Origin: Streptomyces sp. B21-105
Lineage (GTDB): Bacteria > Actinomycetota > Actinomycetes > Streptomycetales > Streptomycetaceae
Direction: 5' to 3'
Length of the DNA stretch: 64,000 bases
Assembly: GCF_036898465.1 (NCBI RefSeq)
Contig: NZ_JARUMJ010000001.1
Span: forward strand, 7,502,001 to 7,566,000
The translations under genes were made by a program, and so were the position numbers. The notes beneath the pieces were generated by a model that was not told the DNA's origin, made no database searches, and was given only the letters and a program-made list of their open reading frames with translations. This document shows positions 1 through 64,000 of the stretch, in pieces (within the stretch, counting starts at the first letter, position 1; each line of letters opens with the position of its first letter).

Positions 1-999
1 CCACCCGCAGGCGGGCGGCGATCTCCGCGGGGGCCGCGCCCGTCTGGACCAGTTCCAGCACCTCCTGCGCGAGCCGCCGGCGGACCGCGCGCGCCGCGTC
101 CCGGCGCTCCCGCTCGACGGCGATCAGCTGGGTGACGCCCTGGAGCAGGTCGAGGCGCTCGTCCGCCCATTCACCGGCGTCCGCCTCGACGGCCAGCAGC
201 CAGTCCGACAGGACGCTCTCCCGCACGTCCCGCACGTCCCGCACGTCCCGCACGTCCCGCACGTCCCGCACGACCTGGGAGACCGGCGCGACCTGGGAGG
301 TCGGTGCGGCCTGTGCCGCGGGCCTGCCGCCGCGGATCGGGAAGAGCGAGTACGTCACCGAGCCGATGTTCACCCGGTGCGGTCCGGGCCGGCCCGTGCG
401 GACGGCCGCCAGGTGCTCCGCCGCGAGCTGCGCGCACACCTCGGTCGGCAGGCCCGGCCGGCCGCCTTCGGACCCGCGACGAGCCGGCCAGTCGGGGACA
501 GGACCCATGCGCGCAGGTCCAGGTCGGAGCCGAGCAGGTCCAGGACGACGTCCGGGCCGCCGCCGGCCGGGCCCGAGGTCATCATCCGGCGGTGCCGGTC
601 GACGACGGCCGCGAGGTCCCCCGCCCGCTCGCCGGAGACCTGCCGGACGACATGCTCGGTGATCGTCGCGAAGGCCACCGACTCGTGCACGGCGAACAGC
701 GGCAGCCGGTGCCGGGCGCAGGCCGCGGCAAGGTCCTCCGGGACGTCGCCGAGCTCCGCCTCGCCGGCTGCCAGGGCGGCCACGCCGGCCTGCACCAGGA
801 GCCGCACGAACGGCTCGGAGTCCGCCGCGTCCCGTCGCCAGGCCAGACCCGTAAGCACCAGCTCGCCGCCGGAGAGATACCGGCTGGGGTCCCTCAGGTC
901 GGTGGTCATGACGCCCCGCACCGAGCGGTCCAGTTCGTCCTCGCCGCCGAGGAGCCTGAGGCCCAGCGCATCGGTGTCCACAAGTGCGCGCAGCCGCAT
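1..999 (-). pseudogene. PucR-family purine catabolism regulator, frameshifted, C-terminus outside window
   Basis: The first ~180 codons from the ATG at 999 match the N-terminal PucR domain (LRALV...LGLRLLGGEDELDR, then DLRDPSRYLSGGELVLTG). Near 452-455 the reading frame breaks inside a G/C run: the same strand continues in another frame as LPTEVCAQLAAEHLAAVRTG and then RRLAQEVLELVQTG, typical of the middle domain of this family. One missing G would explain it. The C-terminal HTH lies beyond position 1. PucR proteins usually activate nearby purine genes, and this one diverges from the xanthine dehydrogenase operon. It could be a true pseudogene or a sequencing error in a GC-rich run. Confidence 0.85.
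222..275. repeat. 9-bp in-frame tandem repeat, 6 perfect copies
   Basis: The unit CGCACGTCC occurs six times without change and a seventh, altered copy follows. Read on the minus strand it encodes a run of Val-Arg-Asp triplets in the PucR-like protein, between the N-terminal domain and the middle domain. As 9 is a multiple of 3, copy-number change would lengthen or shorten a charged linker without breaking the frame. Confidence 0.9.
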
Positions 1000-1384
1000 C
1001 TCGTCGCCGCCGTTTCTCTGTCTCGAAATCTACGATGAATCCTGAAGGGTGCGGTGGACGGCGACCTGCCTCGCCCCCGCCTCCGGGCCGGACGCCGAGG
1101 CGTCCCGGTCACCGACCGCATTCTTCGATCGCCAGGCTGTTTCCTACGTTTCCACAGGAAAACGAGGAGGTTACCGAGGGCCTGCGTTCATACGAATCTA
1201 CAAGATGCCCGTACCGACCAGCCAACTCCTTCATGGTTTCCGTGACTGACCCGGTCGGCGCAAGGCGCTGTGTACTGGGCTCATTCCGCGTGAACAGCAC
1301 ATGAACGAGCCGGGCCCGCCGCACCCGATTCTGGCTCGAACCGAACGACTCACGAGACTCATGAGACGAAGAAGAGAGCCGGTC
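1000..1384. promoter_or_regulatory. Divergent promoter region between pucR-like gene and xdh operon
   Basis: These 385 bases hold no convincing gene. The stretch is less GC-rich than its surroundings. It holds the dyad TTTCCACAGGAAA at 1149-1161, preceded by another TTTCC at 1140-1144. A purine-responsive regulator would be expected to bind here, but no published box was recognised. The xdh start at 1385 follows the purine-rich stretch GAAGAAGAGAG. Confidence 0.5.
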
Positions 1385-2275
1385 ATGGACTTCCTTCGCC
1401 CCGCAAGCTGGGAGGAGGCGCTCGCCGCCAAGGCCGAGCACCCCACCGCTGTGCCGATTGCGGGTGGCACCGATGTGATGGTCGAGATCAACTTCGACCA
1501 CCGCAGGCCCGAGTACCTGCTCGACCTCAACCGTGTCGGTGACCTCTACGAGTGGGAGACCGGCGAGGACAGCGTGCGGCTCGGCGCCTGTGTCCCGTAC
1601 GCCCAGATCATGGAGAGCCTGCGCGCCGAGCTGCCCGGCCTCGCGCTCGCCTCGCACACGGTGGCGTCCCCGCAGATCCGCAACCGCGGCGGCGTCGGCG
1701 GCAACCTCGGCACCGCGTCCCCGGCCGGCGACGCCCACCCCGCGCTGCTCGCGGCCGGCGCCGAGGTCGAGGCCGAGTCGGTGCGCGGCGTGCGCCGGAT
1801 CCCGATCGACGCCTTCTACACCGGCGTGAAGCGCAACGCGCTCGCCCCCGACGAGCTGATCCGCGCGGTTCACGTCAACAAGGCCGACGGTCCGCAGCAG
1901 TACTCCAAGGTCGGCACCCGCAACGCCATGGTCATCGCGGTCTGCGCGTTCGGGCTCGCGCTGCACCCCGAGACCCGGACCGTGCGCACCGGCATCGGCT
2001 CCGCCGCCCCCACCCCCGTCCGGGCGAAGACCGCCGAGGACTTCCTGAACGCCGCGCTCGAAGAAGGCGGTTTCTGGGACAACGGAAAAATCATCGCGCC
2101 GTCCGTGGCCAAGCAGTTCGCCCAGCTCTGCGCGGCCGCCTGCAACCCCATCGACGACGTCCGGGGCACCGCGAGCTACCGCCGCCACGCGGTCGGCGTC
2201 ATGGCCCGCCGGACGCTCACCTGGACCTGGGAGTCGTACCGCGGCGCCCGCCGCAACTCGGAGGGAGCTGCGTAA
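1385..2275 (+). CDS. Xanthine dehydrogenase, FAD-binding subunit
   Basis: This is the middle-size subunit of a three-gene molybdenum hydroxylase, 296 aa. It carries the FAD that passes electrons from the Fe-S clusters to NAD+. The family FAD loops are visible: PIAGGTDVMVEIN near residue 25 and NRGGVGGNLGTASPAGDAHP near 100. The ATG at 1385 is chosen because the family begins with MDFLRP-like sequence there; the longer frame from 1301 has no family support. The stop overlaps the next start by one base (TAATG), so the three xdh genes are translationally coupled. CO dehydrogenase subunits have the same fold, but the purine setting favours xanthine dehydrogenase. Confidence 0.92.
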   Translation: MDFLRPASWEEALAAKAEHPTAVPIAGGTDVMVEINFDHRRPEYLLDLNRVGDLYEWETGEDSVRLGACVPYAQIMESLRAELPGLALASHTVASPQIRNRGGVGGNLGTASPAGDAHPALLAAGAEVEAESVRGVRRIPIDAFYTGVKRNALAPDELIRAVHVNKADGPQQYSKVGTRNAMVIAVCAFGLALHPETRTVRTGIGSAAPTPVRAKTAEDFLNAALEEGGFWDNGKIIAPSVAKQFAQLCAAACNPIDDVRGTASYRRHAVGVMARRTLTWTWESYRGARRNSEGAA

Positions 2276-2937
2276 TGCGCGTCAACTTCACGGTCAACGG
2301 GCGTCCGCAGGAAGCCGACGACGTGTGGGAGGGCGAGAGCCTGCTCTACGTGCTGCGCGAGCGGCTCGGACTGCCCGGCTCGAAGAACGCCTGCGAGCAG
2401 GGCGAGTGCGGCTCGTGCACGGTCCGGCTGGACGGCGTGGCGGTCTGCTCGTGTCTGGTCGCCGCCGGTCAGGTGGAAGGCCGCGACGTCGTCACCGTCG
2501 AGGGACTCGCCGAGCACGCCCGACAGCGCGCGGCACACGGCGGTGCGACACACGGTGATGCGGCCCACGGCGATGCGGTACACGGCGGTTGCGAAACCGG
2601 TTCCTGCAACGTTTCTCCGGCGCAGAGCGGGCAGCAGCGGGCGCCCCTGAGCGACGCCTGGGGGAGCGAGGCCGAGCGGCCGGCCGACTCGCAGACCGGC
2701 GAGGGCTCCGGGCTCGCCCCCATCCAGCAGGCGTTCATCGACGCCGGAGCCGTGCAGTGCGGCTTCTGCACCCCCGGTCTGCTGGTGGCCGCCGACGAGA
2801 TGCTCGAGCGCAACCCGAACCCGACCGACGCGGACATCCGCGAGGCCCTGTCGGGCAATCTGTGCCGCTGCACCGGTTACGAAAAAATCATGGACGCGGT
2901 CCGTCTGGCGGCCGCCCGGCAGGGAGAGGCGGTCTGA
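2275..2937 (+). CDS. Xanthine dehydrogenase, 2Fe-2S subunit, with long inter-domain insert
   Basis: This is the small electron-transfer subunit, 220 aa. The plant-type ferredoxin domain has Cys40, Cys45, Cys48 and Cys60. The C-terminal [2Fe-2S] domain has QCGFCTPG (Cys162, Cys165) and NLCRCTGY (Cys197, Cys199). Between them, at about residues 84-146, lies an unusual insert rich in His, Gly, Ala and Asp with repeated HGD/HGG units and two extra cysteines. Homologues are usually about 160 to 200 aa, so the insert accounts for the extra length. The start overlaps the upstream stop. Confidence 0.92.
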   Translation: MRVNFTVNGRPQEADDVWEGESLLYVLRERLGLPGSKNACEQGECGSCTVRLDGVAVCSCLVAAGQVEGRDVVTVEGLAEHARQRAAHGGATHGDAAHGDAVHGGCETGSCNVSPAQSGQQRAPLSDAWGSEAERPADSQTGEGSGLAPIQQAFIDAGAVQCGFCTPGLLVAADEMLERNPNPTDADIREALSGNLCRCTGYEKIMDAVRLAAARQGEAV

Positions 2938-2938
2938 G

Positions 2939-5359
2939 ATGCCCTTGCCCACGCACGGCTCCGCTCGAGCGAAGAGCACTCCGGTCGGCACCCCCACCAA
3001 GATCACCCAGGAGACCGGGACCAAGGGCGGCATCGGGGAGTCCACGCTGCGCCCCGACGGCACCCTCAAGGTCACCGGCGAGTTCGCCTACTCGTCCGAC
3101 ATGTGGCACGAGGACATGCTGTGGGGCCAGATCCTGCGTTCCCCGGTCGCCCACGCCGAGATCGTCTCCATCGACGTCTCCGAGGCCCTCGCGACGGCGG
3201 GCGTGCACGCCGTCATGACCTACGACGACCTGCCCACCGAGGTGCGCACCTACGGCCTGGAGATCCAGGACACCCCGGTCCTAGCCCACGGCAGGGTCCG
3301 CCATCACGGCGAGCCGGTCGCCATCGTGGCCGCCGACCACCCCGAGACCGCCCGCCGCGCGGCTGCCAAGATCAAGGTCGAGTACCGCGAACTGCCCGTC
3401 ATCACCGACGAGGCGTCCGCGACCGCCCCCGACGCGCTCCTGATCCACGAGGCCCGCGACGACCACCACAGCGCTCACGTCGCGCACCCCAACATCGTCC
3501 ACCGCCAGCCGATCGTCCGGGGCGACGCCGAAGCAGCCGCCGAGCGGGCCGACTTCGTCGTCCGCGGCGAGTACACCTTCGGCATGCAGGACCAGGCGTT
3601 CCTCGGCCCCGAGTCGGGACTCGCCGTGCCGGACGAGGACGGCGGCGTCCACCTCTACATCGCCACCCAGTGGCTCCACTCCGACCTGCGCCAGATCGCC
3701 CCCGTGCTCGGTCTGCCCGAGAGCAAGGTGCGGATGACGCTGGCCGGCGTCGGCGGCGCGTTCGGCGGCCGCGAGGACCTGTCCATGCAGATCCACGCCT
3801 GCCTGCTGGCCCTGCGCACCGGGAAACCCGTCAAAATCGTTTACAACCGTTTCGAGTCCTTCTTCGGGCACGTCCACCGCCACCCCGCCAAGCTCACCTA
3901 CGAACACGGCGCCACCCAGGACGGCAAGCTCACCCATGTGAAGTGCCGCATCGTCCTGGACGGCGGGGCGTACGCCTCCGCGTCCCCCGCGGTCGTCGGC
4001 AACGCCGCCTCGCTGTCGATCGGCCCTTACGTGGTCGACGACGTCGACATCGAGGCCGTCGCCCTCTACACCAACAATCCGCCCTGCGGCGCCATGCGCG
4101 GCTTCGGCGCGGTCCAGGCGTGCTTCGCCTACGAGGCGCAGATGGACAAGCTCGCCGACGCGGTGGGCATGGACCGGGTGGAGTTCCGCCGGCTCAACGC
4201 CATGGAGCAGGGCACGATCATGCCCACCGGCCAGCCGGTCGACTCCCCGGCTCCGGTCGCCGAACTCCTGCGCCGCGTCAAGGCGATGCCGCTGCCGCCG
4301 GAGCGCCAGTGGGAGAGCAGCGAGGGCGCGGACGTACGGCAGCTGCCCGGCGGTCTGTCCAACACCACGCACGGCGAGAGCGTCGTACGAGGAATCGGTT
4401 ACGCGGTCGGCATCAAGAACGTCGGCTTCTCCGAGGGTTTCGACGACTACTCGACCGCCAGGGTCCGCATGGAGGTGATCGCCGGCGAGCCCGTCGCGAC
4501 CGTCCACACCGCGATGGCGGAGGTCGGCCAGGGCGGTGTCACCGTCCATGCCCAGATCGCCCGCACCGAGCTGGGCGTCGCGCAGGTGACCATCCAGCCG
4601 GCGGACACCCGGGTGGGCAGCGCCGGTTCGACCTCGGCCTCCCGGCAGACGTACGTCACCGGCGGCGCCGTCAAGAACTCCTGCGAGCTCGTCCGGGAGA
4701 AGGTCCTGGAGATCGGGCGCCGCAGGTTCGGCTCCTACCACCCGGCCTGGGCCACCGCCGAGCTGCTCCTGGAGGGTGGCAAGGTCGTCACCGACGGCGG
4801 CGAGGTCCTCGCCGACCTGGTCGACGTGCTCGAGGACGAGGCCGTCGAGGTCGAGGCGCAGTGGCGGCACCGGCCGACCGAGCCCTTCGACCTGCGCACA
4901 GGACAGGGCTTCGGGCACGTCCAGTACTCCTTCGCCGCACACCGTGCCGTCGTCGAGGTCGACACCGAGCTGGGCCTGGTGAAGGTCATCGAACTGGCCT
5001 GCGCGCAGGACGTCGGAAAAGCCCTGAACCCGCTTTCCGCCATCGGTCAGATCCAAGGCGGCACCATTCAGGGACTGGGCGTCGCGGTCATGGAGGAGAT
5101 CATCGTCGACCCGAGGACCGCGAAGGTCAGGAACCCGTCCTTCACGGACTATCTGATTCCCACGATTCTCGACACGCCGACCATCCCGGTCGACGTGCTC
5201 GAACTCGCCGACGAGCACGCGCCTTACGGGCTGCGCGGCATCGGCGAGGCGCCCACCCTGTCCTCGACCCCGGCCGTCCTCGCGGCGATCCGGGACGCGA
5301 CCGGGCTGGAGCTCAACCGCACACCGGTCCGTCCGGAGCATCTGACCGGCACGGCGTGA
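2939..5359 (+). CDS. Xanthine dehydrogenase, molybdopterin-binding catalytic subunit
   Basis: This 806-aa protein binds the molybdenum cofactor and hydroxylates hypoxanthine and xanthine toward urate. It shows the substrate-channel and cofactor loops of the family: GGAFGGRED near residue 277, GAMRGFGAVQ near 383 (position of the catalytic Arg) and RGIGEAPTLSSTPA near 764 holding the catalytic Glu. Length is usual for the split bacterial enzyme. The start is one base after the preceding TGA. A strong hairpin follows the stop, so the operon probably ends here. The substrate is inferred from context: PucR-type regulator, XdhC and the urate genes at 41-43 kb. Confidence 0.93.
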   Translation: MPLPTHGSARAKSTPVGTPTKITQETGTKGGIGESTLRPDGTLKVTGEFAYSSDMWHEDMLWGQILRSPVAHAEIVSIDVSEALATAGVHAVMTYDDLPTEVRTYGLEIQDTPVLAHGRVRHHGEPVAIVAADHPETARRAAAKIKVEYRELPVITDEASATAPDALLIHEARDDHHSAHVAHPNIVHRQPIVRGDAEAAAERADFVVRGEYTFGMQDQAFLGPESGLAVPDEDGGVHLYIATQWLHSDLRQIAPVLGLPESKVRMTLAGVGGAFGGREDLSMQIHACLLALRTGKPVKIVYNRFESFFGHVHRHPAKLTYEHGATQDGKLTHVKCRIVLDGGAYASASPAVVGNAASLSIGPYVVDDVDIEAVALYTNNPPCGAMRGFGAVQACFAYEAQMDKLADAVGMDRVEFRRLNAMEQGTIMPTGQPVDSPAPVAELLRRVKAMPLPPERQWESSEGADVRQLPGGLSNTTHGESVVRGIGYAVGIKNVGFSEGFDDYSTARVRMEVIAGEPVATVHTAMAEVGQGGVTVHAQIARTELGVAQVTIQPADTRVGSAGSTSASRQTYVTGGAVKNSCELVREKVLEIGRRRFGSYHPAWATAELLLEGGKVVTDGGEVLADLVDVLEDEAVEVEAQWRHRPTEPFDLRTGQGFGHVQYSFAAHRAVVEVDTELGLVKVIELACAQDVGKALNPLSAIGQIQGGTIQGLGVAVMEEIIVDPRTAKVRNPSFTDYLIPTILDTPTIPVDVLELADEHAPYGLRGIGEAPTLSSTPAVLAAIRDATGLELNRTPVRPEHLTGTA

Positions 5360-5367
5360 CAGTCCCT

Positions 5368-5412
5368 CCGGGCGGCGCACGGAACGTCACACCCTCCGCG
5401 CCGCCCGGAGCA
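5368..5412 (+). terminator. Rho-independent-like hairpin after xdh operon
   Basis: A perfect 13-bp stem (CTCCGGGCGGCGC pairing with GCGCCGCCCGGAG) encloses a 19-base loop just after the xdh stop. There is no U-tract, as is common in streptomycetes. A smaller hairpin, GCGCCGC-GCGAA-GCGGCGC, follows at 5488-5506. Confidence 0.7.
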
Positions 5413-5541
5413 CGCAGATCGTTCGTCTCGGGCCGTCCCCCGGGTCGTGCGGCCGACGCACCTTCCCAAATCCCGCAAACGCAGTGAGCGCCGCGCGAAG
5501 CGGCGCGCGGGTGCCCCTTTGAACCTTGGGAGCAGGCCCAC

Positions 5542-5798
5542 ATGACCCAGTCACTGCAGCCGAAGACCGTCTCGGACGACGCGGGCGAGCACACCCATGT
5601 CCTCGCCGGAGGCTCTCGGCTCGACCGGTACTTCCACATATCCCGGCGGGGATCCACGGGTCGCGCGCGAAGTGCGCGGCGGCGTCACCACGTTCATGGC
5701 GATGGCGTACATCCTCCTGCTTCATGTGGGGACTGACGGCGATCTTCCTCGTCTACTTCTCCCTCCACCTGATCGAGAGCCGGCTGGGCCTGCACTAG
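5542..5798 (+). pseudogene. NCS2/AzgA-type purine permease, internally deleted remnant
   Basis: The start encodes the typical N-terminus of a guanine/hypoxanthine-type permease, with SRLDRYFHIS. One extra G near 5658-5660 shifts the frame; the sense continues in the next frame as AREVRGGVTTFMAMAYILLL, the first membrane segment. The text then jumps at about 5721-5727 straight to MWGLTAIFLVYFSLHLIESR followed by a stop, which looks like the last membrane helix and C-terminus. An intact family member has over 400 residues, so more than 1 kb has been lost. Its place between xdh and xdhC suggests it once imported the purine substrate. Confidence 0.8.
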
Positions 5799-5862
5799 CC
5801 GCCCGACGGCCGCCCCTGCCGGGCAGCGTCCGCCACACCACCGCAGTCAAGGAGACCGAGAG

Positions 5863-7053
5863 ATGCTGGACATCGCCGACGAGCTCGACCGGTGGGTCGG
5901 GCAGGGCCGTGACTTCGCCGTCGCCACGGTGGTGGCCGTCGGCGGCAGCGCGCCCCGCCGGCCCGGCGCCGCCCTCGCGGTGGCCGCCGACGGCACGGCC
6001 ATCGGCTCGGTCTCCGGCGGCTGCGTGGAGGGCGCGGTGTACGAGCTCTGCCGGCAGGCGCTGGAGGACGGGCAGCCGGTCCGTGAACGCTTCGGCTACA
6101 GCGACGACGACGCCTTCGCCGTGGGGCTCACCTGCGGGGGAAGCATCGACGTGCTGGTCACCCCGGTGCGGGTCGGCGATCCCGTCCGCCCGGTGATCGC
6201 GGCCGGCCTGCGCGCCGCGGCCGCCGGGGAGGCGGCGGCGCTGGCGAGGATCGTGGACGGACCAGCCCACCTCGTCGGCCGCGCGCTGCTGGTGCACGCG
6301 GACGGCGCTCGCGGCGGCGACACCCCCTCCGCCCGCCGCACCGCCGCCCACCACGGCGGTTTCGGCGCTCACCCCGAGCTCGACCGCTCGGTCGCGGCCG
6401 AGGCGGGCGCGTTGTTGGACGCCGGACGCACCACAACGGTGGAGATCGGCGAGCAGGGCGCACGCTGCGGGGCGCCGCTCACGGTTTTCGTGGAGTCGTC
6501 GGTGCCCGCGCCCCGGATGATCGTGTTCGGGGCGATCGACTTCGCGTCGGCGCTGGTGCGGGTCGGCAAGTTCCTGAACTACCACGTGACGGTCTGCGAC
6601 GCCCGTCCCGTCTTCGCGACCGCGGCCCGTTTCCCCGAGGCCGACGAGATCGTCGTCGACTGGCCGCACAGGTACCTCGAGCGCACACCGGTGGACGCGC
6701 GGACCGTCCTGTGCGTCCTCACCCACGACGCCAAGTTCGACGTACCGCTGCTGCGGCTGGCGTTGCGGCTGCCGGTCGCCTACGTCGGCGCGATGGGCTC
6801 CCGGCGCACGCACCTCGACCGTAACGCCCGGCTGCGCGAAGTGGGCGTGACAGAGCTGGAGTTGGCGCGGTTGCGGTCACCCATCGGCCTTGACCTGGGG
6901 GCCCGGACACCCGAGGAGACGGCGCTGTCGATCGCCGCGGAGATCGTCGCCGAACGGCGCGGCGGCAGCGGGGTCCCGCTCACGGGGGCGCACACGCCGA
7001 TCCATCACGATGTGACGTCGCCGCCTGCCGGGCGGATCGGATCGGTGGCCTGA
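5863..7053 (+). CDS. xdhC: XdhC/CoxI-family molybdenum cofactor maturation protein
   Basis: XdhC proteins bind molybdenum cofactor, promote its sulfuration and insert it into xanthine dehydrogenase. The 396-aa protein has the N-terminal XdhC/CoxI domain (VVAVGGSAPRRPGAALAV, SVSGGCVEGAVYE, GLTCGGSIDV) and a C-terminal Rossmann domain (MIVFGAIDFASALVRVG, then YVGAMGSRRT). An Ala/Gly-rich segment near residues 105-170 looks longer than needed for the fold. The ATG at 5863 is preceded by a good AAGGAGA site. It lies downstream of xdh, separated only by the permease scar and terminator. Confidence 0.92.
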   Translation: MLDIADELDRWVGQGRDFAVATVVAVGGSAPRRPGAALAVAADGTAIGSVSGGCVEGAVYELCRQALEDGQPVRERFGYSDDDAFAVGLTCGGSIDVLVTPVRVGDPVRPVIAAGLRAAAAGEAAALARIVDGPAHLVGRALLVHADGARGGDTPSARRTAAHHGGFGAHPELDRSVAAEAGALLDAGRTTTVEIGEQGARCGAPLTVFVESSVPAPRMIVFGAIDFASALVRVGKFLNYHVTVCDARPVFATAARFPEADEIVVDWPHRYLERTPVDARTVLCVLTHDAKFDVPLLRLALRLPVAYVGAMGSRRTHLDRNARLREVGVTELELARLRSPIGLDLGARTPEETALSIAAEIVAERRGGSGVPLTGAHTPIHHDVTSPPAGRIGSVA

Positions 7054-7076
7054 GCCGCGGTTCCCGGCCCGGCGAC

Positions 7077-7150
7077 GGCGTGCCGTCGGGCCACGGCGTG
7101 GCGTCGGGACACGGCGTGGCGTCGGGACACGGCGTGGCGTCGGGACACGG
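7077..7150. repeat. 18-bp tandem repeat downstream of xdhC
   Basis: Three perfect copies of GGCGTGGCGTCGGGACAC lie at 7095-7148, with a degenerate copy before and a partial copy after. The array is intergenic, between convergent xdhC and the SRPBCC gene; no gene was seen in 7054-7265. Confidence 0.85.
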
Positions 7151-7265
7151 CGGGCCGCACCTGGTGTCACGCCTGCCACGGTCATGCCGTGGCGAGCTGC
7201 CACTGTCATGCATGCTGAGCCGCTCGGCGCTCGCAGGACCTCCTTCCCGGCGCCGGTCGGACGCC

Positions 7266-7706
7266 TCAGGGTGTGCGGAGGAGGCGGTCGACCGCGCGTC
7301 CGAAGACCGACCTCGCCGAGGCTTTGAGGAGAGGGTCGAAGAAAGACGGGAGAAAGCGCACCCGCAACGCCTCCCGCCAGTTCACCCGGGCCCGGCCGCC
7401 GGGGAGGGCCCGCACCTCGATCTCGGCCCAGCCGAGGACGACGCGGCCGCGCTTCTCCAGTCGGCACCGGCCCGGCTCGTCGTCGGCGGGCGGCTGCCAC
7501 CCGGCCACCTCCATCCGGTCGTCGAAGGCGAGCGGGCCGATACCCGAACGCGCCACGAAGACCGTGCCCTCGCGGGTCGGCGGGGGAGTGAGGACACGGA
7601 TGCGGGTGAAGGGCACCACGTCGCCGTGCCTGGACCACTGCGTCAGACGCCCCCAGGCGTCCTCCCCGGACAGCGGGACCGTGCGTTCCACCTGGAAGAC
7701 GACCAT
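7266..7706 (-). CDS. SRPBCC-superfamily protein
   Basis: A 146-aa polyketide-cyclase/START-like protein. The opening VVFQVERTVPLSGEDAWGRLTQWSRHG and the later WAEIEVRALPGGRARVNWRE are typical of actinobacterial SRPBCC proteins, which form a helix-grip fold with a hydrophobic cavity. No catalytic role can be assigned. It has no signal peptide or membrane segment. The start at 7706 is the first codon that gives the usual N-terminal strand. Confidence 0.75.
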   Translation of the reverse strand: MVVFQVERTVPLSGEDAWGRLTQWSRHGDVVPFTRIRVLTPPPTREGTVFVARSGIGPLAFDDRMEVAGWQPPADDEPGRCRLEKRGRVVLGWAEIEVRALPGGRARVNWREALRVRFLPSFFDPLLKASARSVFGRAVDRLLRTP

Positions 7707-7783
7707 GTCCGCGATGGTAGGGGCACCGGCCGGTTCCGCGGTCTCCGCACCGGCTCACGGGCGGGGCGGGCGGCGGGTTCCGG

Positions 7784-8572
7784 TCAGCGGTAGACCTTCC
7801 CCGGCTCGGCCCTGCCGGGCGCCAGCAGCTGAGGAACGGTCACGAAAACGAATCCGCGCTCTTTCAGCGCATCGATGATTCCGGGCACGGCCGGCACTGT
7901 CCCGTCATAGATGTCGTGCAGCAGGATGATGCCGTCCCGGTCGGCCTGGGCGAGTACCCGGCGCCGGATCAGTGCGGAATCGGTCGTCGTGTAGTCCTTG
8001 GCGGTCACCGTCCACAGCACCTCGGCGAGGCCCAGCTCGTGGCAGATCTCGTGCACCGTCTCGTCGGTGCGTCCCTGCGGTGGACGCATCAGAGTGGGGC
8101 GCCGGCCGGTGAGGCGCTCTATCTCGTCGTTGGGCCGCTGGAGTTCCTCGCGTATCTTCTGCGGCTCGATCCGCGTGAGGATCTTGTGGTCCCAGGTGTG
8201 GCTGGCCACCTCGTGCCCCTCGGCGGCCATGCGTCTGACGAGCTCGGGGTAGGTGTCGATGTGTCCCTTGCCCAACAGGAAGAAGGTCGCCGGGACCTGT
8301 CTCTCCTTGAGTATGTCGAGCAGCCGGGCGGAGTTCTCGCTCGGTCCGGCGTCGAAGGTGAGGGCGATGCACTTCGCCACCCGGCAGTCGACGGAGCCGA
8401 AGCGGGCGGCCTGCGTGGTGGACGCGGGCAGGGCCCGGGCGGCGCTCGGATGGGCGGCGTCGACGCCGCCGCAGCCGGTGAGCGTGACCGTCAGGCAGGC
8501 GGCCGCCACCGACACGGCGATGCCGCGCAACCAGGCCCCCGTGTTCTTCGTCTTCCTGGTCAATGAATGCAT
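7784..8572 (-). CDS. Polysaccharide deacetylase (CE4, NodB-like) lipoprotein
   Basis: This is a secreted NodB-domain enzyme expected to remove acetyl groups from peptidoglycan, chitin or xylan. The N-terminus has basic residues, a hydrophobic stretch and the lipobox LTGC, so it should be lipid-anchored outside the membrane. CE4 motif 1 reads TFDAGP: the catalytic Asp is present but the second Asp, normally a metal ligand, is Ala. Motif 2, SHTWDH, supplies two His ligands; RPPQGR and LLHD resemble motifs 3 and 5. An upstream ATG at 8587 is possible, but the one at 8572 gives a more normal signal sequence. Confidence 0.88.
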   Translation of the reverse strand: MHSLTRKTKNTGAWLRGIAVSVAAACLTVTLTGCGGVDAAHPSAARALPASTTQAARFGSVDCRVAKCIALTFDAGPSENSARLLDILKERQVPATFFLLGKGHIDTYPELVRRMAAEGHEVASHTWDHKILTRIEPQKIREELQRPNDEIERLTGRRPTLMRPPQGRTDETVHEICHELGLAEVLWTVTAKDYTTTDSALIRRRVLAQADRDGIILLHDIYDGTVPAVPGIIDALKERGFVFVTVPQLLAPGRAEPGKVYR

Positions 8573-8578
8573 GGCGTG

Positions 8579-8612
8579 ACTATACATAAAGCGTATACAC
8601 GCCGCGTATAGC
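8579..8612 (-). promoter_or_regulatory. AT-rich promoter/operator upstream of deacetylase
   Basis: Three TATAC/GTATA half-sites occur at 8581-8585, 8593-8597 and 8606-8610 in an unusually AT-rich patch, and a TATAGT hexamer on the minus strand lies just before the start. This is consistent with a promoter overlapped by an operator. The regulator is unknown. Confidence 0.45.
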
Positions 8613-8704
8613 CTCTCGTCTGTGCGTTGTGTGCCGTCGCCCGTCCGCCGGAAACCCGTCGCACACGGTTGCCCGTCCGCCAGGCGCGGGGCAGTGAACA
8701 GGGC

Positions 8705-8746
8705 GGCGCTCCGACGGCACCGCTGTTCGCGGGCTGTCGGAGCGCC
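8705..8746 (-). terminator. Hairpin terminator downstream of GH43-CBM42 gene
   Basis: An 11-bp perfect stem (GGCGCTCCGAC with GTCGGAGCGCC) separated by 20 bases lies 45 bases past the stop of the GH43 gene, in the right place to end the GH43 operon. Confidence 0.65.
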
Positions 8747-8790
8747 GTCCTCACCTCGACGAGAGTGTTACGGGGCAGCTGACAAGAGTG

Positions 8791-10239
8791 TCACTGGGCG
8801 TAGAACGTCGCGTCTGCCCGGTCGGTCGCCGTGCTCGGCGTCTGCACGTACAGCAGGTAGTTGTAGTGGCGGATGTAGCGGCCGGCGTTGTTGTACGACT
8901 CGTAGCTGACGCCCGCCGAGTCGGCGAGTCCCGCCCGGGGGTAGAAGCTGGCGTCCGAGGCGAACGTCGACGTGCCGTCGTTCTTCTCCACCCACACCTC
9001 GGAGTTCTTGTGCCGCAGGTAGTAGCCCGGGAAGTTCGCGGACTCCAGCGAGACCGTGCCGGACCCGGTGAGCCCTGTCACCACCCGGAACTGCGAGTCG
9101 GCGAGCGGGCTGACGTTCGCCTCGATCTTCGCGCGGTACTCCCAGTGGCGAATGAACCGGTCGGCGAAGTTGTACGAGGAGAAGCGCTGCGGGGTGACGC
9201 CGTCGGCCACCGGGGTGCCGAAGTCGGGTGTGCCGTCGGCCTTCCAGTAAACCTTCTGCACCCGGGTGCGGCGGTTGGGGTCGTTCAGCGGGTCACCGGA
9301 GATGTCCTTGTAGCTGCGGTCGTGGTAGACGACGATGTCGGACTTGCCGTCCTCGGAGACCGTGAACGAGTTGTGGCCCGGTCCGTACTGCGAGGTCGCG
9401 GCGTTGCTGGTGAAGACGGGCTGCGACCCCTTGGTCCAGGACGCCGGGTCGGTGAGGTCGGCCGTCGCCGACGCGGTGAGCATGCCGAGGCAGTAGTTGG
9501 AGTCGGTGGCGCTCGCCGAGTAGGTCATGAAGACCTTGTTGCCGTGCTGGATGAGCGCCGGGCCCTCGTTGACCTTGAAGCCGATCGTCTCCCAGGACAA
9601 CGTCGGCTGGGAGATCTCCGCCGGCGTGCCCGTGATCGTCCAGGGGTTGGCCATCTTCGCGATGAACAGGCTGGTGTTGTTGTTCTCGGCCGGGTTGCGC
9701 TGCGCCCAGGCGAGGTAGCGCACGCCGTTCACGACGAACGTGGTGGAGTCGAGCGAGAAGCTCTCCCACGTGGTCTTGATCTGGCCCTTCTCGGTCCAGG
9801 TGGCGGTGAGCGGGTTGGCGCCGGTGCCCTCCAGGACGTACATCCGGATCGCCCAGATGTCGTTGGTGGCGCCGGCCGCGAAGTAGACGTACCACTTGCC
9901 GTCGATGAAGTGGATCTCCGGCGCCCAGATGTGCGCGCCCATGACCCCGCTGGTGTGCTTGGTCCAGATGGTGACCTCCTGGGCCGTCGACAGGCCCTGG
10001 ATGGTCGTCGCCCGGCGCAGCACGATGCGGTCGTACTCGGGGACCGTGGCGGTGAAGTAGTAGTAGCCGTCAGTGTGCTTGAAGATGTGCGGGTCGGCCC
10101 GCTTCTCGGCGATCGGGTTGGTGTAGGTCACCGCGGGGGACGCGGGTGCGGCGGCCTGGGCGGGGACGCCCAGGCCGGTGAAGGCGGCCGCGAGGGCGAC
10201 GAGGCCGGCCAGGAGCAGCCGAACGGCGTGGCGTCTCAA
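8791..10239 (-). CDS. Secreted GH43 arabinofuranosidase with CBM42 (AbfB) domain
   Basis: This 482-aa enzyme should trim arabinose from arabinan outside the cell. It has a Sec signal ending near PAQAAA (about residue 30). The five-bladed GH43 domain has the expected catalytic carboxylates: Asp in EKRADPHIFK, Asp in SFSLDSTTF and Glu in KVNEGPALIQ. From about residue 345 comes a CBM42 arabinose-binding trefoil with repeated FADRFIRHWEYRAKI-type and YYLRHKNSEVWV-type units. The architecture resembles the characterised exo-1,5-alpha-L-arabinofuranosidase of Streptomyces avermitilis. It lies 73 bases after the second GH43 gene, probably in the same transcript. Confidence 0.9.
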   Translation of the reverse strand: MRRHAVRLLLAGLVALAAAFTGLGVPAQAAAPASPAVTYTNPIAEKRADPHIFKHTDGYYYFTATVPEYDRIVLRRATTIQGLSTAQEVTIWTKHTSGVMGAHIWAPEIHFIDGKWYVYFAAGATNDIWAIRMYVLEGTGANPLTATWTEKGQIKTTWESFSLDSTTFVVNGVRYLAWAQRNPAENNNTSLFIAKMANPWTITGTPAEISQPTLSWETIGFKVNEGPALIQHGNKVFMTYSASATDSNYCLGMLTASATADLTDPASWTKGSQPVFTSNAATSQYGPGHNSFTVSEDGKSDIVVYHDRSYKDISGDPLNDPNRRTRVQKVYWKADGTPDFGTPVADGVTPQRFSSYNFADRFIRHWEYRAKIEANVSPLADSQFRVVTGLTGSGTVSLESANFPGYYLRHKNSEVWVEKNDGTSTFASDASFYPRAGLADSAGVSYESYNNAGRYIRHYNYLLYVQTPSTATDRADATFYAQ

Positions 10240-10312
10240 AGGAGTTCTCCAAGGGGGATCGCTGTGGCTGACAGGGGGCGAGGAGTTGTGGGACGGGTTC
10301 GACGTCCTCGGT

Positions 10313-11803
10313 TCAGGAGGCGGGCGCGAGGCGCCACTGCTGGCAGGCGTTGTTCAGCCAGGTCCACTGCCGTACGTCGGTGCCGTTCGTGTTCTGGCAG
10401 TTCGCGACGTCGGCGACCTTGCCGCTGTTCTCGTTCACGATCCGGACGTAGTCACCGGTCGCGGTGAAGACGAGCCGGAACCGCTGGCACTTGTTGTTGA
10501 GCCAGGTCCACTGACGCAGGTCCGCGCCGTCGGCGGCGGAGCAGTCGGCGGTGTCCATCACCTTGCCGGTGGCGGCGTTGACCAGCCGGCTGGTGTCGTC
10601 GCCCTGGTCCTCGACGCGCCACTTCTGGTTGGTCCCGCCGTTGCAGGTCCACTGGAAGATGTTCGTGCCGTTGGCGCCGGAACCGCCGTCGAGGTCGAGG
10701 CACTTGCCGCTGTTGCGGTTGACGAGGGTGTACGCCGTGGGCGTCGCCGCCGTCTCCCCCGACGGGCCGGGGAGCGACGTGCCGAGCGACACCGGCGTGC
10801 CGAAGTTCGGCGTTCCGTCGGCGTTCCAGGTGAACTTCTGGGCGCGGGTCGTGCGGCCGTTGCCGCAGCCGCCGTCGGAGGCGCTGTTGGCGTGGTAGAC
10901 GATCCAGTTCTCCGTGCCGTCCGGCGAGCTGAAGAAACCGTTGTGACCGGGTCCGTAGACGCCGTTCGCGTCACTGCGCTGGAACACCGGAGTCTGTTTC
11001 TTCGTCCAGGATGCCGGGCTGAGCGGGTCGGAGCCGGTCAGTTCCAGCAGGCCCAGTTTGTAGTCCGGGGTCTGGCAGTAACTCGCGGAGAACGTCAGAA
11101 ACGTACGGCCGTCGTGATAGAGCGGTTCAGGCCCTTCATTGACCGCCGCGCCCGAGGTCTCCCAGCTCAGCGTGGGGCTGGAAATCACCGTGAACGTGTT
11201 GCTGGCCAGCGTGTACGGGTTGCTCATCGGCGCGATGACGAGACTCTGCCTGCTGCCGTTCACGGAACCGCTTCCCACGAGAAACAGTTTTCCGTTCGCC
11301 TGCAGCACGCTCGCGTCGATCAGCCAGCCGCCCGGAGTGAGGTTGGATCCGGTGAGCGAGCCCTTGTAGGTGTACGGGCCCAGCGGGTCGGTGCCGGCGC
11401 TCTCCAGCACGTGGGTGCGCTGCGAGTCGCAGCAGGCGACGCCGCCCTGGCCGGCCGAGTAGTACAGGTACCAGTGGCCGTTGAACCGGTGGAGCTCGGG
11501 CGCCCAGATGTTGGTGTTGCGGGTCGACGTGGTGTCCGACCACACCTGCACGGTGGGTGCGCTGGCGAGACCGGCCAGCGTCGGCGACTTCCGGATGCCG
11601 AGGACGCCCGTGAACGTCGTCGTGATCAGGTAGTAGTTGCCCTCGTGGTACTCCAGCCAGGGATCGGCGCCCTTGGCCGACTTCACCGGGTTGGTGTACG
11701 AACGGCCGTCAGCCGCGGACACCGGCTGGCTCGTCGCCACCAGGGCGAGGAGAAGGGCCAGCACGCAGACGATCACAGATCTGCGGTGGTTCAACCAGGG
11801 CAT
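10313..11803 (-). CDS. Secreted GH43 glycosidase with ricin-type (CBM13) lectin domain
   Basis: A 496-aa secreted enzyme, paralogous to its neighbour in the catalytic half but with another binding domain. The signal peptide ends near QPVSAA. GH43 residues are in SAKGADPWLEYH (Asp), GGWLIDASVL (Asp) and AVNEGPEPLYH (Glu). From about residue 365 the C-terminus is a ricin B trefoil with three QxW units (NQKWRVE, CQRFRLV, CQQWRLA), which usually bind xylan or galactose. An arabinan or arabinoxylan target is inferred. A 16-bp palindrome sits 31 bp upstream of the start. Confidence 0.9.
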   Translation of the reverse strand: MPWLNHRRSVIVCVLALLLALVATSQPVSAADGRSYTNPVKSAKGADPWLEYHEGNYYLITTTFTGVLGIRKSPTLAGLASAPTVQVWSDTTSTRNTNIWAPELHRFNGHWYLYYSAGQGGVACCDSQRTHVLESAGTDPLGPYTYKGSLTGSNLTPGGWLIDASVLQANGKLFLVGSGSVNGSRQSLVIAPMSNPYTLASNTFTVISSPTLSWETSGAAVNEGPEPLYHDGRTFLTFSASYCQTPDYKLGLLELTGSDPLSPASWTKKQTPVFQRSDANGVYGPGHNGFFSSPDGTENWIVYHANSASDGGCGNGRTTRAQKFTWNADGTPNFGTPVSLGTSLPGPSGETAATPTAYTLVNRNSGKCLDLDGGSGANGTNIFQWTCNGGTNQKWRVEDQGDDTSRLVNAATGKVMDTADCSAADGADLRQWTWLNNKCQRFRLVFTATGDYVRIVNENSGKVADVANCQNTNGTDVRQWTWLNNACQQWRLAPAS

Positions 11804-11833
11804 ACAGGACCGTCCCTTGTCCGTGAAGCATAA

Positions 11834-11849
11834 GTTCGATATCTCGAAC
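11834..11849. promoter_or_regulatory. Palindromic operator upstream of the GH43 pair
   Basis: GTTCGATATCTCGAAC has perfect 6-base arms (GTTCGA/TCGAAC) around a 4-base centre, and a further half-site GGTTCG follows at 11852. Its position just upstream of the GH43 start fits a sugar-responsive repressor site. No matching regulator gene lies in the window. Confidence 0.6.
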
Positions 11850-11979
11850 AGGGTTCGTAACTTCGGCCAGAAGATATGGGGCGTTCATGTCCCCGTCAAT
11901 GGTTTCGACAGTCTCACCGGCATCGGCAGTCGATCTGGAAACAACCGGCACATGCTCACCGGCTCATGTGCGCGCTTTC

Positions 11980-12056
11980 ACGAGCTCACGAGCTCACGAG
12001 CTCACGAGCTCACGAGCTCACGAGCTCACGAGCTCACGAGCTCACGAGCTCACGAG
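11980..12056. repeat. 8-bp tandem repeat (ACGAGCTC) x 9
   Basis: Nine uninterrupted perfect copies of ACGAGCTC (11980-12051) and a partial tenth. Each copy contains the palindrome GAGCTC, so self-complementary hexamers recur every 8 bp. The array lies between the GH43 promoter and the katG terminator, and no gene was seen in 11850-12093. Confidence 0.95.
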
Positions 12057-12093
12057 TCCGCCCTCGCGTGCGGCTGTTCGCGGCCGAGCGCGC

Positions 12094-12137
12094 CAGGGCG
12101 TCCCGCTCGGCCGCTGCGGGCCGGGCGGGACGCCCTG
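12094..12137 (-). terminator. Hairpin terminator of katG
   Basis: A perfect 13-bp stem (CAGGGCGTCCCGC with GCGGGACGCCCTG) and an 18-base loop lie 41 bases past the katG stop. Confidence 0.7.
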
Positions 12138-12177
12138 ACGTTCGGTGCTGTGTGCTGCGCTGTAGAAGGGGCCGGTG

Positions 12178-14553
<2,376 letters not shown>

Positions 14554-14991
14554 TCAGGTGCTGCGAACGGTCGAACAGTCGGGGCACAGGCCCCAGTAGA
14601 TGACCTCGGCCTCGTCTATGGAGAAGCCGCGGTCGTCGGAGGCGGTCAGACAGGGGGCGTGGCCGACGGCGCAGTCGACGTCGACGACGGCTCCGCACGA
14701 CCGGCACACCAGGTGGTGGTGGTTGTCACCGACGCGACCCTCGAACCGGGCGGGGCTGCCCGGCGGCTCGATGCGGCGCACCAGCCCGGCCGTGGTCAGC
14801 GCGTGCAGGGCGTCGTAGACGGCCTGCAGCGAGATGTGGCCGACGCGGTCGCGCACCCCGGAGGCGATGGCCTCGACCCCGAGGTGGTCGCCCGCCCGGA
14901 CGGTCTCGAGCAGCGCGGCCCGGGCGGCCGTCACCCGCAGGCCGGCACCGCGCAGCTCCTCGGCGGTGGTCGGTGTACCGGGTGCTGTCAT
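14554..14991 (-). CDS. furA: Fur-family redox/metal regulator FurA (CatR-like)
   Basis: A 145-aa Fur-family repressor. The winged-helix DNA-binding part spans about residues 10-85 (RVTAARAALLETVRAGDHLGV, ISLQAVYDALHALTTAGLVRR). The dimerisation part has NHHHLVCRSCGAVVDVDC and ends in LCPDCSTVRST, giving two CxxC pairs for structural zinc. By family and position it controls katG and itself in response to peroxide and iron. A dyad sits about 30 bp before its start. Confidence 0.93.
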   Translation of the reverse strand: MTAPGTPTTAEELRGAGLRVTAARAALLETVRAGDHLGVEAIASGVRDRVGHISLQAVYDALHALTTAGLVRRIEPPGSPARFEGRVGDNHHHLVCRSCGAVVDVDCAVGHAPCLTASDDRGFSIDEAEVIYWGLCPDCSTVRST

Positions 14992-15021
14992 GCGTTCGAA
15001 CCTACGCCATAGACACGAACG

Positions 15022-15037
15022 GTTCAAGAAAACGAAC
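15022..15037 (-). promoter_or_regulatory. Dyad in the furA promoter
   Basis: GTTCAAGAAAACGAAC pairs GTTC with GAAC across 8 bases. On the minus strand it includes TTGAAC, which could serve as a -35 element with TCTATG downstream as a weak -10. Autoregulation by FurA is an inference. Confidence 0.35.
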
Positions 15038-15560
15038 TGCACAAGTCTGAAAGTCGCGGGTCGGGCGGGACGAAGCGTGCAGGAGCGAGGCCCGGCTCGC
15101 AGGTGGCGGGAGGCTCGGGAGGTGGCGCGGCTCGGCGGAAGCGCGGCGCGCGGGAGCCGGTCTGCGCGCGCTCCGCGCCCTTCGCGTGGACGGTGACGGC
15201 GTCGCCCGGCGCGCGCAGTCCGGCCGCCAGTCCGGAGCGCAGCGCGTCCTCGTCCTCGTCCTCGTGCTCGTGCTCGTGCAGGGACCGTAGAGAACGCGCC
15301 GGCCGCTGCCCGCACGTCCCCGGCGAGGCCGACCGTGTCCACGCCGGCGATGCCCCGCCGTGTCCATGCCGGGAGGTCCGTTCCGAACTCGAACCGCTCG
15401 GGCACGGCGTTCGTGGACGGCAGCAGCTTGTCCGGTACGAGACCTTCGAGGACCTCGGGCGCACCGGCGAGCACCGCGCAGTGTCCCGGCCGCGCTCGCC
15501 GTGGACGGCGAGGACGCGACGAGAACGCGACGAGGACGCGACGCAGGCCGAGCCGTCCGG
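15038..15560 (-). other. Gene-poor 520-bp stretch with possible coding remnant
   Basis: No complete gene is seen. On the minus strand, about 15280-15485 reads as coherent protein (AGAPEVLEGLVPDKLLPSTN, then FEFGTDLPAWTRRGIAGVD and VGLAGDVRAAAGAF), after which the frame degenerates into an Arg-rich string. The family was not recognised. Short repeats flank it: a CTCGTC/CTCGTG run near 15246-15280 and 12-bp ACGCGACGAGGA-like units at 15508-15545. A decayed gene is the simplest reading. Confidence 0.4.
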
Positions 15561-16433
15561 TCACGCCGGCGTCGGCTGCAGCACGATGTCGAAGACGGCA
15601 CGGCGGAAGGGGTTGGCCAGGCCGGACGCCGCCGCCTGCGCCGGTTCGTCCACCTCGGTGAACTCCCGCACCAGGCTCCTCCTGACGGCGAAGACGGCGT
15701 CCGACTCCAGGTATTCGCCGCCCGCCACGAAGATGTGCGTCGTCACGGGCAGGTGGCCGGCCGCGCTCACGATGAAGTGGATGTGGGCGGGGCGGTAGGG
15801 GTGGCGGCCGGTCGCCTCGAGCAGCGCCCCGACCGGCCCGTCCGTCGGGATCGGATACGGGCTCGGCACGCACGAGCGGAACCAGAAGCGCCCTTCGGCG
15901 TCCGCGGTGAACAGGCCGCGGCCGTTGCCCGGTGGCTGCTTCTGGGGCTGCTGGACGTCGTAGAAGCCCTGGTCGTCGGCCTGCCACACGTCCAGCGTCG
16001 CGCCGGGCAGCGCGGTGCCGTCGACGGACACGACCTGCCCGCTGATCAGGCAGGGCTCACCGCCGCCGACCAGGTCGACGGTGTCCCCGAGTGCCCGGGG
16101 AGGGGACTCGACCATGTGGAACGGGCCGAGCACGGTGGAGTCGGTGACGGCTGGCTCCTTGCGGTCGTTGATCGCCTCGACGAGCATCGACACGCCGAGG
16201 ACGTCCGAGAGCAGGATGAACTCCTGCCGGGTGTCGTCGCACCGGTGCCCGGCCTCGGTGAGGAACGCGATCGCCCGCTCCCATTCGGCACGGGTCGGCT
16301 CGGTCTCCCGAACGAAGTCGTGCAGGTGTCGCACGAGCCCGGTCAACAGCTCCCGCAGCCGCGGGTCGGGGGTGCGGGAGAAACTGTCCACGACCGCTTC
16401 CGTCGCGGTTTCGGCGGTGAAGTCCATGGACAT
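15561..16433 (-). CDS. Intradiol ring-cleavage dioxygenase (hydroxyquinol/catechol 1,2-dioxygenase type)
   Basis: A 290-aa non-haem Fe(III) enzyme that opens catechol-type rings between the two hydroxyls. The N-terminal helical dimerisation domain covers about residues 1-100, with SMLVEAIND and STVLGPFHM resembling hydroxyquinol 1,2-dioxygenases more than plain catechol enzymes. The four iron ligands are visible: Tyr of QGFYDVQ, Tyr of PSPYPIPTDG, and both His of RPAHIHF. The start at 16433 follows CAGGAGA. No maleylacetate reductase or other partner lies beside it, so the substrate is unsure. Confidence 0.85.
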   Translation of the reverse strand: MSMDFTAETATEAVVDSFSRTPDPRLRELLTGLVRHLHDFVRETEPTRAEWERAIAFLTEAGHRCDDTRQEFILLSDVLGVSMLVEAINDRKEPAVTDSTVLGPFHMVESPPRALGDTVDLVGGGEPCLISGQVVSVDGTALPGATLDVWQADDQGFYDVQQPQKQPPGNGRGLFTADAEGRFWFRSCVPSPYPIPTDGPVGALLEATGRHPYRPAHIHFIVSAAGHLPVTTHIFVAGGEYLESDAVFAVRRSLVREFTEVDEPAQAAASGLANPFRRAVFDIVLQPTPA

Positions 16434-16483
16434 GGCGGTCTCCTGCTCAGCCTCGGCGGTGCGGTTGCGACGAGTATCCGCCG

Positions 16484-16540
16484 AGGGAGAGGACGAGGAA
16501 GAGGGCGAGGGCGAGGAAGAGGGCGAGGGCGAGGAAGCCG
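16484..16540. repeat. 18-bp acidic-coding tandem repeat upstream of dioxygenase
   Basis: About three imperfect copies of GAGGAAGAGGGCGAGGGC, a purine-only strand, lie about 50 bp upstream of the dioxygenase start. The strong purine/pyrimidine asymmetry could favour triplex or slippage structures. It is non-coding as far as can be judged. Confidence 0.7.
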
Positions 16541-16698
16541 TCGCCGGGCGTGGTCGGACGGCCCGACGACGGATCGGGCAGGGCGCACGACCGGGCCGGC
16601 GCGACCCTTGAGAAGATCGTTCGTGAAACGCCTCCACCGAACGAACCTCCGGAAGGGAACCGACCAGATCATGTGTGTCACCGCTTCCCGCGGCCTGA

Positions 16699-16915
16699 CG
16701 GAATCCCGTTCTCGGACGGGATCCTGTTTCCGGACGGAATCCCGTTCTCGGACGGAAACCTGTTGCCGACGGGCCACGCCTGGACGTGCGGAAACTCGTT
16801 GCCGACGCTTCACCCGTCGTCCGGCGGAAACCCGTTGCCTACGCTTCACCCGTCGTCCGGCGGAAACCCGTTGCCGACGGGGCACGCGTCGTCGTGCGGA
16901 AACCCGTTCCAGGGC
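16699..16915. repeat. 18-bp / 36-bp tandem array upstream of acyl-CoA hydrolase
   Basis: CGGAATC or CGGAAAC starts units at 16699, 16717, 16735 and 16753 (18-bp steps), then at 16789, 16825, 16861 and 16897 (36-bp steps). The array stays in frame with the downstream gene and contains no stop, so it could be translated as 12-residue Gly-Asn-Pro-Leu-Pro repeats if an upstream start were used. Units abut directly with no spacers. Confidence 0.85.
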
Positions 16916-16927
16916 GGAGGCCCGTGG

Positions 16928-18022
16928 ATGACCGGCAACGAAGACGCAGTCCTGCTGCACACCGACGGCCGGGCCGCCCGCCTCGTCCTCAACCGCCCGC
17001 GCGCCCTCAACGCCCTGAACCACGCGATGGTGAACCGCATCGACGACGCGCTCACCGCGTGGGAGCACGACCCGGACGTCGAGACCGTGGTCCTCACCGG
17101 CGCGGGGGAGCGCGGCCTGTGCGCGGGCGGCGACATCCGGGCCGTCCACGACGACGCCCGCGACGGTGACGGAAAGGCCTCGGCAGCCTTCTGGCGGGAC
17201 GAGTACCGTCTCAACGCCCGCATCGCCGGGTATCCCAAGCCCTACGTCGCCGTGATGGACGGCATCGTGATGGGCGGGGGTGTCGGCGTCTCGGCGCACG
17301 GCGGCGTGCGGGTCGTCACCGAGCGCTCCCGGATCGCCATGCCGGAAACCGGCATCGGATTCGTGCCCGACGTCGGCGGCACCCACCTGCTCGGCCGCGC
17401 GCCGGGGGAGCTCGGCGTCCACCTCGCCCTGACGGGAGCGCAGATCGGAGCGGGAGACGCCGTACTGTGCGGATTCGCCGATCACTACGTGCCGTCCGTC
17501 TCGCTCCCGCGGTTCCTCGCCGAACTCGCCGACCTGCCGGTGCGTGAGGCCCTCGCCCGTCACGAACAGGCCCCGCCGCAAGGAGAGTTGGCTGCGGCGC
17601 GCGGGTGGATCGACGCCTGTTACGCCGCCGGCACGGTCGAGGAGATCGTCCGGCGTCTGCTCGCCCACGGCGCCCCGGCCGCCGCGGAGGCCGCGGGAAT
17701 CCTGCTCACGCGGTCGCCCACCGCGCTGAAGGTCACCCTGGCCGCCCTGCACCGTGCCCGGCGGCTCGGGTCGCTGCAGGAGGTGCTGGACCAGGAGTAC
17801 CGCGTCTCCTGCGCCGCCCTGACCAGTCACGACCTCGTCGAGGGCGTCCGTGCCCAGATCGTCGACAAGGACCGCGCCCCGCGCTGGTCGCCGGCCACCC
17901 TCGCCGAGGTCGCCGACACCGACGTGGAACGTTTCTTCACCCCACTCGGCACCCAGGAACTCGGTCTCGCCGAACCTCCGCCCCCCACCCGGGCCTCGGC
18001 CCCCGCCCACAGACGGGGCTGA
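16928..18022 (+). CDS. Enoyl-CoA hydratase/isomerase family; probable 3-hydroxyisobutyryl-CoA hydrolase
   Basis: A 364-aa crotonase-fold protein. The CoA-binding and oxyanion parts are LNRPRALNALNHAMV, GERGLCAGGDIRAVHDD and DGIVMGGGVGVSAHGG, and MPETGIGFVPDVGG carries the Glu typical of 3-hydroxyisobutyryl-CoA hydrolases. The length and the C-terminal extension after residue 250 also fit that subfamily, which acts in valine breakdown. The ATG at 16928 begins the family sequence; the open frame runs upstream through the repeat array, but translation of that part is unproven. The Pro-rich C-terminus looks disordered. Confidence 0.85.
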   Translation: MTGNEDAVLLHTDGRAARLVLNRPRALNALNHAMVNRIDDALTAWEHDPDVETVVLTGAGERGLCAGGDIRAVHDDARDGDGKASAAFWRDEYRLNARIAGYPKPYVAVMDGIVMGGGVGVSAHGGVRVVTERSRIAMPETGIGFVPDVGGTHLLGRAPGELGVHLALTGAQIGAGDAVLCGFADHYVPSVSLPRFLAELADLPVREALARHEQAPPQGELAAARGWIDACYAAGTVEEIVRRLLAHGAPAAAEAAGILLTRSPTALKVTLAALHRARRLGSLQEVLDQEYRVSCAALTSHDLVEGVRAQIVDKDRAPRWSPATLAEVADTDVERFFTPLGTQELGLAEPPPPTRASAPAHRRG

Positions 18023-18087
18023 CCGCCACGAGCCGGCCGGTGCCGGCGGTCTCGTGAACCGGCACGCCTCTCGTCGCCCACCGCTTC

Positions 18088-18231
18088 GCGGACCGGACCT
18101 GCCGTCGCTTCGCGGACCGGACCTGCCGTCGGGTCGCGGACCGGACCTGCCGTCGGGTCGCGGACCGGACCTGCCGTCGCGTCGCGGACCGGACCTGCCG
18201 TCGGGTCGCGGACAGGACCTGTCCGCAAGTC
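18088..18231. repeat. 24-bp tandem array, 6 copies
   Basis: Units begin GCGGACCGGACCTGCCGTCG at 18088, 18112, 18136, 18160, 18184 and 18208, differing only in the last few bases (GGTC, CTTC or CGTC). The array ends 18 bp before the next ATG and so would lie in the leader or promoter of that gene. Confidence 0.92.
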
Positions 18232-18248
18232 CGGTTAGTTTGCTGTGC

Positions 18249-18512
18249 ATGACGAAGACGACGTCCCCGGCAGGTCCCGTGCTCGACGCCCAGGCTCTCA
18301 GTCGGGCCACCCTCGCCCGTCAACTGCTACTGAGTCCGGCCGAGTTGTCCGTCAAGGCCGCGGTGGAGCATCTGCTCGGACTGCAGGCGCAGAACGCCAG
18401 GCCGCCGTACTACGCGCTCGCCGCCCGCCTCGAGGGCTTCGCCCCGGAGCAGCTGTCGGCACTGATGGCCGACCGTGGAGTCGTCCGCATCGTCACCATG
18501 CGGTCCACCATC
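18249..18512 (+). pseudogene. AlkZ-like winged-helix DNA-binding protein, 5' part (interrupted by IS element)
   Basis: The first 88 codons encode the N-terminus of a winged-helix protein of the AlkZ-like DNA glycosylase family: MTKTTSPAGP, then AVEHLLGLQAQNARPPYYAL and VVRIVTMRSTI. The sense stops after RSTI at 18512, where an IS200/IS605 element begins. The coding text resumes in a compatible frame at 20324. Joined, the parts give about 369 aa, the normal family length. Some members act on DNA crosslinks; no function is claimed for this one. Confidence 0.9.
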
Positions 18513-18589
18513 AGGTCCTCCGCTGGGTATCCCCGGCTTCAGCCGGGGCGGGAAAGCGGAACGGTGCGGAGCACCGTTGTTCGTTGAGG

Positions 18590-19021
18590 TCAGGACAGGG
18601 GGCGGCGCTGGCCCTCGATGTACTGACGGATGATCGACAGCGGCGCTCCGCCGCAGGAGGCCGCGAAGTACGAGCGGGACCAGAACACCGATCCCATCCC
18701 GGTTCGGTTGACGCGGCCGGTGTATTCGGCGCGCAGGTACCGGGAGCTGACGCCCTTGAGGCTGTTGACCAGCTTGGAGAGGGCGAGCTTGGACGGGTAG
18801 TGCACGAGCAGGTGCACGTGATCACGCTCGCCGTTGAACTCGCGTAGCTCCACCTCGAACTTGTCGCAGACCTCCCGCATGATCTCTTCGCATCGCCGAA
18901 GCATCTCGTCATCGAAGATTCCCTTCCGGTATCTGGTGACGAACACCAAGTGGGCGTGGAGATCGAAGGTGACGTGACGCCCCCTGCGGATATCGGTGTC
19001 TGGTTCCCAGCGTGGTGACAT
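18590..19021 (-). CDS. tnpA: IS200-type Y1 transposase TnpA
   Basis: A 143-aa HUH-family transposase that cuts and joins single-stranded element ends. The HUH pair is in DHVHLLVHYP (His68, His70) and the nucleophile is Tyr134 in SIIRQYIEGQ. The ATG at 19021 gives the conserved start MSPRWEPDTDIRRGRHV; the longer frame from 19048 lacks family sequence. All catalytic residues are present and the frame is unbroken, so it may be active. Confidence 0.95.
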   Translation of the reverse strand: MSPRWEPDTDIRRGRHVTFDLHAHLVFVTRYRKGIFDDEMLRRCEEIMREVCDKFEVELREFNGERDHVHLLVHYPSKLALSKLVNSLKGVSSRYLRAEYTGRVNRTGMGSVFWSRSYFAASCGGAPLSIIRQYIEGQRRPLS

Positions 19022-19071
19022 ACCCCAAGGGCAGTAGGGTGATCGCAACGACCAGGAAGGGGGTGGGCCGG

Positions 19072-20286
19072 ATGATCCGTGCGTACAAGTTCCTCATGCG
19101 GCCCACCGTGGGCCAGTCCGCCGCTCTCGGCGAGATGCTGCGCGATCACTGCTCGCTCTACAACGGGGCCTTGCAGGAACGGCGTGACGCCTACCGGCAC
19201 GTGTCGAAGACGAGCATCAAGTACGGGATGCAGTCCGCGCAGCTCAAGGAGATCCGGGCGTTCGACCCGGAGCGTCAGGGCCGCTGGTCGTTCTCCAGCC
19301 AGCAAGCCACCTTGCGGCGCCTCGACAAGGCGTTCGCCGCGTTCTTCCGCCGCATCAAGCACGGCGAGACGCCCGGCTACCCGCGCTTGCGGGGAGTCAA
19401 CTGGTTCGACACGGTGGACTTCCCCAAGGACGGCGACGGCTGCCGCTGGGACTCCACCCCGCATGATCCGCAGACCCGCGTACGCCTCCAAGGCGTCGGG
19501 CACGTCAAGGTCAAGCAGCACCGGCCCGTGGCCGGCAAGGTCAAGACCATGTCCGTCAAGCGCGAGGGCAAGCGCTGGTACGTGGTGCTGACCGCCGAGC
19601 AGGCCCAGCCCGAGCCGCTGCCCAGGACAGGGTCCGTGGTCGGCATCGACATGGGCATCGCCTCCTTCCTCACCACCTCCAACGGCGAGCACATCGACAA
19701 CCCGCGCCACGGCCGCAAGGCCACAGCGAAGCTCGAAGCCGCACAACGGAAGCTGTCCACCTTCGGACGAGTGCGCCGCGACAAGCGGACGAAGAACCAC
19801 CAGCGGGCCGTCGAGCGCGTCGCCGACCTGCACCGCAAGGTGCGGCGTCAGCGCCTGGACCACGCACACAAGACCGCGCTCGACCTCGTCCGCGACCACG
19901 ACCTCATCGCGCACGAGAACCTGACGATCCGCAACATGGTGCGCACCGCCGCACCCAAGCCCGACCCCGACACGCCAGGGGCATTCCTGCCCAACGGCGC
20001 GGCGGCGAAGACGGGCCTCAACCGCTCGATCTCGGATGCCGGATGGGGGGTGTTCCTGACGATCCTGCACGCCAAGGCTGAAAGCGCCGGACGTGACGTG
20101 ATCGCCGTGGACCCCCGCAACACCTCTCGGACATGCCCCGAATGCGGGCACGTCAGCGCGGAGAACCGGCCCACACAGGAGAAGTTCCACTGCGTTGGAT
20201 GCGGCCACCGGGCGCACGCTGACGTCGTGGGAGCTTCCAATGTTCTGCGGGCCGGGCTGGCCCGTCGTCAAGCTCAACCAGCTTGA
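19072..20286 (+). CDS. tnpB: TnpB RNA-guided nuclease (OMEGA family)
   Basis: A 404-aa TnpB. The RuvC triad is complete: Asp193 (VVGIDMG), Glu282 (IAHENLTI) and Asp384 (HADVVGA). A four-Cys zinc ribbon lies between the last two, CPECGH (355, 358) and CVGCGH (374, 377). TnpB proteins are guided by an RNA from the element's right end to cut DNA next to a short motif matching the target 5' of the left end, which helps the element persist. The start at 19072 gives MIRAYKF, the family's usual opening. tnpA starts 50 bp away on the other strand, so the two share a promoter region. Confidence 0.95.
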   Translation: MIRAYKFLMRPTVGQSAALGEMLRDHCSLYNGALQERRDAYRHVSKTSIKYGMQSAQLKEIRAFDPERQGRWSFSSQQATLRRLDKAFAAFFRRIKHGETPGYPRLRGVNWFDTVDFPKDGDGCRWDSTPHDPQTRVRLQGVGHVKVKQHRPVAGKVKTMSVKREGKRWYVVLTAEQAQPEPLPRTGSVVGIDMGIASFLTTSNGEHIDNPRHGRKATAKLEAAQRKLSTFGRVRRDKRTKNHQRAVERVADLHRKVRRQRLDHAHKTALDLVRDHDLIAHENLTIRNMVRTAAPKPDPDTPGAFLPNGAAAKTGLNRSISDAGWGVFLTILHAKAESAGRDVIAVDPRNTSRTCPECGHVSAENRPTQEKFHCVGCGHRAHADVVGASNVLRAGLARRQAQPA

Positions 20287-20323
20287 CGAGAAGCCCCCGC
20301 ATTTATGCGGGGGAGTAGTCACC
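20150..20323 (+). ncRNA. Predicted omega (reRNA) scaffold at IS right end
   Basis: By analogy with characterised TnpB elements, the 3' part of tnpB and the right-end hairpin should be transcribed as a guide scaffold whose 3' guide is the flanking sequence, here starting near CACACCCACACCGCGGAC at 20324. What is seen is the stable hairpin at 20294-20313 and the element edge; the RNA and its 5' end are inferred. Confidence 0.4.
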
Positions 20324-21169
20324 CACACCCACACCGCGGACGACTGCCTGACCCTGCGGCCGCTCGTCCAGCCCGCCCGTGACCGGGAGTTGACGAACTT
20401 CCGCAAGGGTCTCCTCGGAGTGGACCTCGACCGGCTCGCCGCCCTCGCCCGCGAACTCGTCGAGGCCGAGCCGCGCACCATGGGGCAGTTGCGCGAGGCC
20501 CTCGGCGCGCAGTGGCCGGACGCAGACCCGCAGTCCCTCGCCGTCGCCGCCCGTTGCCGACTCCCCCTGGTCCAGGTCACTCCGCGCGGACTGTGGGGCC
20601 GGAGCGGACAGGTAGCCCTCACCACCGCCGAGCACTGGCTGGGCCGTCCGGCACAGCGGGCTCCCGCCGTGGACGCCGTCGTCCTGCGCTATCTGGCGGC
20701 CTTCGGCCCGGCCTCCGTCAAGGACATGCAGACCTGGGCCGGTCTGACCCGGCTGCGTGAGGCCTTCGAACGTCTCCGTCCGCAGCTGCTCGTCTTCCGG
20801 GACGAGCGCGGCGTCGAACTCTTCGACCTGCCCGAGGCCCCGCGTCCGGACCGGGAGACCCCGGCCCCGCCGCGGTTCCTCCCCGAGTTCGACAACCTCC
20901 TCCTCTCGCACGCCGACCGTGGCCGTGTCGTCCCGCCCGAGTACTGGGGGCGTTCCTGGCAGGGCAACCAGGCGCACTGCACCCTCCTGGTCGACGGTTT
21001 CCTGGCGGGCGTGTGGAGACTGGAGCGGGACGCCCTGGTCGTCGAGCCCTTCGGTCGCCTCACCGGCGTGCAGCAGCGGGACGTGCTCGCCGAGGGAGAG
21101 CGCATGCTGGCCGTGATGCATCCGGGGCAGCGTTACGACATCCGCTTCGGAACAGTCCTCCGGCCTTGA
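20324..21169 (+). pseudogene. AlkZ-like winged-helix DNA-binding protein, 3' part
   Basis: The text resumes as HTHTADDCLTLRPLVQPARD and runs unbroken for 281 codons to the stop. The middle has RTMGQLREALGAQWPDADPQ and YLAAFGPASVKDMQTWAGLT, which are winged-helix units of this family. The end contains FLPEFDNLLLSHADRGRVVP and DGFLAGVWRLERDALVVEPF. No decay is seen in either half, so the insertion looks recent. A truncated protein could start at an internal ATG such as MGQLREA but would lack the N-terminal domain. Confidence 0.9.
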
Positions 21170-21233
21170 CGGCAGCGGACGCCGTGGAGGTCATGGACGT
21201 CATGGATGCCGTTTGGACGTCATGGGCGGCAGG

Positions 21234-21881
21234 TCAGTCCGCCCGCCCCGTCAGCGCCACCGTCACGCCCAGGCCGATCATGGTGCAGCCGCCCGCGCCC
21301 CCGATCCACGACAGCCGCCGGTCGGAGCGCGCGAACCAGGAGCGGGCCGCCGACGCGGTCAGGCCCCACAGTGTGTCCGTCACCAGGCCGATCAGGATCG
21401 GGACGAGGCCCAGGAGCAGCATCTGGAGCGGGAGGTCGCCCGCCGCGTGGTCGACGAACTGGGGGAGGACGGCCGCGAAGAACACCACCCCCTTCGGGTT
21501 GGTCACGCCGACCAGGACGCCGTCCAGCGCGGTCCGCAGGTCGCCGCGGGCCGGGCCCGCAGCCCGTGCGCCGATCGACGACGCCCTCAGTTCCGCCCGG
21601 TGCCGGAAGGCCTGGACGCCCAGGTGCACCAGATAGGCGGCGCCCGCGAGCTTCACCCCCAGGTAGACCGTCACCGAGCGCTCCACCAGCGACCCGACGC
21701 CGACGGCGACCGCCGCCAGCAGCAGGTAGGAGCCCACGACGTTGCCGAGCGCGGTCGCCACGGCGGTGCGACGGCCGTGGGCCGGCGCGCGGCCGATGAC
21801 GAACAGCACGCTCGGGCCCGGGATCGCGATCACCAGCAGCGACATGGCCGCGAAGGCCAGAATCCGGTCCGTGGACACCAT
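21234..21881 (-). CDS. LysE/RhtB-family amino acid exporter
   Basis: A 215-aa membrane protein with about six hydrophobic helices. It matches the LysE family at the N-terminus (AIPGPSVLFVIGRAPAHGRR, the usual PGP signature) and at GVTNPKGVVFFAAVLPQFVD. Such proteins export amino acids such as lysine, homoserine or threonine; the substrate here is not predictable. The start at 21881 puts the first helix directly after the N-terminus; the open frame extends upstream to 21989 without family support. Confidence 0.9.
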   Translation of the reverse strand: MVSTDRILAFAAMSLLVIAIPGPSVLFVIGRAPAHGRRTAVATALGNVVGSYLLLAAVAVGVGSLVERSVTVYLGVKLAGAAYLVHLGVQAFRHRAELRASSIGARAAGPARGDLRTALDGVLVGVTNPKGVVFFAAVLPQFVDHAAGDLPLQMLLLGLVPILIGLVTDTLWGLTASAARSWFARSDRRLSWIGGAGGCTMIGLGVTVALTGRAD

Positions 21882-22023
21882 GCGCGTCACCCTTTCCCGA
21901 GCCGCCGAACGCCCGCGGGCCGGGCGCCCCGTACAAACACGCCTGCCGCGGCCGGTCTCAGGGCCGTGCGTCATGCGAAACGCCCCCACCGGCGAGCGGT
22001 GAGGGCGTGGACGGATGGACAGG

Positions 22024-22059
22024 AGGCGCTGCGGGCCGCTCGTGGAGGCTCGCAGCGCC
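22024..22059 (-). terminator. Hairpin terminator after serine protease gene
   Basis: GGCGCTGCG and CGCAGCGCC form a 9-bp stem around 18 bases, 66 bp past the protease stop. A second hairpin, with arms CGCCC/CACCG and CGGTG/GGGCG, lies near 21974-22004. Confidence 0.55.
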
Positions 22060-22124
22060 CCCTGGTCGTTCCCTGAGGGATGCTCAGGAGTTTCTCGGGG
22101 GTGGGCTACCGGGCTACCCGGTGA

Positions 22125-22916
22125 CTACGAGTCGACCTGTGCCGTCACCAGGCCGGAGAAGGTGGTCAGCCGGGTGTAGACACCCGGGTGACCGGCTTCC
22201 GCGCAGCCCTCGCCCCAAGAAGTGATGCCTGCCAGGACGCCCCCGATGAGCAGGGGACCGCCGCTGTCGCCCTGGCAGGTGTCTGTGCCGCCGGAGGAGT
22301 ATCCGGCGCAAACCATGTCGGTCTGGACGAAGTCCGAACCGTAGGAGCTCTTGCAGCTGGAGTCGGACACGACCGGGACGGCCGCGGTCCGCAGCTGGTC
22401 GGAGGAGCTGCCGTTCTCCGAGGTGGTGCCCCAGCCGATGATGCGGGCGGTGGTGCCGGCCGCGTACACGCCGGTCTGGGACGAGGAGACGTACGACGCC
22501 TTGGTGTACGGCATCGACGTCGACAGGGTCAGGACTGCCACGTCGTCGCCGTCGGTGGCGTCCGTGTATCCCGGGTTGATCCAGATCCTGCTCACCCGGC
22601 TGACCGTGCCGTCGGTGCCGCTGAGGTAGGTGCGGCCGCCGACGACGCGCACGCTGCTCGTGGTCTCGCCGACCATGCAGTGCGCGGCGGTGACCACCTT
22701 GGTCGCCGAGACGAGGGTGCCGCCGCAGAACTGGTTCTGCGAGGCGTCCGTGATCTGCATCATGAACGGGTACGCCGTGGTCGTGGTCGTCGTGCCGCCG
22801 ACGATCGGCTGCGGCGCTGCGACGGCGGTGGGGGCGCCGAGCAGTGCGGTCGCCGCCGTGGCGGCGGTCGCCGCGACCACAGCGGCGGTTCTCTTCACGC
22901 GGTTGAGCCCGAACAT
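22125..22916 (-). CDS. Secreted trypsin-like serine protease (S1A)
   Basis: A 263-aa secreted protease with a Sec signal (hydrophobic run to about residue 33) and a very short propeptide before IVGG, the mature N-terminus. The triad is His of VVTAAHCM, Asp of DGDDVAVLTL and Ser of CQGDSGGPLL. An Asp six residues before the Ser (DTCQGDS) marks trypsin specificity for Arg and Lys. Three disulfide pairs are likely. It resembles Streptomyces griseus trypsin. A large LAL regulator gene lies upstream on the same strand. Confidence 0.93.
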   Translation of the reverse strand: MFGLNRVKRTAAVVAATAATAATALLGAPTAVAAPQPIVGGTTTTTTAYPFMMQITDASQNQFCGGTLVSATKVVTAAHCMVGETTSSVRVVGGRTYLSGTDGTVSRVSRIWINPGYTDATDGDDVAVLTLSTSMPYTKASYVSSSQTGVYAAGTTARIIGWGTTSENGSSSDQLRTAAVPVVSDSSCKSSYGSDFVQTDMVCAGYSSGGTDTCQGDSGGPLLIGGVLAGITSWGEGCAEAGHPGVYTRLTTFSGLVTAQVDS

Positions 22917-23042
22917 GGAACTCCTCGAGGGGTTGCCGGTGGGGGGTCGCGCGGGTGTGGGGTTGCACGGGGGTCGCGGGACCGACCCCCGTCTGCCCGG
23001 GCGAGCGGCACGTCCCTTACGCTAGGACCCCGAGCCCGGCGT

Positions 23043-23075
23043 CCCCAATGAGGGAACCCCCTAAGGGAGTTGGGG
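23043..23075. promoter_or_regulatory. Dyad-rich sequence upstream of protease gene
   Basis: CCCCAA and TTGGGG form outer arms, and inside them lies the 9-bp palindrome CCCTAAGGG flanked by more AGGGA/CCCCC sequence. It lies about 130 bp before the protease start, between two minus-strand genes, and could be an activator site. The link to the LAL protein encoded just upstream is an inference. Confidence 0.4.
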
Positions 23076-23174
23076 CAGGGAAAACCCTCGGTCCGACAGT
23101 GCCCCCGCAGCACCTCGCTCAGGGGGACGTCCTGCGCGCGGGTCGCCCCGAGGGGCAGTTAACCCGCGCGATCC

Positions 23175-25985
23175 TCACTTCGCGTGACGCCCCGCCGCCA
23201 ACCGGACGATGTCCACCCGCGAGCGGATGCCCAGCTTGCGGTAGACCCGGGTCAGGGTCGCCTCGACCGTCTTCACGCTGATGAACAGCCGAGCGGCGAT
23301 CTCCCGGTTGGTCGCCCCCTCCATGACGAGCGCCGCGACCTGACGCTCCATCGCGGCCAGTCCCGCCAGCGCGTCGGAGGGCGGGGTCTGCGCGGGGGTG
23401 CCCGACGGCTCGCCCGCGCCCCGGGCGGCGGCCTCGTCCACCTGACGCAGCCAGGGCAGCGCCCGGCATCGCCTGAACAGCCGTGCCGCTTCGTCGTACG
23501 ACGTCGGCCCCGGCCGCCCGGTGCGCAGCCGGGCCAGGGCGAACGCCGCCCGTGCCTCCTCCAGCCCGTAGCCGAGCTTGGCGAGCCGGTCCTGAACGGA
23601 CGTCAGCCGGGACAGCGCCTCCTCGTGGTCGCCGAGCGCCGCCCGCACCAGGGCATCCGCCCGGTCCAGCACGGCCAGCACGCTCTCCCGGTCCAGTCGC
23701 AGCGCGTGCTCGCGCGTCACGGCGATGACGTCCTGCGCCTCGCCCGGCTCGCCGACCCGGACCAGCGCCTCGGCCAGGTCGCCCTGCCAGCGGCCGCGCG
23801 CCGGGTCGGTGATGCCCAGGCCCTGCTCCAGCTCCCGCACCCGGCGCAGCGAGGCGACCGCGCCCGCCGCGTCGCCGGCCACGAACTGGGCGTGGCCCAG
23901 CGCGGCCAGGGCGCGCGAGAGGTACATCTGATCGCCGTCCTCCTCGGCGCGCCCCGCCGCCTCCCGGGCCAGTGCCAGCGCCTGGCCGACGTCGCCGCCC
24001 GAGGCCTCGGCGAGGGAGGCCAGCATCGCGGAGGCGCCCAGGCCGATGCCCGAGTCACGGGCCAGCCTGAGGCTTTCGCGGGCCAGGTCGAGGGCGCGTC
24101 CGCAGTGCCCGGAGCGCAGTTCGGTCTCGGCGAGGAAGCGCTGGAAGTGCACCTCGCTCTCGACCATGCCGCGTCGACGCACCTCGCGCAGCAGCGCGGT
24201 GATGGTCGACCGGGCCTCGGGCAGCTGGTCGCTCATCATCAGCCAGCGGAACCTCGCCGCGCCGACGCCGTTGTGGTGGCAGGCCACGTAAGGGTCCTGA
24301 GGCTCCCGCATGGCGTGCTTGATGGTCGCGGGGGCGTTCGGATGGCCCATCAGGGTCTCGGTGGACGACTGGAACGACAGCGCCATCAGCTCGGTGCGCC
24401 GGTCGTCGCCGCGGGCCGCCAGCTCCGCCGCGTGCGCGGCCTCCTGCCGGGCCTCGGAGAAGTCGCCCTCGACGATCAGCTTGCGCCAGGCGAGGCGGTA
24501 GTGGACCAGGGCGAGCAGCCGGGGGTCGTCGCCGGCGTCGGCGAGGGCCTGCGGGAAGACGGCGTCGACGTCGCCGAGGGCCTGCCCGGCGGCCTCGATG
24601 ACCACCTCCCAGGCGCGGATCCGGTCGGCGGGCACGGTCGCCCGGGTCAGCACCTCGCGCGCGATGTCCCGCGCCAGGTCCACCTCACCGGCGGTGATGG
24701 CGTCCTCGGCGGCGCACAGCCGGTGTTCGTCCGGGCCGGGCGTGCCGTCCGGCGGGGTGTGCCGGGCGGCGAGCAGACCGAGCGAGGCGGCCACCGACGG
24801 CGCGCCCCGGTCGCGGGCCAGGGCCGCGGCCTCGGCGAGCCGGGCGGCGACCTCCGGGTCGGTGCCGGTGGTGGCCAGGGCGAGGTTGCGGGCCCGCTCG
24901 ATCGGGTCGGAGGCGGCGGTGGACAGCGCGGCGTGCGCGGCCCGGCGCTCCTGCGCGGGCGCCTCCGCGTACAGCGCGGCCGAGATCAGGGGGTGCGCGA
25001 ACCGGACGGCAGGGCCCTCCGGCTCGGTCGCCAACAGTCCGAGGGCCGCCGCCTGCGCGGTCTCCGCCTCGGCGTTCTCCCTGCCGGCCGCGTGCAGCAG
25101 CGCCAGCGTGGGGCGGGCTCCGGCGCTGGCCACCAGCAGGGTGCGCCGGGCCTCGTCGGAGAGCATGTCCAGACGGCTGAGGACCAGGGCGCGCAGCGAG
25201 GTCGGCACCGGCAGCGGTTCGCCCGGGCGGGGCGGCGTCGGGTTCTCGCCGAGGGCGCGGCCGAGCTCCAGCGCGAACAGGGGGTTGCCGCCGCTGGTGC
25301 GGTGGATCTCCCGGACCGTGGAGCGGGGCAGGTCGGTGTAGCCGCGGTGGTCGAGCAGCGCGGAGACCTGGCTGCGGGAGAGCGGGTTGAGGCGGACGGC
25401 GAGGGTGTCGGGCGGGGACGCGCGTAGATGCCGGTCGTACTCCTGCCCCTCCGTGCGCACCGCGCACAGCAGTTGGACGGGGGTGTCGCCGAGGCGGCGG
25501 GCGGCGAAGCCGAGGAGTTCGGCGCTGGCCGAGTCCAGCCACTGCAGGTCGTCGGCGACGAGCAGGACGGGGCCCGCGGCGGCGAGGATGCGCAGCGCGG
25601 ACAGGACGGCCAGCCGCAGGGCGAGGCCGTCGCGGTGCAGGGTCGATTCGCCGCGGCCGGTGAGCGCCGACTCCAGGGCGGTGCGCTGCGCGACGGGCAA
25701 CTTGTCCGAGACCTCGCCCAGGACGAGACCGAAGAGGTCCGCCAGGGCCAGGAAGGGGAGGTGGGATTCGGACTCGGTCGCCGAGCAGCGCAGGACGGTG
25801 TGCGCCGCCTCGGCGTAATCCGCGGCCAATGCCCGCAGCACGGTCGACTTTCCTATTCCGGCCGGGCCGTGCAGCAGCACACTGCCGCCGCGCGTCAGCT
25901 GGTCACGGGCGCCCGTGACCAGCTCCTCCCTGCCGATGACGAGGTCGGGGCGGCATCTGGCAGGCTCCTTGAAGTCCCGTCGCAC
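23175..25985 (-). CDS. LAL-type (large ATP-binding) LuxR-family regulator
   Basis: A 936-aa transcription factor. The AAA/STAND ATPase domain has Walker A GPAGIGKST near residue 40 and Walker B LLVADDLQWLD near 140. A long helical TPR-like middle fills about residues 400-840. The C-terminal LuxR HTH has TNREIAARLFISVKTVEATL. The GTG at 25985 is chosen because GGAG lies 8 bases upstream; a GTG at 25991 and an ATG-equivalent at 26033 are alternatives. Its 3' end is about 260 bp from the start of the secreted protease gene. The gap 25986-26251 is AT-rich, with repeated GGCAACG motifs, and probably holds its promoter. Confidence 0.92.
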   Translation of the reverse strand: MRRDFKEPARCRPDLVIGREELVTGARDQLTRGGSVLLHGPAGIGKSTVLRALAADYAEAAHTVLRCSATESESHLPFLALADLFGLVLGEVSDKLPVAQRTALESALTGRGESTLHRDGLALRLAVLSALRILAAAGPVLLVADDLQWLDSASAELLGFAARRLGDTPVQLLCAVRTEGQEYDRHLRASPPDTLAVRLNPLSRSQVSALLDHRGYTDLPRSTVREIHRTSGGNPLFALELGRALGENPTPPRPGEPLPVPTSLRALVLSRLDMLSDEARRTLLVASAGARPTLALLHAAGRENAEAETAQAAALGLLATEPEGPAVRFAHPLISAALYAEAPAQERRAAHAALSTAASDPIERARNLALATTGTDPEVAARLAEAAALARDRGAPSVAASLGLLAARHTPPDGTPGPDEHRLCAAEDAITAGEVDLARDIAREVLTRATVPADRIRAWEVVIEAAGQALGDVDAVFPQALADAGDDPRLLALVHYRLAWRKLIVEGDFSEARQEAAHAAELAARGDDRRTELMALSFQSSTETLMGHPNAPATIKHAMREPQDPYVACHHNGVGAARFRWLMMSDQLPEARSTITALLREVRRRGMVESEVHFQRFLAETELRSGHCGRALDLARESLRLARDSGIGLGASAMLASLAEASGGDVGQALALAREAAGRAEEDGDQMYLSRALAALGHAQFVAGDAAGAVASLRRVRELEQGLGITDPARGRWQGDLAEALVRVGEPGEAQDVIAVTREHALRLDRESVLAVLDRADALVRAALGDHEEALSRLTSVQDRLAKLGYGLEEARAAFALARLRTGRPGPTSYDEAARLFRRCRALPWLRQVDEAAARGAGEPSGTPAQTPPSDALAGLAAMERQVAALVMEGATNREIAARLFISVKTVEATLTRVYRKLGIRSRVDIVRLAAGRHAK

Positions 25986-26251
25986 GGTCACCGCTCCCCT
26001 CCGAGTGTCGTGTCCGGGCCAAATTCTAGGCAACGTGTCTTTGAAATTCGGAGGTGGATCGTGGTGAGGGATATAACAACGTGACGCATAGTTAAATTCA
26101 TGGCAACGGTAAGTGAATGATTCCTTGCCGTGAGGGGCCTCCTTGGCCGGATGTGATCGCTGCCTCTACTGTGCTTATGCACTGTTTCTGCCGTGTTTCT
26201 GCCGTGCTCCGACCGTCGCGCCCGAACGTCTGGCGCGCCACGTCGCTCGCG

Positions 26252-27313
26252 CTACGGCAGCAGACCCGCCCTGCGGGCCGCGGCCACCGCCTCTCCCCGG
26301 GTGTGCGCGCCCAGTCTGCGCATCGCCGATCTCAGGTAGCTCTTGACCGTCTCCGTCCGCAGCCCGAGCCGCTCGGCGGTCGCCCCGTTCGTCGACCCCG
26401 CCGCCACGCACGCCAGCACGTCCAGCTCCCGCGGCGCCAGGACGACCGGCTGTCCCGCCGGCTCCTGCGGCGGCCCCGGGGCCAGCAGCCCGCAGGCCTC
26501 GAGGAGGTCGGCCCGCAGCGCGGGGTCGGAGATCCGCGGGGCGAGGGCCCGCAGGGCCGCGTGCGCCTCGCGCACCTGCTCCCAGTCGGCGGCCCCGGCG
26601 GCCCCGGCCCTCCGGTCCGAGCCCGCGGTCGCCCCCTCCCCCGGAACGGCGCCTGCTCCGAAGCCCGGTCCCGCACCTGGTCCGGTACCTGGTCCGGCGC
26701 CCGGCCTGAACCCCGACCCGGTACCTCGTCCGGCACCCGGCCCGAACCCCCTCCCGGCACCCGGCCCGAACCCCCTCCCGGCACCCGGCCCGAACCCCCT
26801 CCCGGCACCCGGCCCGGCACCCGGCCCGAAGCCCGGCCCGGCGGCCCTCAGCAGTGCACGCACCTCGTCCTCGACGACCAGCGCCTGCTCCACGTCCCGT
26901 GCCGCCTGCGCCGCGGCGGTCAGTGTGCGGTCGCCCAGCGGCTGCGCCGTGCGCAGGGCCCCGTACAGCACCCCGCGCACCCGGCGCCGGACCACCACCG
27001 GGATCGCCAGCACCGAACGCAGCCCCTCCTCGGCGACGGCCGCGTCGTACTCGTGGCTGATCTGCCGGGAGAGCGAGTAGTCGGTCACCGCACACGGACG
27101 GGCCAGCGCCACCGCCCTGCCGCCGAGCCCGTTGCCGGACGTCACCGCCAGCCCGCGCAGCGCGAGCCCGGCAGCCCCGCTGAACTCGCTGATCCGCATC
27201 CGCTGCCGCCCGGGCTCCACCAGGCCGCCGAAGGCCACCGGCAGCCCGGTCGCCCGGCGCAGCCGCCCCAGCGCACCGCGAATCTCCACCGTTCCGGCCG
27301 CATCTGCTGCCAC
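26252..27313 (-). CDS. GAF-domain LuxR-family regulator with Gly-rich repeat linker
   Basis: A 353-aa regulator. Residues 1-150 form a GAF-like sensor (TGLPVAFGGLVEPGRQRMRI, AIPVVVRRRVRGVLYG). A linker of about 70 residues made of Gly-Phe-Gly-Pro-Gly-Ala-Gly-Arg repeats follows. The C-terminal LuxR HTH reads LAPRELDVLACVAAGSTNGA, then LGLRTETVKSYLRSAMRRLG. The GTG at 27313 is preferred because GGAAAGG lies 9 bases upstream and the alternative at 27349 falls inside a palindrome that looks like an operator. It diverges from the acyl-CoA synthetase genes and probably regulates them. Confidence 0.88.
   Translation of the reverse strand: MAADAAGTVEIRGALGRLRRATGLPVAFGGLVEPGRQRMRISEFSGAAGLALRGLAVTSGNGLGGRAVALARPCAVTDYSLSRQISHEYDAAVAEEGLRSVLAIPVVVRRRVRGVLYGALRTAQPLGDRTLTAAAQAARDVEQALVVEDEVRALLRAAGPGFGPGAGPGAGRGFGPGAGRGFGPGAGRGFGPGAGRGTGSGFRPGAGPGTGPGAGPGFGAGAVPGEGATAGSDRRAGAAGAADWEQVREAHAALRALAPRISDPALRADLLEACGLLAPGPPQEPAGQPVVLAPRELDVLACVAAGSTNGATAERLGLRTETVKSYLRSAMRRLGAHTRGEAVAAARRAGLLP
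26716..26830. repeat. 24-bp in-frame repeat coding the Gly-rich linker
   Basis: Units of the form CTCCCGGCACCCGGCCCGAA plus CCCC repeat about four times with little change, and degenerate forms extend on both sides to roughly 26650. On the minus strand they encode GFGPGAGR octapeptides inside the GAF-LuxR protein. The period is a multiple of 3, so length change keeps the frame. Confidence 0.85.
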
Positions 27314-27347
27314 GTTCTCGCCCTTTCCGCGCGGCGTGGTGCCGCAC

Positions 27348-27363
27348 ACCCCCGTTCGGGGGT
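27348..27363. promoter_or_regulatory. Palindromic operator between GAF-LuxR gene and acyl-CoA synthetase operon
   Basis: ACCCCCGTTCGGGGGT has perfect 6-base arms around GTTC. It lies in the 124-bp divergent intergenic region, 35 bp before the regulator start and 75 bp before the synthetase start, so one bound protein could control both directions. Confidence 0.6.
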
Positions 27364-27437
27364 AGTGAGACCTGCATCACGGATTACACGATGTCGGAGA
27401 GCCGCCCGGCAATGGTCCGGCACCGAGGAGGACACAG

Positions 27438-29105
27438 ATGACGGCGACGGAGCTCTTCCGCAGAGCCCGCGACTTCCTGCTGGAACACCGCGAGGACTAC
27501 ACAACCGCTTACGAGCGTTTCGAGTGGCCCCGCCCCGAGCGGTTCAACTGGGCCCTCGACTGGTTCGACGCCATCGCCGACGGCAACGAGCGCACCGCCC
27601 TGCACATCGTGGAGGAAGACGGTTCCGAAACCCGTCGCACCTTCGCCGAGCTGTCCGAGCGCTCCGACCGGGTAGCGAACTGGCTGCGCGGCCGCGGTGT
27701 GGCCGCCGAGGACCGCGTGCTCGTGATGCTCGGCAACCAGGCCGAACTGTGGGAGACCGCGCTGGCGGCGATGAAGCTGCGCGCCGTCGTCATCCCGGCG
27801 ACGCCGCTGCTCGGCCCCGCCGACCTGACCGACCGCGTCGAACGCGGCCGGGTCAGGCACGTCCTCGTCCGGTCCGCGGACACCGGCAAGTTCGACGAGA
27901 TCCCTGGCGACTACACGCGCATCGCGGTCGGCGGCGCGCCCGAGGGCTGGCAGCCGTACGAGGAGGCGTACGCCGCCCCGGCCGCCTTCACGCCGGACGG
28001 CCCCACCCTCGCCGACGACCCGCTGATGCTCTACTTCACCTCCGGCACGACCGCCCGGCCCAAGCTGGTGGAGCACACCCACACCTCGTACCCGGTCGGC
28101 CACCTGTCCACGATGTACTGGATCGGTCTGCGGCCCGGCGACGTCCACCTCAACATTTCCTCACCCGGCTGGGCCAAGCACGCCTGGTCCAACCTCTTCG
28201 CCCCGTGGAACGCGGAAGCAACCGTTTTCATCCACAATTACACGCGTTTCGACCCGGCCCGGCTGATGGCGGAGATGGACCGGGCGGGCGTGACGACGTT
28301 CTGCGCCCCGCCCACAGTCTGGCGCATGCTCATCCAGGCCGACCTCACCGGACTGCGCACCCCGCCGCGCGAGGCGGTGGCCGCGGGCGAGCCCCTCAAT
28401 CCCGAGGTCATCGAGCAGGTCCGCCGGGCCTGGGGAGTGACCGTCCGGGACGGCTTCGGCCAGACCGAGACGGCCGTCCAGATCGCCAACAGCCCCGGCC
28501 AGGAACTGAAGACCGGCTCGATGGGCCGGCCCGGCCCCGGATACCGGGTGGAGCTGCTCGACCCGGTGTCGGGCGCGCCCGGTGCGACGGAGGGCGAGAT
28601 CGCGCTCGACCTGTCCGAACGGCCGGTGGGGCTGATGACCGGCTACCACGGCGACGCCGACCGCACCGCCGAGGCGATGGCCGGCGGCTACTACCGCACC
28701 GGGGACGTCGGAAGCCGTGACGGACACGGTTACATCACCTATGTGGGCCGGTCCGACGACGTCTTCAAGGCGTCCGACTACAAGATCAGTCCCTTCGAGC
28801 TGGAGAGCGCGCTGCTGGAGCACGCGGCGGTGGCGGAGGCGGCCGTGGTCCCCGCCCCGGACGAGCTGCGCCTCGCCGTCCCCAAGGCGTACGTCGTCCT
28901 CGCCGACGGCTGGGAGCCGGGCCCCGACACCGCGAAGGTGCTCTTCGAACACTCCCGCGAGGTGCTCGCCGCCTACAAGCGGATCCGCCGTCTGGAGTTC
29001 GCGCCGCTGCCCAAGACCGTCAGCGGCAAGATCCGCCGCATCGAGCTGCGCGAGGCGACGGCGGCGGGCTCCGCGGACGAGTACCGCGAGGAGGACTTCC
29101 GGTGA
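27438..29105 (+). CDS. AMP-forming acyl-CoA synthetase (acetyl/benzoate-CoA ligase type)
   Basis: A 555-aa adenylate-forming enzyme that activates a carboxylic acid as acyl-AMP and then acyl-CoA. Core motifs in order: [17 protein letters not shown] (P-loop-like), DGFGQTE near residue 340, [10 protein letters not shown], and [13 protein letters not shown] with the C-terminal catalytic Lys. The N-terminus ([17 protein letters not shown]) resembles medium-chain and benzoate-CoA ligases. The start follows GAGGAGGAC. Its stop overlaps the next GTG. Control by the divergent GAF-LuxR protein is likely; the substrate is not known. Confidence 0.9.
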
Positions 29106-30844
29106 GCGGGACGAGCGGGACGAGCAGGACGAACGGAATGAGCGGGGCCGGCAGGGAGAGCGGGGACGGCGGGGCGAGTGCGTCCAGCGGGACCAGTGGG
29201 GCGAGCGACGCGTCGTCCACGCCGGGGACCGCCTCCGCGCCCGGCTCCTCGTACACCCACGGGACGAGCACGACCGCGCTGCTCGGGGACACGATCGGGC
29301 AGAACCTGGACCGGGCCCTGGCGGCCTGGCCGGAGCGCGAGGCACTGGTCGACGTGCCGTCCGGCCGGCGCTGGACCTACGCCCGGTTCGGCGCGGACGT
29401 CGACCGGCTGGCGTACGCGCTGCTCGCGAGCGGGGTCGCCAAGGGCGACCGGGTGGGCATCTGGGCGGTCAACTGCGCGGAGTGGGTGCTGGTGCAGTAC
29501 GCCACCGCCCGGGTCGGCGCGATCATGGTGAACGTCAACCCGGCCTATCGCACGCACGAGGTCGAGTATGTCCTGAAGCAGGCCGGGATCTCGCTGTTGT
29601 TCGCCTCCCTCAGCCACAAGACGAGCGACTACCGGGCGATGGTCGAGGAGGTGCGCGGCCGCTGCCCGCAACTGCGAGAGACCGTTTACATCGGTGATCC
29701 GAGCTGGGCGGCGTTCCTGGAGCGCGGCGCCCCCGAACGGCGAGGGGAACTGGCCGCCCGGGCGGCCGAGCTGTCCTGCGACGATCCCATCAACATCCAG
29801 TACACCTCGGGCACGACGGGCTTCCCCAAGGGTGCCACCCTCTCCCACCACAACATTCTCAACAACGGTTACTTCGTGGGTGAGTCGATCGCCTACAGCG
29901 AGCAGGACCGGATCTGTGTTCCGGTGCCCTTTTATCACTGTTTCGGCATGGTGATGGGAAACCTCGCGGCCACCTCGCACGGCGCGTGCATCGTCGTTCC
30001 GGCGGCGTCGTTCGACCCGCGGGCCACGTTGGAGGCGGTCCAGCAGGAGCGGTGCACCTCCCTGTACGGCGTGCCGACCATGTTCATCGCGGAGCTGAAC
30101 CTGCCCGACTTCGCGGCGTACGACCTGTCGACGCTGCGCACCGGCATCATGGCGGGCTCGCCCTGTCCGGCGGAGGTGATGAAGCGGGTGGTCGCCGAGA
30201 TGAACATGGCGCAGGTTTCGATCTGTTACGGCATGACCGAGACCTCGCCCGTCTCCACCCAGACCCATCGGGACGACGACCTGGAACACCGCACCGGAAC
30301 CGTCGGCCGTGCCCTGCCGCACATCGAGGTGAAGGTGGTCGACCCCGTGGACGGCGTGACCCGGCCGCGCGGCGGCCCCGGCGAACTCTGCACCCGGGGA
30401 TACAGCGTGATGCTCGGCTACTGGAACGAGCCCGAGAAGACCGCCGAAGTGATCGACGCGGGGCGCTGGATGCACACCGGGGACTTGGCGGTGATGCGGG
30501 AAGACGGTTACGTGGAGATCGTCGGCCGCATCAAGGACATGATCATCCGGGGTGGGGAGAACATCTACCCGCGCGAGATCGAGGAGTTCCTGTACGGCCA
30601 TCCCGGGATCAGGGACGTCCAGGTCGTCGGCGTCCCGCACGAGAGGTACGGCGAGGAGGTCCTCGCCTGCGTGATCCCGGCAGACCCGGCAAGAACGCTG
30701 ACGCTGGAGGAGCTGCGCGCCTACTGCGAGGGCCGGTTGGCGCACTACAAGATCCCGAGCAGGCTGCAGATCGTGGACGCCTTCCCCATGACCGTGTCGG
30801 GAAAGGTGCGCAAGATCGAACTGCGCGAGAAGTACGCCCTTTAG
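29102..30844 (+). CDS. Acyl-CoA synthetase (FadD-like) with Ser/Gly/Thr-rich N-terminal extension
   Basis: A second AMP-forming ligase, 580 aa. Core motifs are [54 protein letters not shown] and [12 protein letters not shown]. It resembles medium/long-chain fatty acyl-CoA ligases. The GTG overlaps the upstream stop (GTGA), giving translational coupling. The first 55 residues are a low-complexity Ser/Gly/Thr run that family members lack; the conserved part starts at [14 protein letters not shown], so a later start is possible, although no clear ATG with a ribosome site was found there. Confidence 0.88.
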
Positions 30845-30884
30845 CTCATGACTCAGGACTCAGGGTTCACGGCTCGAGGGTCAG

Positions 30885-30927
30885 GGCTGACGCGGCGGTC
30901 ACCGGGGTGGTGTCCGCCGCGTCAGCC
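30885..30927. terminator. Bidirectional terminator hairpin
   Basis: A perfect 14-bp stem (GGCTGACGCGGCGG with CCGCCGCGTCAGCC) and a 15-base loop sit between convergent genes. Its right arm includes the stop codon of the minus-strand zinc-ribbon gene. Confidence 0.75.
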
Positions 30928-31734
30928 GCCTCGGGCGTCGAGGGCGTCGGCCGTCGCGTTGACCGGCTGCGGGGTGCCGGTGAGGTCGAGTACGAACAGA
31001 GGCACGCGCAGTTGGTCGGCCCGGGCGCGGGCGTCGTCCGTGTATCCGGCGAGCGAGAAGTAGACGCACTCCGTGGACTCCGTCATGGCCGTCAGCCACA
31101 GGCACTCCACGTCCCGCAGTGACGCGGGCCGCACGCTCGGGTCCACCTGGGCCAGGAGCCCGCGGGAGGCGAGGCCGATGCCGGAGGTGGGCCGCTGGTC
31201 GGCCCGCCGGACGTCCCCGTGCCCGAGCCAGTTCAGATAGTGCGCCGCCGAGGTGACCGCGTCGCGCGCCGTACGGATGGCCACGGGACGGAAGGCACGC
31301 CGGGGCGCGGCCGACGGCGGCACTGCCGGGGGCCGCGGCAGAGCTTCCGACGGCGGCGTCCGCGAAATCGCGGTATGCGCTTTCGACGTCGACTCCGGGC
31401 TCTGCTCGACGGATGAGTCCGCGGAGGGGTCTGCGGACGGCTCGCCGTGCGGGTCCGCGGGAGGGTCCACGGACAGGGCGGTCGCGGGGAGCCGCAGCAC
31501 CGTTCCGCAAGCGCATCCCAGTTCCGGGTGCGGCCACTGGTCGCGGCGCCCGCACGCCGGACACCGCAGGACGATCCACTCGTCGTCCCACGACCGGTGC
31601 GCCACGGCGCTGGGGGCCGTCCGCCGGTCGAGTACCGGCGTGACGGGGGCGCCGCACGCGCACGGATAGGACGGCGCGGTGAAGTGGTGCTCCCGCCGGC
31701 AGGCCGGGCAGCGCACCTGGACGCTCTCGGACAT
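30922..31734 (-). CDS. Double zinc-ribbon protein of unknown function
   Basis: A 270-aa protein with two N-terminal zinc ribbons: CPACRRE...CACG (about residues 7-27) and CPACGRR...CACG (about 54-72). A disordered Pro/Ser/Asp-rich linker covers about residues 80-150, and a C-terminal domain contains VESLWLT-like DVECLWLTAM and FVLDLTGTPQPVN. The C-terminal part looks like a restriction-endonuclease-like or sensor fold, but no catalytic residues are certain. The ATG at 31734 begins just before the first zinc ribbon. Confidence 0.65.
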   Translation of the reverse strand: MSESVQVRCPACRREHHFTAPSYPCACGAPVTPVLDRRTAPSAVAHRSWDDEWIVLRCPACGRRDQWPHPELGCACGTVLRLPATALSVDPPADPHGEPSADPSADSSVEQSPESTSKAHTAISRTPPSEALPRPPAVPPSAAPRRAFRPVAIRTARDAVTSAAHYLNWLGHGDVRRADQRPTSGIGLASRGLLAQVDPSVRPASLRDVECLWLTAMTESTECVYFSLAGYTDDARARADQLRVPLFVLDLTGTPQPVNATADALDARGG

Positions 31735-31826
31735 GGCCCCCATCGTCCTCCTCCGGCCCCCCGCCTGTCCGTCTCTTGACGACCTTCGCGCACCCACTTG
31801 ATTACTTCCAGATAGTAGAAAATGTT

Positions 31827-31841
31827 TTCCGTATTACGGAA
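31827..31841. promoter_or_regulatory. Operator TTCC-N7-GGAA upstream of gcl remnant
   Basis: TTCCGTATTACGGAA is a perfect dyad in an AT-rich promoter, 93 bp before the gcl start. The same 15-bp form, TTCCATAATGCGGAA, occurs upstream of the hydroxypyruvate isomerase gene at 40027. In Streptomyces these genes are expected to answer to an AllR-type (IclR family) regulator of allantoin and glyoxylate metabolism; the assignment is an inference. Confidence 0.6.
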
Positions 31842-31933
31842 GAAGAAACAGGCGGAAACAATCGGAAGCAAAGGGAAGGGCTCACCGCGGGGCGCGCTGA
31901 ACCCTCTGAAGCAGTCGAAGCGGGAGTAACTCC

Positions 31934-32694
31934 ATGGCTCGTATGACCGCTGCCCGTGCGGCAGTCGAGATCCTCAAGCTCGAGGGCGTCACCAGCGTGT
32001 TCGGTGTCCCGGCGCGGCGATCAATCCCTTCTGTGCGGCACTCGGGGCCGCCGGCGGCGTCGATCACACGCTCGCCCGCCATGTGGAGGGCGCCTCGCAC
32101 ATGGCCGAGGGCTACCCCCGCGCCCACCCGGGCGACATCGGGGTCTGCGTCGGCACCTCGGGCCCGGTCGGCACCGACATGATCACCGGGCTGTACTCCG
32201 CCCTCGGCGACTCGATCCCGATACTGTGCATCACGGGTCAGCCGCCGACAGCCATGATCCACAAGGAGGACTTGCAGGCCGTCGACATCGCCGCCATCGC
32301 CGGCCCGGGTGACCAAGACGGCGGTCACCGTCCTGGAGGCCGCGCAGGTTCCGGGCGTCTTCCAGCAGGCGTTCCACCTCATGCGGTCCGGCCGGCCGGG
32401 CCCGGTCCTGATCGATCTGCCCGTCGACGTCCAGCAGGCGGAGATCGAGTTCGACCCGGACATGTACGCGCCGCTGCCCGTGTACAAGCCGGCCGCGACC
32501 CGGCCGCAGATCGAGAAGGCCCTGCGGATGCTGAACGCGTCCGAGCGGCCGCTGATCGTCGCGGGCGGCGGCGTCATCACGGCCGACGTCGGCGAACTCC
32601 TGGTGGAATGCGTCGAGTTGACGGGAGTCCCGGTCGTCCCGACGCTGATGGGCTGGGGTGCGATCCCGGACGACCACTCGGTCATCGCCGGCGG
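31934..32694 (+). pseudogene. gcl: Glyoxylate carboligase (gcl), frameshifted and 3'-truncated
   Basis: Gcl joins two glyoxylates to tartronate semialdehyde using TPP. The text starts intact ([22 protein letters not shown]) but loses a C near 32008-32010. It continues in the next frame ([37 protein letters not shown]), then gains a base near 32298-32310 and returns to the original frame ([39 protein letters not shown]). It breaks off after [10 protein letters not shown] at about 32690, less than halfway through the normal ~590 residues. The next bases belong to an oppositely oriented recombinase gene. The gene cannot make functional enzyme. Confidence 0.93.
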
Positions 32695-33252
32695 GCGGCC
32701 GAGCCGGGCGCCGCGGGCGCGGGCGGCGTCCAGGCCCTCGTTGGTGCCCTGCACGATGAGTTCGCGGATGAACTCCGCCAGGGCCGCGAACACGTGGAAG
32801 ACCAGGCGCCCGCCGGGCGTGGTCGTGTCGAGCGCCTCGTGCAGCGAGGTGAAGCCGACGCCGAGCTTGCGCAGGCCGGACACGATCGCGATGAGGTCCT
32901 GGATGGAGCGGCCGAGCCGGTCCGGCGACGGGACGACGAGGGTGTCGCCCTCGCGCAGGTAGTCGAGGGCCTTCCACAGTTCCTCGCGTTCGGCGTTCTT
33001 GCCGGACTTCCTGTCGGAGAAGATCCGGATGCACCCTGCTTCGGTGAGTGCGTGGATCTGTCGGTCGAGCAACTGCCCTTTGGTGGACACGCGTGCGTAT
33101 CCCGCGAGGCTGCCGGTCCGTACGGCCGGAACGGGGGCGAGGAGATCGGCGATGTCGTCGTCCTGGGGTGGCTGAACCTGCCAGATCGTACAGAAAACGG
33201 TGCTGCTCAAGTTCTTGAGCACATCAACTTTCTGACACCGTTTCATGGGCAT
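32682..33252 (-). pseudogene. Serine recombinase (resolvase/invertase), C-terminal HTH missing
   Basis: The catalytic domain is present: [19 protein letters not shown] with the nucleophilic Ser, [36 protein letters not shown] and [20 protein letters not shown]. Sequence similarity ends at [10 protein letters not shown], where such proteins continue into the DNA-binding HTH; here the frame runs antisense into the gcl remnant. About 45 residues of HTH are lost. The N-terminus has an extra ~45 residues before GYARVST. Upstream, 33253-33480 holds no recognised gene. Confidence 0.88.
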
Positions 33253-33480
33253 GATCCGGTGCCGATCCGGCTGTGTGCCGCCGCTTATTGATCTCGCTCA
33301 TCAATCGGTCCGATTCCTGCACGCCACAGCAAAGTGGGAACGCTTCGGCGGTCATCAGTGCGTTGGATGAGGTCCCCGGTGGCCGGGGCGATCGAGAACA
33401 GCCAGGCCCTCAGGCGTCCTCGTTGTCGTAAGCGGCGGCGGGCCAGATCGCAGACCTGGGGTGACCTGCTTGCTGCCGGG

Positions 33481-34137
33481 TCATGGTGAGGACGACACCA
33501 GGCCCGCCCGGTAAGCGATGATCACGAGCTGGACCCGGTCGCGGGCGTCGAGTTTGGTCAGCAGTCGCGCCACATGGGTCTTGGCGGTGGCGTGGCCGAT
33601 GAACAGCTCGGCGGCGATCTCGCTGTTGGACAGGCCGCGCCCGACGAGTGTCAGCACCTCGCGTTCCCGCTCGGTGATGCCATCGAGTCGCTGCGGAGGG
33701 GCAGCGGCCGCGGGACGGTTCGCGAACTCCTCGATCAGGCGTCGGGTGACGCTCGGCGCGATGAGGGCGTCGCCGGCGGCCACGACGCGGGTCGCGGCGA
33801 GGATGTCGTCCAGCGCCATGTCCTTGACCAGGAATCCGCTGGCCCCCGCCCGGAGCGCGGCGTAGACGTTGTTGTCGTCATCGAAGGTGGTGAGCATGAG
33901 TACGCGCGGCGCTGGGGCGTTGGAGGTGATCATCCGGGTGGCCTCGAGGCCGTCCATGCCGGGCATCCGGATGTCCATCACGACGACGTCGGGCCGGAGT
34001 TCCCTGACTATCCGGACTGCCTCCGTGCTGGTTCCGGCCTCGCCCACGATCTCCAGATCGGGGGCGTCGGCGATGACCATGCGAAGGCCGGCTCGTACGA
34101 GAGGCTGGTCGTCGGCGAGGACGATGCGTACGGTCAT
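33481..34137 (-). CDS. NarL/FixJ-type response regulator
   Basis: A 218-aa two-component regulator. The receiver has the acidic pair ADDQPLVRAG, the phospho-acceptor Asp in VVVMDIRMPGMDG and the Lys in FLVKDMALDD. The C-terminal LuxR HTH is ITEREREVLTLVGRGLSNSE. The ATG overlaps the stop of the kinase gene by four bases (ATGA), so the two are cotranslated. The divergent FtsX-type ABC transporter is the likely target. Confidence 0.95.
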   Translation of the reverse strand: MTVRIVLADDQPLVRAGLRMVIADAPDLEIVGEAGTSTEAVRIVRELRPDVVVMDIRMPGMDGLEATRMITSNAPAPRVLMLTTFDDDNNVYAALRAGASGFLVKDMALDDILAATRVVAAGDALIAPSVTRRLIEEFANRPAAAAPPQRLDGITEREREVLTLVGRGLSNSEIAAELFIGHATAKTHVARLLTKLDARDRVQLVIIAYRAGLVSSSP

Positions 34138-35312
34138 CCCGGCAGCCTGGCTGTCACCCGGAAGCCGCCCTCGGGGCGCGGCCCGGCGCTGAACTCGCCG
34201 CCCAGCAGATCTGCTCGGTCGCGCATTCCAGTGATTCCGTAGCCGGTGCCGTCGGTCGCGGCATCGGGCGGCGCGCCGGTGCCGTCGTCGACGACCTCGA
34301 TGGCCAGCTCGGCGGTGCGGTAGTCGACGTTCACCTGGCAATGGCGGGCGTTCGCGTGGCGGACCACGTTGGTCAATGACTCCTGGATGATGCGGAATGC
34401 CGATTGGTCCGTGTCGGGTGGCAGCAGACGTTTCGTGCCCTGCCAGCGCACCTTTACGTGGAGTCCGGCCGTGGCAGTGCCCTGCGTCAGCCGGTCCACG
34501 CCTGCCATGCCCGTCACCGGTTCGGGTTCGGTCCGGTGCAGCGTGCCGAGCATTTGACGCAGCCCCACGAGGGTCTCCCGGCTGGTCAGCTCGATCGCGT
34601 CGAGCGCTCTGCGGGCTCCCTCGGGCTGGGTCTCGATGACCCGCTTGGCCGCGCCGGCCTGGATGGCGATCACTCCGATGCTGTGGGCGACCGTGTCGTG
34701 CAGCTCCCGGGCGATCCGCAGGCGCTCCGCCTGCACCGCCTGGGCGGCGGCCTGTTCACGCAGCCGCTGGGCGTACTCGCGCCGCTGGCGGATCGAGCTG
34801 CCCAGCGTCCAGGAGACCAGGGCGACCGAGGCGATCGGCACCGCGGCCTCGGTCACACCGTGCGCCCAGCCTCCGTTCGTGATCCGCCAGCCGCTGATCT
34901 GCGCCGTGAGGACCGCGACGGCCGCCATGGCAGTGGTGCGACGGCTGCGGTCGGCGGCGGCGGCGATGTAGAGCAGCAGCACGTCCGCCGTCGGGAGCAG
35001 CAGAGCCCACGCCCAGGGAGCGAGCGCCGCAGCCGCCAGGGATTCGGTGAGGACCAGGCCCAGGACCGGCAGTGGTCGGCGTCGGGCCGCTACGAGCGGC
35101 AACGCCAGGCCGACGGCGAGCGCCAGGCCGGCCCAGGGGCCCCGCAGGAAGGGGGCGGCCTCGGGTCCGCCCTGTCGCTCGAGCAGCCACAGCGCCAGTG
35201 CGAACAGCAGGGCCGCGCACCAGGTGAGGACCGGCCAGGCGCCTGGCGGGATGCGTCCGAGCAGGGGCGGCCGGGGCTTGGTCTCTTCCACAGGCCGAGC
35301 GTAGGCGTGCAC
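34134..35312 (-). CDS. Sensor histidine kinase (HisKA_3 / NarX-type)
   Basis: A 392-aa membrane kinase. Several hydrophobic helices fill about residues 25-170 with only short loops, so it probably senses signals within the membrane. The phospho-acceptor His is in ARELHDTVAHSIGV near residue 205, and the ATP-binding part includes QESLTNVVRHANA and GTGYGITGMRDR. It starts at a GTG with GGAGAG upstream; a second GTG at 35291 is possible. It pairs with the overlapping response regulator. Such systems beside FtsX transporters often answer to antimicrobial peptides, but this is only analogy. Confidence 0.92.
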   Translation of the reverse strand: MHAYARPVEETKPRPPLLGRIPPGAWPVLTWCAALLFALALWLLERQGGPEAAPFLRGPWAGLALAVGLALPLVAARRRPLPVLGLVLTESLAAAALAPWAWALLLPTADVLLLYIAAAADRSRRTTAMAAVAVLTAQISGWRITNGGWAHGVTEAAVPIASVALVSWTLGSSIRQRREYAQRLREQAAAQAVQAERLRIARELHDTVAHSIGVIAIQAGAAKRVIETQPEGARRALDAIELTSRETLVGLRQMLGTLHRTEPEPVTGMAGVDRLTQGTATAGLHVKVRWQGTKRLLPPDTDQSAFRIIQESLTNVVRHANARHCQVNVDYRTAELAIEVVDDGTGAPPDAATDGTGYGITGMRDRADLLGGEFSAGPRPEGGFRVTARLPG

Positions 35313-35450
35313 CCGGCTCTCCGCGTCGCCTTACAGGCGTACGCCTGCGGCATTACGGACCACCCGTCGGGTCCGCTGAGGGCCGGACGCTCCCAGGACC
35401 CGGCTTGGGCGAGCGTGGACGGCGTTCCGAGCTCCACCGAGAGGACTGCC

Positions 35451-36212
35451 ATGGTGATGGACACGATGACGACGACCACGTACGGGGCGGCTGCCCGAGC
35501 CCGTGGGCTGCACAAGGTCTACGGGGAGGGGGAGACCCGGGTCCTGGCGCTGGACGACGTCAGCATGGAGTTTCCGCGCGGCGAGTTCGCCGCGATCATG
35601 GGTCCCTCGGGATCCGGCAAGTCCACGCTGATGCACTGCATGGCCGGGCTCGACAGCGTGACCTCGGGCTCCGCGACGATCGGCGATGTGGAGCTGGTCG
35701 GCCTGAAGGACAAACAGCTGACCCGGCTGCGCCGAGACAGGATCGGGTTCATCTTCCAGGCCTTCAATCTGATGCCCACGCTCACCGCCATGGAGAACAT
35801 CACGCTGCCCGGGGACATCGCCGGGCGCAGGCCCGACAGGGACTGGCTGGCACGGGTCGTCGACGCGGTGGGCCTGGCCGACCGGCTGAAGCACCGCCCC
35901 GGCCAACTGTCCGGCGGACAGCAGCAACGCGTGGCCTGCGCCCGCGCCCTGGCAGGAAAGCCCGAGATCATCTTCGCCGACGAGCCCACCGGGAACCTCG
36001 ACTCGCACGCCGGCGCGGAGGTCCTGGCGCTCCTCGGATCCTGCGTGCGCGACTTCGGCCAGAGCGTCGTCATGGTCACCCACGACCCGGTGGCCGCCTC
36101 CCACGCGGACCGGGTGGTCTTCCTCGCCGACGGCCGCATCGTCGACGAACTGCGATCGCCCACCGCCGACAGTGTGCTGGACCGCATGCGCCGGCTCGAC
36201 CGCGTCGGCTGA
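35451..36212 (+). CDS. ABC transporter ATP-binding protein (MacB/LolD type)
   Basis: A 253-aa ATPase. Walker A is MGPSGSGKSTLMH, the Q-loop is in IFQAFNLMPTLTA, the signature is QLSGGQQQRVACARAL, Walker B is IIFADEPTGNLD and the switch His is in VMVTHDPVAA. These are typical of ATPases serving FtsX-domain permeases, which act as mechanotransmission or export systems. The ATG at 35451 follows GAGAGG. The permease gene begins 15 bp downstream, and the two-component genes diverge 138 bp upstream. Confidence 0.95.
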   Translation: MVMDTMTTTTYGAAARARGLHKVYGEGETRVLALDDVSMEFPRGEFAAIMGPSGSGKSTLMHCMAGLDSVTSGSATIGDVELVGLKDKQLTRLRRDRIGFIFQAFNLMPTLTAMENITLPGDIAGRRPDRDWLARVVDAVGLADRLKHRPGQLSGGQQQRVACARALAGKPEIIFADEPTGNLDSHAGAEVLALLGSCVRDFGQSVVMVTHDPVAASHADRVVFLADGRIVDELRSPTADSVLDRMRRLDRVG

Positions 36213-36227
36213 CGGGGGCTGTCACCC

Positions 36228-38786
36228 ATGTTCCGTACCGCCCTGCGCAATGTCCTGGCCCACCGCGGCCGGCTCCTGATGACCACCCTGGCCGTGCTGC
36301 TCGGCACCGGCTTCATGACCGGCACCATGATCTTCTCCGACAGTATCCACCAAGCCGCGAACAACAGCCGCAGCAAGGACTTCACCGGCATCTCGGTCCA
36401 GGTTGCCGACGACACCGCCGGACTTCCCTCCGGCGCCAGGCAGAACAGCGCCAAGAGCTCCGCCCGGCTCACAGAGGCGACCGTCCGTCGGATTGCCGCG
36501 CTGCCGGGAGTCGCCGGGACCCGCGCGGTGGTGAGCGGCACCGCTGCCATCGCGGACAAGAACGGCAACATGATCGGCGACATCATGAGAAGCACGGGCG
36601 CCAACTTCGTGCCGGATGCCGCCGGGAACGATGCACGCTACCCGATGTTCCAGGGCCGAGGACCGCACACCGCGACCGAGGTCGCCCTGGACCGGGGCAC
36701 CGTCGTAAAGACGGGCTACCGGCTCGGTGAGACCGTCCGCATCGCCGCCAACGGCCCTGCCATCAGCGTCACCCTGACCGGCGTCTTCTCCTCCGACGCG
36801 CCTGCGGTCCGGTCCGGCAACCCGCTGGCTCTGCTGGACACCCAGGGCGCCCGGAGGGTGCTGTCGCTGGCGCCGGACCAGTACAGCAGCATCGACGTCA
36901 CCGCCGCTCCCGGCACCTCCGAGACCGCACTGCTGCACGCCGTCACTCCGCTGGTCCCCGGCGGCAACCAATTCCGAGCCGAGACCGGCGCGCAGCTGGC
37001 CGCGCAGCAGGCCGAGATGCTGGCCCAGAGCGGCAGGAGCCTGGCCACCATGCTGACCACCGCTGCCGGGATCTCGCTGTTCATCGGCATCTTCCTCATC
37101 GCCAACACCTTCACCATGCTGGTGGCCCAGCGCACCCGGCAGCTGGCACTGCTCCGCGCCATCGGCGCCGGGCGCAGCCAGGTCACCCGCTCCGTGCTGA
37201 TCGAGGCGCTCCTTGTCGGTCTCAGCGGCTCCGCCGCCGGACTGCTCCTCGGCATCGGCATCGGCGCCGCTCTCGCGGCGGGAGTGAAGTCCCTGGACGC
37301 GGACCTTCCCAGAGCCGGCGTGGTCGTCACCTCGACAACCGTGCTGATCACCCTGCTCGTCGGCACCCTGGTCACTGTCCTGTCCGCCGCGCTGCCCGCC
37401 CTCCGCGCCTGCCGGATCCCCCCGGTCGCCGCGCTGAGCAGCGGCGAGCAACCCGCCACCCCCCGAAGCCTGTTTCTTCGCAACGTCCTCGGCTCCCTGA
37501 CCACCGCCGGGGGCCTCGGCCTGGTCCTGTTGGGCAGCACCGAGAGGGGCGCCACGGCGCGTTTGCCGCTCATGGTGGGGGCGCTCCTCGCGGTCCTCGG
37601 CATCGTGCAGCTGCTGCCGCTGCTGTCCCGTCCGGTGATCGCCCTGTCCCGCCCGCCGCTCGCCCGCCTTTGCGGCACCCCCGGCTCACTCGCCGCACTC
37701 AACGCGATCCGCAACCCGCGCCGCACCGCGAGTACAGCCGCCGCCCTGACCATCGGACTCACCCTGGTCACCGCGATGACCGTGATCGGCGCCTCGGTCT
37801 CGGATGCGATCGACCGCGCCGTGACCAACGAGATGGCGGCGGACTACGCCGTCACCACGCTCACCGGCACCCTGGACCCGAGCATCGCGACATCGGTCGC
37901 CCAGGCCCCCGGGGTGGTCGCCTCCAGCCCGGTTACCGACGTGGAGTGGCGGATAGCCGGCGTGCGGACCGAGGCGAAGGGCCTAGACGCCGACAGTGCC
38001 GATCAGCTGGTCCGGCCGAGCATGAGTCAGGGGGCGGCCACGGCACTGAAACGAGGTCAGATCCTGGTGGACTCCGACTTCGCGGGCCGGCACGGACTGG
38101 CCGTCGGCTCCACCGTGACCGTGGCCGCCCCGCACGGGACCGGCGCCCGCCTCACCGTCGGCGGGGTGTTCGCACCCAGCCGGCTGCTCGCCCCCGTGCT
38201 CCTGCCGGGCGGCGTGGTCGCCGCACACCAGCCGTACGCGCCGGCGCAGCAGATCCTGGTCAAGGGCGCGAACGGGGCAACCCCTGCCTTCAAACAGGCT
38301 CTCAAGGACGCCACCGGCAAAAGCCCTGTGGTCGAGGTCGAGAACAAGCAGGACCTGAGGGACGGGTACGACCGCACCATCACCTTCGCCCTCAACCTGC
38401 TCTACGCACTGCTCGGGATGTCGTTGCTGGTCGCGGCCCTGGGAGTGGTCAATACGCTGGCAATGGCCGTGTTCGAGCGCAGGCGCGAGCTCGGTCTGCT
38501 CCGGGCGATCGGCCTGGACCGCGGCGGCGTCAAGCGGATGGTACGGCTGGAATCGGTGTTGATCTCCGTCTTCGGCGCGGCGATCGGCATGGCCTTCGGC
38601 GTCTTCCTGGCCTGGGCGGCCGGCACCACCATGACCGTGACCCTGCCAGAGCTCCGCACGGTCTTGCCCTACCCCAAGCTGTTGCTGATGCTGCTGGCCG
38701 CCGTTCTCGTCGGCCTGGCCGCCGCCCAATGGCCGGCTCGCCGGGCCGCCCGTCCTGACGTGCTGGAAAGCATCACCGCGGACTGA
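36228..38786 (+). CDS. FtsX-like ABC permease (two FtsX domains)
   Basis: An 852-aa permease. A first helix (residues 17-38) is followed by a large outside domain to about 265. Then come an FtsX domain with three helices, a central helix group, a second outside domain (about 525-700), and a second FtsX domain near the C-terminus (LLYALLGMSLLVAALGVVNT, FERRRELGLLRAIGLDRGGV). The internal duplication is plain from the repeated ...LALLRAIGAGR/LGLLRAIGLDR motifs. It pairs with the upstream ATPase. The substrate is unknown; the two-component neighbours suggest a role in envelope stress or antibiotic resistance. Confidence 0.93.
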   Translation: MFRTALRNVLAHRGRLLMTTLAVLLGTGFMTGTMIFSDSIHQAANNSRSKDFTGISVQVADDTAGLPSGARQNSAKSSARLTEATVRRIAALPGVAGTRAVVSGTAAIADKNGNMIGDIMRSTGANFVPDAAGNDARYPMFQGRGPHTATEVALDRGTVVKTGYRLGETVRIAANGPAISVTLTGVFSSDAPAVRSGNPLALLDTQGARRVLSLAPDQYSSIDVTAAPGTSETALLHAVTPLVPGGNQFRAETGAQLAAQQAEMLAQSGRSLATMLTTAAGISLFIGIFLIANTFTMLVAQRTRQLALLRAIGAGRSQVTRSVLIEALLVGLSGSAAGLLLGIGIGAALAAGVKSLDADLPRAGVVVTSTTVLITLLVGTLVTVLSAALPALRACRIPPVAALSSGEQPATPRSLFLRNVLGSLTTAGGLGLVLLGSTERGATARLPLMVGALLAVLGIVQLLPLLSRPVIALSRPPLARLCGTPGSLAALNAIRNPRRTASTAAALTIGLTLVTAMTVIGASVSDAIDRAVTNEMAADYAVTTLTGTLDPSIATSVAQAPGVVASSPVTDVEWRIAGVRTEAKGLDADSADQLVRPSMSQGAATALKRGQILVDSDFAGRHGLAVGSTVTVAAPHGTGARLTVGGVFAPSRLLAPVLLPGGVVAAHQPYAPAQQILVKGANGATPAFKQALKDATGKSPVVEVENKQDLRDGYDRTITFALNLLYALLGMSLLVAALGVVNTLAMAVFERRRELGLLRAIGLDRGGVKRMVRLESVLISVFGAAIGMAFGVFLAWAAGTTMTVTLPELRTVLPYPKLLLMLLAAVLVGLAAAQWPARRAARPDVLESITAD

Positions 38787-39155
38787 CGGCCCGGCCTGCT
38801 CCGAAGGTCACGCCGGATCGCCCGGCGCCCGCCGCGTGCGGCCATAGGCAGCGGAGCGCCCTTGTACTGGATGTACTTGGCGTTTCGCCAATGCAGCGAG
38901 CGTGCGCGCAGGCGTCGCGGGCCCGGGACGATCTGCTGGACCGGCCGCAGCTGTGGCCTCTGTGCTGCTGCGTCAAGCTCTAGGAACTCGCCACCGAGCC
39001 GGGCCACGCGCCCATCGCGATCAGACCGCTGAAGGTCTGACCGGAACATGAGGGTGCCTCTCTGCCTGCTGTGCGAGGTTGGCGGGGATGCGAGGTTGGC
39101 GGGGATGCGGGGTTGCGGGGTTGGCGAGTATCCCGACATTGCGGGATTCGCGAGG
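38787..39155. other. Intergenic stretch without recognised gene
   Basis: These 369 bases lie between the convergent permease and hydroxypyruvate isomerase genes. The only structure seen is a 17-bp direct repeat, GCGAGGTTGGCGGGGAT, at 39073-39089 and 39090-39106 with a degenerate third copy. Short open frames on both strands match nothing known to me. Confidence 0.5.
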
Positions 39156-39995
39156 TCAGGACGGTCGGCGCGCTGCGCGCGGGAGCCACGCGAAGGCCTC
39201 GGAGCTCGGCCTGTCGCCCGGCTTGTACTCGAGGCCGACCCGGCCGTCGTAACCGGCCTCGCGCAGCCGGCCGAGGAGCTCCTCCAGCGGGAGCGATCCC
39301 GTGCCCGGCGCGCCGCGGCCCGGATCGTCGGCGATCTGCACATGACCCGTCGCCGAGGCGTACCGGTCGATCACCGACGGCAGGTCCTCGCCGTTCATGG
39401 ACAGGTGGTAGAGGTCCATCAGGAACCTCGCGTTGGCGAGTCCGCTCGCCTCGTTGACCTTGTCGACGACGCCGACCGCGGCCGATGCGCTCACCAGGGG
39501 GTAGCGCGGCGACTCGGGCCTGTTCAGCGCCTCGATCAGCAGGATCGCGCCGATCCGGTGGGCCGCCCGGGCCGCGAGCACCAGGTTCTCCAGCGCGAGC
39601 GCGTCCTGCTCGGCGGGGTCCACGCCGTCGACGCGGTTGCCGTAGAGCGCGTTGAGCGCCGTGCAGCCGAGGGAGCCGGCGAAGTCGGCGGCCACGTCGA
39701 CGTTGGCGCGGAACCGCTCCGATTCCGCGCCGGGGACCGACAGTGCGCCGCGGTCCGGGCCCGGGAGCCGTCCGGCGTAGAAGTTGAGGCCCGTGAGCCG
39801 CACGCCCGCGTCCTCGATCGCTGTCCTGAGCGCGTCGAGCCCGGACCGCCCGGGGGTGGGGGAGTCGATCCAGGGCCACCACAGCTCGACCGCGGCGAAG
39901 CCGGCCGCGGCGGCGGCCGCGGGGCGCTCCAGGAGCGGGAGTTCCGTGAAGAGGATCGACAGGTTGACGTTGAAGCGCTGGTCTTCGAAGCCCAT
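39156..39995 (-). CDS. hyi: Hydroxypyruvate isomerase (TIM-barrel, Hyi family)
   Basis: A 279-aa xylose-isomerase-like TIM barrel that interconverts hydroxypyruvate and tartronate semialdehyde in glyoxylate assimilation. The family pattern is clear: FNVNLSILFTELPLLERP at the start, AVELWWPWIDSPTP, ILLIEALNRPESPRYPLVS with a metal-binding Glu, DLYHLSMNGEDLP, GHVQIADDPGRGAPGTG and VGLEYKPGD. The upstream operator matches the one before gcl. Its partner gcl is broken, so the step is orphaned unless another Gcl exists. Confidence 0.9.
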   Translation of the reverse strand: MGFEDQRFNVNLSILFTELPLLERPAAAAAAGFAAVELWWPWIDSPTPGRSGLDALRTAIEDAGVRLTGLNFYAGRLPGPDRGALSVPGAESERFRANVDVAADFAGSLGCTALNALYGNRVDGVDPAEQDALALENLVLAARAAHRIGAILLIEALNRPESPRYPLVSASAAVGVVDKVNEASGLANARFLMDLYHLSMNGEDLPSVIDRYASATGHVQIADDPGRGAPGTGSLPLEELLGRLREAGYDGRVGLEYKPGDRPSSEAFAWLPRAARRPS

Positions 39996-40026
39996 GGGGT
40001 TCCGCGCTCCCTTCCGTGTCGAGGAT

Positions 40027-40041
40027 TTCCATAATGCGGAA
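40027..40041. promoter_or_regulatory. Operator TTCC-N7-GGAA upstream of hyi
   Basis: TTCCATAATGCGGAA shares both TTCC/GGAA arms and spacing with the gcl operator at 31827-31841. It lies 32 bp before the hyi start in an AT-rich patch, and a partial TTCTTGGAA follows at about 40052. Confidence 0.6.
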
Positions 40042-40259
40042 GATTATTTCTGTTTCTTGGAAGATTGCCGCCGGTCGACGGGACTTGTCAAGGGGGTGGA
40101 GGAGTGCGGGAGCCCGCCCTGGCGTAGGTCGGCGGCGCTCCCTTCGGCGGTCGGCCGCCGGGCGCCTGCCGGACTCCGGGGTGGGTGTCGGCCGGGTCCG
40201 TTAGGGTCGGGGTCCGGGCGCCGTCGGCCCGGTCCGGTTCACAGAGGTGTGAGGGCGCG

Positions 40260-40541
40260 ATGCGACTGAAAGTGGAGTTCACCACCGAGCCCTTCGATCT
40301 CGACGAGGCGCCGGCGCACGCGCTGGCCGCCCGCGCGGTGATCGAGGCGGCCGCCCTGGACGCGGTGGACGTCGGCCCCTTCGGCAACACCGTGGAAGGC
40401 GCCGCCGACGCGGTGCTCGCCGCGGTGGGCGACCTGCTGCGCACGTCCCTCGGCGCGGGCGCCACCCGGATCTCGCTGCAGGTCAACGTCATCGGGGACG
40501 CTCCGGACGCGACCGGCACCACCGTCGGGGCGGGCCGGTGA
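40260..40541 (+). CDS. Small thiamine-binding-like (DUF77/MTH1187 type) protein
   Basis: A 93-aa alpha/beta protein starting MRLKVEFTTEPFDLDEAPAH. The segment PFGNTVEGAADAVLAAVGDL and the final strand TRISLQVNVIGD fit the ferredoxin-like MTH1187/YqgV fold that often binds thiamine or related ligands. It is the first gene of the urate operon and overlaps the next by four bases (GTGA), so it may supply the ligand sensed by the HTH protein. That role is inference. The ATG at 40260 follows GAGGTGTGAGG. Confidence 0.7.
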   Translation: MRLKVEFTTEPFDLDEAPAHALAARAVIEAAALDAVDVGPFGNTVEGAADAVLAAVGDLLRTSLGAGATRISLQVNVIGDAPDATGTTVGAGR

Positions 40542-40906
40542 GCGCCGCCGGCGACGACGCCTTCATCGCGGCCGTGAAGCCGCTGGTCGACGCGATCGGC
40601 GGTGAGATGCTCCCGCCGGACGAGGCCGGTGTCGAGGACGTCGTGCTGACCTGGCAGGGCGTCGAGGCCGTCGCCGTGCGTCTGCCCCAGCTCGCCGACT
40701 CCCTCGATCACATCCTGGCCGCCATGGAGCGCAGGACCGGCAAGCCGCTCGCCGACCTGGACCGCAAGGCCAAACAGGAGGTCGTGCGGATACTCGAGGC
40801 GCGCGGCGCGTTCTCCGTGCGGCACGGCGTGGAGACGGTGGCGAGCGCGCTCGGGGTGAGTCGCTTCACCGTCTACAACTACCTCAACCGGGAGAAGGGC
40901 GCCTGA
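40538..40906 (+). CDS. Helix-turn-helix protein of the urate operon
   Basis: A 122-aa protein whose last 40 residues form an HTH of Fis/transposase type (VETVASALGVSRFTVYNYLN) after a helical segment (DRKAKQEVVRILEARGAFSV). The N-terminal half, FIAAVKPLVDAIGGEMLPPD, is a small domain found with such HTHs. It overlaps the preceding gene and precedes a palindrome at 40925 and the uraD start, so it is the probable local regulator of urate genes. There are no membrane or signal segments. Confidence 0.8.
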   Translation: MSAAGDDAFIAAVKPLVDAIGGEMLPPDEAGVEDVVLTWQGVEAVAVRLPQLADSLDHILAAMERRTGKPLADLDRKAKQEVVRILEARGAFSVRHGVETVASALGVSRFTVYNYLNREKGA

Positions 40907-40924
40907 GCGGCCCGGCCGAAATTT

Positions 40925-40939
40925 TCAACAAAGTGTTGA
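40925..40939. promoter_or_regulatory. Palindromic operator before uraD-uraH-uricase
   Basis: TCAACAAAGTGTTGA has perfect 6-base arms (TCAACA/TGTTGA) and lies in the only AT-rich part of the region, 79 bp before the uraD GTG. It probably overlaps a promoter (TTGACG at 40936) and would be the binding site for the HTH protein encoded directly upstream. Confidence 0.65.
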
Positions 40940-41017
40940 CGTGATGTCGTCGGGGGCGTTAGCTGGCGACAGCCCGCTCAAGCACGAAGGCCGCTGTCCG
41001 CGGCCACGGAGGTTTCC

Positions 41018-41527
41018 GTGACGTCGACTTCACCGCCCCCGGGCCTGGCCCGGTTCAACGGTCTCGAGGAGTCCGCGGCCCGCGTCGCGCTCGTCGAGGT
41101 GTGCGCCTCGGCGGCGTGGGCGGACCGACTGCTCGCGGCCCGTCCCTACCCCGCCGCCGACGACCTCTACGCGGTGAGCGACGCGGCCATGGCCGACCTG
41201 ACCGCCGCCGACCTCGCGGAGGCGATGGCCGGGCACCCGCCGATCGGCCGCCCCCGGCCGGGTGACGCGACGTCGGCCCGCGAACAACGCGGCATGGCCG
41301 GCGCCTCCGAGGAGCTCAGGGCGCAGATGCTCGAACTCAACCTGGCCTACCAGGAGAAGTTCGGTCATGTCTTCCTGATCTGCGCCACCGGCCGCACCGG
41401 CGAGCAGATGCGCGACGCGGTGAGGGAGCGCCTCGGCAACGCGCCGGAGCGGGAGCGCGAGATCGTCCGCACCGAACTGGGCAGGATCAACCGCATCCGC
41501 CTCGCCCGACTCGTCGAAGAGGACTGA
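41018..41527 (+). CDS. uraD: OHCU decarboxylase
   Basis: A 169-aa enzyme that converts 2-oxo-4-hydroxy-4-carboxy-5-ureidoimidazoline to S-allantoin, the third step after urate oxidation. The all-helical family signature is present: FNGLEESAARVALVEVCASA, MAGHPPIGRP with the catalytic His, EELNLAYQEKFGH-like ELNLAYQEKFGHVFLICATG, and the final ELGRINRIRLARLVEED. The GTG at 41018 follows GGAGG. uraH starts eight bases after its stop. Confidence 0.94.
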   Translation: MTSTSPPPGLARFNGLEESAARVALVEVCASAAWADRLLAARPYPAADDLYAVSDAAMADLTAADLAEAMAGHPPIGRPRPGDATSAREQRGMAGASEELRAQMLELNLAYQEKFGHVFLICATGRTGEQMRDAVRERLGNAPEREREIVRTELGRINRIRLARLVEED

Positions 41528-41535
41528 GACCCGCC

Positions 41536-41934
41536 ATGAGCACCAGCACCACCGCCTCGGTGTCCACCCACATCCTGGACACCTCCGCGGGCCGCCCCGC
41601 CGAGGGCGTCGCCGTCCGTCTCCTCGCCCGCCCGGGCCGGGACGCCGACTGGCAGGCGCTCGGCGGTTCCGCGACCGACGCGGACGGACGGTGCAGGGAC
41701 CTGCCGGCGCTGCCGGAAGGGACCGCCCACGTACGGCTCGACTTCGCCGTGGAGCCGTACTTCGAGAACAACCTGGCCGATCCGCAGCAGGACGCCCCCG
41801 CGCATCGGGACAGCGGCGCTCCCGCGGTGTTCTTCCCGGAGGTGGCGATCACGTTCGCCGTCGTGCCGGGCGAGCACTACCACGTGCCGCTGCTGCTCAA
41901 CCCGTTCGGCTACTCCGTATACCGAGGGAGCTAG
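41536..41934 (+). CDS. uraH: 5-hydroxyisourate hydrolase (transthyretin-related)
   Basis: A 132-aa enzyme that hydrolyses 5-hydroxyisourate. Active-site residues are visible: His of STHILDT, Arg of DADGRCRDL, His of GEHYHVPLLLNPFG, and the C-terminal tetrapeptide YRGS that distinguishes these enzymes from transthyretin. It lies between uraD and the uricase gene in one transcript. Confidence 0.96.
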   Translation: MSTSTTASVSTHILDTSAGRPAEGVAVRLLARPGRDADWQALGGSATDADGRCRDLPALPEGTAHVRLDFAVEPYFENNLADPQQDAPAHRDSGAPAVFFPEVAITFAVVPGEHYHVPLLLNPFGYSVYRGS

Positions 41935-41939
41935 CAGAC

Positions 41940-42887
41940 ATGGCAGACCACCCCCGCCCGGGCCGCCCCGTGCTTCTGGGACAGAACCAGTACGGCAAGG
42001 CCGAGAACCGGGTCGTGAAGATCACGCGGGACGGCGCCACCCACCACATCAAGGACCTCAACGTCTCCGTGGCGCTGAGCGGCGACATGGACGAGGTCCA
42101 CTACTCCGGCTCGAACGCCAACGTGCTGCCGACCGACACCACCAAGAACACGGTGTACGCGTTCGCCAAGGAGCACGGCATCGAGTCCGCAGAGGAGTTC
42201 GGCATCCATCTCGCCCGTCACTTCGTGACCTCGCAGGAACCCATCAGGAAGGCCCGGATCCGCGTCGAGGAGTACGCCTGGGAGCGGATCGACACCTCCG
42301 GCACCGCTCCCCGGCCTTCCGGCGCGGACGACGCCAAGCACTCGTTCGTCCGCAAGGGCCAGGAGACCCGGCTCGCCCAGATCACCTACGACGGGTCGTC
42401 GTGGGAGGTCGTCTCCGGGCTCAAGGACCTGGTCGTGATGAACACGACCGACTCCGAGTTCTGGGGGTTCGTCAAGGACAGGTACACGACGCTCCCCGAG
42501 GCACACGACCGCATCCTGGCCACCCAGGTCTCCGCCCGCTGGCGCTTTCGCTGGTCGGACGACGAGCAGCCGGCGCCGGACTGGGAGACGTCCTACGAGC
42601 AGGTGCGCAAGCACATGCTGCAGGCCTTCGCCGAGACGTACTCGCTGTCCCTCCAGCAGACCCTGTACGAGATGGGCTCGCGGATCATCGACCGGAGCGA
42701 CGAGATCGACGAGGTCCGCTTCTCGCTCCCGAACAAGCACCACTTCCTCGTCGATCTGCAGCCGTTCGGGCTGGAGAACGACAACGAGGTGTACTTCGCG
42801 GCCGACCGCCCCTACGGCCTGATCGAGGCCACCGTCCTGCGGGACGGCTGTGCGGCGAGGATACCGGCGGACCTCACCGACCTCTGA
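41940..42887 (+). CDS. Urate oxidase (uricase), factor-independent
   Basis: A 315-aa cofactor-free oxidase that turns urate into 5-hydroxyisourate with oxygen. Two T-fold domains are seen: VLLGQNQYGKAENRVVKITR with the catalytic Lys region, PTDTTKNTVYAFAKEHGI with the catalytic Thr, VVMNTTDSEFWGFVKDRYTT, and the C-terminal SLPNKHHFLVDLQPFGLEND. Length is normal. The start is five bases after the uraH stop. The product is passed to UraH and UraD from the same transcript. Confidence 0.97.
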   Translation: MADHPRPGRPVLLGQNQYGKAENRVVKITRDGATHHIKDLNVSVALSGDMDEVHYSGSNANVLPTDTTKNTVYAFAKEHGIESAEEFGIHLARHFVTSQEPIRKARIRVEEYAWERIDTSGTAPRPSGADDAKHSFVRKGQETRLAQITYDGSSWEVVSGLKDLVVMNTTDSEFWGFVKDRYTTLPEAHDRILATQVSARWRFRWSDDEQPAPDWETSYEQVRKHMLQAFAETYSLSLQQTLYEMGSRIIDRSDEIDEVRFSLPNKHHFLVDLQPFGLENDNEVYFAADRPYGLIEATVLRDGCAARIPADLTDL

Positions 42888-42921
42888 GGTGCAGCAACCT
42901 CTGAAGTGCAGCAACCTCTGA
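42880..42921. repeat. 17-bp direct repeat at the uricase stop
   Basis: ACCTCTGAGGTGCAGCA at 42880-42896 is followed by a near-identical copy (one G to A) and a partial third. The first copy includes the uricase stop codon, so each later copy carries an extra CTCTGA. Confidence 0.8.
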
Positions 42922-42987
42922 CGGTCTCACCGTCTCTGACGGTCCCTCACCAGCCTCTGACCGCCCAGCGAGCAAGGACGAACCACC

Positions 42988-44367
42988 ATGGCAGCAGTCC
43001 AGCGCATCGTCATCGAGAGCGCCGCGATCGCGACCGTAGACGCCGAGGACACCGAGTACGCGGACGGCCATGTCGTCCTCGCCGGCAACCGCATAGAGTC
43101 GGTCGGCGCGGGCCGGGCCCCCGAGGGCCTGGAGAACGTCGTACGCCGCATCGACGCGGCCGGGCATCTGGTCACGCCCGGCCTGGTCAACACCCACCAC
43201 CACTTCTACCAGTGGATCACCCGGGGCCTGGCCACCGACCACAACCTCTTCGACTGGCTCGTCGCGCTGTACCCGACGTGGGCGCGCATCGACGAGCGGA
43301 TGGTCCGCGCGGCCGCCGAGGGCTCCCTGGCGATGATGGCCCGCGGCGGCGTCACCACCGCCATGGACCACCACTACGTCTTCCCGCAGGGGACCGGTGA
43401 CCTGTCCGGCGCGATCATCGGCGCGGCTCGGGAGACGGGCGTCCGGTTCACCCTCGCCCGCGGCTCCATGGACCGCAGCGAGAAGGACGGAGGCCTGCCC
43501 CCGGACTTCGCGGTGGAGACGCTGGACGGCGCCCTCGCCGCCACCGAGGAGACGATCGCCCGGCACCACGACGCCTCCTTCGACGCGATGACCCAGGTCG
43601 CCGTCGCCCCGTGTTCGCCCTTCTCCGTCTCCACCGAACTGATGCGCCAGGGAGCCGAGTTGGCCCGTCGGCTGGGCGTGCGGCTGCACACCCACGGCTC
43701 GGAGACGGTCGAGGAGGAGAAGTTCTGTCACGAGCTGTTCGGGATGGGCCCGACCGACTACTTCGAGTCCACCGGCTGGCTCGGCGAGGATGTGTGGATG
43801 GCGCACTGCGTCCACATGAACGACTCCGACATCGACGCCTTCGCCCGCACCGGGACGGGCGTCGCCCACTGTCCGTCGTCCAACGCACGGCTGGCGGCCG
43901 GCATCGCCCGCGTCCCCGACATGCTGGCGGCCGGCGTCCCGGTGGGCCTCGGCGTCGACGGCACGGCGTCCAACGAGTCCGGCGAACTGCACACCGAACT
44001 GCGCAACGCCCTGTTGATCAACCGTCTCGGAGCGCACCGCGAGGCCGCGCTGAACGCCCGTCAGGCGCTGCGCCTCGGCACCTTCGGCGGGGCCCAGGTG
44101 CTGGGCCGTGCGGCACAGATCGGCTCGCTGGAGCCGGGCAAGCTCGCCGACCTGGTCCTGTGGAAGCTGGACACCCTCGCGCACGCCTCCATCGCCGACC
44201 CGGTGACCGCGCTGGTCTTCGGCGCGGCGGCCCCGGTCACCGCCTCCTTCGTGAACGGCCGTCAGATCGTCGAGAACGGACGGCTGTCGACCGTCGACGA
44301 GGACGCCGTCGCCCGCTCGACCCGCGAAGAGGCCCGGCGGCTGGCACGGATCACCGCGCAGGGCTGA
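42988..44367 (+). CDS. 8-oxoguanine deaminase / guanine deaminase-type amidohydrolase
   Basis: A 459-aa metal-dependent hydrolase of the amidohydrolase superfamily. Metal ligands are in TPGLVNTHHHFYQWITRG (HxH), HTHGSETVEEEKFC (His, Glu), MAHCVHMN and LGVDGTASNE (Asp). The length and the segments DHHYVFPQG and VAPCSPFSV match 8-oxoguanine deaminases, which yield urate from 8-oxoguanine. That product feeds the uricase encoded just upstream, which supports the call over ordinary guanine deaminase or atrazine hydrolase relatives. Confidence 0.9.
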   Translation: MAAVQRIVIESAAIATVDAEDTEYADGHVVLAGNRIESVGAGRAPEGLENVVRRIDAAGHLVTPGLVNTHHHFYQWITRGLATDHNLFDWLVALYPTWARIDERMVRAAAEGSLAMMARGGVTTAMDHHYVFPQGTGDLSGAIIGAARETGVRFTLARGSMDRSEKDGGLPPDFAVETLDGALAATEETIARHHDASFDAMTQVAVAPCSPFSVSTELMRQGAELARRLGVRLHTHGSETVEEEKFCHELFGMGPTDYFESTGWLGEDVWMAHCVHMNDSDIDAFARTGTGVAHCPSSNARLAAGIARVPDMLAAGVPVGLGVDGTASNESGELHTELRNALLINRLGAHREAALNARQALRLGTFGGAQVLGRAAQIGSLEPGKLADLVLWKLDTLAHASIADPVTALVFGAAAPVTASFVNGRQIVENGRLSTVDEDAVARSTREEARRLARITAQG

Positions 44368-44534
44368 CCTGCCGAAGACTCCGGTAGAGGGGGACGGCCC
44401 TCGGCCGGATGCCGTGCACCCGCGTGGCGGCGGCCCCGGAACGGTCCGCGAGCCGTCCTCGAGCCGTCCTCGTCCCGGGCTGGGGCCTGCACCGGCTTCC
44501 TGTCGAGGGCCCGCACCGGCTCCCGGGCGGGGGG

Positions 44535-45137
44535 TCACCCGGAAGACCCGGGCCCCTGCCACGCCATGAGGTTCGCGAAAAGCTCGGCCTGCTCGACCGC
44601 GTCGTCCAGCGCGTGATGCGTGTGGGGGCGCCGGGGCAGCAGCGCGGCCGGCATCGTCCGCTTGGCCACCGCCCGCAGCGGCACCCCCGCCTTGACGGCG
44701 TACAGCGTCTTCATGTCGAGGCAGCCGGAATGCCCGAACGGACTCTCCCCGGTGAAGCGGATCAGGTACCAGTACAGGAACGTCCAGTCGTACGAGGCCG
44801 GGTAGCCGCACATCACCGGCTGCGTGCCCTCGCCGACCTCCCGCACCCACCGGCTGAACTCGGCGAGCGCCGGCGCGGGGTCCCGACCCTCCCGGAGCAG
44901 GCGGGCACGGTCGAGTCCGCTCACGGCGAGCGCCTCGGGAACGAACCGGTCGCTGATCGGCCGCAGTTCACGGTAGAAGGTCTGACGTGCGGGGTCGGCC
45001 GCGGTGAACCCGTCGGCGTCCTGCCGGCCCGCTACCGCGGCGCCCAGGCTCAGCAGCGAGTACGGCCCCGGGATCGGTCCGTCCGCCTCGACGTCCACCG
45101 AGATGTAGAGACTGGGTTTCACTCTTCGTGCGGTCAT
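44535..45137 (-). CDS. DnaQ-like 3'-5' exonuclease (DEDDh)
   Basis: A 200-aa stand-alone exonuclease domain. The acidic metal ligands are in YISVDVEADGP (Asp, Glu), YPASYDWTFLY (Asp) and HHALDDAVEQAELF (His, Asp). It resembles actinobacterial exonucleases of unknown partner and could act on DNA or RNA ends. It is transcribed alone, convergent with the deaminase gene. The 167-bp gap on that side holds short GAGCCGTCCTCG direct repeats only. Confidence 0.88.
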   Translation of the reverse strand: MTARRVKPSLYISVDVEADGPIPGPYSLLSLGAAVAGRQDADGFTAADPARQTFYRELRPISDRFVPEALAVSGLDRARLLREGRDPAPALAEFSRWVREVGEGTQPVMCGYPASYDWTFLYWYLIRFTGESPFGHSGCLDMKTLYAVKAGVPLRAVAKRTMPAALLPRRPHTHHALDDAVEQAELFANLMAWQGPGSSG

Positions 45138-45181
45138 GGAGCCGGATCATCGCAGGCCGGGCCTGCATCCGGCATCCGGAT

Positions 45182-45712
45182 TCAGGGCCGCCGCGGCGCC
45201 CGGCAGGGCGTGGCCCGGGGCAGCCGGCCGGTGAAGAACGCCGTCGGCGGGACGCCCATCAGGCTGCGGAAGTCGGCGGTCATGTGCGACTGGTCGTAGT
45301 AACCGGCGTCGGCGGCGAGTTGCGCCCACGGGGCGGAGGCCGCGTGCGTGAGGAGGTGACGGACGCGGTCGATGCGGGCGTAGTGCTTGGGGGAGACTCC
45401 GACGCCGACGGCGAAGAGGTTGCGCAACTGGCGTTCACTCACGGCGAGTTGGCGCGCGACGTCGCGTACGGCGGCGGGAGCGCGGTCCGGGTGGGTGGAC
45501 AGGGCGTCGACGGCGGCCCGCAACAGGCGTTCGCGCGGGCCGTCCACGTGCGGCGGCAGCAGGTCGGCGAGGCGGGCGGTGATGTCCTGCGGTCCCCCGA
45601 CGGTCAGTTCGCGGACCAGGCGGCGGGCGGCCGGGGCCGGGCCCTCCTCCTTCGCCTCGAACACGCTGAGCTGGGCGGAGGCCGTCCGGGCGGGGGAGCC
45701 GGTGCCGAACAT
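45182..45712 (-). pseudogene. AraC-family regulator, N-terminal domain missing
   Basis: The C-terminal double HTH of AraC proteins is complete (VARQLAVSERQLRNLFAVGV, then AADAGYYDQSHMTADFRSLM). Only about 60 residues precede it, where related proteins have about 150. The reading frame continues upstream into sequence that is antisense to another gene's remnant. A short protein from the ATG at 45712 could still bind DNA, but its sensing part is gone. Confidence 0.75.
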
Positions 45713-45721
45713 GAGCGGTGA

Positions 45722-46100
45722 CGGACTCCAGGGGGTCGTCGATCCGCGCGACGTCGCCGAGGCGGCCGCCGCCGCCCTCCTCGACGAGCGCCGGGCGGGC
45801 CGGACGTACACGCTGACCGGGCCCGAGACGATCAGCGTGCCCGGTCAGGCCGCCGTGCTCGCCGAACTTCTGGGACGGCCGGTGACGACCCGTGACCTCG
45901 CGCCGGACGAGGTGCGCGCGTTCGTCCTGGACCGCTGGCGGGACGAGGCCGTCGCCGACGGCGTCGCGACGGGTTCTTCGTACGTCCGGCGGGGAGGCAA
46001 CGCGGTCGTCACCGAGGACGTGCCCCTGCTGCTGGGACGGCCGGCGCGGACGTACCGCGCGTGGGCGCGGGATCACCGGGAGGCGTTCGGGGCGCGCTGA
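45722..46100 (+). pseudogene. NmrA-like NAD(P)-binding oxidoreductase, C-terminal part only
   Basis: The text GVVDPRDVAEAAAAALLDER, AGRTYTLTGPETISVPGQAA and LAELLGRPVTTRDL is the second half of an NmrA/YwnB-type NAD(P)-binding protein. The Rossmann GxxGxxG half is absent. The break lies about 10 bp from the point where the oppositely oriented AraC gene loses its own start, so one deletion probably removed both 5' halves and the shared promoter. Confidence 0.8.
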
Positions 46101-46137
46101 CGGGGCGGGGCTGCGGGCGCCCCTTCGGGGACCGGCG

Positions 46138-46161
46138 GGCTCCGCGGAAGACCGCGGAGCC
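46138..46161. terminator. Bidirectional terminator hairpin
   Basis: GGCTCCGCGG and CCGCGGAGCC form a perfect 10-bp stem around the loop AAGA, between the NmrA remnant and the convergent thioesterase gene. Confidence 0.8.
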
Positions 46162-46177
46162 GCGGGGGCCGCGGACC

Positions 46178-46600
46178 CTAGAGTCCGAACAGGGCCGGTT
46201 CGGTGGCCAGTTCCTTGAAGTAGTCCTGCGGGTTCGCCACCATCCGGCGCTTCTGCAGGTCCAGCAGGCCGCCGACGGCGCTCAGTTCGGCGGCGACCGT
46301 GCCGTCCGCCCTGGTGATGGTCTGCTGGATCCGGAACGTCTTGCCGCCGCCCCACTCGAAGGCGCAGGACACGTCGACCTCGTCCCCGGCGAGCAGTTCA
46401 CGCCGGTAGCGGATGGTGGTCTCCAGGGCGACCGGGCCCACGCCCTTGCCGATCAGGCCGGCCTGGCTGATGCCCGCCGCCTGCAGCAACGACCAGCGAG
46501 CGTGCTCCGCGTAGTTGATGTACACGCTCTGGTTGAGGTGTCCCTGTACGTCGGTCTCGTATCCGCGGACGGTGACCCGGACGGAAAACGGCTCGCTCAC
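46178..46600 (-). CDS. Acyl-CoA thioesterase (hot-dog fold, 4HBT type)
   Basis: A 140-aa hot-dog protein. RGYETDVQGHLNQSVYINYAEHARW matches the 4-hydroxybenzoyl-CoA thioesterase motif with the catalytic Asp and an adjacent His-Leu-Asn. It should hydrolyse acyl-CoA, but chain length cannot be told. The segment IRYRRELLAGDEVDVSCAFE is the usual second strand. The single domain is of normal length. Confidence 0.88.
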   Translation of the reverse strand: MSEPFSVRVTVRGYETDVQGHLNQSVYINYAEHARWSLLQAAGISQAGLIGKGVGPVALETTIRYRRELLAGDEVDVSCAFEWGGGKTFRIQQTITRADGTVAAELSAVGGLLDLQKRRMVANPQDYFKELATEPALFGL

Positions 46601-46678
46601 TGCTTCCCCTTCTCGTCGACGAGCATGCGATGCCCTGTTCGTTCATCGATGCACAGAGCACCGATCTTGGCATGTCCC

Positions 46679-47350
46679 TCACATCCGGCGGGGGGAAGCC
46701 AGCAGATAGCGCGCTCTCGACCGGGGATCGGTGTGCTCGCCGACCTGCCAGCCCGCCTCTTCCAGTGTCGTCGCGCAGGCGCGCAGCGTCGCGTCGTCGG
46801 GCCCGTGCACGGCGACCGCTTCCGGCTGCGGGGTGGCCCGCACCCGGTAGCCGTCGCTTCCCCGCGGGCCGGCGGGGCGGTGGCCGGCCGCCTCCAGGGC
46901 CAGCGCGGCCGCCCGCACCAGATGTGCGCGCTCCCAGCCGCAGGGACGGTCCGTGCCGCCGTCCGCGTTGGTCATCCGGCGCAGCTCCAGCAGTCCCTGC
47001 CAGGCGCTGTGCACCTCACGGACGCGGGCGGGGCCTGTCGGCCCGGCATCCGCCTCGCCGCCGACGCGCGCGGCGAACACCTCCCCGCCGCCGTTCGCCT
47101 GCGCGCCGCCGTCCGCGTTCGCGCCGCCCTCCCCGTCCGGCGGGAGGGCCGCCGTCGGCTCGGGCACGGCCTCCCGGACGCGGTGACCCGCCGGGGTGAG
47201 GAAGTGGTCGTTCGGCGGCCGCGGGTGCCGGAACGCGAGCCCGTGCCGCACCAGCGCCGCCAGCTGCGCCTGCGTGCCCCGCAGCCGCCCGGTGACCGGC
47301 TCGGCGGCGTCGATCACCCGCCGCTGCGCGGCGGTCGGCGGTCGTGTCAC
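46679..47350 (-). CDS. Hypothetical protein with Gly/Ala/Asn-rich middle
   Basis: A 223-aa protein of unknown function. The N-terminus, RPPTAAQRRVIDAAEPVTGR, followed by LVRHGLAFRHPRPPNDHFLT and PAGHRVR, reads like a small winged-helix or restriction-related unit. A low-complexity GGANADGGAQANGGGE segment follows. The C-terminal half, ALALEAAGHRPAGPRGSDGY through ATLEEAGWQVGEHTDPRSRA, contains a strand-helix unit seen in uncharacterised Streptomyces proteins. The GTG at 47350 has a strong GGGAGGGAG site upstream, which decides the start. Confidence 0.6.
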   Translation of the reverse strand: MTRPPTAAQRRVIDAAEPVTGRLRGTQAQLAALVRHGLAFRHPRPPNDHFLTPAGHRVREAVPEPTAALPPDGEGGANADGGAQANGGGEVFAARVGGEADAGPTGPARVREVHSAWQGLLELRRMTNADGGTDRPCGWERAHLVRAAALALEAAGHRPAGPRGSDGYRVRATPQPEAVAVHGPDDATLRACATTLEEAGWQVGEHTDPRSRARYLLASPRRM

Positions 47351-47433
47351 GGCGTACTCCCTCCCGGCGACCGGCGACGGGTCCCCCTTGCGTCCCCGTG
47401 TGTCTCCCCGCGTCTCACCCGGTGCGTCCGAGG

Positions 47434-48033
47434 CTACGACGGAGGTCTGACATTCCAGGCGGCGATCACCGGGCGTCCGTGCTCGGTGCCCAGCCGGCAC
47501 AGCGTCCCCGTCGCCAGTTGGAACAGCGCGCCGTCCGAGGCGGGCAGGCCGAGCCGGCGGGCGGTCAGGACGCGCAGGAAGTGACCGTGCGCCACGAGCA
47601 CCACGCAGCCCTCGCTGTCGGCGTGGGCCGCGTCGACCTGGGCCAGCACCCGGTCGGCCCGCTCCCCGACCTGCTCGGCCGTCTCCCCGGGGCGGTCGGG
47701 CGGGCCCGGCGCGACCCCGTCGGTGAAGAGGAACCAGTCGGGCCGGGTGCGCTGGATCTCGACCGTGGTGACGCCCTCGTAGCCGCCGTAGTCCCATTCG
47801 CGCAGGTCGGCGTCGACTCTGACGTCCTGCAGCCCGATCAGCTCGGCCGTCTCCCGCGCCCGCTGCAGAGGGCTGACGAACGCGGCGCCGATCCGATGCG
47901 AACGGATGAGGGGCGCGAGCGCACGCGCCTGGGCGCGGCCCCGGTCGGTGAGCGGGACGTCTGTCGACCCGGTGTGCCGTCCCGAACGCGACCAGGAGGT
48001 CTCGCCGTGCCGGACGAGGAAGAGATCAGCCAT
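47434..48033 (-). CDS. Histidine phosphatase superfamily protein
   Basis: A 199-aa phosphoglycerate-mutase-like phosphatase. The catalytic His is in LFLVRHGETSWS, the acid is in REWDYGGYEG, and the second His is in VVLVAHGHFLRVL; Arg residues in SPLQRARETAEL complete the site. Substrate could be a sugar phosphate or nucleotide; none is implied by neighbours. Length is normal. Confidence 0.92.
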   Translation of the reverse strand: MADLFLVRHGETSWSRSGRHTGSTDVPLTDRGRAQARALAPLIRSHRIGAAFVSPLQRARETAELIGLQDVRVDADLREWDYGGYEGVTTVEIQRTRPDWFLFTDGVAPGPPDRPGETAEQVGERADRVLAQVDAAHADSEGCVVLVAHGHFLRVLTARRLGLPASDGALFQLATGTLCRLGTEHGRPVIAAWNVRPPS

Positions 48034-48148
48034 GCCCTTCAGGCTAGGCCCTGCCGTGGATCATGCCGAAGACGAGGGGTCACCGGAACGGACGGCATGG
48101 CCGGTCCGCCGCGGCCCGACCGGGACGGCAGGCCCCGGGAGCGAGCCC

Positions 48149-48280
48149 GTCGTGCGGACGCCAGGCTCCGGGTGCGGTCCCGTCGTGCGGACGCCAGGCT
48201 CCGGGTGCGGTCCCGTCGTGCGGAGGGCAGGCTCCGGGTGCGGTCCCGTCGTGCGGAGGGCAGGCTCCGGGTGCGGTCCC
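48149..48280. repeat. 33-bp tandem array, 4 copies
   Basis: Units starting GTCGTGCGGACGCCAGGCTC (or with GAGGG in place of GACGC) begin at 48149, 48182, 48215 and 48248; degenerate units flank both sides (48116 and 48281). The array lies between the aminotransferase stop and the phosphatase start, and no gene was seen in 48034-48317. Confidence 0.92.
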
Positions 48281-48317
48281 GTCACGCGGGCGGCCGGCGC
48301 CGTCCTGCGCCGCCGTC

Positions 48318-49526
48318 CTACTGCCGGTATCCGCTCAGGAAGCGTCCGATCCGGCCGATGGCGGCCTCCAGATCGTCGGCGTGGGGGAGGGTGAGGATGC
48401 GGAAGTGGTCGGGGGCCGGCCAGTTGAAGCCGGTGCCCTGGACGACCTGGATCTTCTCCCGCAGCAGCAGGTCCAGGACGAACTTCTCGTCGTCGTGGAT
48501 CTTGTGCACCTTGGGGTCCAGACGGGGGAACGCGTACAGCGACCCCTTCGGCTTGACGCAGGACACGCCGGGGATCTCGTTGAGCTTCTCCCAGGCCACC
48601 GTGCGCTGTTCGTGCAGGCGGCCGCCGGGCGCGGTCAGCTCGTGGATGGACTGGCGGCCGCCGAGCGCGGCCTGGATGGCGTACTGGGCGGGCGCGTTGG
48701 CGCACAGCCGCATGGAGGCCAGCATGGTCAGGCCCTCCAGATAGTTTCTGGCGTGCTGTTTCGGGCCGGTGACCACCAGCCAGCCCGACCGGAAGCCGGC
48801 CACCCGGTACGTCTTCGACAGCCCGCAGAACGTCAGCACGACCAGGTCGGGGGCGAGAGCGGCGACCGAGTGGTGCTCGGCGTCGTCGTACAGGATCCGG
48901 TCGTAGATCTCGTCGGCGAAGACCATCAGGCCGTGCCGGCGGGCGAGGCCGAGGATGCCCTCGAGGATCTCCTTCGGGTAGACCGCGCCGGTGGGGTTGT
49001 TGGGATTGATGATGACGACGGCCTTGGTGCGGTCGGTGATCTTCGACGCCATGTCGTCCAGGTCCGGGTACCAGTCGGCCTGTTCGTCGCAGAGGTAGTG
49101 GACCGCCTTGCCGCCGGCGAGCGTGGTGACGGCCGTCCAGAGGGGGAAGTCGGGGGCCGGGATGAGGATCTCGTCGCCGTCCTCCACCAGCGCCTGTACG
49201 GCCATGGAGATCAGCTCGGAGATGCCGTTGCCGAGGAAGACGTCGTCGACGCCGACCTCCAGGCCCAGCGTCTGGTAGCGCCCCGCCACCGCGCGGCGGG
49301 CCGACAGGACACCGCGTGAGTCGGTGTAGCCGTGCGCCTGCGGCAGCATCCGGATCATGTCCTGGAGGATCTCCTCCGGCGCCTCGAACCCGAAGAGGGC
49401 GGGGTTGCCGGTGTTCAGGCGCAGCACGCTGTGGCCCGCCGCCTCCAGGGCGTCCGCGTGCTCGATGACCGGGCCACGGATCTCGTAGCAGACCTCGCTC
49501 AACTTGTTCGACTGCCGGAACTCCAT
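48318..49526 (-). CDS. Alanine/aspartate-type aminotransferase (AlaA-like, PLP fold type I)
   Basis: A 402-aa PLP enzyme. SKTYRVAGFRSGW carries the Schiff-base Lys, INPNNPTGAVYP binds the cofactor ring, DEIYDRILYD has the conserved Asp-Tyr, and RILTLPHAD near the end has the substrate Arg. The N-terminus (QSNKLSEVCYEIRGPVIEHA) matches AlaA, the glutamate-pyruvate aminotransferase of enterobacteria. It diverges from the HxlR gene across a 68-bp region with two operators. Confidence 0.92.
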   Translation of the reverse strand: MEFRQSNKLSEVCYEIRGPVIEHADALEAAGHSVLRLNTGNPALFGFEAPEEILQDMIRMLPQAHGYTDSRGVLSARRAVAGRYQTLGLEVGVDDVFLGNGISELISMAVQALVEDGDEILIPAPDFPLWTAVTTLAGGKAVHYLCDEQADWYPDLDDMASKITDRTKAVVIINPNNPTGAVYPKEILEGILGLARRHGLMVFADEIYDRILYDDAEHHSVAALAPDLVVLTFCGLSKTYRVAGFRSGWLVVTGPKQHARNYLEGLTMLASMRLCANAPAQYAIQAALGGRQSIHELTAPGGRLHEQRTVAWEKLNEIPGVSCVKPKGSLYAFPRLDPKVHKIHDDEKFVLDLLLREKIQVVQGTGFNWPAPDHFRILTLPHADDLEAAIGRIGRFLSGYRQ

Positions 49527-49555
49527 GCGCGCTCGCCCCTCCGGTTGATGTGTTG

Positions 49556-49591
49556 CTTGGTTTTACCAAGTTCTCGCTTGGAAAGTCCAAC
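49556..49591. promoter_or_regulatory. Two tandem operators between aminotransferase and HxlR genes
   Basis: CTTGGTTTTACCAAG (49556-49570) is a perfect dyad, and CTTGGAAAGTCCAAC (49577-49591) repeats the CTTGG-N5-CCAA form exactly 21 bp later, two helical turns. Both lie between divergent starts, so the HxlR protein very likely controls itself and perhaps the aminotransferase. Confidence 0.7.
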
Positions 49592-49594
49592 GAC

Positions 49595-50251
49595 ATGTCT
49601 AGACTGCGTGCCATGTCACCTCGCCGAAGCTACGACCAGTACTGTTCCGCCGCGCGCGCCCTCGACGTCGTCGGCGACCGCTGGACCCTGCTGATCGTCC
49701 GGGAGTTGCTCGCCGGCCCGCGCCGGTACACGGACCTGCACGCCGACCTGCCGGGCGTCAGCACGGACGTGCTCGCCTCACGGCTGAAGGACATGGAGCG
49801 GGACGGACTCGCCACCCGGCGCAGGATGCCCCCGCCGGGAGCGGCGTACGTCTACGAACTCACCGGCCGCGGCGTGGAGTTGCTGCCGGTGCTGCAGGCC
49901 CTGGGGGCGTGGGGGGAGGGCGAGCTGGGCGAGCGGCGGCCCACCGACGCCCTGCGCGCCCACTGGTTCGCGCTGCCGCTGCTGCGCGGCCTGCGGCACG
50001 CCGGGGTGGACGAGGGGCTGGTCGAAGTGCGGTTGGAGGAGGGCGCGTTCCACCTCCACGTCGGGGAGGCCGACGGGCCGGTCTACGGCGACGGCCGCGC
50101 CCCCCGGGAGCCCGGCGCCCTGCTCGCGCTGGACGCCGGCACCGCCGCGGCCGTCGCCCGGGGGGAGCTGGGCGTGCCGGACGCGGTGCGCGCCGGCCGG
50201 ATCGAGGTGACCGGCGAGGGCGCGCCGGCGAAGGCGCTGCGGACGGCATGA
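49595..50251 (+). CDS. HxlR-family transcriptional regulator with C-terminal domain
   Basis: A 218-aa regulator. The winged helix has RRSYDQYCSAARALDVVGDR, WTLLIVRELLAGPRRYTDLH and VLASRLKDMERDGLATRR, typical of HxlR/MarR-like proteins. The C-terminal half (from about residue 110) is an SCP2-like or ligand-binding domain. The start at 49595 is chosen for the GGAAAG about 9 bases upstream; an ATG at 49613 begins the conserved part and is an alternative. The operators lie directly upstream, so autoregulation is likely. Confidence 0.9.
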   Translation: MSRLRAMSPRRSYDQYCSAARALDVVGDRWTLLIVRELLAGPRRYTDLHADLPGVSTDVLASRLKDMERDGLATRRRMPPPGAAYVYELTGRGVELLPVLQALGAWGEGELGERRPTDALRAHWFALPLLRGLRHAGVDEGLVEVRLEEGAFHLHVGEADGPVYGDGRAPREPGALLALDAGTAAAVARGELGVPDAVRAGRIEVTGEGAPAKALRTA

Positions 50252-50253
50252 GA

Positions 50254-50284
50254 CAGGGCCCACCGCGCCGTGCGGTGGGCCCTG
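50254..50284. terminator. Strong terminator hairpin after HxlR gene
   Basis: CAGGGCCCACCGC pairs perfectly with GCGGTGGGCCCTG around a 5-base loop, three bases after the stop. It can serve both the HxlR gene and the convergent membrane-protein gene. Confidence 0.85.
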
Positions 50285-50322
50285 CGTGTAGTGAACCCTG
50301 CGGGGGAGGCGTCAGAGGTAAG

Positions 50323-50374
50323 GCGTCAGGCGTCAGACGGCGGGCGTCAGGCGTCAGACGGCGGGCGTCAGGCG
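50323..50374. repeat. 21-bp direct repeat at the 3' end of the membrane-protein gene
   Basis: Two perfect copies of the 21-bp unit beginning GCGTCAGGCGTCAGACGGCG (50323-50343 and 50344-50364) and a partial third reach into the stop codon of the minus-strand gene at 50368. Confidence 0.85.
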
Positions 50375-51195
50375 CCCGGCGGCACGTGCCGTGGTCGTCC
50401 CGAGCCGCGGGTCAGGGTGTATCCGCCGATCCCGGCGAGGGCGGCGAGCGCCGCGCCGGCCGCGGTCCACACCCACCGGTCGGACCACCAGCCGGACGCC
50501 CAGCCGTCGTCCGGCTCGATGCTCGACAGCACCGCCGAGGCCGACGAGTCGTCCTTCTTCGCCTCGGAGGTGACCGCGGTGCCCGGAACGAGCGGCTCGG
50601 CCAGTGAACCGTCGACGGCCGCGGAACCCCCGATGTCCTTGGAGTCCACCCGCAGTTCCGTGCCGACGGGCAGACCCAGGTCGGCCGTCCTCAGCCCGAG
50701 GGCGGTGAGCCGGACGTAGTACGTGCCCGGCAGCGGGTCGTCGGCCCACGGCTCCGACCAGGCGCGCACCGTGCGCAGCACGCAGGCCAGTTCGACGGAG
50801 CTCGCGCCCGCCGCCGCGGTCCGCGTCTGCGCGCCGTACTGGCAGGCCTGACGGCGCCGCAGACCGTCGTACACGTCGACCTGCCAGGTCTGCGCCGCAT
50901 GGGTCCCGGGCAGCTTCACCGTCGCCTTGACGGTGGGGCGTTGACCGGTGTCCGCCGGGAACGACCAGTACAGGTAGTCGCCCGCGGAACCGTTCGCCGT
51001 CGCCGTCTGACCCTGTTCGATCTCCGTCGCCGTACGGAACGAGGTGCCCGCCTCGGTCGGCGCGGAGCCGCCTGCCGACGGACTCGCCGACGGCGTGGAG
51101 TCGGCCGCGGCCGGCCCGGTCGCGGGGCCGAGCGCCAGTCCCGCCACCGGCCCGAGGACCAGCAGGACGCTGCTCAACACACGGGTGATACGCAT
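50368..51195 (-). CDS. Secreted, membrane-anchored beta-sandwich protein (partner of vWA protein)
   Basis: A 275-aa protein with a signal peptide (LLVLGPVAGLALGPATGPAA), a Ser/Ala-rich spacer, and a beta-rich domain with GDYLYWSFPADTGQRPTVKA and LPGTYYVRLTALGL. It ends in one membrane helix (about residues 245-265, WVWTAAGAALAALAGIGGYT) and a short basic tail. No enzyme motif is seen. The start overlaps the stop of the vWA gene by one base (TGATG). The beta domain resembles the region after the vWA domain in the partner, so the two probably form one surface complex. Confidence 0.75.
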   Translation of the reverse strand: MRITRVLSSVLLVLGPVAGLALGPATGPAAADSTPSASPSAGGSAPTEAGTSFRTATEIEQGQTATANGSAGDYLYWSFPADTGQRPTVKATVKLPGTHAAQTWQVDVYDGLRRRQACQYGAQTRTAAAGASSVELACVLRTVRAWSEPWADDPLPGTYYVRLTALGLRTADLGLPVGTELRVDSKDIGGSAAVDGSLAEPLVPGTAVTSEAKKDDSSASAVLSSIEPDDGWASGWWSDRWVWTAAGAALAALAGIGGYTLTRGSGRPRHVPPGA

Positions 51196-52454
51196 CAGTT
51201 GGTCCTCCAGATCGCGACCCGCCAGCGAGACGCCCAGCCCCACAGCACACCCGCGAGGAAGCCGACCAGCACCAGGACGCCCAGCAGCCACCAGCCCCGG
51301 CCGAGACCGAAGGCGGCCACGTCGCTCGCCTGCGACGGGCCGTCGACGACGTCCACGGTCAGCTCCAGCGGCATGCCCGGCGTGGTCTTCACGCCGGCCG
51401 CCGCCGAGTAGGAATGGGTCACCTGGACGCACACCGTCTCGGCCGGAGCGTCGTCGTCGCTCTCCGCCTTCGGATAGCGCAGACCCGTCGAGATGACGTC
51501 GGTCCGGCCGATGCCCGCGGCCTCACCGCGCACGATCTCCCGGCCGTGCACGGTGACCGCCCGCAGCAGCACCCCGTAGTCGGGGTTCACGGCCCGGTCC
51601 GCCGACACGCTCACCGAGGCGCGCAGCTCCTTGCCCGGCTCGACGTCGACCCGGTACCAGCGCTCCCGGCCGAACTCCTCGCGGTCGGTGTACAGACCCG
51701 ACTTCAGCGTGGGCGCCTTGGCGCAGGAGTCCGCGCCCTGGACGGCCACCGGAGTGACCACGGGGTCCGCGGCCCGGTCGACCAACTGGTTCACCCGGTC
51801 GGTGAGTTCGTCGGTGTGCTCCACCGAGGTGTAGGTGCCGCCGGTCGCCTCCGCGATGCAGCTGAGCTGCTGGCGCATCTTGACGTTCGGCACCAGGCCG
51901 AGGGTGTCGATGGTCAGGCCGATGCCCTTGGCGGCGATCTCGCGGGCGACCTCGCACGGGTCGAGCGGAGGACAGGTGTCCTCGCCGTCGCTGATCAGCA
52001 CGATGCGCTTGGAGCCGGTGCCGCCCTCGAGGTCCTCGGCCGCCTTCAGCAGGGCGGGACCGATCGGCGTCCAGCCGGTCGGCGACAGCGTCGCCACCGC
52101 CGTCTTCGCCTCCGTCCGGTCCAGCGGGCCGACCGGGTAGAGCTGCGCGGTGTCCTTGCAGCCCGTCTTGCGGTCGTCGCCCGGGTAGTCGGCGCCGAGG
52201 GTGCGGATGCCGAGGAGGACGTTCTCCGGGGTCGCGTCCAGCACCTCGTTGAACGCCTGCTTGGCCGCGGCCATCCGCGTCCCGCCGTCCATGTCCTTCG
52301 TCCGCATCGAACCGCTGACGTCGAGGACCAGGTCGACCTTGGGTGCGGCGGCGGTGGTCTCGTCGGCTGTCGCCCCGGCCGGGAACGCGATCCCGGCCGC
52401 GAGCGCGGCGAGCAGGGCGCAGACGCCCGCCGCCAGCCGTTGTGTTCTGATCAT
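51195..52454 (-). CDS. Membrane-anchored von Willebrand factor A domain protein
   Basis: A 419-aa exported protein. The signal peptide ends near PAGATADE. The vWA domain (about residues 38-220) has an intact metal site: DLVLDVSGSMR, a Thr in PTGWTPIGPAL and the Asp of ISDGEDTCPP. A second beta-sandwich follows (TLKSGLYTDREEFGRERWYR), then one C-terminal membrane helix (WWLLGVLVLVGFLAGVLWGW) and a basic tail. The fold suggests ligand or protein binding at the cell surface. It is cotranslated with the smaller membrane protein. Function is unknown. Confidence 0.85.
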   Translation of the reverse strand: MIRTQRLAAGVCALLAALAAGIAFPAGATADETTAAAPKVDLVLDVSGSMRTKDMDGGTRMAAAKQAFNEVLDATPENVLLGIRTLGADYPGDDRKTGCKDTAQLYPVGPLDRTEAKTAVATLSPTGWTPIGPALLKAAEDLEGGTGSKRIVLISDGEDTCPPLDPCEVAREIAAKGIGLTIDTLGLVPNVKMRQQLSCIAEATGGTYTSVEHTDELTDRVNQLVDRAADPVVTPVAVQGADSCAKAPTLKSGLYTDREEFGRERWYRVDVEPGKELRASVSVSADRAVNPDYGVLLRAVTVHGREIVRGEAAGIGRTDVISTGLRYPKAESDDDAPAETVCVQVTHSYSAAAGVKTTPGMPLELTVDVVDGPSQASDVAAFGLGRGWWLLGVLVLVGFLAGVLWGWASRWRVAIWRTN

Positions 52455-52497
52455 CGGCGGATCCTATTGATCAGAGGCGGCCCGCCACAAAACGAGG

Positions 52498-54075
52498 TCA
52501 GTCCGCCTGCCACCGCAACGGGTTGGGCAGCTCGGCCCACTGGTCGCCGGGCGTCCCCGGCGACAGCCGCATCAGCGTCAGCGCCTTCGCGGGCAGCGGT
52601 TCCTCGCACAGCGCCACGAGGTCGGGGGTGCGCGGCAGATCCCGCACCGCGCTCTCCAGGGCCGCGCCCAGCGCCCGGCCGCTCCCGGCCGTCCCCGCCA
52701 GCGCACCCGCCACCAGCGAGCCGAACAGCTTGCGCCGCAGCACCGTCACGTCGCCCGTGACGATCCGTGCGGGCAGGCCGTCGGGCAGCGGGACGCCGTG
52801 CCGGGCCAGCCGCGCCGGACTGACCCGGATGTCGGCCAGGTCGCGGTAGACCAGGCGCAGCGGCTCGCCCGACGGCGACAGCACGACCAGCAGGTTCTGG
52901 CCGTGCGCCTCCAACGCCACGCCCAGCTCCAGCATGCGCAGGCCCACAGTGAGCCCGAGCCGTGCCAGCTGGACCAACCAGGCGCTGTCGCGGGGCAGTT
53001 CGGTGCCGGCCAGGGCGGCCACCGGGACGACGTGCTCGCCCGGCCCCCCGTACTCCCGAGGCGACTCGCGCAGCACGGCCGCCAGGTCCGGCGAACGGGC
53101 GGTCACGGCGCCCAGCGTCCGGGTCATGTGCAACAGGCCGTGCGCGTACGGCGTCAGGGTCTCCGCGAACGCCGACAGGGCCGCGGAGGCGGCCACCGAG
53201 CCGATGGAGATGTCCCGCACCGAGGACGTCAGCCGGGTGCTCAACGCGGTCTTGACGTGCAGGCCGTCGTCGAGGGCGAGCGTGCGCAGAGACATCAGCG
53301 GATGCGCCGGGAGCCCCCCCGGACCGCTTGCGCCGAGCACCCGCGCCGCGACCCCCTGCGGGCCGCCCCGGCCGAGGACATGCGCCGCCTGCCACGGATG
53401 CACCGGGATCAACAGCCGCACGCCGTCCCGCAGATGCTCCGGCCACCCGCCCGACACCAGGCAGTCGGCGGCGGGCGCAGGCAGCAGCCCCAGCCGCACC
53501 GACGGCCGGTGCTCGGGCCCGTACGCCAGCTGCTCGGCCACCGAGAAGCCGGGCCGCGCACGGCAGTTGGGGTGGTACGGATGCCCGTCGACGACGCGCT
53601 GCTCCCACTCCCAGTCCTGCGCCGGCCACTCCTTCGGGTCCGTCGGCAAGCTGTCGTCGGGGTCCTGGCCGGCCCGGGACAGCGCCAACGAGGCGACGCT
53701 GTGGCCGAGTTCGGCGGCGAAGCCGGCACCGTGCGGAACGGCCAGCTCCGCCAGCAGCCGGGCGGGGTCGTCGTACGCCGTGCCGTGCAGACGCACCTCC
53801 GTCACCCCGGGGGCCGTCGTGTACGGGTCCGCGGGCGGGCCGAGCAGACGGCGGCCGTCCCGCAGGCGCAGCGACAACCCCTCCCGGCCTCGCGGACCGC
53901 ACCCCGCACGGCCCGCGACGAAGGACAGCGGCTCGTGGGCGAGGGCCCGCCACAGCCGGGTCAGCACGGCCGCCCGGGCACCGGGCAGCGCGGCCGCGAA
54001 CCGCGGGCCGAGAGCGGGACGTGCGACGGCCAGTTCTTCGGCCAGATCGGCCTCGACGCTGGGGGGACGGTGCAC
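52498..54075 (-). CDS. IucA/IucC-family NIS siderophore synthetase (first of divergent pair)
   Basis: A 525-aa NRPS-independent siderophore synthetase, which joins a carboxylic acid to an amine or alcohol through an acyl-adenylate. Family motifs in order: GHPYHPNCRARPGFS (ATP site), LLIPVHPWQAAHVLG, VKTALSTRLTSSVRDIS, and the C-terminal VALEAHGQNLLVVL with RDLADIRV. The GTG at 54075 is set by AGGAG seven bases upstream. It diverges from a second synthetase 105 bp away. No iron-box matching TTAGGTTAGGCT was found between them. Confidence 0.92.
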   Translation of the reverse strand: MHRPPSVEADLAEELAVARPALGPRFAAALPGARAAVLTRLWRALAHEPLSFVAGRAGCGPRGREGLSLRLRDGRRLLGPPADPYTTAPGVTEVRLHGTAYDDPARLLAELAVPHGAGFAAELGHSVASLALSRAGQDPDDSLPTDPKEWPAQDWEWEQRVVDGHPYHPNCRARPGFSVAEQLAYGPEHRPSVRLGLLPAPAADCLVSGGWPEHLRDGVRLLIPVHPWQAAHVLGRGGPQGVAARVLGASGPGGLPAHPLMSLRTLALDDGLHVKTALSTRLTSSVRDISIGSVAASAALSAFAETLTPYAHGLLHMTRTLGAVTARSPDLAAVLRESPREYGGPGEHVVPVAALAGTELPRDSAWLVQLARLGLTVGLRMLELGVALEAHGQNLLVVLSPSGEPLRLVYRDLADIRVSPARLARHGVPLPDGLPARIVTGDVTVLRRKLFGSLVAGALAGTAGSGRALGAALESAVRDLPRTPDLVALCEEPLPAKALTLMRLSPGTPGDQWAELPNPLRWQAD

Positions 54076-54180
54076 GGGGGAGCTCCTGAGGGTACGGGTA
54101 CACGGCGTCACGGACGGCTCGTGACGACAGCGATACTTGATCGTCTCCGCCCAGCAGAACCGTAGGGAACCAGGGAACCA

Positions 54181-55749
54181 GTGGATCGCGTGGACCTCAT
54201 CCCCCCGCCCCCCGAGCCGGCGCAGCCGCCGACCGCCGACGTCGCCGAGCGGGCCGACGCGTACGCCGCCGCGCCGCTGCTGAACTGTCTGCTGCGGGAG
54301 CTCGCCGAGCCGCTGCCCCGCACGCCGGGCGGCGACGGCACGCCGGGCGGCGACGGCAGGACGGTCCACCGGCTGCCCGGCGGCCTGCTGCTGCGCGTGC
54401 GCGGCGACCGCCGGCCCGCCGAACCCGAGGTGCACGAGGCCGGGACCTGGCGCCCGCTGGACCACCCCGGGCTCGTCGCCCTGACTGCCGAGGCGCTGCG
54501 CCGGCGCACCGGACGCGACAACCCCGACCTGCCCGCCGAGATGATCGACAGCAGGGACGCGGTGGCGGCGCTGCTCACCGCACGCGCGCGTGCCGCCCCG
54601 CCGGCCGACCCCTACCTGCGCTCCGAACAGTCCCTGATCACCGGCCACCCCCACCACCCCGCCCCCAAGGCGCGCGGCGGCGGTCCCGCGGCAGGCTGGC
54701 TGCCGTACGCCCCCGAGGCGCACGCCCGCTTCCCGCTCGTCCTGCTGGGGCTGCGCGAGGACGCCGTCGTCGAGGAGGGCGACACCGGCCCGCTGGACGC
54801 CCTCGGCGAGGCCCCGCCCGGGTACCGGTTGCTGCCCGCACACCCCTGGCAGCTCGGCCTCGCGGCCCGGGAACTCGCGCCGGCCTTCGCCGACGGCCGC
54901 CTGGTCCGGCTGGGCGCCACCGGCTTCGACGTCTGGCCGACGGCCGCCGTGCGCACCGTGTACGCACCCGAGCGCGACCTGTGCCTGAAGTTCAGCCTCG
55001 ACGTGCGCATCACCAACGACATCCGCCGGCTGTGGCGTCACGACCTGCTGAGACTGCGCCGCACCGACACCGCGGCGGCCCGGGCCTTCGCGGCCATGGA
55101 CGGCCCGGCGGCCTGGCTGAGCGACCGCGGCTACCGCACCGCCGCCTTCGCCTTCGAGGCGCTCGCCGTCCTGGTCCGCGACGGACTGACCGCCCCGGTG
55201 CTGCCCGGCGCGACCCCGCTGCTCGCCGCGGGCCTCGTGGAGGGCTTCGACGGCAGTCCGCCGGCCACGGCGACGGACCCGGCGAGATGGTGGGAGGCGT
55301 ACCTGACGGTCGTCGTCCCGCCCGCGCTGGAGGCGTTCGCTCGCCACGGCGTCGTCCTCGAGGCGCATCTGCAGAACACGCTCGTCGCCGTCGACGCCGA
55401 CGGCATTCCGGTGCAGGCCCTGTTCCGCGACGCCGAGGGCGTGAGACTCCTGCCGGACGTGGAGCGGGCGGCCGGCTGGGAGCGGCTGGTGTACTGCCTG
55501 GTGGTGAACCATCTGTGCGAGGTCGCCGCGGCCCTCGTCGCCCACCACCCCGACTACGACCCGTGGCCCGCGGCACACCGCGCCCTCGCCCGCCCCGACC
55601 TCCCCGAGACGGCGGCCCTGCTCACCGCCCCCACCCTGCCGGGCAAGACGAACCTGCTGCTGCGCTGGACCGGCGCGGACGGCGCGGACGCCCGCTATCT
55701 GCCGCTGCCCAACCCGCTCGCCACCGCCGCCGACGCCCGCCGCACATGA
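54181..55749 (+). CDS. IucA/IucC-family NIS siderophore synthetase (second of divergent pair)
   Basis: A 522-aa synthetase paralogous to the one encoded divergently. Motifs are ITGHPHHPAPKARGGG, RLLPAHPWQLGL, LKFSLDVRITNDIRR and VVLEAHLQNTLVAVD with ALFRDAEGV. A TPGGDG repeat in the N-terminal part is likely a slippage product. The two proteins are only distantly alike, so they probably act on different steps or partners. The usual hydroxylase, decarboxylase, exporter and receptor genes are absent nearby. The GTG at 54181 is preceded by AGGGAACCAGGGAACC, a duplicated ribosome-site-like stretch. Confidence 0.92.
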   Translation: MDRVDLIPPPPEPAQPPTADVAERADAYAAAPLLNCLLRELAEPLPRTPGGDGTPGGDGRTVHRLPGGLLLRVRGDRRPAEPEVHEAGTWRPLDHPGLVALTAEALRRRTGRDNPDLPAEMIDSRDAVAALLTARARAAPPADPYLRSEQSLITGHPHHPAPKARGGGPAAGWLPYAPEAHARFPLVLLGLREDAVVEEGDTGPLDALGEAPPGYRLLPAHPWQLGLAARELAPAFADGRLVRLGATGFDVWPTAAVRTVYAPERDLCLKFSLDVRITNDIRRLWRHDLLRLRRTDTAAARAFAAMDGPAAWLSDRGYRTAAFAFEALAVLVRDGLTAPVLPGATPLLAAGLVEGFDGSPPATATDPARWWEAYLTVVVPPALEAFARHGVVLEAHLQNTLVAVDADGIPVQALFRDAEGVRLLPDVERAAGWERLVYCLVVNHLCEVAAALVAHHPDYDPWPAAHRALARPDLPETAALLTAPTLPGKTNLLLRWTGADGADARYLPLPNPLATAADARRT

Positions 55750-55889
55750 TCCGATCACGCCGACCGGTGAGCCGTGCCACATGACCGCCGTGGCCACATG
55801 ACCGCCATGGCCGCATGACCGCCGGGCGCCCGGGGCCGCCGGGCGCCACGTGAACCCCCGGGCGGCGGCCCCACCGGCAGCGGAGACGT

Positions 55890-56945
55890 CTACCGGGTAC
55901 GGCCGTACCCGGCCCAGAGCGGGCCGATGACGGCCTTGCGCCGCTCGGTGCTCGCGCTCGCGTACAGGGCGGCCGCGGTCAGCGCACCGCCCGCCGCGCA
56001 CCAGGCGACGCGCGCGTGCCGGGAGAGCCAGACCTGGGGGGCACGTCCGTGTGCCTCGGAGTCGAAGATGCCGTGGGCGCCGAAATCGTGGCCGCCCTCG
56101 GCGTCCAGGGGCTGCCACAGGTTGTTCGGACGGTTGTCCGGGACGCTCCGGTCGGTCTGCTGGGAGTCGAACGCGGTTCGGGCCAGGTAGCGGTCCAGCA
56201 GACCGGCGGCGACCTTGTTGGCCAGGACGGTGGCGACGGTGGAGCTCCCCACGTAGTACTGCTTGCGTCGCGGGTGGTCGGCCGCGTACACGACGGACCG
56301 CGCCGCGATCTCGGGCTGGTAGACGGGCGGCACCGGGCGCGGATGCCTCGGCAGCCGGGACAGGACCCACGAGAACTGGGGTGTGTTCACACCGGGCATC
56401 TGGACGACCGTGATCCGGACGTCGCTCTTGCGGTGCAGCAGCTCGGTGCGCACGGAGGAGGTGAATCCGTTCACGGCGTGCTTGGCGCCGCAGTACGGCG
56501 ACTGCAGGGGGATGGAGCGATCACCCAGGGCGGAGCCGACCTGCACGATCGTGCCGGCGTCGCGGGGCAGCATCCGCGCCAGCGCCGCCCGCGTCCCGTG
56601 CACGTAGCCGAGGTAGGTCACCTCGGTCACCCGCCGGAACTCCTGCGGCGAGATGTCGGTGAACGGGGCGAAGACCGAGGCGAAGGCGACGTTGACCCAC
56701 ACGTCGATCGGTCCGAACTCCTCCTCGACGGCGTCGGCGGCGGCCTCGACCCGGGTGTGGTCGGCGACGTCGGTGGGCACCACCAGCGCCTTGCCGCCGG
56801 CCTCCTCCACCTCACGTCCGGTGGCTTCCAGCCCGGTGACGCCCCGGGCCAGCAGTCCGATGCGCGCGCCACGGCGGGCGAAGGCACGGGCACAGGCACG
56901 GCCGATGCCTCCGCTCGCTCCGGTGATGACGACGGTCTGAGCCAC
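55890..56945 (-). CDS. Short-chain dehydrogenase/reductase with C-terminal membrane segment
   Basis: A 351-aa SDR. The NAD(P) motif is VVITGASGGIGRACARAF, the middle has PIDVWVNVAF in place of the usual NNAG, and the catalytic Tyr-Lys is in SPYCGAKHAVNGF. Beyond the usual 250 residues is a tail with a weak hydrophobic helix near 305-325 and a basic end. The GTG at 56945 is chosen because GGGAG lies 7 bases upstream. Substrate is unknown. The region 55750-55889 contains only short CATGACCGCC repeats. Confidence 0.88.
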   Translation of the reverse strand: MAQTVVITGASGGIGRACARAFARRGARIGLLARGVTGLEATGREVEEAGGKALVVPTDVADHTRVEAAADAVEEEFGPIDVWVNVAFASVFAPFTDISPQEFRRVTEVTYLGYVHGTRAALARMLPRDAGTIVQVGSALGDRSIPLQSPYCGAKHAVNGFTSSVRTELLHRKSDVRITVVQMPGVNTPQFSWVLSRLPRHPRPVPPVYQPEIAARSVVYAADHPRRKQYYVGSSTVATVLANKVAAGLLDRYLARTAFDSQQTDRSVPDNRPNNLWQPLDAEGGHDFGAHGIFDSEAHGRAPQVWLSRHARVAWCAAGGALTAAALYASASTERRKAVIGPLWAGYGRTR

Positions 56946-57007
56946 GGGAACGCTCCCTTCCATGAGTGTCGCAGTCAGTGAATGTCGCAGGAGGTGACGG
57001 CCGGTGT

Positions 57008-58780
57008 TCAGGGCCCGGACCAGGGCCGGGCCAGGCGGACCGAGCACTCCAGCATCAGCGCGTGCACGAAAGCCTGGGGGAGGTTCCCGCGCATCTGCCG
57101 CTGAGGGACGTCGTACTCCTCCGAGTAGAGCCCGGCAGGGCCGCAGGCCGCGCGATTGCGTTCGAACCAGCGGTGTGCGGCTACTTCCCGCCCCTGTTGG
57201 TGTTCCGCGAGCGCCATCACGAAGCCGCACAGCAGAAAGGCCCCCTCGGCCGCCTCGAGCGGCCGCTCGTCATGGCGGAAACGGTAGGCGAAATGATCGT
57301 CGGTCAGCTCCTCGGTGTAGGCGCGCAGCGTGGCGACGGTCCGGGGATCGTCGGCGGGCAGGGCCCCGCGCAGCGGCGGCAGCAGCAGCGCGCCGTCCAG
57401 GCCCGGGTCCTCGGGGGAGCGCTGCCAGCGGCCCGTGGGATGCAGGCAGTGAGCGGCGGTGTCGGCGACCAGCCGGTCGGCGAGCGCCACCCATTCGCCG
57501 GCGTGCGGCGACGCCGTGTCGGCGCCGGCGACGGCCCGCAGCCCGGCGGCACACGTCAGCCGGCTGTGGGCCCAGTTGCGGGGCGAGAGTTCCCAGACAC
57601 CGGCGTCAGGCTGGTGGTGGCGCCGGGCGATCGCGTCGGCGGCGATTTCCGCGGCCCGCCATGCGTCCGCGTCCAGCCGGTCCCGGCGGGCCGCCGAGGC
57701 CAGCAGCAGCAGCGCCTCGCCGAACCCGTCGAGCTGGAACTGTTCGTTGACCTGGTTGCCCACCCGGTCGAAGCCTCCCGGGTAGCCCGGCAGATCCAGC
57801 GAGCGCTGGTCGGGGATCCGGCCGCCGTCGACCGTGTAGGCGGGCGCGAGGCGCGGGCCGTCCTCGTGCAGACGCGCCGCGACGAAACGCACCGCACCGT
57901 CCAGCACCGTCTCCCCGCCCGCAGCGGCCGCTGCCTGGCCCGCGTAGCTCAGGTCCCGGATCCACGCGTAGCGGTAGTCGTAGTTGCGGCCCTCCTCGGC
58001 CCGCTCGGGAAGGCTGGTCGTCGTGGCCGCGACCATGCCCCCGGTCGAGCCGGTCAGCCCCCGCAGCACGGTGTACGCCTGGCGGGCGTCCCGGCGCGCG
58101 ATGGCATGGTCCAGACCGGGCGCCTCCCCGCGCCACGCAGCCTCGGTCGAGCGCCAGGCGGCCACCGGGTCGGGCGGCCGGCCGCTCAGGGGCCTGTCGC
58201 TGATTTCGAGCACCAGATCGTGATGGTCTTCGGCCTCGACGGTCAGCTCCGTCATCAGCCCCGGCGGGTCGGCGGGACGGGCCGTCGGCCAGCCCGACCA
58301 GCGCAGGCGCAGATCGCCCGCTGTCCCGGTCCAGGTGTGATCGTCGTGGCGGGTCACGTCGCGCAACGGGTGGCGGCCGAACCCGGCGGCCGGCGCCAGC
58401 ACCACGGACACCCGGGCGGCGCCCTCGCGGGCGATGACCCGCCTCAAGATCACCGCGGTGTGCGGATCACCCGGGAAGGCGAGCGCCTCACGGCACTCCA
58501 CGACACCGTCGTCGGTGACCCAGCGGCTGCGCCAGATCAGCGACCCTTCCTCGTAGTGGCCACCCCACACACAGCGGGCCACCGGGGTGACCGTGTACAC
58601 GCCGCTGCCCCCGATGAGCGTCGAGAAGACGGCGTCGGAATGCCACCGGGGCGCGCACATCCATGCGAAGTCACCGTGCGGTCCGACGATGACGCCCCGC
58701 TCGCCGTCGGCCAGCAACGCGTAGTGACGCAGCGGCTCCGGCCCGGGCCCCGCCCCGCACCGGCGCCGACCGACTGGCAT
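57008..58780 (-). CDS. Glycoside hydrolase family 15 protein (glucoamylase/trehalase type)
   Basis: A 590-aa GH15-like enzyme. The N-terminal beta domain (YALLADGERGVIVGPHGDFA, WMCAPRWHSDAVFSTLIGG) precedes the alpha/alpha barrel, where NYDYRYAWIRDLSYAG is the family signature; QFQLDGFGEALLLL and GLYSEEYD contain the general-acid and base region. Actinobacterial relatives include trehalases and glucoamylases, so the sugar is unclear. There is no signal peptide. The ATG at 58780 follows GAGGGA. Confidence 0.88.
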   Translation of the reverse strand: MPVGRRRCGAGPGPEPLRHYALLADGERGVIVGPHGDFAWMCAPRWHSDAVFSTLIGGSGVYTVTPVARCVWGGHYEEGSLIWRSRWVTDDGVVECREALAFPGDPHTAVILRRVIAREGAARVSVVLAPAAGFGRHPLRDVTRHDDHTWTGTAGDLRLRWSGWPTARPADPPGLMTELTVEAEDHHDLVLEISDRPLSGRPPDPVAAWRSTEAAWRGEAPGLDHAIARRDARQAYTVLRGLTGSTGGMVAATTTSLPERAEEGRNYDYRYAWIRDLSYAGQAAAAAGGETVLDGAVRFVAARLHEDGPRLAPAYTVDGGRIPDQRSLDLPGYPGGFDRVGNQVNEQFQLDGFGEALLLLASAARRDRLDADAWRAAEIAADAIARRHHQPDAGVWELSPRNWAHSRLTCAAGLRAVAGADTASPHAGEWVALADRLVADTAAHCLHPTGRWQRSPEDPGLDGALLLPPLRGALPADDPRTVATLRAYTEELTDDHFAYRFRHDERPLEAAEGAFLLCGFVMALAEHQQGREVAAHRWFERNRAACGPAGLYSEEYDVPQRQMRGNLPQAFVHALMLECSVRLARPWSGP

Positions 58781-58915
58781 TTCCCTCACCGGCAACCCTC
58801 CCGTCCGTCCCGTCAGGGCGTACACCGCCGTCCGACACCACCTCAGGAAGAGGAGTCCGCTCCGCTGCCCCGCCCCGGGTGCTTCGCGACTCCGCTAACC
58901 CCTGGACGTGGATGA

Positions 58916-59206
58916 CAAACCCGTATCAGCGAATTGGCCTCGCCCGACAGCGCCGCACGGCGGGAACTCGTCGCACGCGTGGGCGTCGAGCTCGTGCAGC
59001 GCACGGCGATCGAGAGGGAGTACCTGTATCCGGCGGTGATCGAGCACGTGCCCGGAGGGTCGCAGTGGGCGGCGCGGGGACTCGCGGAGCACGCCGGGAT
59101 CGAAGAGATCGTCCGGGCGCTTCAGGGCCCGGCACCGGACCAGGAAGTCTTCGGCCGGCTGGTCCTGGACCTCGTCACCCGCCTTACCGATCACCTGCGT
59201 GAATAA
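58916..59206 (+). pseudogene. Hemerythrin-like HHE protein, both ends missing
   Basis: The text RISELASPDSAARRELVARV, QRTAIEREYLYPAVIEHVPG and HAGIEEIVRALQG matches helices 2-4 of HHE-type hemerythrin-like proteins. An in-frame stop at 58913 cuts off the start codon and the first metal-binding helix, and the frame ends at DHLRE before the usual C-terminal HxxxEE. The only start in frame is TTG at 58934. It is probably a remnant. A small open frame in 59209-59409 follows but is unrecognised. Confidence 0.65.
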
Positions 59207-59454
59207 GTGTGGTCGACCGGATCCGTGACGTCCTCATGGGCCGGTGGCGGGGCGTCCACGAGGACGCCGCGGGGCCGGGACCCCGGCGCGCGGCGGGGAG
59301 CGTGCGGCTGGACGACCGCCTTCCGCACGGTGAACCGTTGCACAGGGCGAGAATCGTCCCGGAGCCGGGTGAGGGGGCGTTACGCGGCAGGGCCAGGGGG
59401 TACTCATGACGGGCGGTGCGCCAGGTGCCGCTCGTTTCCGCTGGGAGGCCCGGC

Positions 59455-61950
59455 ATGGACGCTTCGGTGGACCGGATCGCGCACCCCTGGGGCAGCCGTA
59501 CCCCGTACGGCCGAGGCGAGCCGTGGCCCGAGCGTGTGGACGCGTATCTCATGGCGGGTGTCGAACCCGGCCGGGTACAGCGGTGGGTGCAGGCCGCGTC
59601 GGTCCTGCATTCCGACGGTGACGCGATGGACATCGCGGTCGTGGACGGGCGCATCGCAGGGGTGCGCGGACGGGCCGGCGACCGGGTCAACCGCGGCCGG
59701 CTGGGCCCGAAGGACCTTTTCGGCTGGCAGGCGAACGCGTCGAAGGACCGGCTGACGAGGCCGCTGGTGCGCGAGGGCGGACGCCTGGTGGAGTGCGACT
59801 GGGACGCGGCGATGGAGCGGATCGTCGCCCGCTCGCGGTCACTGCTGGAGGAACGCGGACCGGGCTCGATCGGCTTCTACACCAGCGGGCAGCTCTTCCT
59901 GGAGGAGTACTACACGCTCGCGGTGCTGGCGCGGGCCGGGATCGGCACCAACCACCTGGACGGCAACACGCGCCTGTGCACGTCGACGGCGGGCGAGGCG
60001 TTGAAGGAGTCCTTCGGCTCCGACGGGCAGCCGGGCAGTTACGACGACATCGACCACGCCGACGTGATCGCGCTGTTCGGGCACAACATCGCCGAGACAC
60101 AGCCCGTGCAGTGGATGCGCGTCCTCGACCGTCTGGAGGGCGCCGACCCGCCCCGTCTGATCTGTGTCGACCCACGCCCCACGCAGGTGGCCCGCAGGGC
60201 GGCCGTGCATCTGGCTCCGCGCATCGGAACCAACGTGGCACTGCTCAACGCGCTCCTGCACGAGATCATCCGCACCGACCGCGTCGACCACGACTACGTC
60301 GCGGCCCGCACCGTCGGTTTCGAGGAACTGGCGTCCCGGGTGAAGGAGTGCACCCCCGAGTGGGCGGCCCGCATCTGTGACGTGCCGGCCGCGCGCATCG
60401 GCGAGGCCGCGGAACTGCTCGGCACCGCCGACCGACTGCTGTCGACGGTGCTGCAGGGGGTCTACCAGTCCCACCAGGCCACCGCGGCCGCCGTGCAGGT
60501 CAACAACCTGCACCTGATCCGCGGCATGCTGGGGCTGCCCGGCGCCGGTGTGCTGCAGATGAACGGGCAGCCCACCGCGCAGAACACCCGCGAGTGCGGC
60601 GCCGACGGGGACCTGCCGGGCTTTCGCAACTGGCAGAACGACAGCCACGTCGCCGACCTGGCGAAGGTGTGGAACGTCGAACCGAAGACCATCCCGCACT
60701 ACGCCCCGCCGACCCACGCCATGCAGATGTTCCGCTACGCCGAGCAGGGCTCGATCCGCATGCTGTGGATCAGCGGCACCAACCCCGCGGTGTCCCTCCC
60801 GGAGCTGTCCCGCATCCGCTCCATCCTCGGACAGGACCGCCTCTTCACCGTCGTGCAGGACCTGTTCCTGACCGAGACCGCGCAGCTCGCCGACGTGGTG
60901 CTGCCCGCCGCGACCTGGGGCGAGAAGACCGGCACGTTCACCAACGCCGACCGCACCGTGCACCTGTCCGACAAGGCGGTCGAACCGCCCGGCGAGGCGA
61001 GGCCGGACCTGGTCGTCTTCCTCGACTACGCGGCCCGGATGGACTTCCGCGACAAGGACGGCGGTCCCCTGATCACCTGGCACGACCCGGAATCCGCGTT
61101 CGAGGCGTGGAAACGGTGCAGCGCCGGCCGGCCCTGCGACTACACCGGCCTCACCTACGACAGGCTGCGCGGCGCGAGCGGAATCCAGTGGCCGTGCAAC
61201 GAACAGGCCCCTGACGGCACACCACGCCTCTACACGGACGGCGTCAGCTGGGCGCATCCCGACGTCTGCGAGAGCTACGGCAAGGACCTGGTGACCGGCG
61301 CGACGGACGACGTCGTCGAGTACCGCTCCCTCAACCCGGACGGCAAGGCCGTGATCAAGGCGGCCGGCTGGCTGCCCCCGCACGAGATGCCCGACGAGCG
61401 GCATCCGTTCCAGCTGACCACGGGCCGCACCCTCTACCACTTCCACACCCGCACGAAGACCGCCCGGGCGCCCCAGCTGAACGCGGCGGCCCCCGACGTA
61501 TGGGTGGAGGCGTCCGCCGCCGACGCGGCCGCACTAGGCCTGCACGAAGGCGACCTGGTCGAGGTCGGCACCCCGCGCGGCGCCCTGCGGGGCCGACTGC
61601 GGGTGACCGACATCCGTCCGGGACTGCTGTTCGTCCCCTTCCACTACGGCTACTGGGACACCGAGGCCGGACACGGCCCCGGCGGCGACACGCCCGGCCG
61701 GGCCGCGAACGAGACGACCGTCACCGACTGGGACCCCGCCTCCAAACAGCCGCTGTTCAAGACCGCCGCAGCCGCGCTGCGCCTCGTGGAACGGGGAGAC
61801 GGTAGCCCCGCGCCCGCACCGACCACCACCGCGTCCGCGCCGTCGCGCGCCGACGCCGTACCGCCCACCGAGGGCGGAACGTCCGCGCTCGCGACGCAGA
61901 CGCGCGCGACGCGGGCGGTCGACGCCGGCCGTGAGGAGGCCGCCGAGTGA
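59455..61950 (+). CDS. Molybdopterin oxidoreductase (Nap/Fdh type) lacking the [4Fe-4S] cysteines
   Basis: An 831-aa DMSO-reductase-family protein. The molybdenum ligand is Cys175 in DGNTRLCTSTAGEAL. Other family marks are FYTSGQLFLEEYYTLAVLAR, VQWMRVLDRLEG, HLIRGMLGLPGAGVLQMNGQ, WISGTNPAVSLPEL and the final cofactor domain FQLTTGRTLYHFHTRTKTAR. The expected N-terminal C-x2-C-x3-C-x27-C cluster site is present in outline, but every Cys is replaced: Ser49, His52, Asp56 and Gly84 (QAASVLHSDGDAMDI, NRGRLGPKD). The C-terminal tail is Thr/Ala-rich. The stop overlaps the next start (GTGA). The substrate is unknown. Confidence 0.9.
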   Translation: MDASVDRIAHPWGSRTPYGRGEPWPERVDAYLMAGVEPGRVQRWVQAASVLHSDGDAMDIAVVDGRIAGVRGRAGDRVNRGRLGPKDLFGWQANASKDRLTRPLVREGGRLVECDWDAAMERIVARSRSLLEERGPGSIGFYTSGQLFLEEYYTLAVLARAGIGTNHLDGNTRLCTSTAGEALKESFGSDGQPGSYDDIDHADVIALFGHNIAETQPVQWMRVLDRLEGADPPRLICVDPRPTQVARRAAVHLAPRIGTNVALLNALLHEIIRTDRVDHDYVAARTVGFEELASRVKECTPEWAARICDVPAARIGEAAELLGTADRLLSTVLQGVYQSHQATAAAVQVNNLHLIRGMLGLPGAGVLQMNGQPTAQNTRECGADGDLPGFRNWQNDSHVADLAKVWNVEPKTIPHYAPPTHAMQMFRYAEQGSIRMLWISGTNPAVSLPELSRIRSILGQDRLFTVVQDLFLTETAQLADVVLPAATWGEKTGTFTNADRTVHLSDKAVEPPGEARPDLVVFLDYAARMDFRDKDGGPLITWHDPESAFEAWKRCSAGRPCDYTGLTYDRLRGASGIQWPCNEQAPDGTPRLYTDGVSWAHPDVCESYGKDLVTGATDDVVEYRSLNPDGKAVIKAAGWLPPHEMPDERHPFQLTTGRTLYHFHTRTKTARAPQLNAAAPDVWVEASAADAAALGLHEGDLVEVGTPRGALRGRLRVTDIRPGLLFVPFHYGYWDTEAGHGPGGDTPGRAANETTVTDWDPASKQPLFKTAAAALRLVERGDGSPAPAPTTTASAPSRADAVPPTEGGTSALATQTRATRAVDAGREEAAE

Positions 61951-62435
61951 ACGGCGTCACCCTCACCCTTCGCGCGCTCCACCACGGCGAGCGGCGCCTC
62001 GCCCAGCAGCTGACGACGGTGGCCGAACGCCACCGCACCGACCACGAGATCCACCACGTCGCCACCGACCTCGCCGACTGGTCCCGCGAACACGTCCGGC
62101 GCCTGGCCGACACCGGTCACGCCCACGGCGTCGACCTCGACGCCTCCATCGCGGAGGCCGGTCCCGGGGTCCTCTCGACGCTGCGCGAGAGAGCCGCCGA
62201 AGTTGTCGGCCATCGCCCCGAACCCGGCCTGCTGCTCCTGCGCGACCTGCGCGAGCTCTATCTGGACGCCGCCGAGAACTCCCTCCACTGGGAGATGCTC
62301 GCCCAGGCCGCACAGGCCTCCGGGGACGACGGACTCCTCGCCGTGGCCTCCGCGTGCCACCCGCGGACACTCCGGCAGCTGCGCTGGACCAACACCATGA
62401 TCAAGGTCCTCTCGCCCCAGATCCTCACGAGTTGA
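61947..62435 (+). CDS. Small all-helical protein coupled to the molybdoenzyme
   Basis: A 162-aa protein predicted to be mainly helical, with many His and Glu (RHRTDHEIHHVATDLADWSR, LRELYLDAAENSLHWEMLAQ). It is cotranslated with the molybdopterin oxidoreductase by a GTGA overlap, so the two probably act together. The His/Glu spacing suggests a ferritin- or hemerythrin-like metal site or a four-helix electron-transfer or chaperone subunit, but no known family was identified. There is no signal or membrane segment. Confidence 0.75.
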   Translation: MNGVTLTLRALHHGERRLAQQLTTVAERHRTDHEIHHVATDLADWSREHVRRLADTGHAHGVDLDASIAEAGPGVLSTLRERAAEVVGHRPEPGLLLLRDLRELYLDAAENSLHWEMLAQAAQASGDDGLLAVASACHPRTLRQLRWTNTMIKVLSPQILTS

Positions 62436-62512
62436 GCGACGCAGCGCCTCATACGCCCGGCACGCCCGAAGACCCGCCCGACCCGGTGGGACCTTCCGAC
62501 CCGGTGTGACCG

Positions 62513-63622
62513 TCAGCCGACCCGGTAGGGCCGTGCGCGCTCGGCGTCGAGGGCGATGCCCAGGCCGGGCGTACCGTCGGCGCCGGGGGCGAGGGCGCCG
62601 CCGGCGGGGGAGAGGACGCCGTCGAAGAGGATGCGTTCGATGCGGACGTGGTCGTGGAACCACTCCTGGTGGCGCAGGTTGGGCACCGCGGCGGCGGCGT
62701 GCGCGTGGGCGTGCGGGGCGCAGTGTCCGGAGATCTCGATGCCGTGTGCCTGGGCGAGAGCGGCGGCACGCAGCCACACGGTGATGCCGCCGCAACGGGT
62801 GACGTCGGCCTGGAGGCAGTCCACGGCTCCGGCGGCGAGCATGTTCGCGAAGTAGGGCAGGGTGTAGCCGTACTCCCCGGCCGCCACGTCGGGGCCGACC
62901 CGGGCGCGGATTTCGGCGAGGGTGGTCAGGTGGTCGGAGGAGACGGGCTCCTCGAACCAGGTGACGCCTTCGTCGGCGAGTGCCCCGGCCACGCGTAGGG
63001 CCTGCTTGGCGGCGTAGCCGCCGTTGGCGTCGACGTACACGGCGGTGGTGTCGCCGACGACGGCCCGGGCCCTGGCGACGCGCCGCCGGTCGCGTTCCTC
63101 CTCGCGCCCCCACGACTGCGCGATCTTGATCTTCACGCGGGGGATGCCCTCGTCCTCGACCCAGCCGCGCAGTTGGCGTTCCTGCCGGCTGTCGTCGTAG
63201 GTGGTGAAGCCGCCGCTGCCGTAGACCGGCACGTCGTCGCGGGCCGCGCCCAGCAGGCGGACGAGGGGCAGGTCGAGCAAGCGGGCCTTGAGGTCCCACA
63301 GCGCGATGTCCACGGCCGCGATGGCCTGTGCGGCGACGCCCGGCAGCCCCGCGTTGCGCACCGCACGGTGCATGGCCTCGTTCGTCCGCGGCACGTCGAG
63401 GGCCGGCGAACCGGTGACCACGTCGGCGAGCAGGTCCTCCACGACGCGGGCCGCGGCGGCGGGCGAGTAGGTGTAGCCGAGGCCGGTGACGTCCCCGCAG
63501 CGGACGGTGGCCAGGACGAGGGTGGTGCTGTCCCAGCCGAGGGTGCCGTCCGCCTCTGGGAAATCGGTGGGCACGGTGAACACGGCGGTGTCCACCCCTG
63601 CCACGACCGGGGTGCCGCTCAT
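62513..63622 (-). CDS. Mandelate racemase / muconate-lactonizing enzyme-family protein
   Basis: A 369-aa enolase-superfamily enzyme. The capping domain opens TPVVAGVDTAVFTVPTDFPE. The barrel has the Lys pair in PRVKIKIAQSW, metal ligands VDANGGYAAK (Asp), FEEPVSSDHL (Glu) and AGEYGY (Glu), and a catalytic His in GHCAPHAHAH. These enzymes dehydrate or epimerise sugar acids by abstracting an alpha proton; the substrate is not known. The start at 63622 lies 19 bases after the stop of the TPP enzyme gene, so they probably share a transcript. Confidence 0.9.
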   Translation of the reverse strand: MSGTPVVAGVDTAVFTVPTDFPEADGTLGWDSTTLVLATVRCGDVTGLGYTYSPAAAARVVEDLLADVVTGSPALDVPRTNEAMHRAVRNAGLPGVAAQAIAAVDIALWDLKARLLDLPLVRLLGAARDDVPVYGSGGFTTYDDSRQERQLRGWVEDEGIPRVKIKIAQSWGREEERDRRRVARARAVVGDTTAVYVDANGGYAAKQALRVAGALADEGVTWFEEPVSSDHLTTLAEIRARVGPDVAAGEYGYTLPYFANMLAAGAVDCLQADVTRCGGITVWLRAAALAQAHGIEISGHCAPHAHAHAAAAVPNLRHQEWFHDHVRIERILFDGVLSPAGGALAPGADGTPGLGIALDAERARPYRVG

Positions 63623-63641
63623 GTCCCGCTCTCCGTACCGC

Positions 63642-64000
63642 TCATGTCCCGCCCTCCGTCCCGGGCCGGTCCGTGCGGTGGTGGTGTCCGGGCAGGAACT
63701 CCTGCACCTTGGCCTTGAAGCCCTGACGGACCATGCCCGCACGGTCGCTGTCGCCCTTGAGGACCGAGGTCGCGGCGGCCTCGATCTGGTCGAGGGTGGC
63801 GTGCGGCGGGATCGGCGGAACGGCCGGATCGGTCACGAAGTCCAGCACACAGGGCCTGTCGGCGGCCAGCGCCGTCTCCCAGGCACCCCGCACGTCCTGC
63901 GGCTTCTCGACGCGCAGACCGTCCAGACCGGCCAGGCGCGCGAAGTCGGCGTAGGGGAAGTCGGGCAGCGACTGGGAGGCGTCGAACCGGGGGGCGCCCT
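63642..64000 (-). CDS. Thiamine pyrophosphate-dependent enzyme, C-terminal end (partial)
   Basis: The window holds the last 118 codons of a gene that continues past 64000. RFDASQSLPDFPYADFARLA and RPCVLDFVTDPAVPPIPPHA, followed by VRQGFKAKVQEFLPGH, match the C-terminal domain of TPP enzymes of the acetolactate synthase / pyruvate oxidase type that act as dehydrogenases or decarboxylases in Streptomyces. The substrate cannot be judged from this piece. Confidence 0.8.
   Translation of the reverse strand, partial: GAPRFDASQSLPDFPYADFARLAGLDGLRVEKPQDVRGAWETALAADRPCVLDFVTDPAVPPIPPHATLDQIEAAATSVLKGDSDRAGMVRQGFKAKVQEFLPGHHHRTDRPGTEGGT

Follow-up and report, generated by a model that had tools for sequence, protein, structure and literature searches.

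In Streptomyces sp. B21-105, a molybdopterin oxidoreductase was identified that belongs to an actinobacterial lineage in which the motif for the N-terminal iron-sulfur cluster is absent, its place being taken, as read from the sequences, by Ser/Ala/Thr49, His52, Asp56 and Asp87, with one outlier (L022). We refer to this lineage as zero-Cys, and to relatives with three or all four of the cluster cysteines as three-Cys and four-Cys. The enzyme gene overlaps that of a small partner protein in the window, i.e. the whole stretch of 64,000 nucleotides that was analysed; the genome carrying the pair measures 9.2 Mb. The gene pair has the following features.

59443..59448, + strand: GGGAGG, read from the sequence as the likely ribosome-binding site for the enzyme, with a gap of 6 bases to the ATG
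59455..61950, + strand: zero-Cys molybdopterin oxidoreductase, catalytic subunit, 831 amino acids, ATG at 59455
59599..59622, + strand: codons of Ser49, His52 and Asp56, the former C-x2-C-x3-C cluster motif
59704..59715, + strand: codons of Gly84 (former fourth Cys), Pro85, Lys86 (kept) and Asp87
59977..59982, + strand: codons of Cys175 (Mo ligand) and Thr176
60568..60591, + strand: codons of Gln372 to Arg379, the ends lying opposite Gln346 and Arg354 of Desulfovibrio desulfuricans NapA (DdNapA) in the alignment
61933..61939, + strand: GAGGAGG, read from the sequence as the likely ribosome-binding site for the partner, within the enzyme gene
61947..62435, + strand: partner, 162 amino acids, predicted ferritin-like four-helix bundle, GTG start over the enzyme stop

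The two open reading frames overlap by GTGA. Since the partner's GTG start lies in the enzyme stop with GAGGAGG ahead of it, translation of enzyme and partner is probably coupled, as far as these signals in the DNA indicate. A preliminary description of the region had called the pair fused in translation; here this comes down to a 4-bp start/stop overlap, and a true protein fusion of enzyme and partner is found in Halomonas.

The enzyme falls in the MopB / DMSO-reductase superfamily, with matches to PF00384 (193 bits, cut-off 24) and PF01568 (92.3 bits, cut-off 26.8); in a fold comparison the overall MopB fold is conserved and the closest fold is that of DdNapA. The Pfam scan of the enzyme returned no Molybdop_Fe4S4 domain, and direct reading of the residues gives Ser49, His52, Asp56 and Gly84 at the cluster positions with the Mo ligand Cys175 intact, just as had been reported. 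In the printed alignment to DdNapA (2jim_A, 352 bits) these four residues stand opposite the four cluster cysteines; the alignment is gapless over the first three positions, as had been claimed for all four, but one enzyme residue is inserted ahead of the fourth.

Among the best 120 of 7930 homologues passing the threshold (8000 candidates), which are 82-92% identical and, where named, nearly all from Streptomyces, Ser, His and Asp occupy the first three positions in 120/120, the fourth is Gly in 117 and Glu in 3, and Cys175 and Lys86 are present throughout. Wider sampling of the Actinomycetota gave the zero-Cys pattern (S/A/T)-HD-(G/D/E): 28 of the 396 genomes in the phylum sample match at E <= 1e-140, the window's genome counted, and in another genus, which we infer to be Mycobacterium, 44 of 198 genomes match at E <= 1e-120. 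The 27 loci newly fetched from these 44 genomes are without exception zero-Cys (AHDD 19, SHDD 7, THDG 1), and each has Lys86 and Asp87. Both residues are also found in 165/165 aligned zero-Cys rows; these were chosen by H52 and D56, and the independent counts there are those of Asp87, Lys86, position 49 and the pocket only, unselected counts of His and Asp being provided by the best 120 homologues, the Actinomycetota samples, the second-genus loci and the 378-row alignment described below. The outlier L022 is zero-Cys as well, with Ser49, Gly52, Glu56, Asp84, Arg86 and Glu87, and its Gly52 implies that His52 is not absolutely required. A decayed gene was rejected as an explanation, given that all 120 best-listed homologues share Ser/His/Asp and that dN/dS is about 0.2 (0.18-0.27 against seven relatives), indicating purifying selection. 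Homologues with intact cysteines, which the preliminary description had linked to the prospect of an isolated, decayed gene, do exist, yet they form a group of their own, and the zero-Cys gene itself shows neither isolation nor decay.

That separate group is for the most part a sister lineage which keeps C-x2-C-x3-C and has Gly at the fourth site (193/193 rows). The 378 aligned rows comprise 193 CCCG, 166 His/Asp, 1 SGED, 15 CCCC and 3 unreadable sequences, and no mixed Cys state occurs among them; L075, L076 and P0248, which are without the cluster region, are excluded from the state counts, the window's own protein is counted within the zero-Cys sets, and some rows are near-duplicates (L018 and L099, for instance, represent a single gene and are each included in the 193 three-Cys rows and in the 74 three-Cys loci considered for the partner). 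Position 87 is Gly in 193/193 three-Cys and 15/15 four-Cys rows. A search with a 64% identical relative gave C-C-C-G in 119/119 readable sequences among the best 120 listed, and the 80 loci kept from named genomes divide into 69 C-C-C-G and 11 zero-Cys. Plasmid copies, for which 8 of 25 matching records were taken and the site was read in 7 loci (5 CCCG, 1 SHDG, and 1 CCCC at 36% identity), are C-C-C-G in Deinococcus taeanensis, D. aetherius, Hymenobacter, Halomonas and Staphylococcus saprophyticus and S-H-D-G in Rhodococcus koreensis. Two same-genome paralogues that were read (L002 and L003) have all four cysteines. The three-Cys lineage is 59-66% identical to the window enzyme in the aligned rows, its Deinococcus, Hymenobacter and Halomonas copies 56-60% and the Staphylococcus copy 43%; it shares with the zero-Cys lineage Lys86, the pocket and, in most loci, the partner and the gene order, and differs by the retained C-x2-C-x3-C and the Gly after Lys. 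Because Gly84 is already present in this sister lineage, it falls outside the zero-Cys clade's own change, so that of the proposed clade with four substitutions and the same neighbour, Ser/His/Asp and the partner stand and the fourth substitution drops out. Three-Cys members are annotated as 'nitrate reductase', 'anaerobic selenocysteine-containing dehydrogenase' or 'ferredoxin-nitrate reductase', and no characterisation of the lineage was found in the literature searched.

With four-Cys outgroups, FastTree recovered the zero-Cys set as one clade (support 0.93), and in the unrooted tree the zero-Cys / three-Cys split has UFBoot 98. In an IQ-TREE analysis of 65 sequences with a far four-Cys outgroup, the outgroup joins the zero-Cys L070 (split support 91, further nodes 56-57), leaving zero-Cys paraphyletic beside a three-Cys clade with support 94; monophyly of zero-Cys under this outgroup is not rejected (AU p = 0.314). 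When the tree is rooted on the 43% identical Staphylococcus homologue L210 (63 sequences, cluster columns taken out), the zero-Cys sequences form one clade within the three-Cys lineages (SH-aLRT 98.1 / UFBoot 81), the deeper nodes being weak (UFBoot 47, 65 and 64). This nesting among three-Cys relatives supports a single loss of the cluster site, preceded by the change of the fourth Cys to Gly. The site was probably dismantled stepwise, from four to three to zero cysteines with one final loss, since regain of three homologous cysteines is implausible; in the last step the Gly after Lys86 probably also changed to Asp87, the pocket being left as before.

The Mo ligand Cys175 is present in 373/373 rows compared, and C175, T176, Q334, Q372 and R379 are conserved across the zero-Cys and three-Cys lineages (T176 in 164/165 and 193/193 rows, respectively). 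Four-Cys rows have M176 (15/15) and M334 (13/15), and Met141 and Met308 of NapA correspond to Thr176 and Gln334 of the window enzyme. The replacement of both Nap/Nas active-site methionines speaks against the overall reading given below. Q372 and R379 are present opposite the pocket pair of NapA, which we take to be Gln346 and Arg354 in DdNapA numbering. Formate dehydrogenases have a His after the Cys/Sec and a catalytic Arg. In the alignment to FdhF (7qv7) T176 and N370 stand opposite these two residues, and formate dehydrogenase was rejected as an assignment because both are absent; the score against TIGR01591 (formate dehydrogenase alpha), 459.7 of 666.25 bits, also misses the cut-off. Judged by these residues, the pocket is of the nitrate reductase and not of the formate dehydrogenase type. 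Curated cut-offs are likewise not reached for NasC (388 of 1100 bits), NasA (360 of 1000) and NapA (304 of 904 and 302.5 of 930.55), and TIGR00509 (bisC_fam, TorA type) scores 115 of 1018 bits, the ligand being Cys175 and not Ser. The window enzyme differs from DdNapA and NasC/NarB, which have four cluster cysteines where it has none, by its ferritin-like neighbour protein and by scores far below the NapA and NasC cut-offs.

The partner lies downstream in 40/43 zero-Cys and 67/74 three-Cys loci with room for it; the four-Cys loci are poor controls, 13 of 15 being without room downstream and the other two without partner. Its presence beside both lineages and its fusion in Halomonas indicate that it is probably a subunit and not a stand-in for the lost cluster. 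The predicted fold is a ferritin-like, antiparallel four-helix bundle. The window partner has no Pfam match, hemerythrin PF01814 included, and DUF2383 was rejected as its Pfam family, with 5/37 members of the partner family matched (best 8.2e-5) and the window's own unmatched. A profile search for a solved relative returned weak matches only and was set aside, the best being 8qae_A (sc-apCC-6-SLLA) at 4.1e-4 over 55 positions. Residues E15, H49 and D100 are mostly kept, E15 and H49 co-varying (L/Q in 11 three-Cys partners); H33, H36, H37 and H138 vary, and much of the His richness is unshared. T141 and Q144 are placed by a sequence-based, putative mapping opposite the last-helix ferritin ExxH, so that a complete di-iron set looks absent, and in comparison with YciE/YciF and bacterioferritin (about 10% identity) the full ligand set (E, ExxH, E, ExxH) is not evident. 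The partner's dN/dS is 0.24-0.67, leaving out L011 with its alignment of 19 codons. A distinct lineage with a conserved second component therefore remains of the distinct two-component class that had been suggested, and the partner's part in it as cluster replacement is not supported.

Apart from the partner, a gene for a membrane protein of the HPP (nitrite-transporter) family recurs downstream on the same strand, in 18/73 three-Cys and 5/45 other loci (23/118 in total, counting loci that extend 900 bases or more downstream, the 45 including L075 and L076 without site region), and PF04982 was confirmed in 5/5 of the HPP neighbours tested. It is also downstream in Halomonas and Gloeothece, with a weaker HPP-like match in Deinococcus taeanensis, and absent downstream in the other five of the eight plasmid loci and from the window's genome. 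In the zero-Cys group downstream HPP is found in one bacterial family only, and one Micromonospora has HPP upstream. Nitrite transport was shown for an Arabidopsis HPP protein in a mutant cyanobacterium (Maeda et al. 2014, as related in the accessible part of PMC4137279). Together with the pocket, the HPP neighbours point, as an association only, to nitrate/nitrite or a like oxyanion as substrate. Of 29 loci, 5, one of them the window's, have a hemerythrin-like gene near the enzyme, in no constant place or strand; the hemerythrin-like remnant mentioned in the preliminary description was thus rejected as a partner, not being conserved beside the enzyme. Besides partner and HPP no neighbour cluster exceeds 9/80 loci, and no recurrent electron-transfer, reductase or ferredoxin gene was seen beside the enzyme in the general neighbour survey. 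The 9-locus cluster (c3) coincides in position with the partner in antisense orientation and seems to be a frame of the reverse strand running across the partner gene.

Taken whole, we give an even chance to the reading of a cluster-free oxyanion reductase that is reduced directly at Mo, with a ferritin-like subunit and a braced cavity, after a single stepwise loss. The enzyme would perform bis-MGD oxygen-atom transfer on a small oxyanion, nitrate or similar; because the internal relay is missing, a small or protein reductant would reduce Mo directly via the substrate funnel, for which the cluster-free DMSO, TMAO and biotin-sulfoxide reductases may serve as model. The partner would be a structural, maturation or docking subunit dating from the three-Cys ancestor, and His52, Asp56 and Asp87 would join Lys86 in filling and bracing the cavity left by the cluster. 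A tentative and rather unlikely alternative is a new nitrate-reductase-type class of actinobacteria that arose by steps from an ancestor with a cluster; in it a conserved His/Asp/Asp site would have replaced the [Fe-S] relay in one event and may bind another metal or relay protons or electrons to the pterin via Lys86, in complex with the ferritin-like subunit.

Whether His52, Asp56 and Asp87 bind another metal in the former cluster pocket, be it mononuclear Fe, Zn or Mn, as a new relay or structural site, can be judged from their occurrence: they go with the loss of the cysteines and Asp87 is invariant (165/165 rows), but they offer three candidate ligands only, position 84 is variable (G/D/E), L022 has Gly52, and its Glu56, Arg86 and Glu87 keep the charges in a way that fits a salt-bridge network better, which leaves metal binding unlikely. 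We give equally little credence to the partner carrying the lost cluster's electrons as a metal-binding four-helix subunit, an idea close to the preliminary description's His/Glu-rich replacement donor; it is an operon neighbour, fused in Halomonas and predicted to be ferritin-like, with E15, H49 and D100 common and the first two changing together, yet most three-Cys enzymes have the same partner, four of its histidines vary, and T141/Q144 appear where the last ExxH is expected. A reaction without external electrons, either hydration or an internal oxygen transfer as in pyrogallol transhydroxylase, would render the cluster dispensable, in keeping with an unchanged pocket and with neighbourhoods lacking a recurrent reductase or ferredoxin gene; this too is improbable, as the HPP neighbours suggest an oxyanion and acetylene hydratase, the nearest known non-redox relative, has kept its cluster. 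That the protein is a Mo-free pseudoenzyme or scaffold, comparable to the cofactor-less MopB proteins, is very improbable: the Mo ligand and the residues of the pocket show little or no variation and dN/dS is low, although MopB cofactor losses are known in the superfamily from what is available of a survey (PMC10100899).

The preferred reading, direct reduction at Mo, can be set beside known enzymes. DorA, TorA and BisC are bis-MGD enzymes, as the window enzyme is presumed to be, but have a Ser Mo ligand and belong to another superfamily branch, which makes theirs an independent loss. Neither TorA nor BisC is known to have an N-terminal cluster. AioA has three Cys, a fourth position that is not Cys, and a [3Fe-4S] cluster, in which cysteine pattern it resembles the three-Cys sister; it is 24% identical by fold alignment to the window enzyme, which has no cluster motif and has kept the Cys Mo ligand. 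For DorA the absence of the N-terminal cluster is given in the accessible portion of the superfamily survey, a text that contains neither 'Streptomyces' nor 'Actinobacteri-' and in which a figure legend marks one family as cluster-lost (PMC10100899). Cluster loss is therefore already known in the Ser-ligand branch, and what would be new here is its probable loss by steps in a Cys-ligand lineage on the nitrate-reductase side. No description of the zero-Cys lineage was found among titles and abstracts in the literature searched, a body that mostly excludes subscription journals. An earlier survey required family-characteristic motifs for inclusion, naming the cluster-binding motif among its examples, and, going by the available part of its text, may have passed this lineage over (PMC7331816). 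Mycobacterium smegmatis MSMEG_6816, a 720-aa molybdopterin oxidoreductase of the GlnR regulon that is dispensable for nitrate assimilation according to the accessible sections of three reports (PMC7816997, PMC3662644, PMC4222082), was set aside as evidence of nitrogen regulation, its membership in the zero-Cys lineage not being established; by its length and NarB-like domain it is more like the four-Cys L003 type.

In NapA, electrons are believed to reach Mo by way of a Lys that lies between cluster and proximal pterin, and nitrate reductase activity is abolished when this Lys is replaced, as stated in the available part of the source (PMC12769810). The zero-Cys lineage amounts to a natural experiment in which, across an actinobacterial branch, the cluster was removed, the Lys kept and the pocket left untouched, and the Cys-bearing sister enzyme with the same partner is a ready control. 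The zero-Cys/three-Cys pair would thus allow a direct test of the cluster's catalytic role and of reduction without a cluster.

Five features lie upstream of the enzyme without cluster cysteines, four in the window and one at the Rhodococcus koreensis plasmid locus L211:
window 52498-56370, reverse strand, long frame overlapping the siderophore synthetase gene
window 54181-55746, forward strand, siderophore synthetase of the IucA/IucC-FhuF type
window 55893-58825, reverse strand, glycoside hydrolase family 15 gene with adjoining short-chain dehydrogenase
window 58934-59206, forward strand, C-terminal portion of a protein with a hemerythrin domain (PF01814)
L211 137-2961, the same hydrolase/dehydrogenase pair

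The hydrolase/dehydrogenase pair is common to the window and the Rhodococcus plasmid, and the long reverse-strand frame gave no Pfam match within the stretch tested (52498-54100). The hemerythrin-domain gene, which matches PF01814 at 27.6 bits against a cut-off of 25.3 (profile positions 33-117 of 127), looks like a remnant from which the N-terminal portion is absent. It is not conserved next to the enzyme, a hemerythrin-like gene being present in five of 29 loci, window included.

Among the enzymes lacking all four cysteines, the divergent one of L022/L051 has Ser-Gly-Glu-Asp at the cluster positions and Arg-Glu where Lys-Asp would otherwise stand, and its partner contains a long insertion.

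Further copies on plasmids include:
L208 4989-7817, Halomonas, enzyme-partner fusion protein
L209 4780-7556, Gloeothece, enzyme/partner copy
L210 4437-7412, Staphylococcus saprophyticus, enzyme of the three-cysteine type

The Staphylococcus enzyme is 43% identical to that of the window; no partner was found at its locus, and upstream lies a 181-residue unknown protein different from the partner. On the Halomonas plasmid, the fusion is followed by a gene for HPP, a nitrite-transporter-family membrane protein, and then by FdhD and formate dehydrogenase. In Gloeothece, two frames match the enzyme, the partner is split into two parts and the annotation places an HPP gene after them; this copy is probably broken. 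Directly after the partner on the Deinococcus taeanensis plasmid (L206, downstream of 7902), we detected an HPP-like match (E 9.5e-13) at a place for which the annotation gives no more than a short hypothetical protein.
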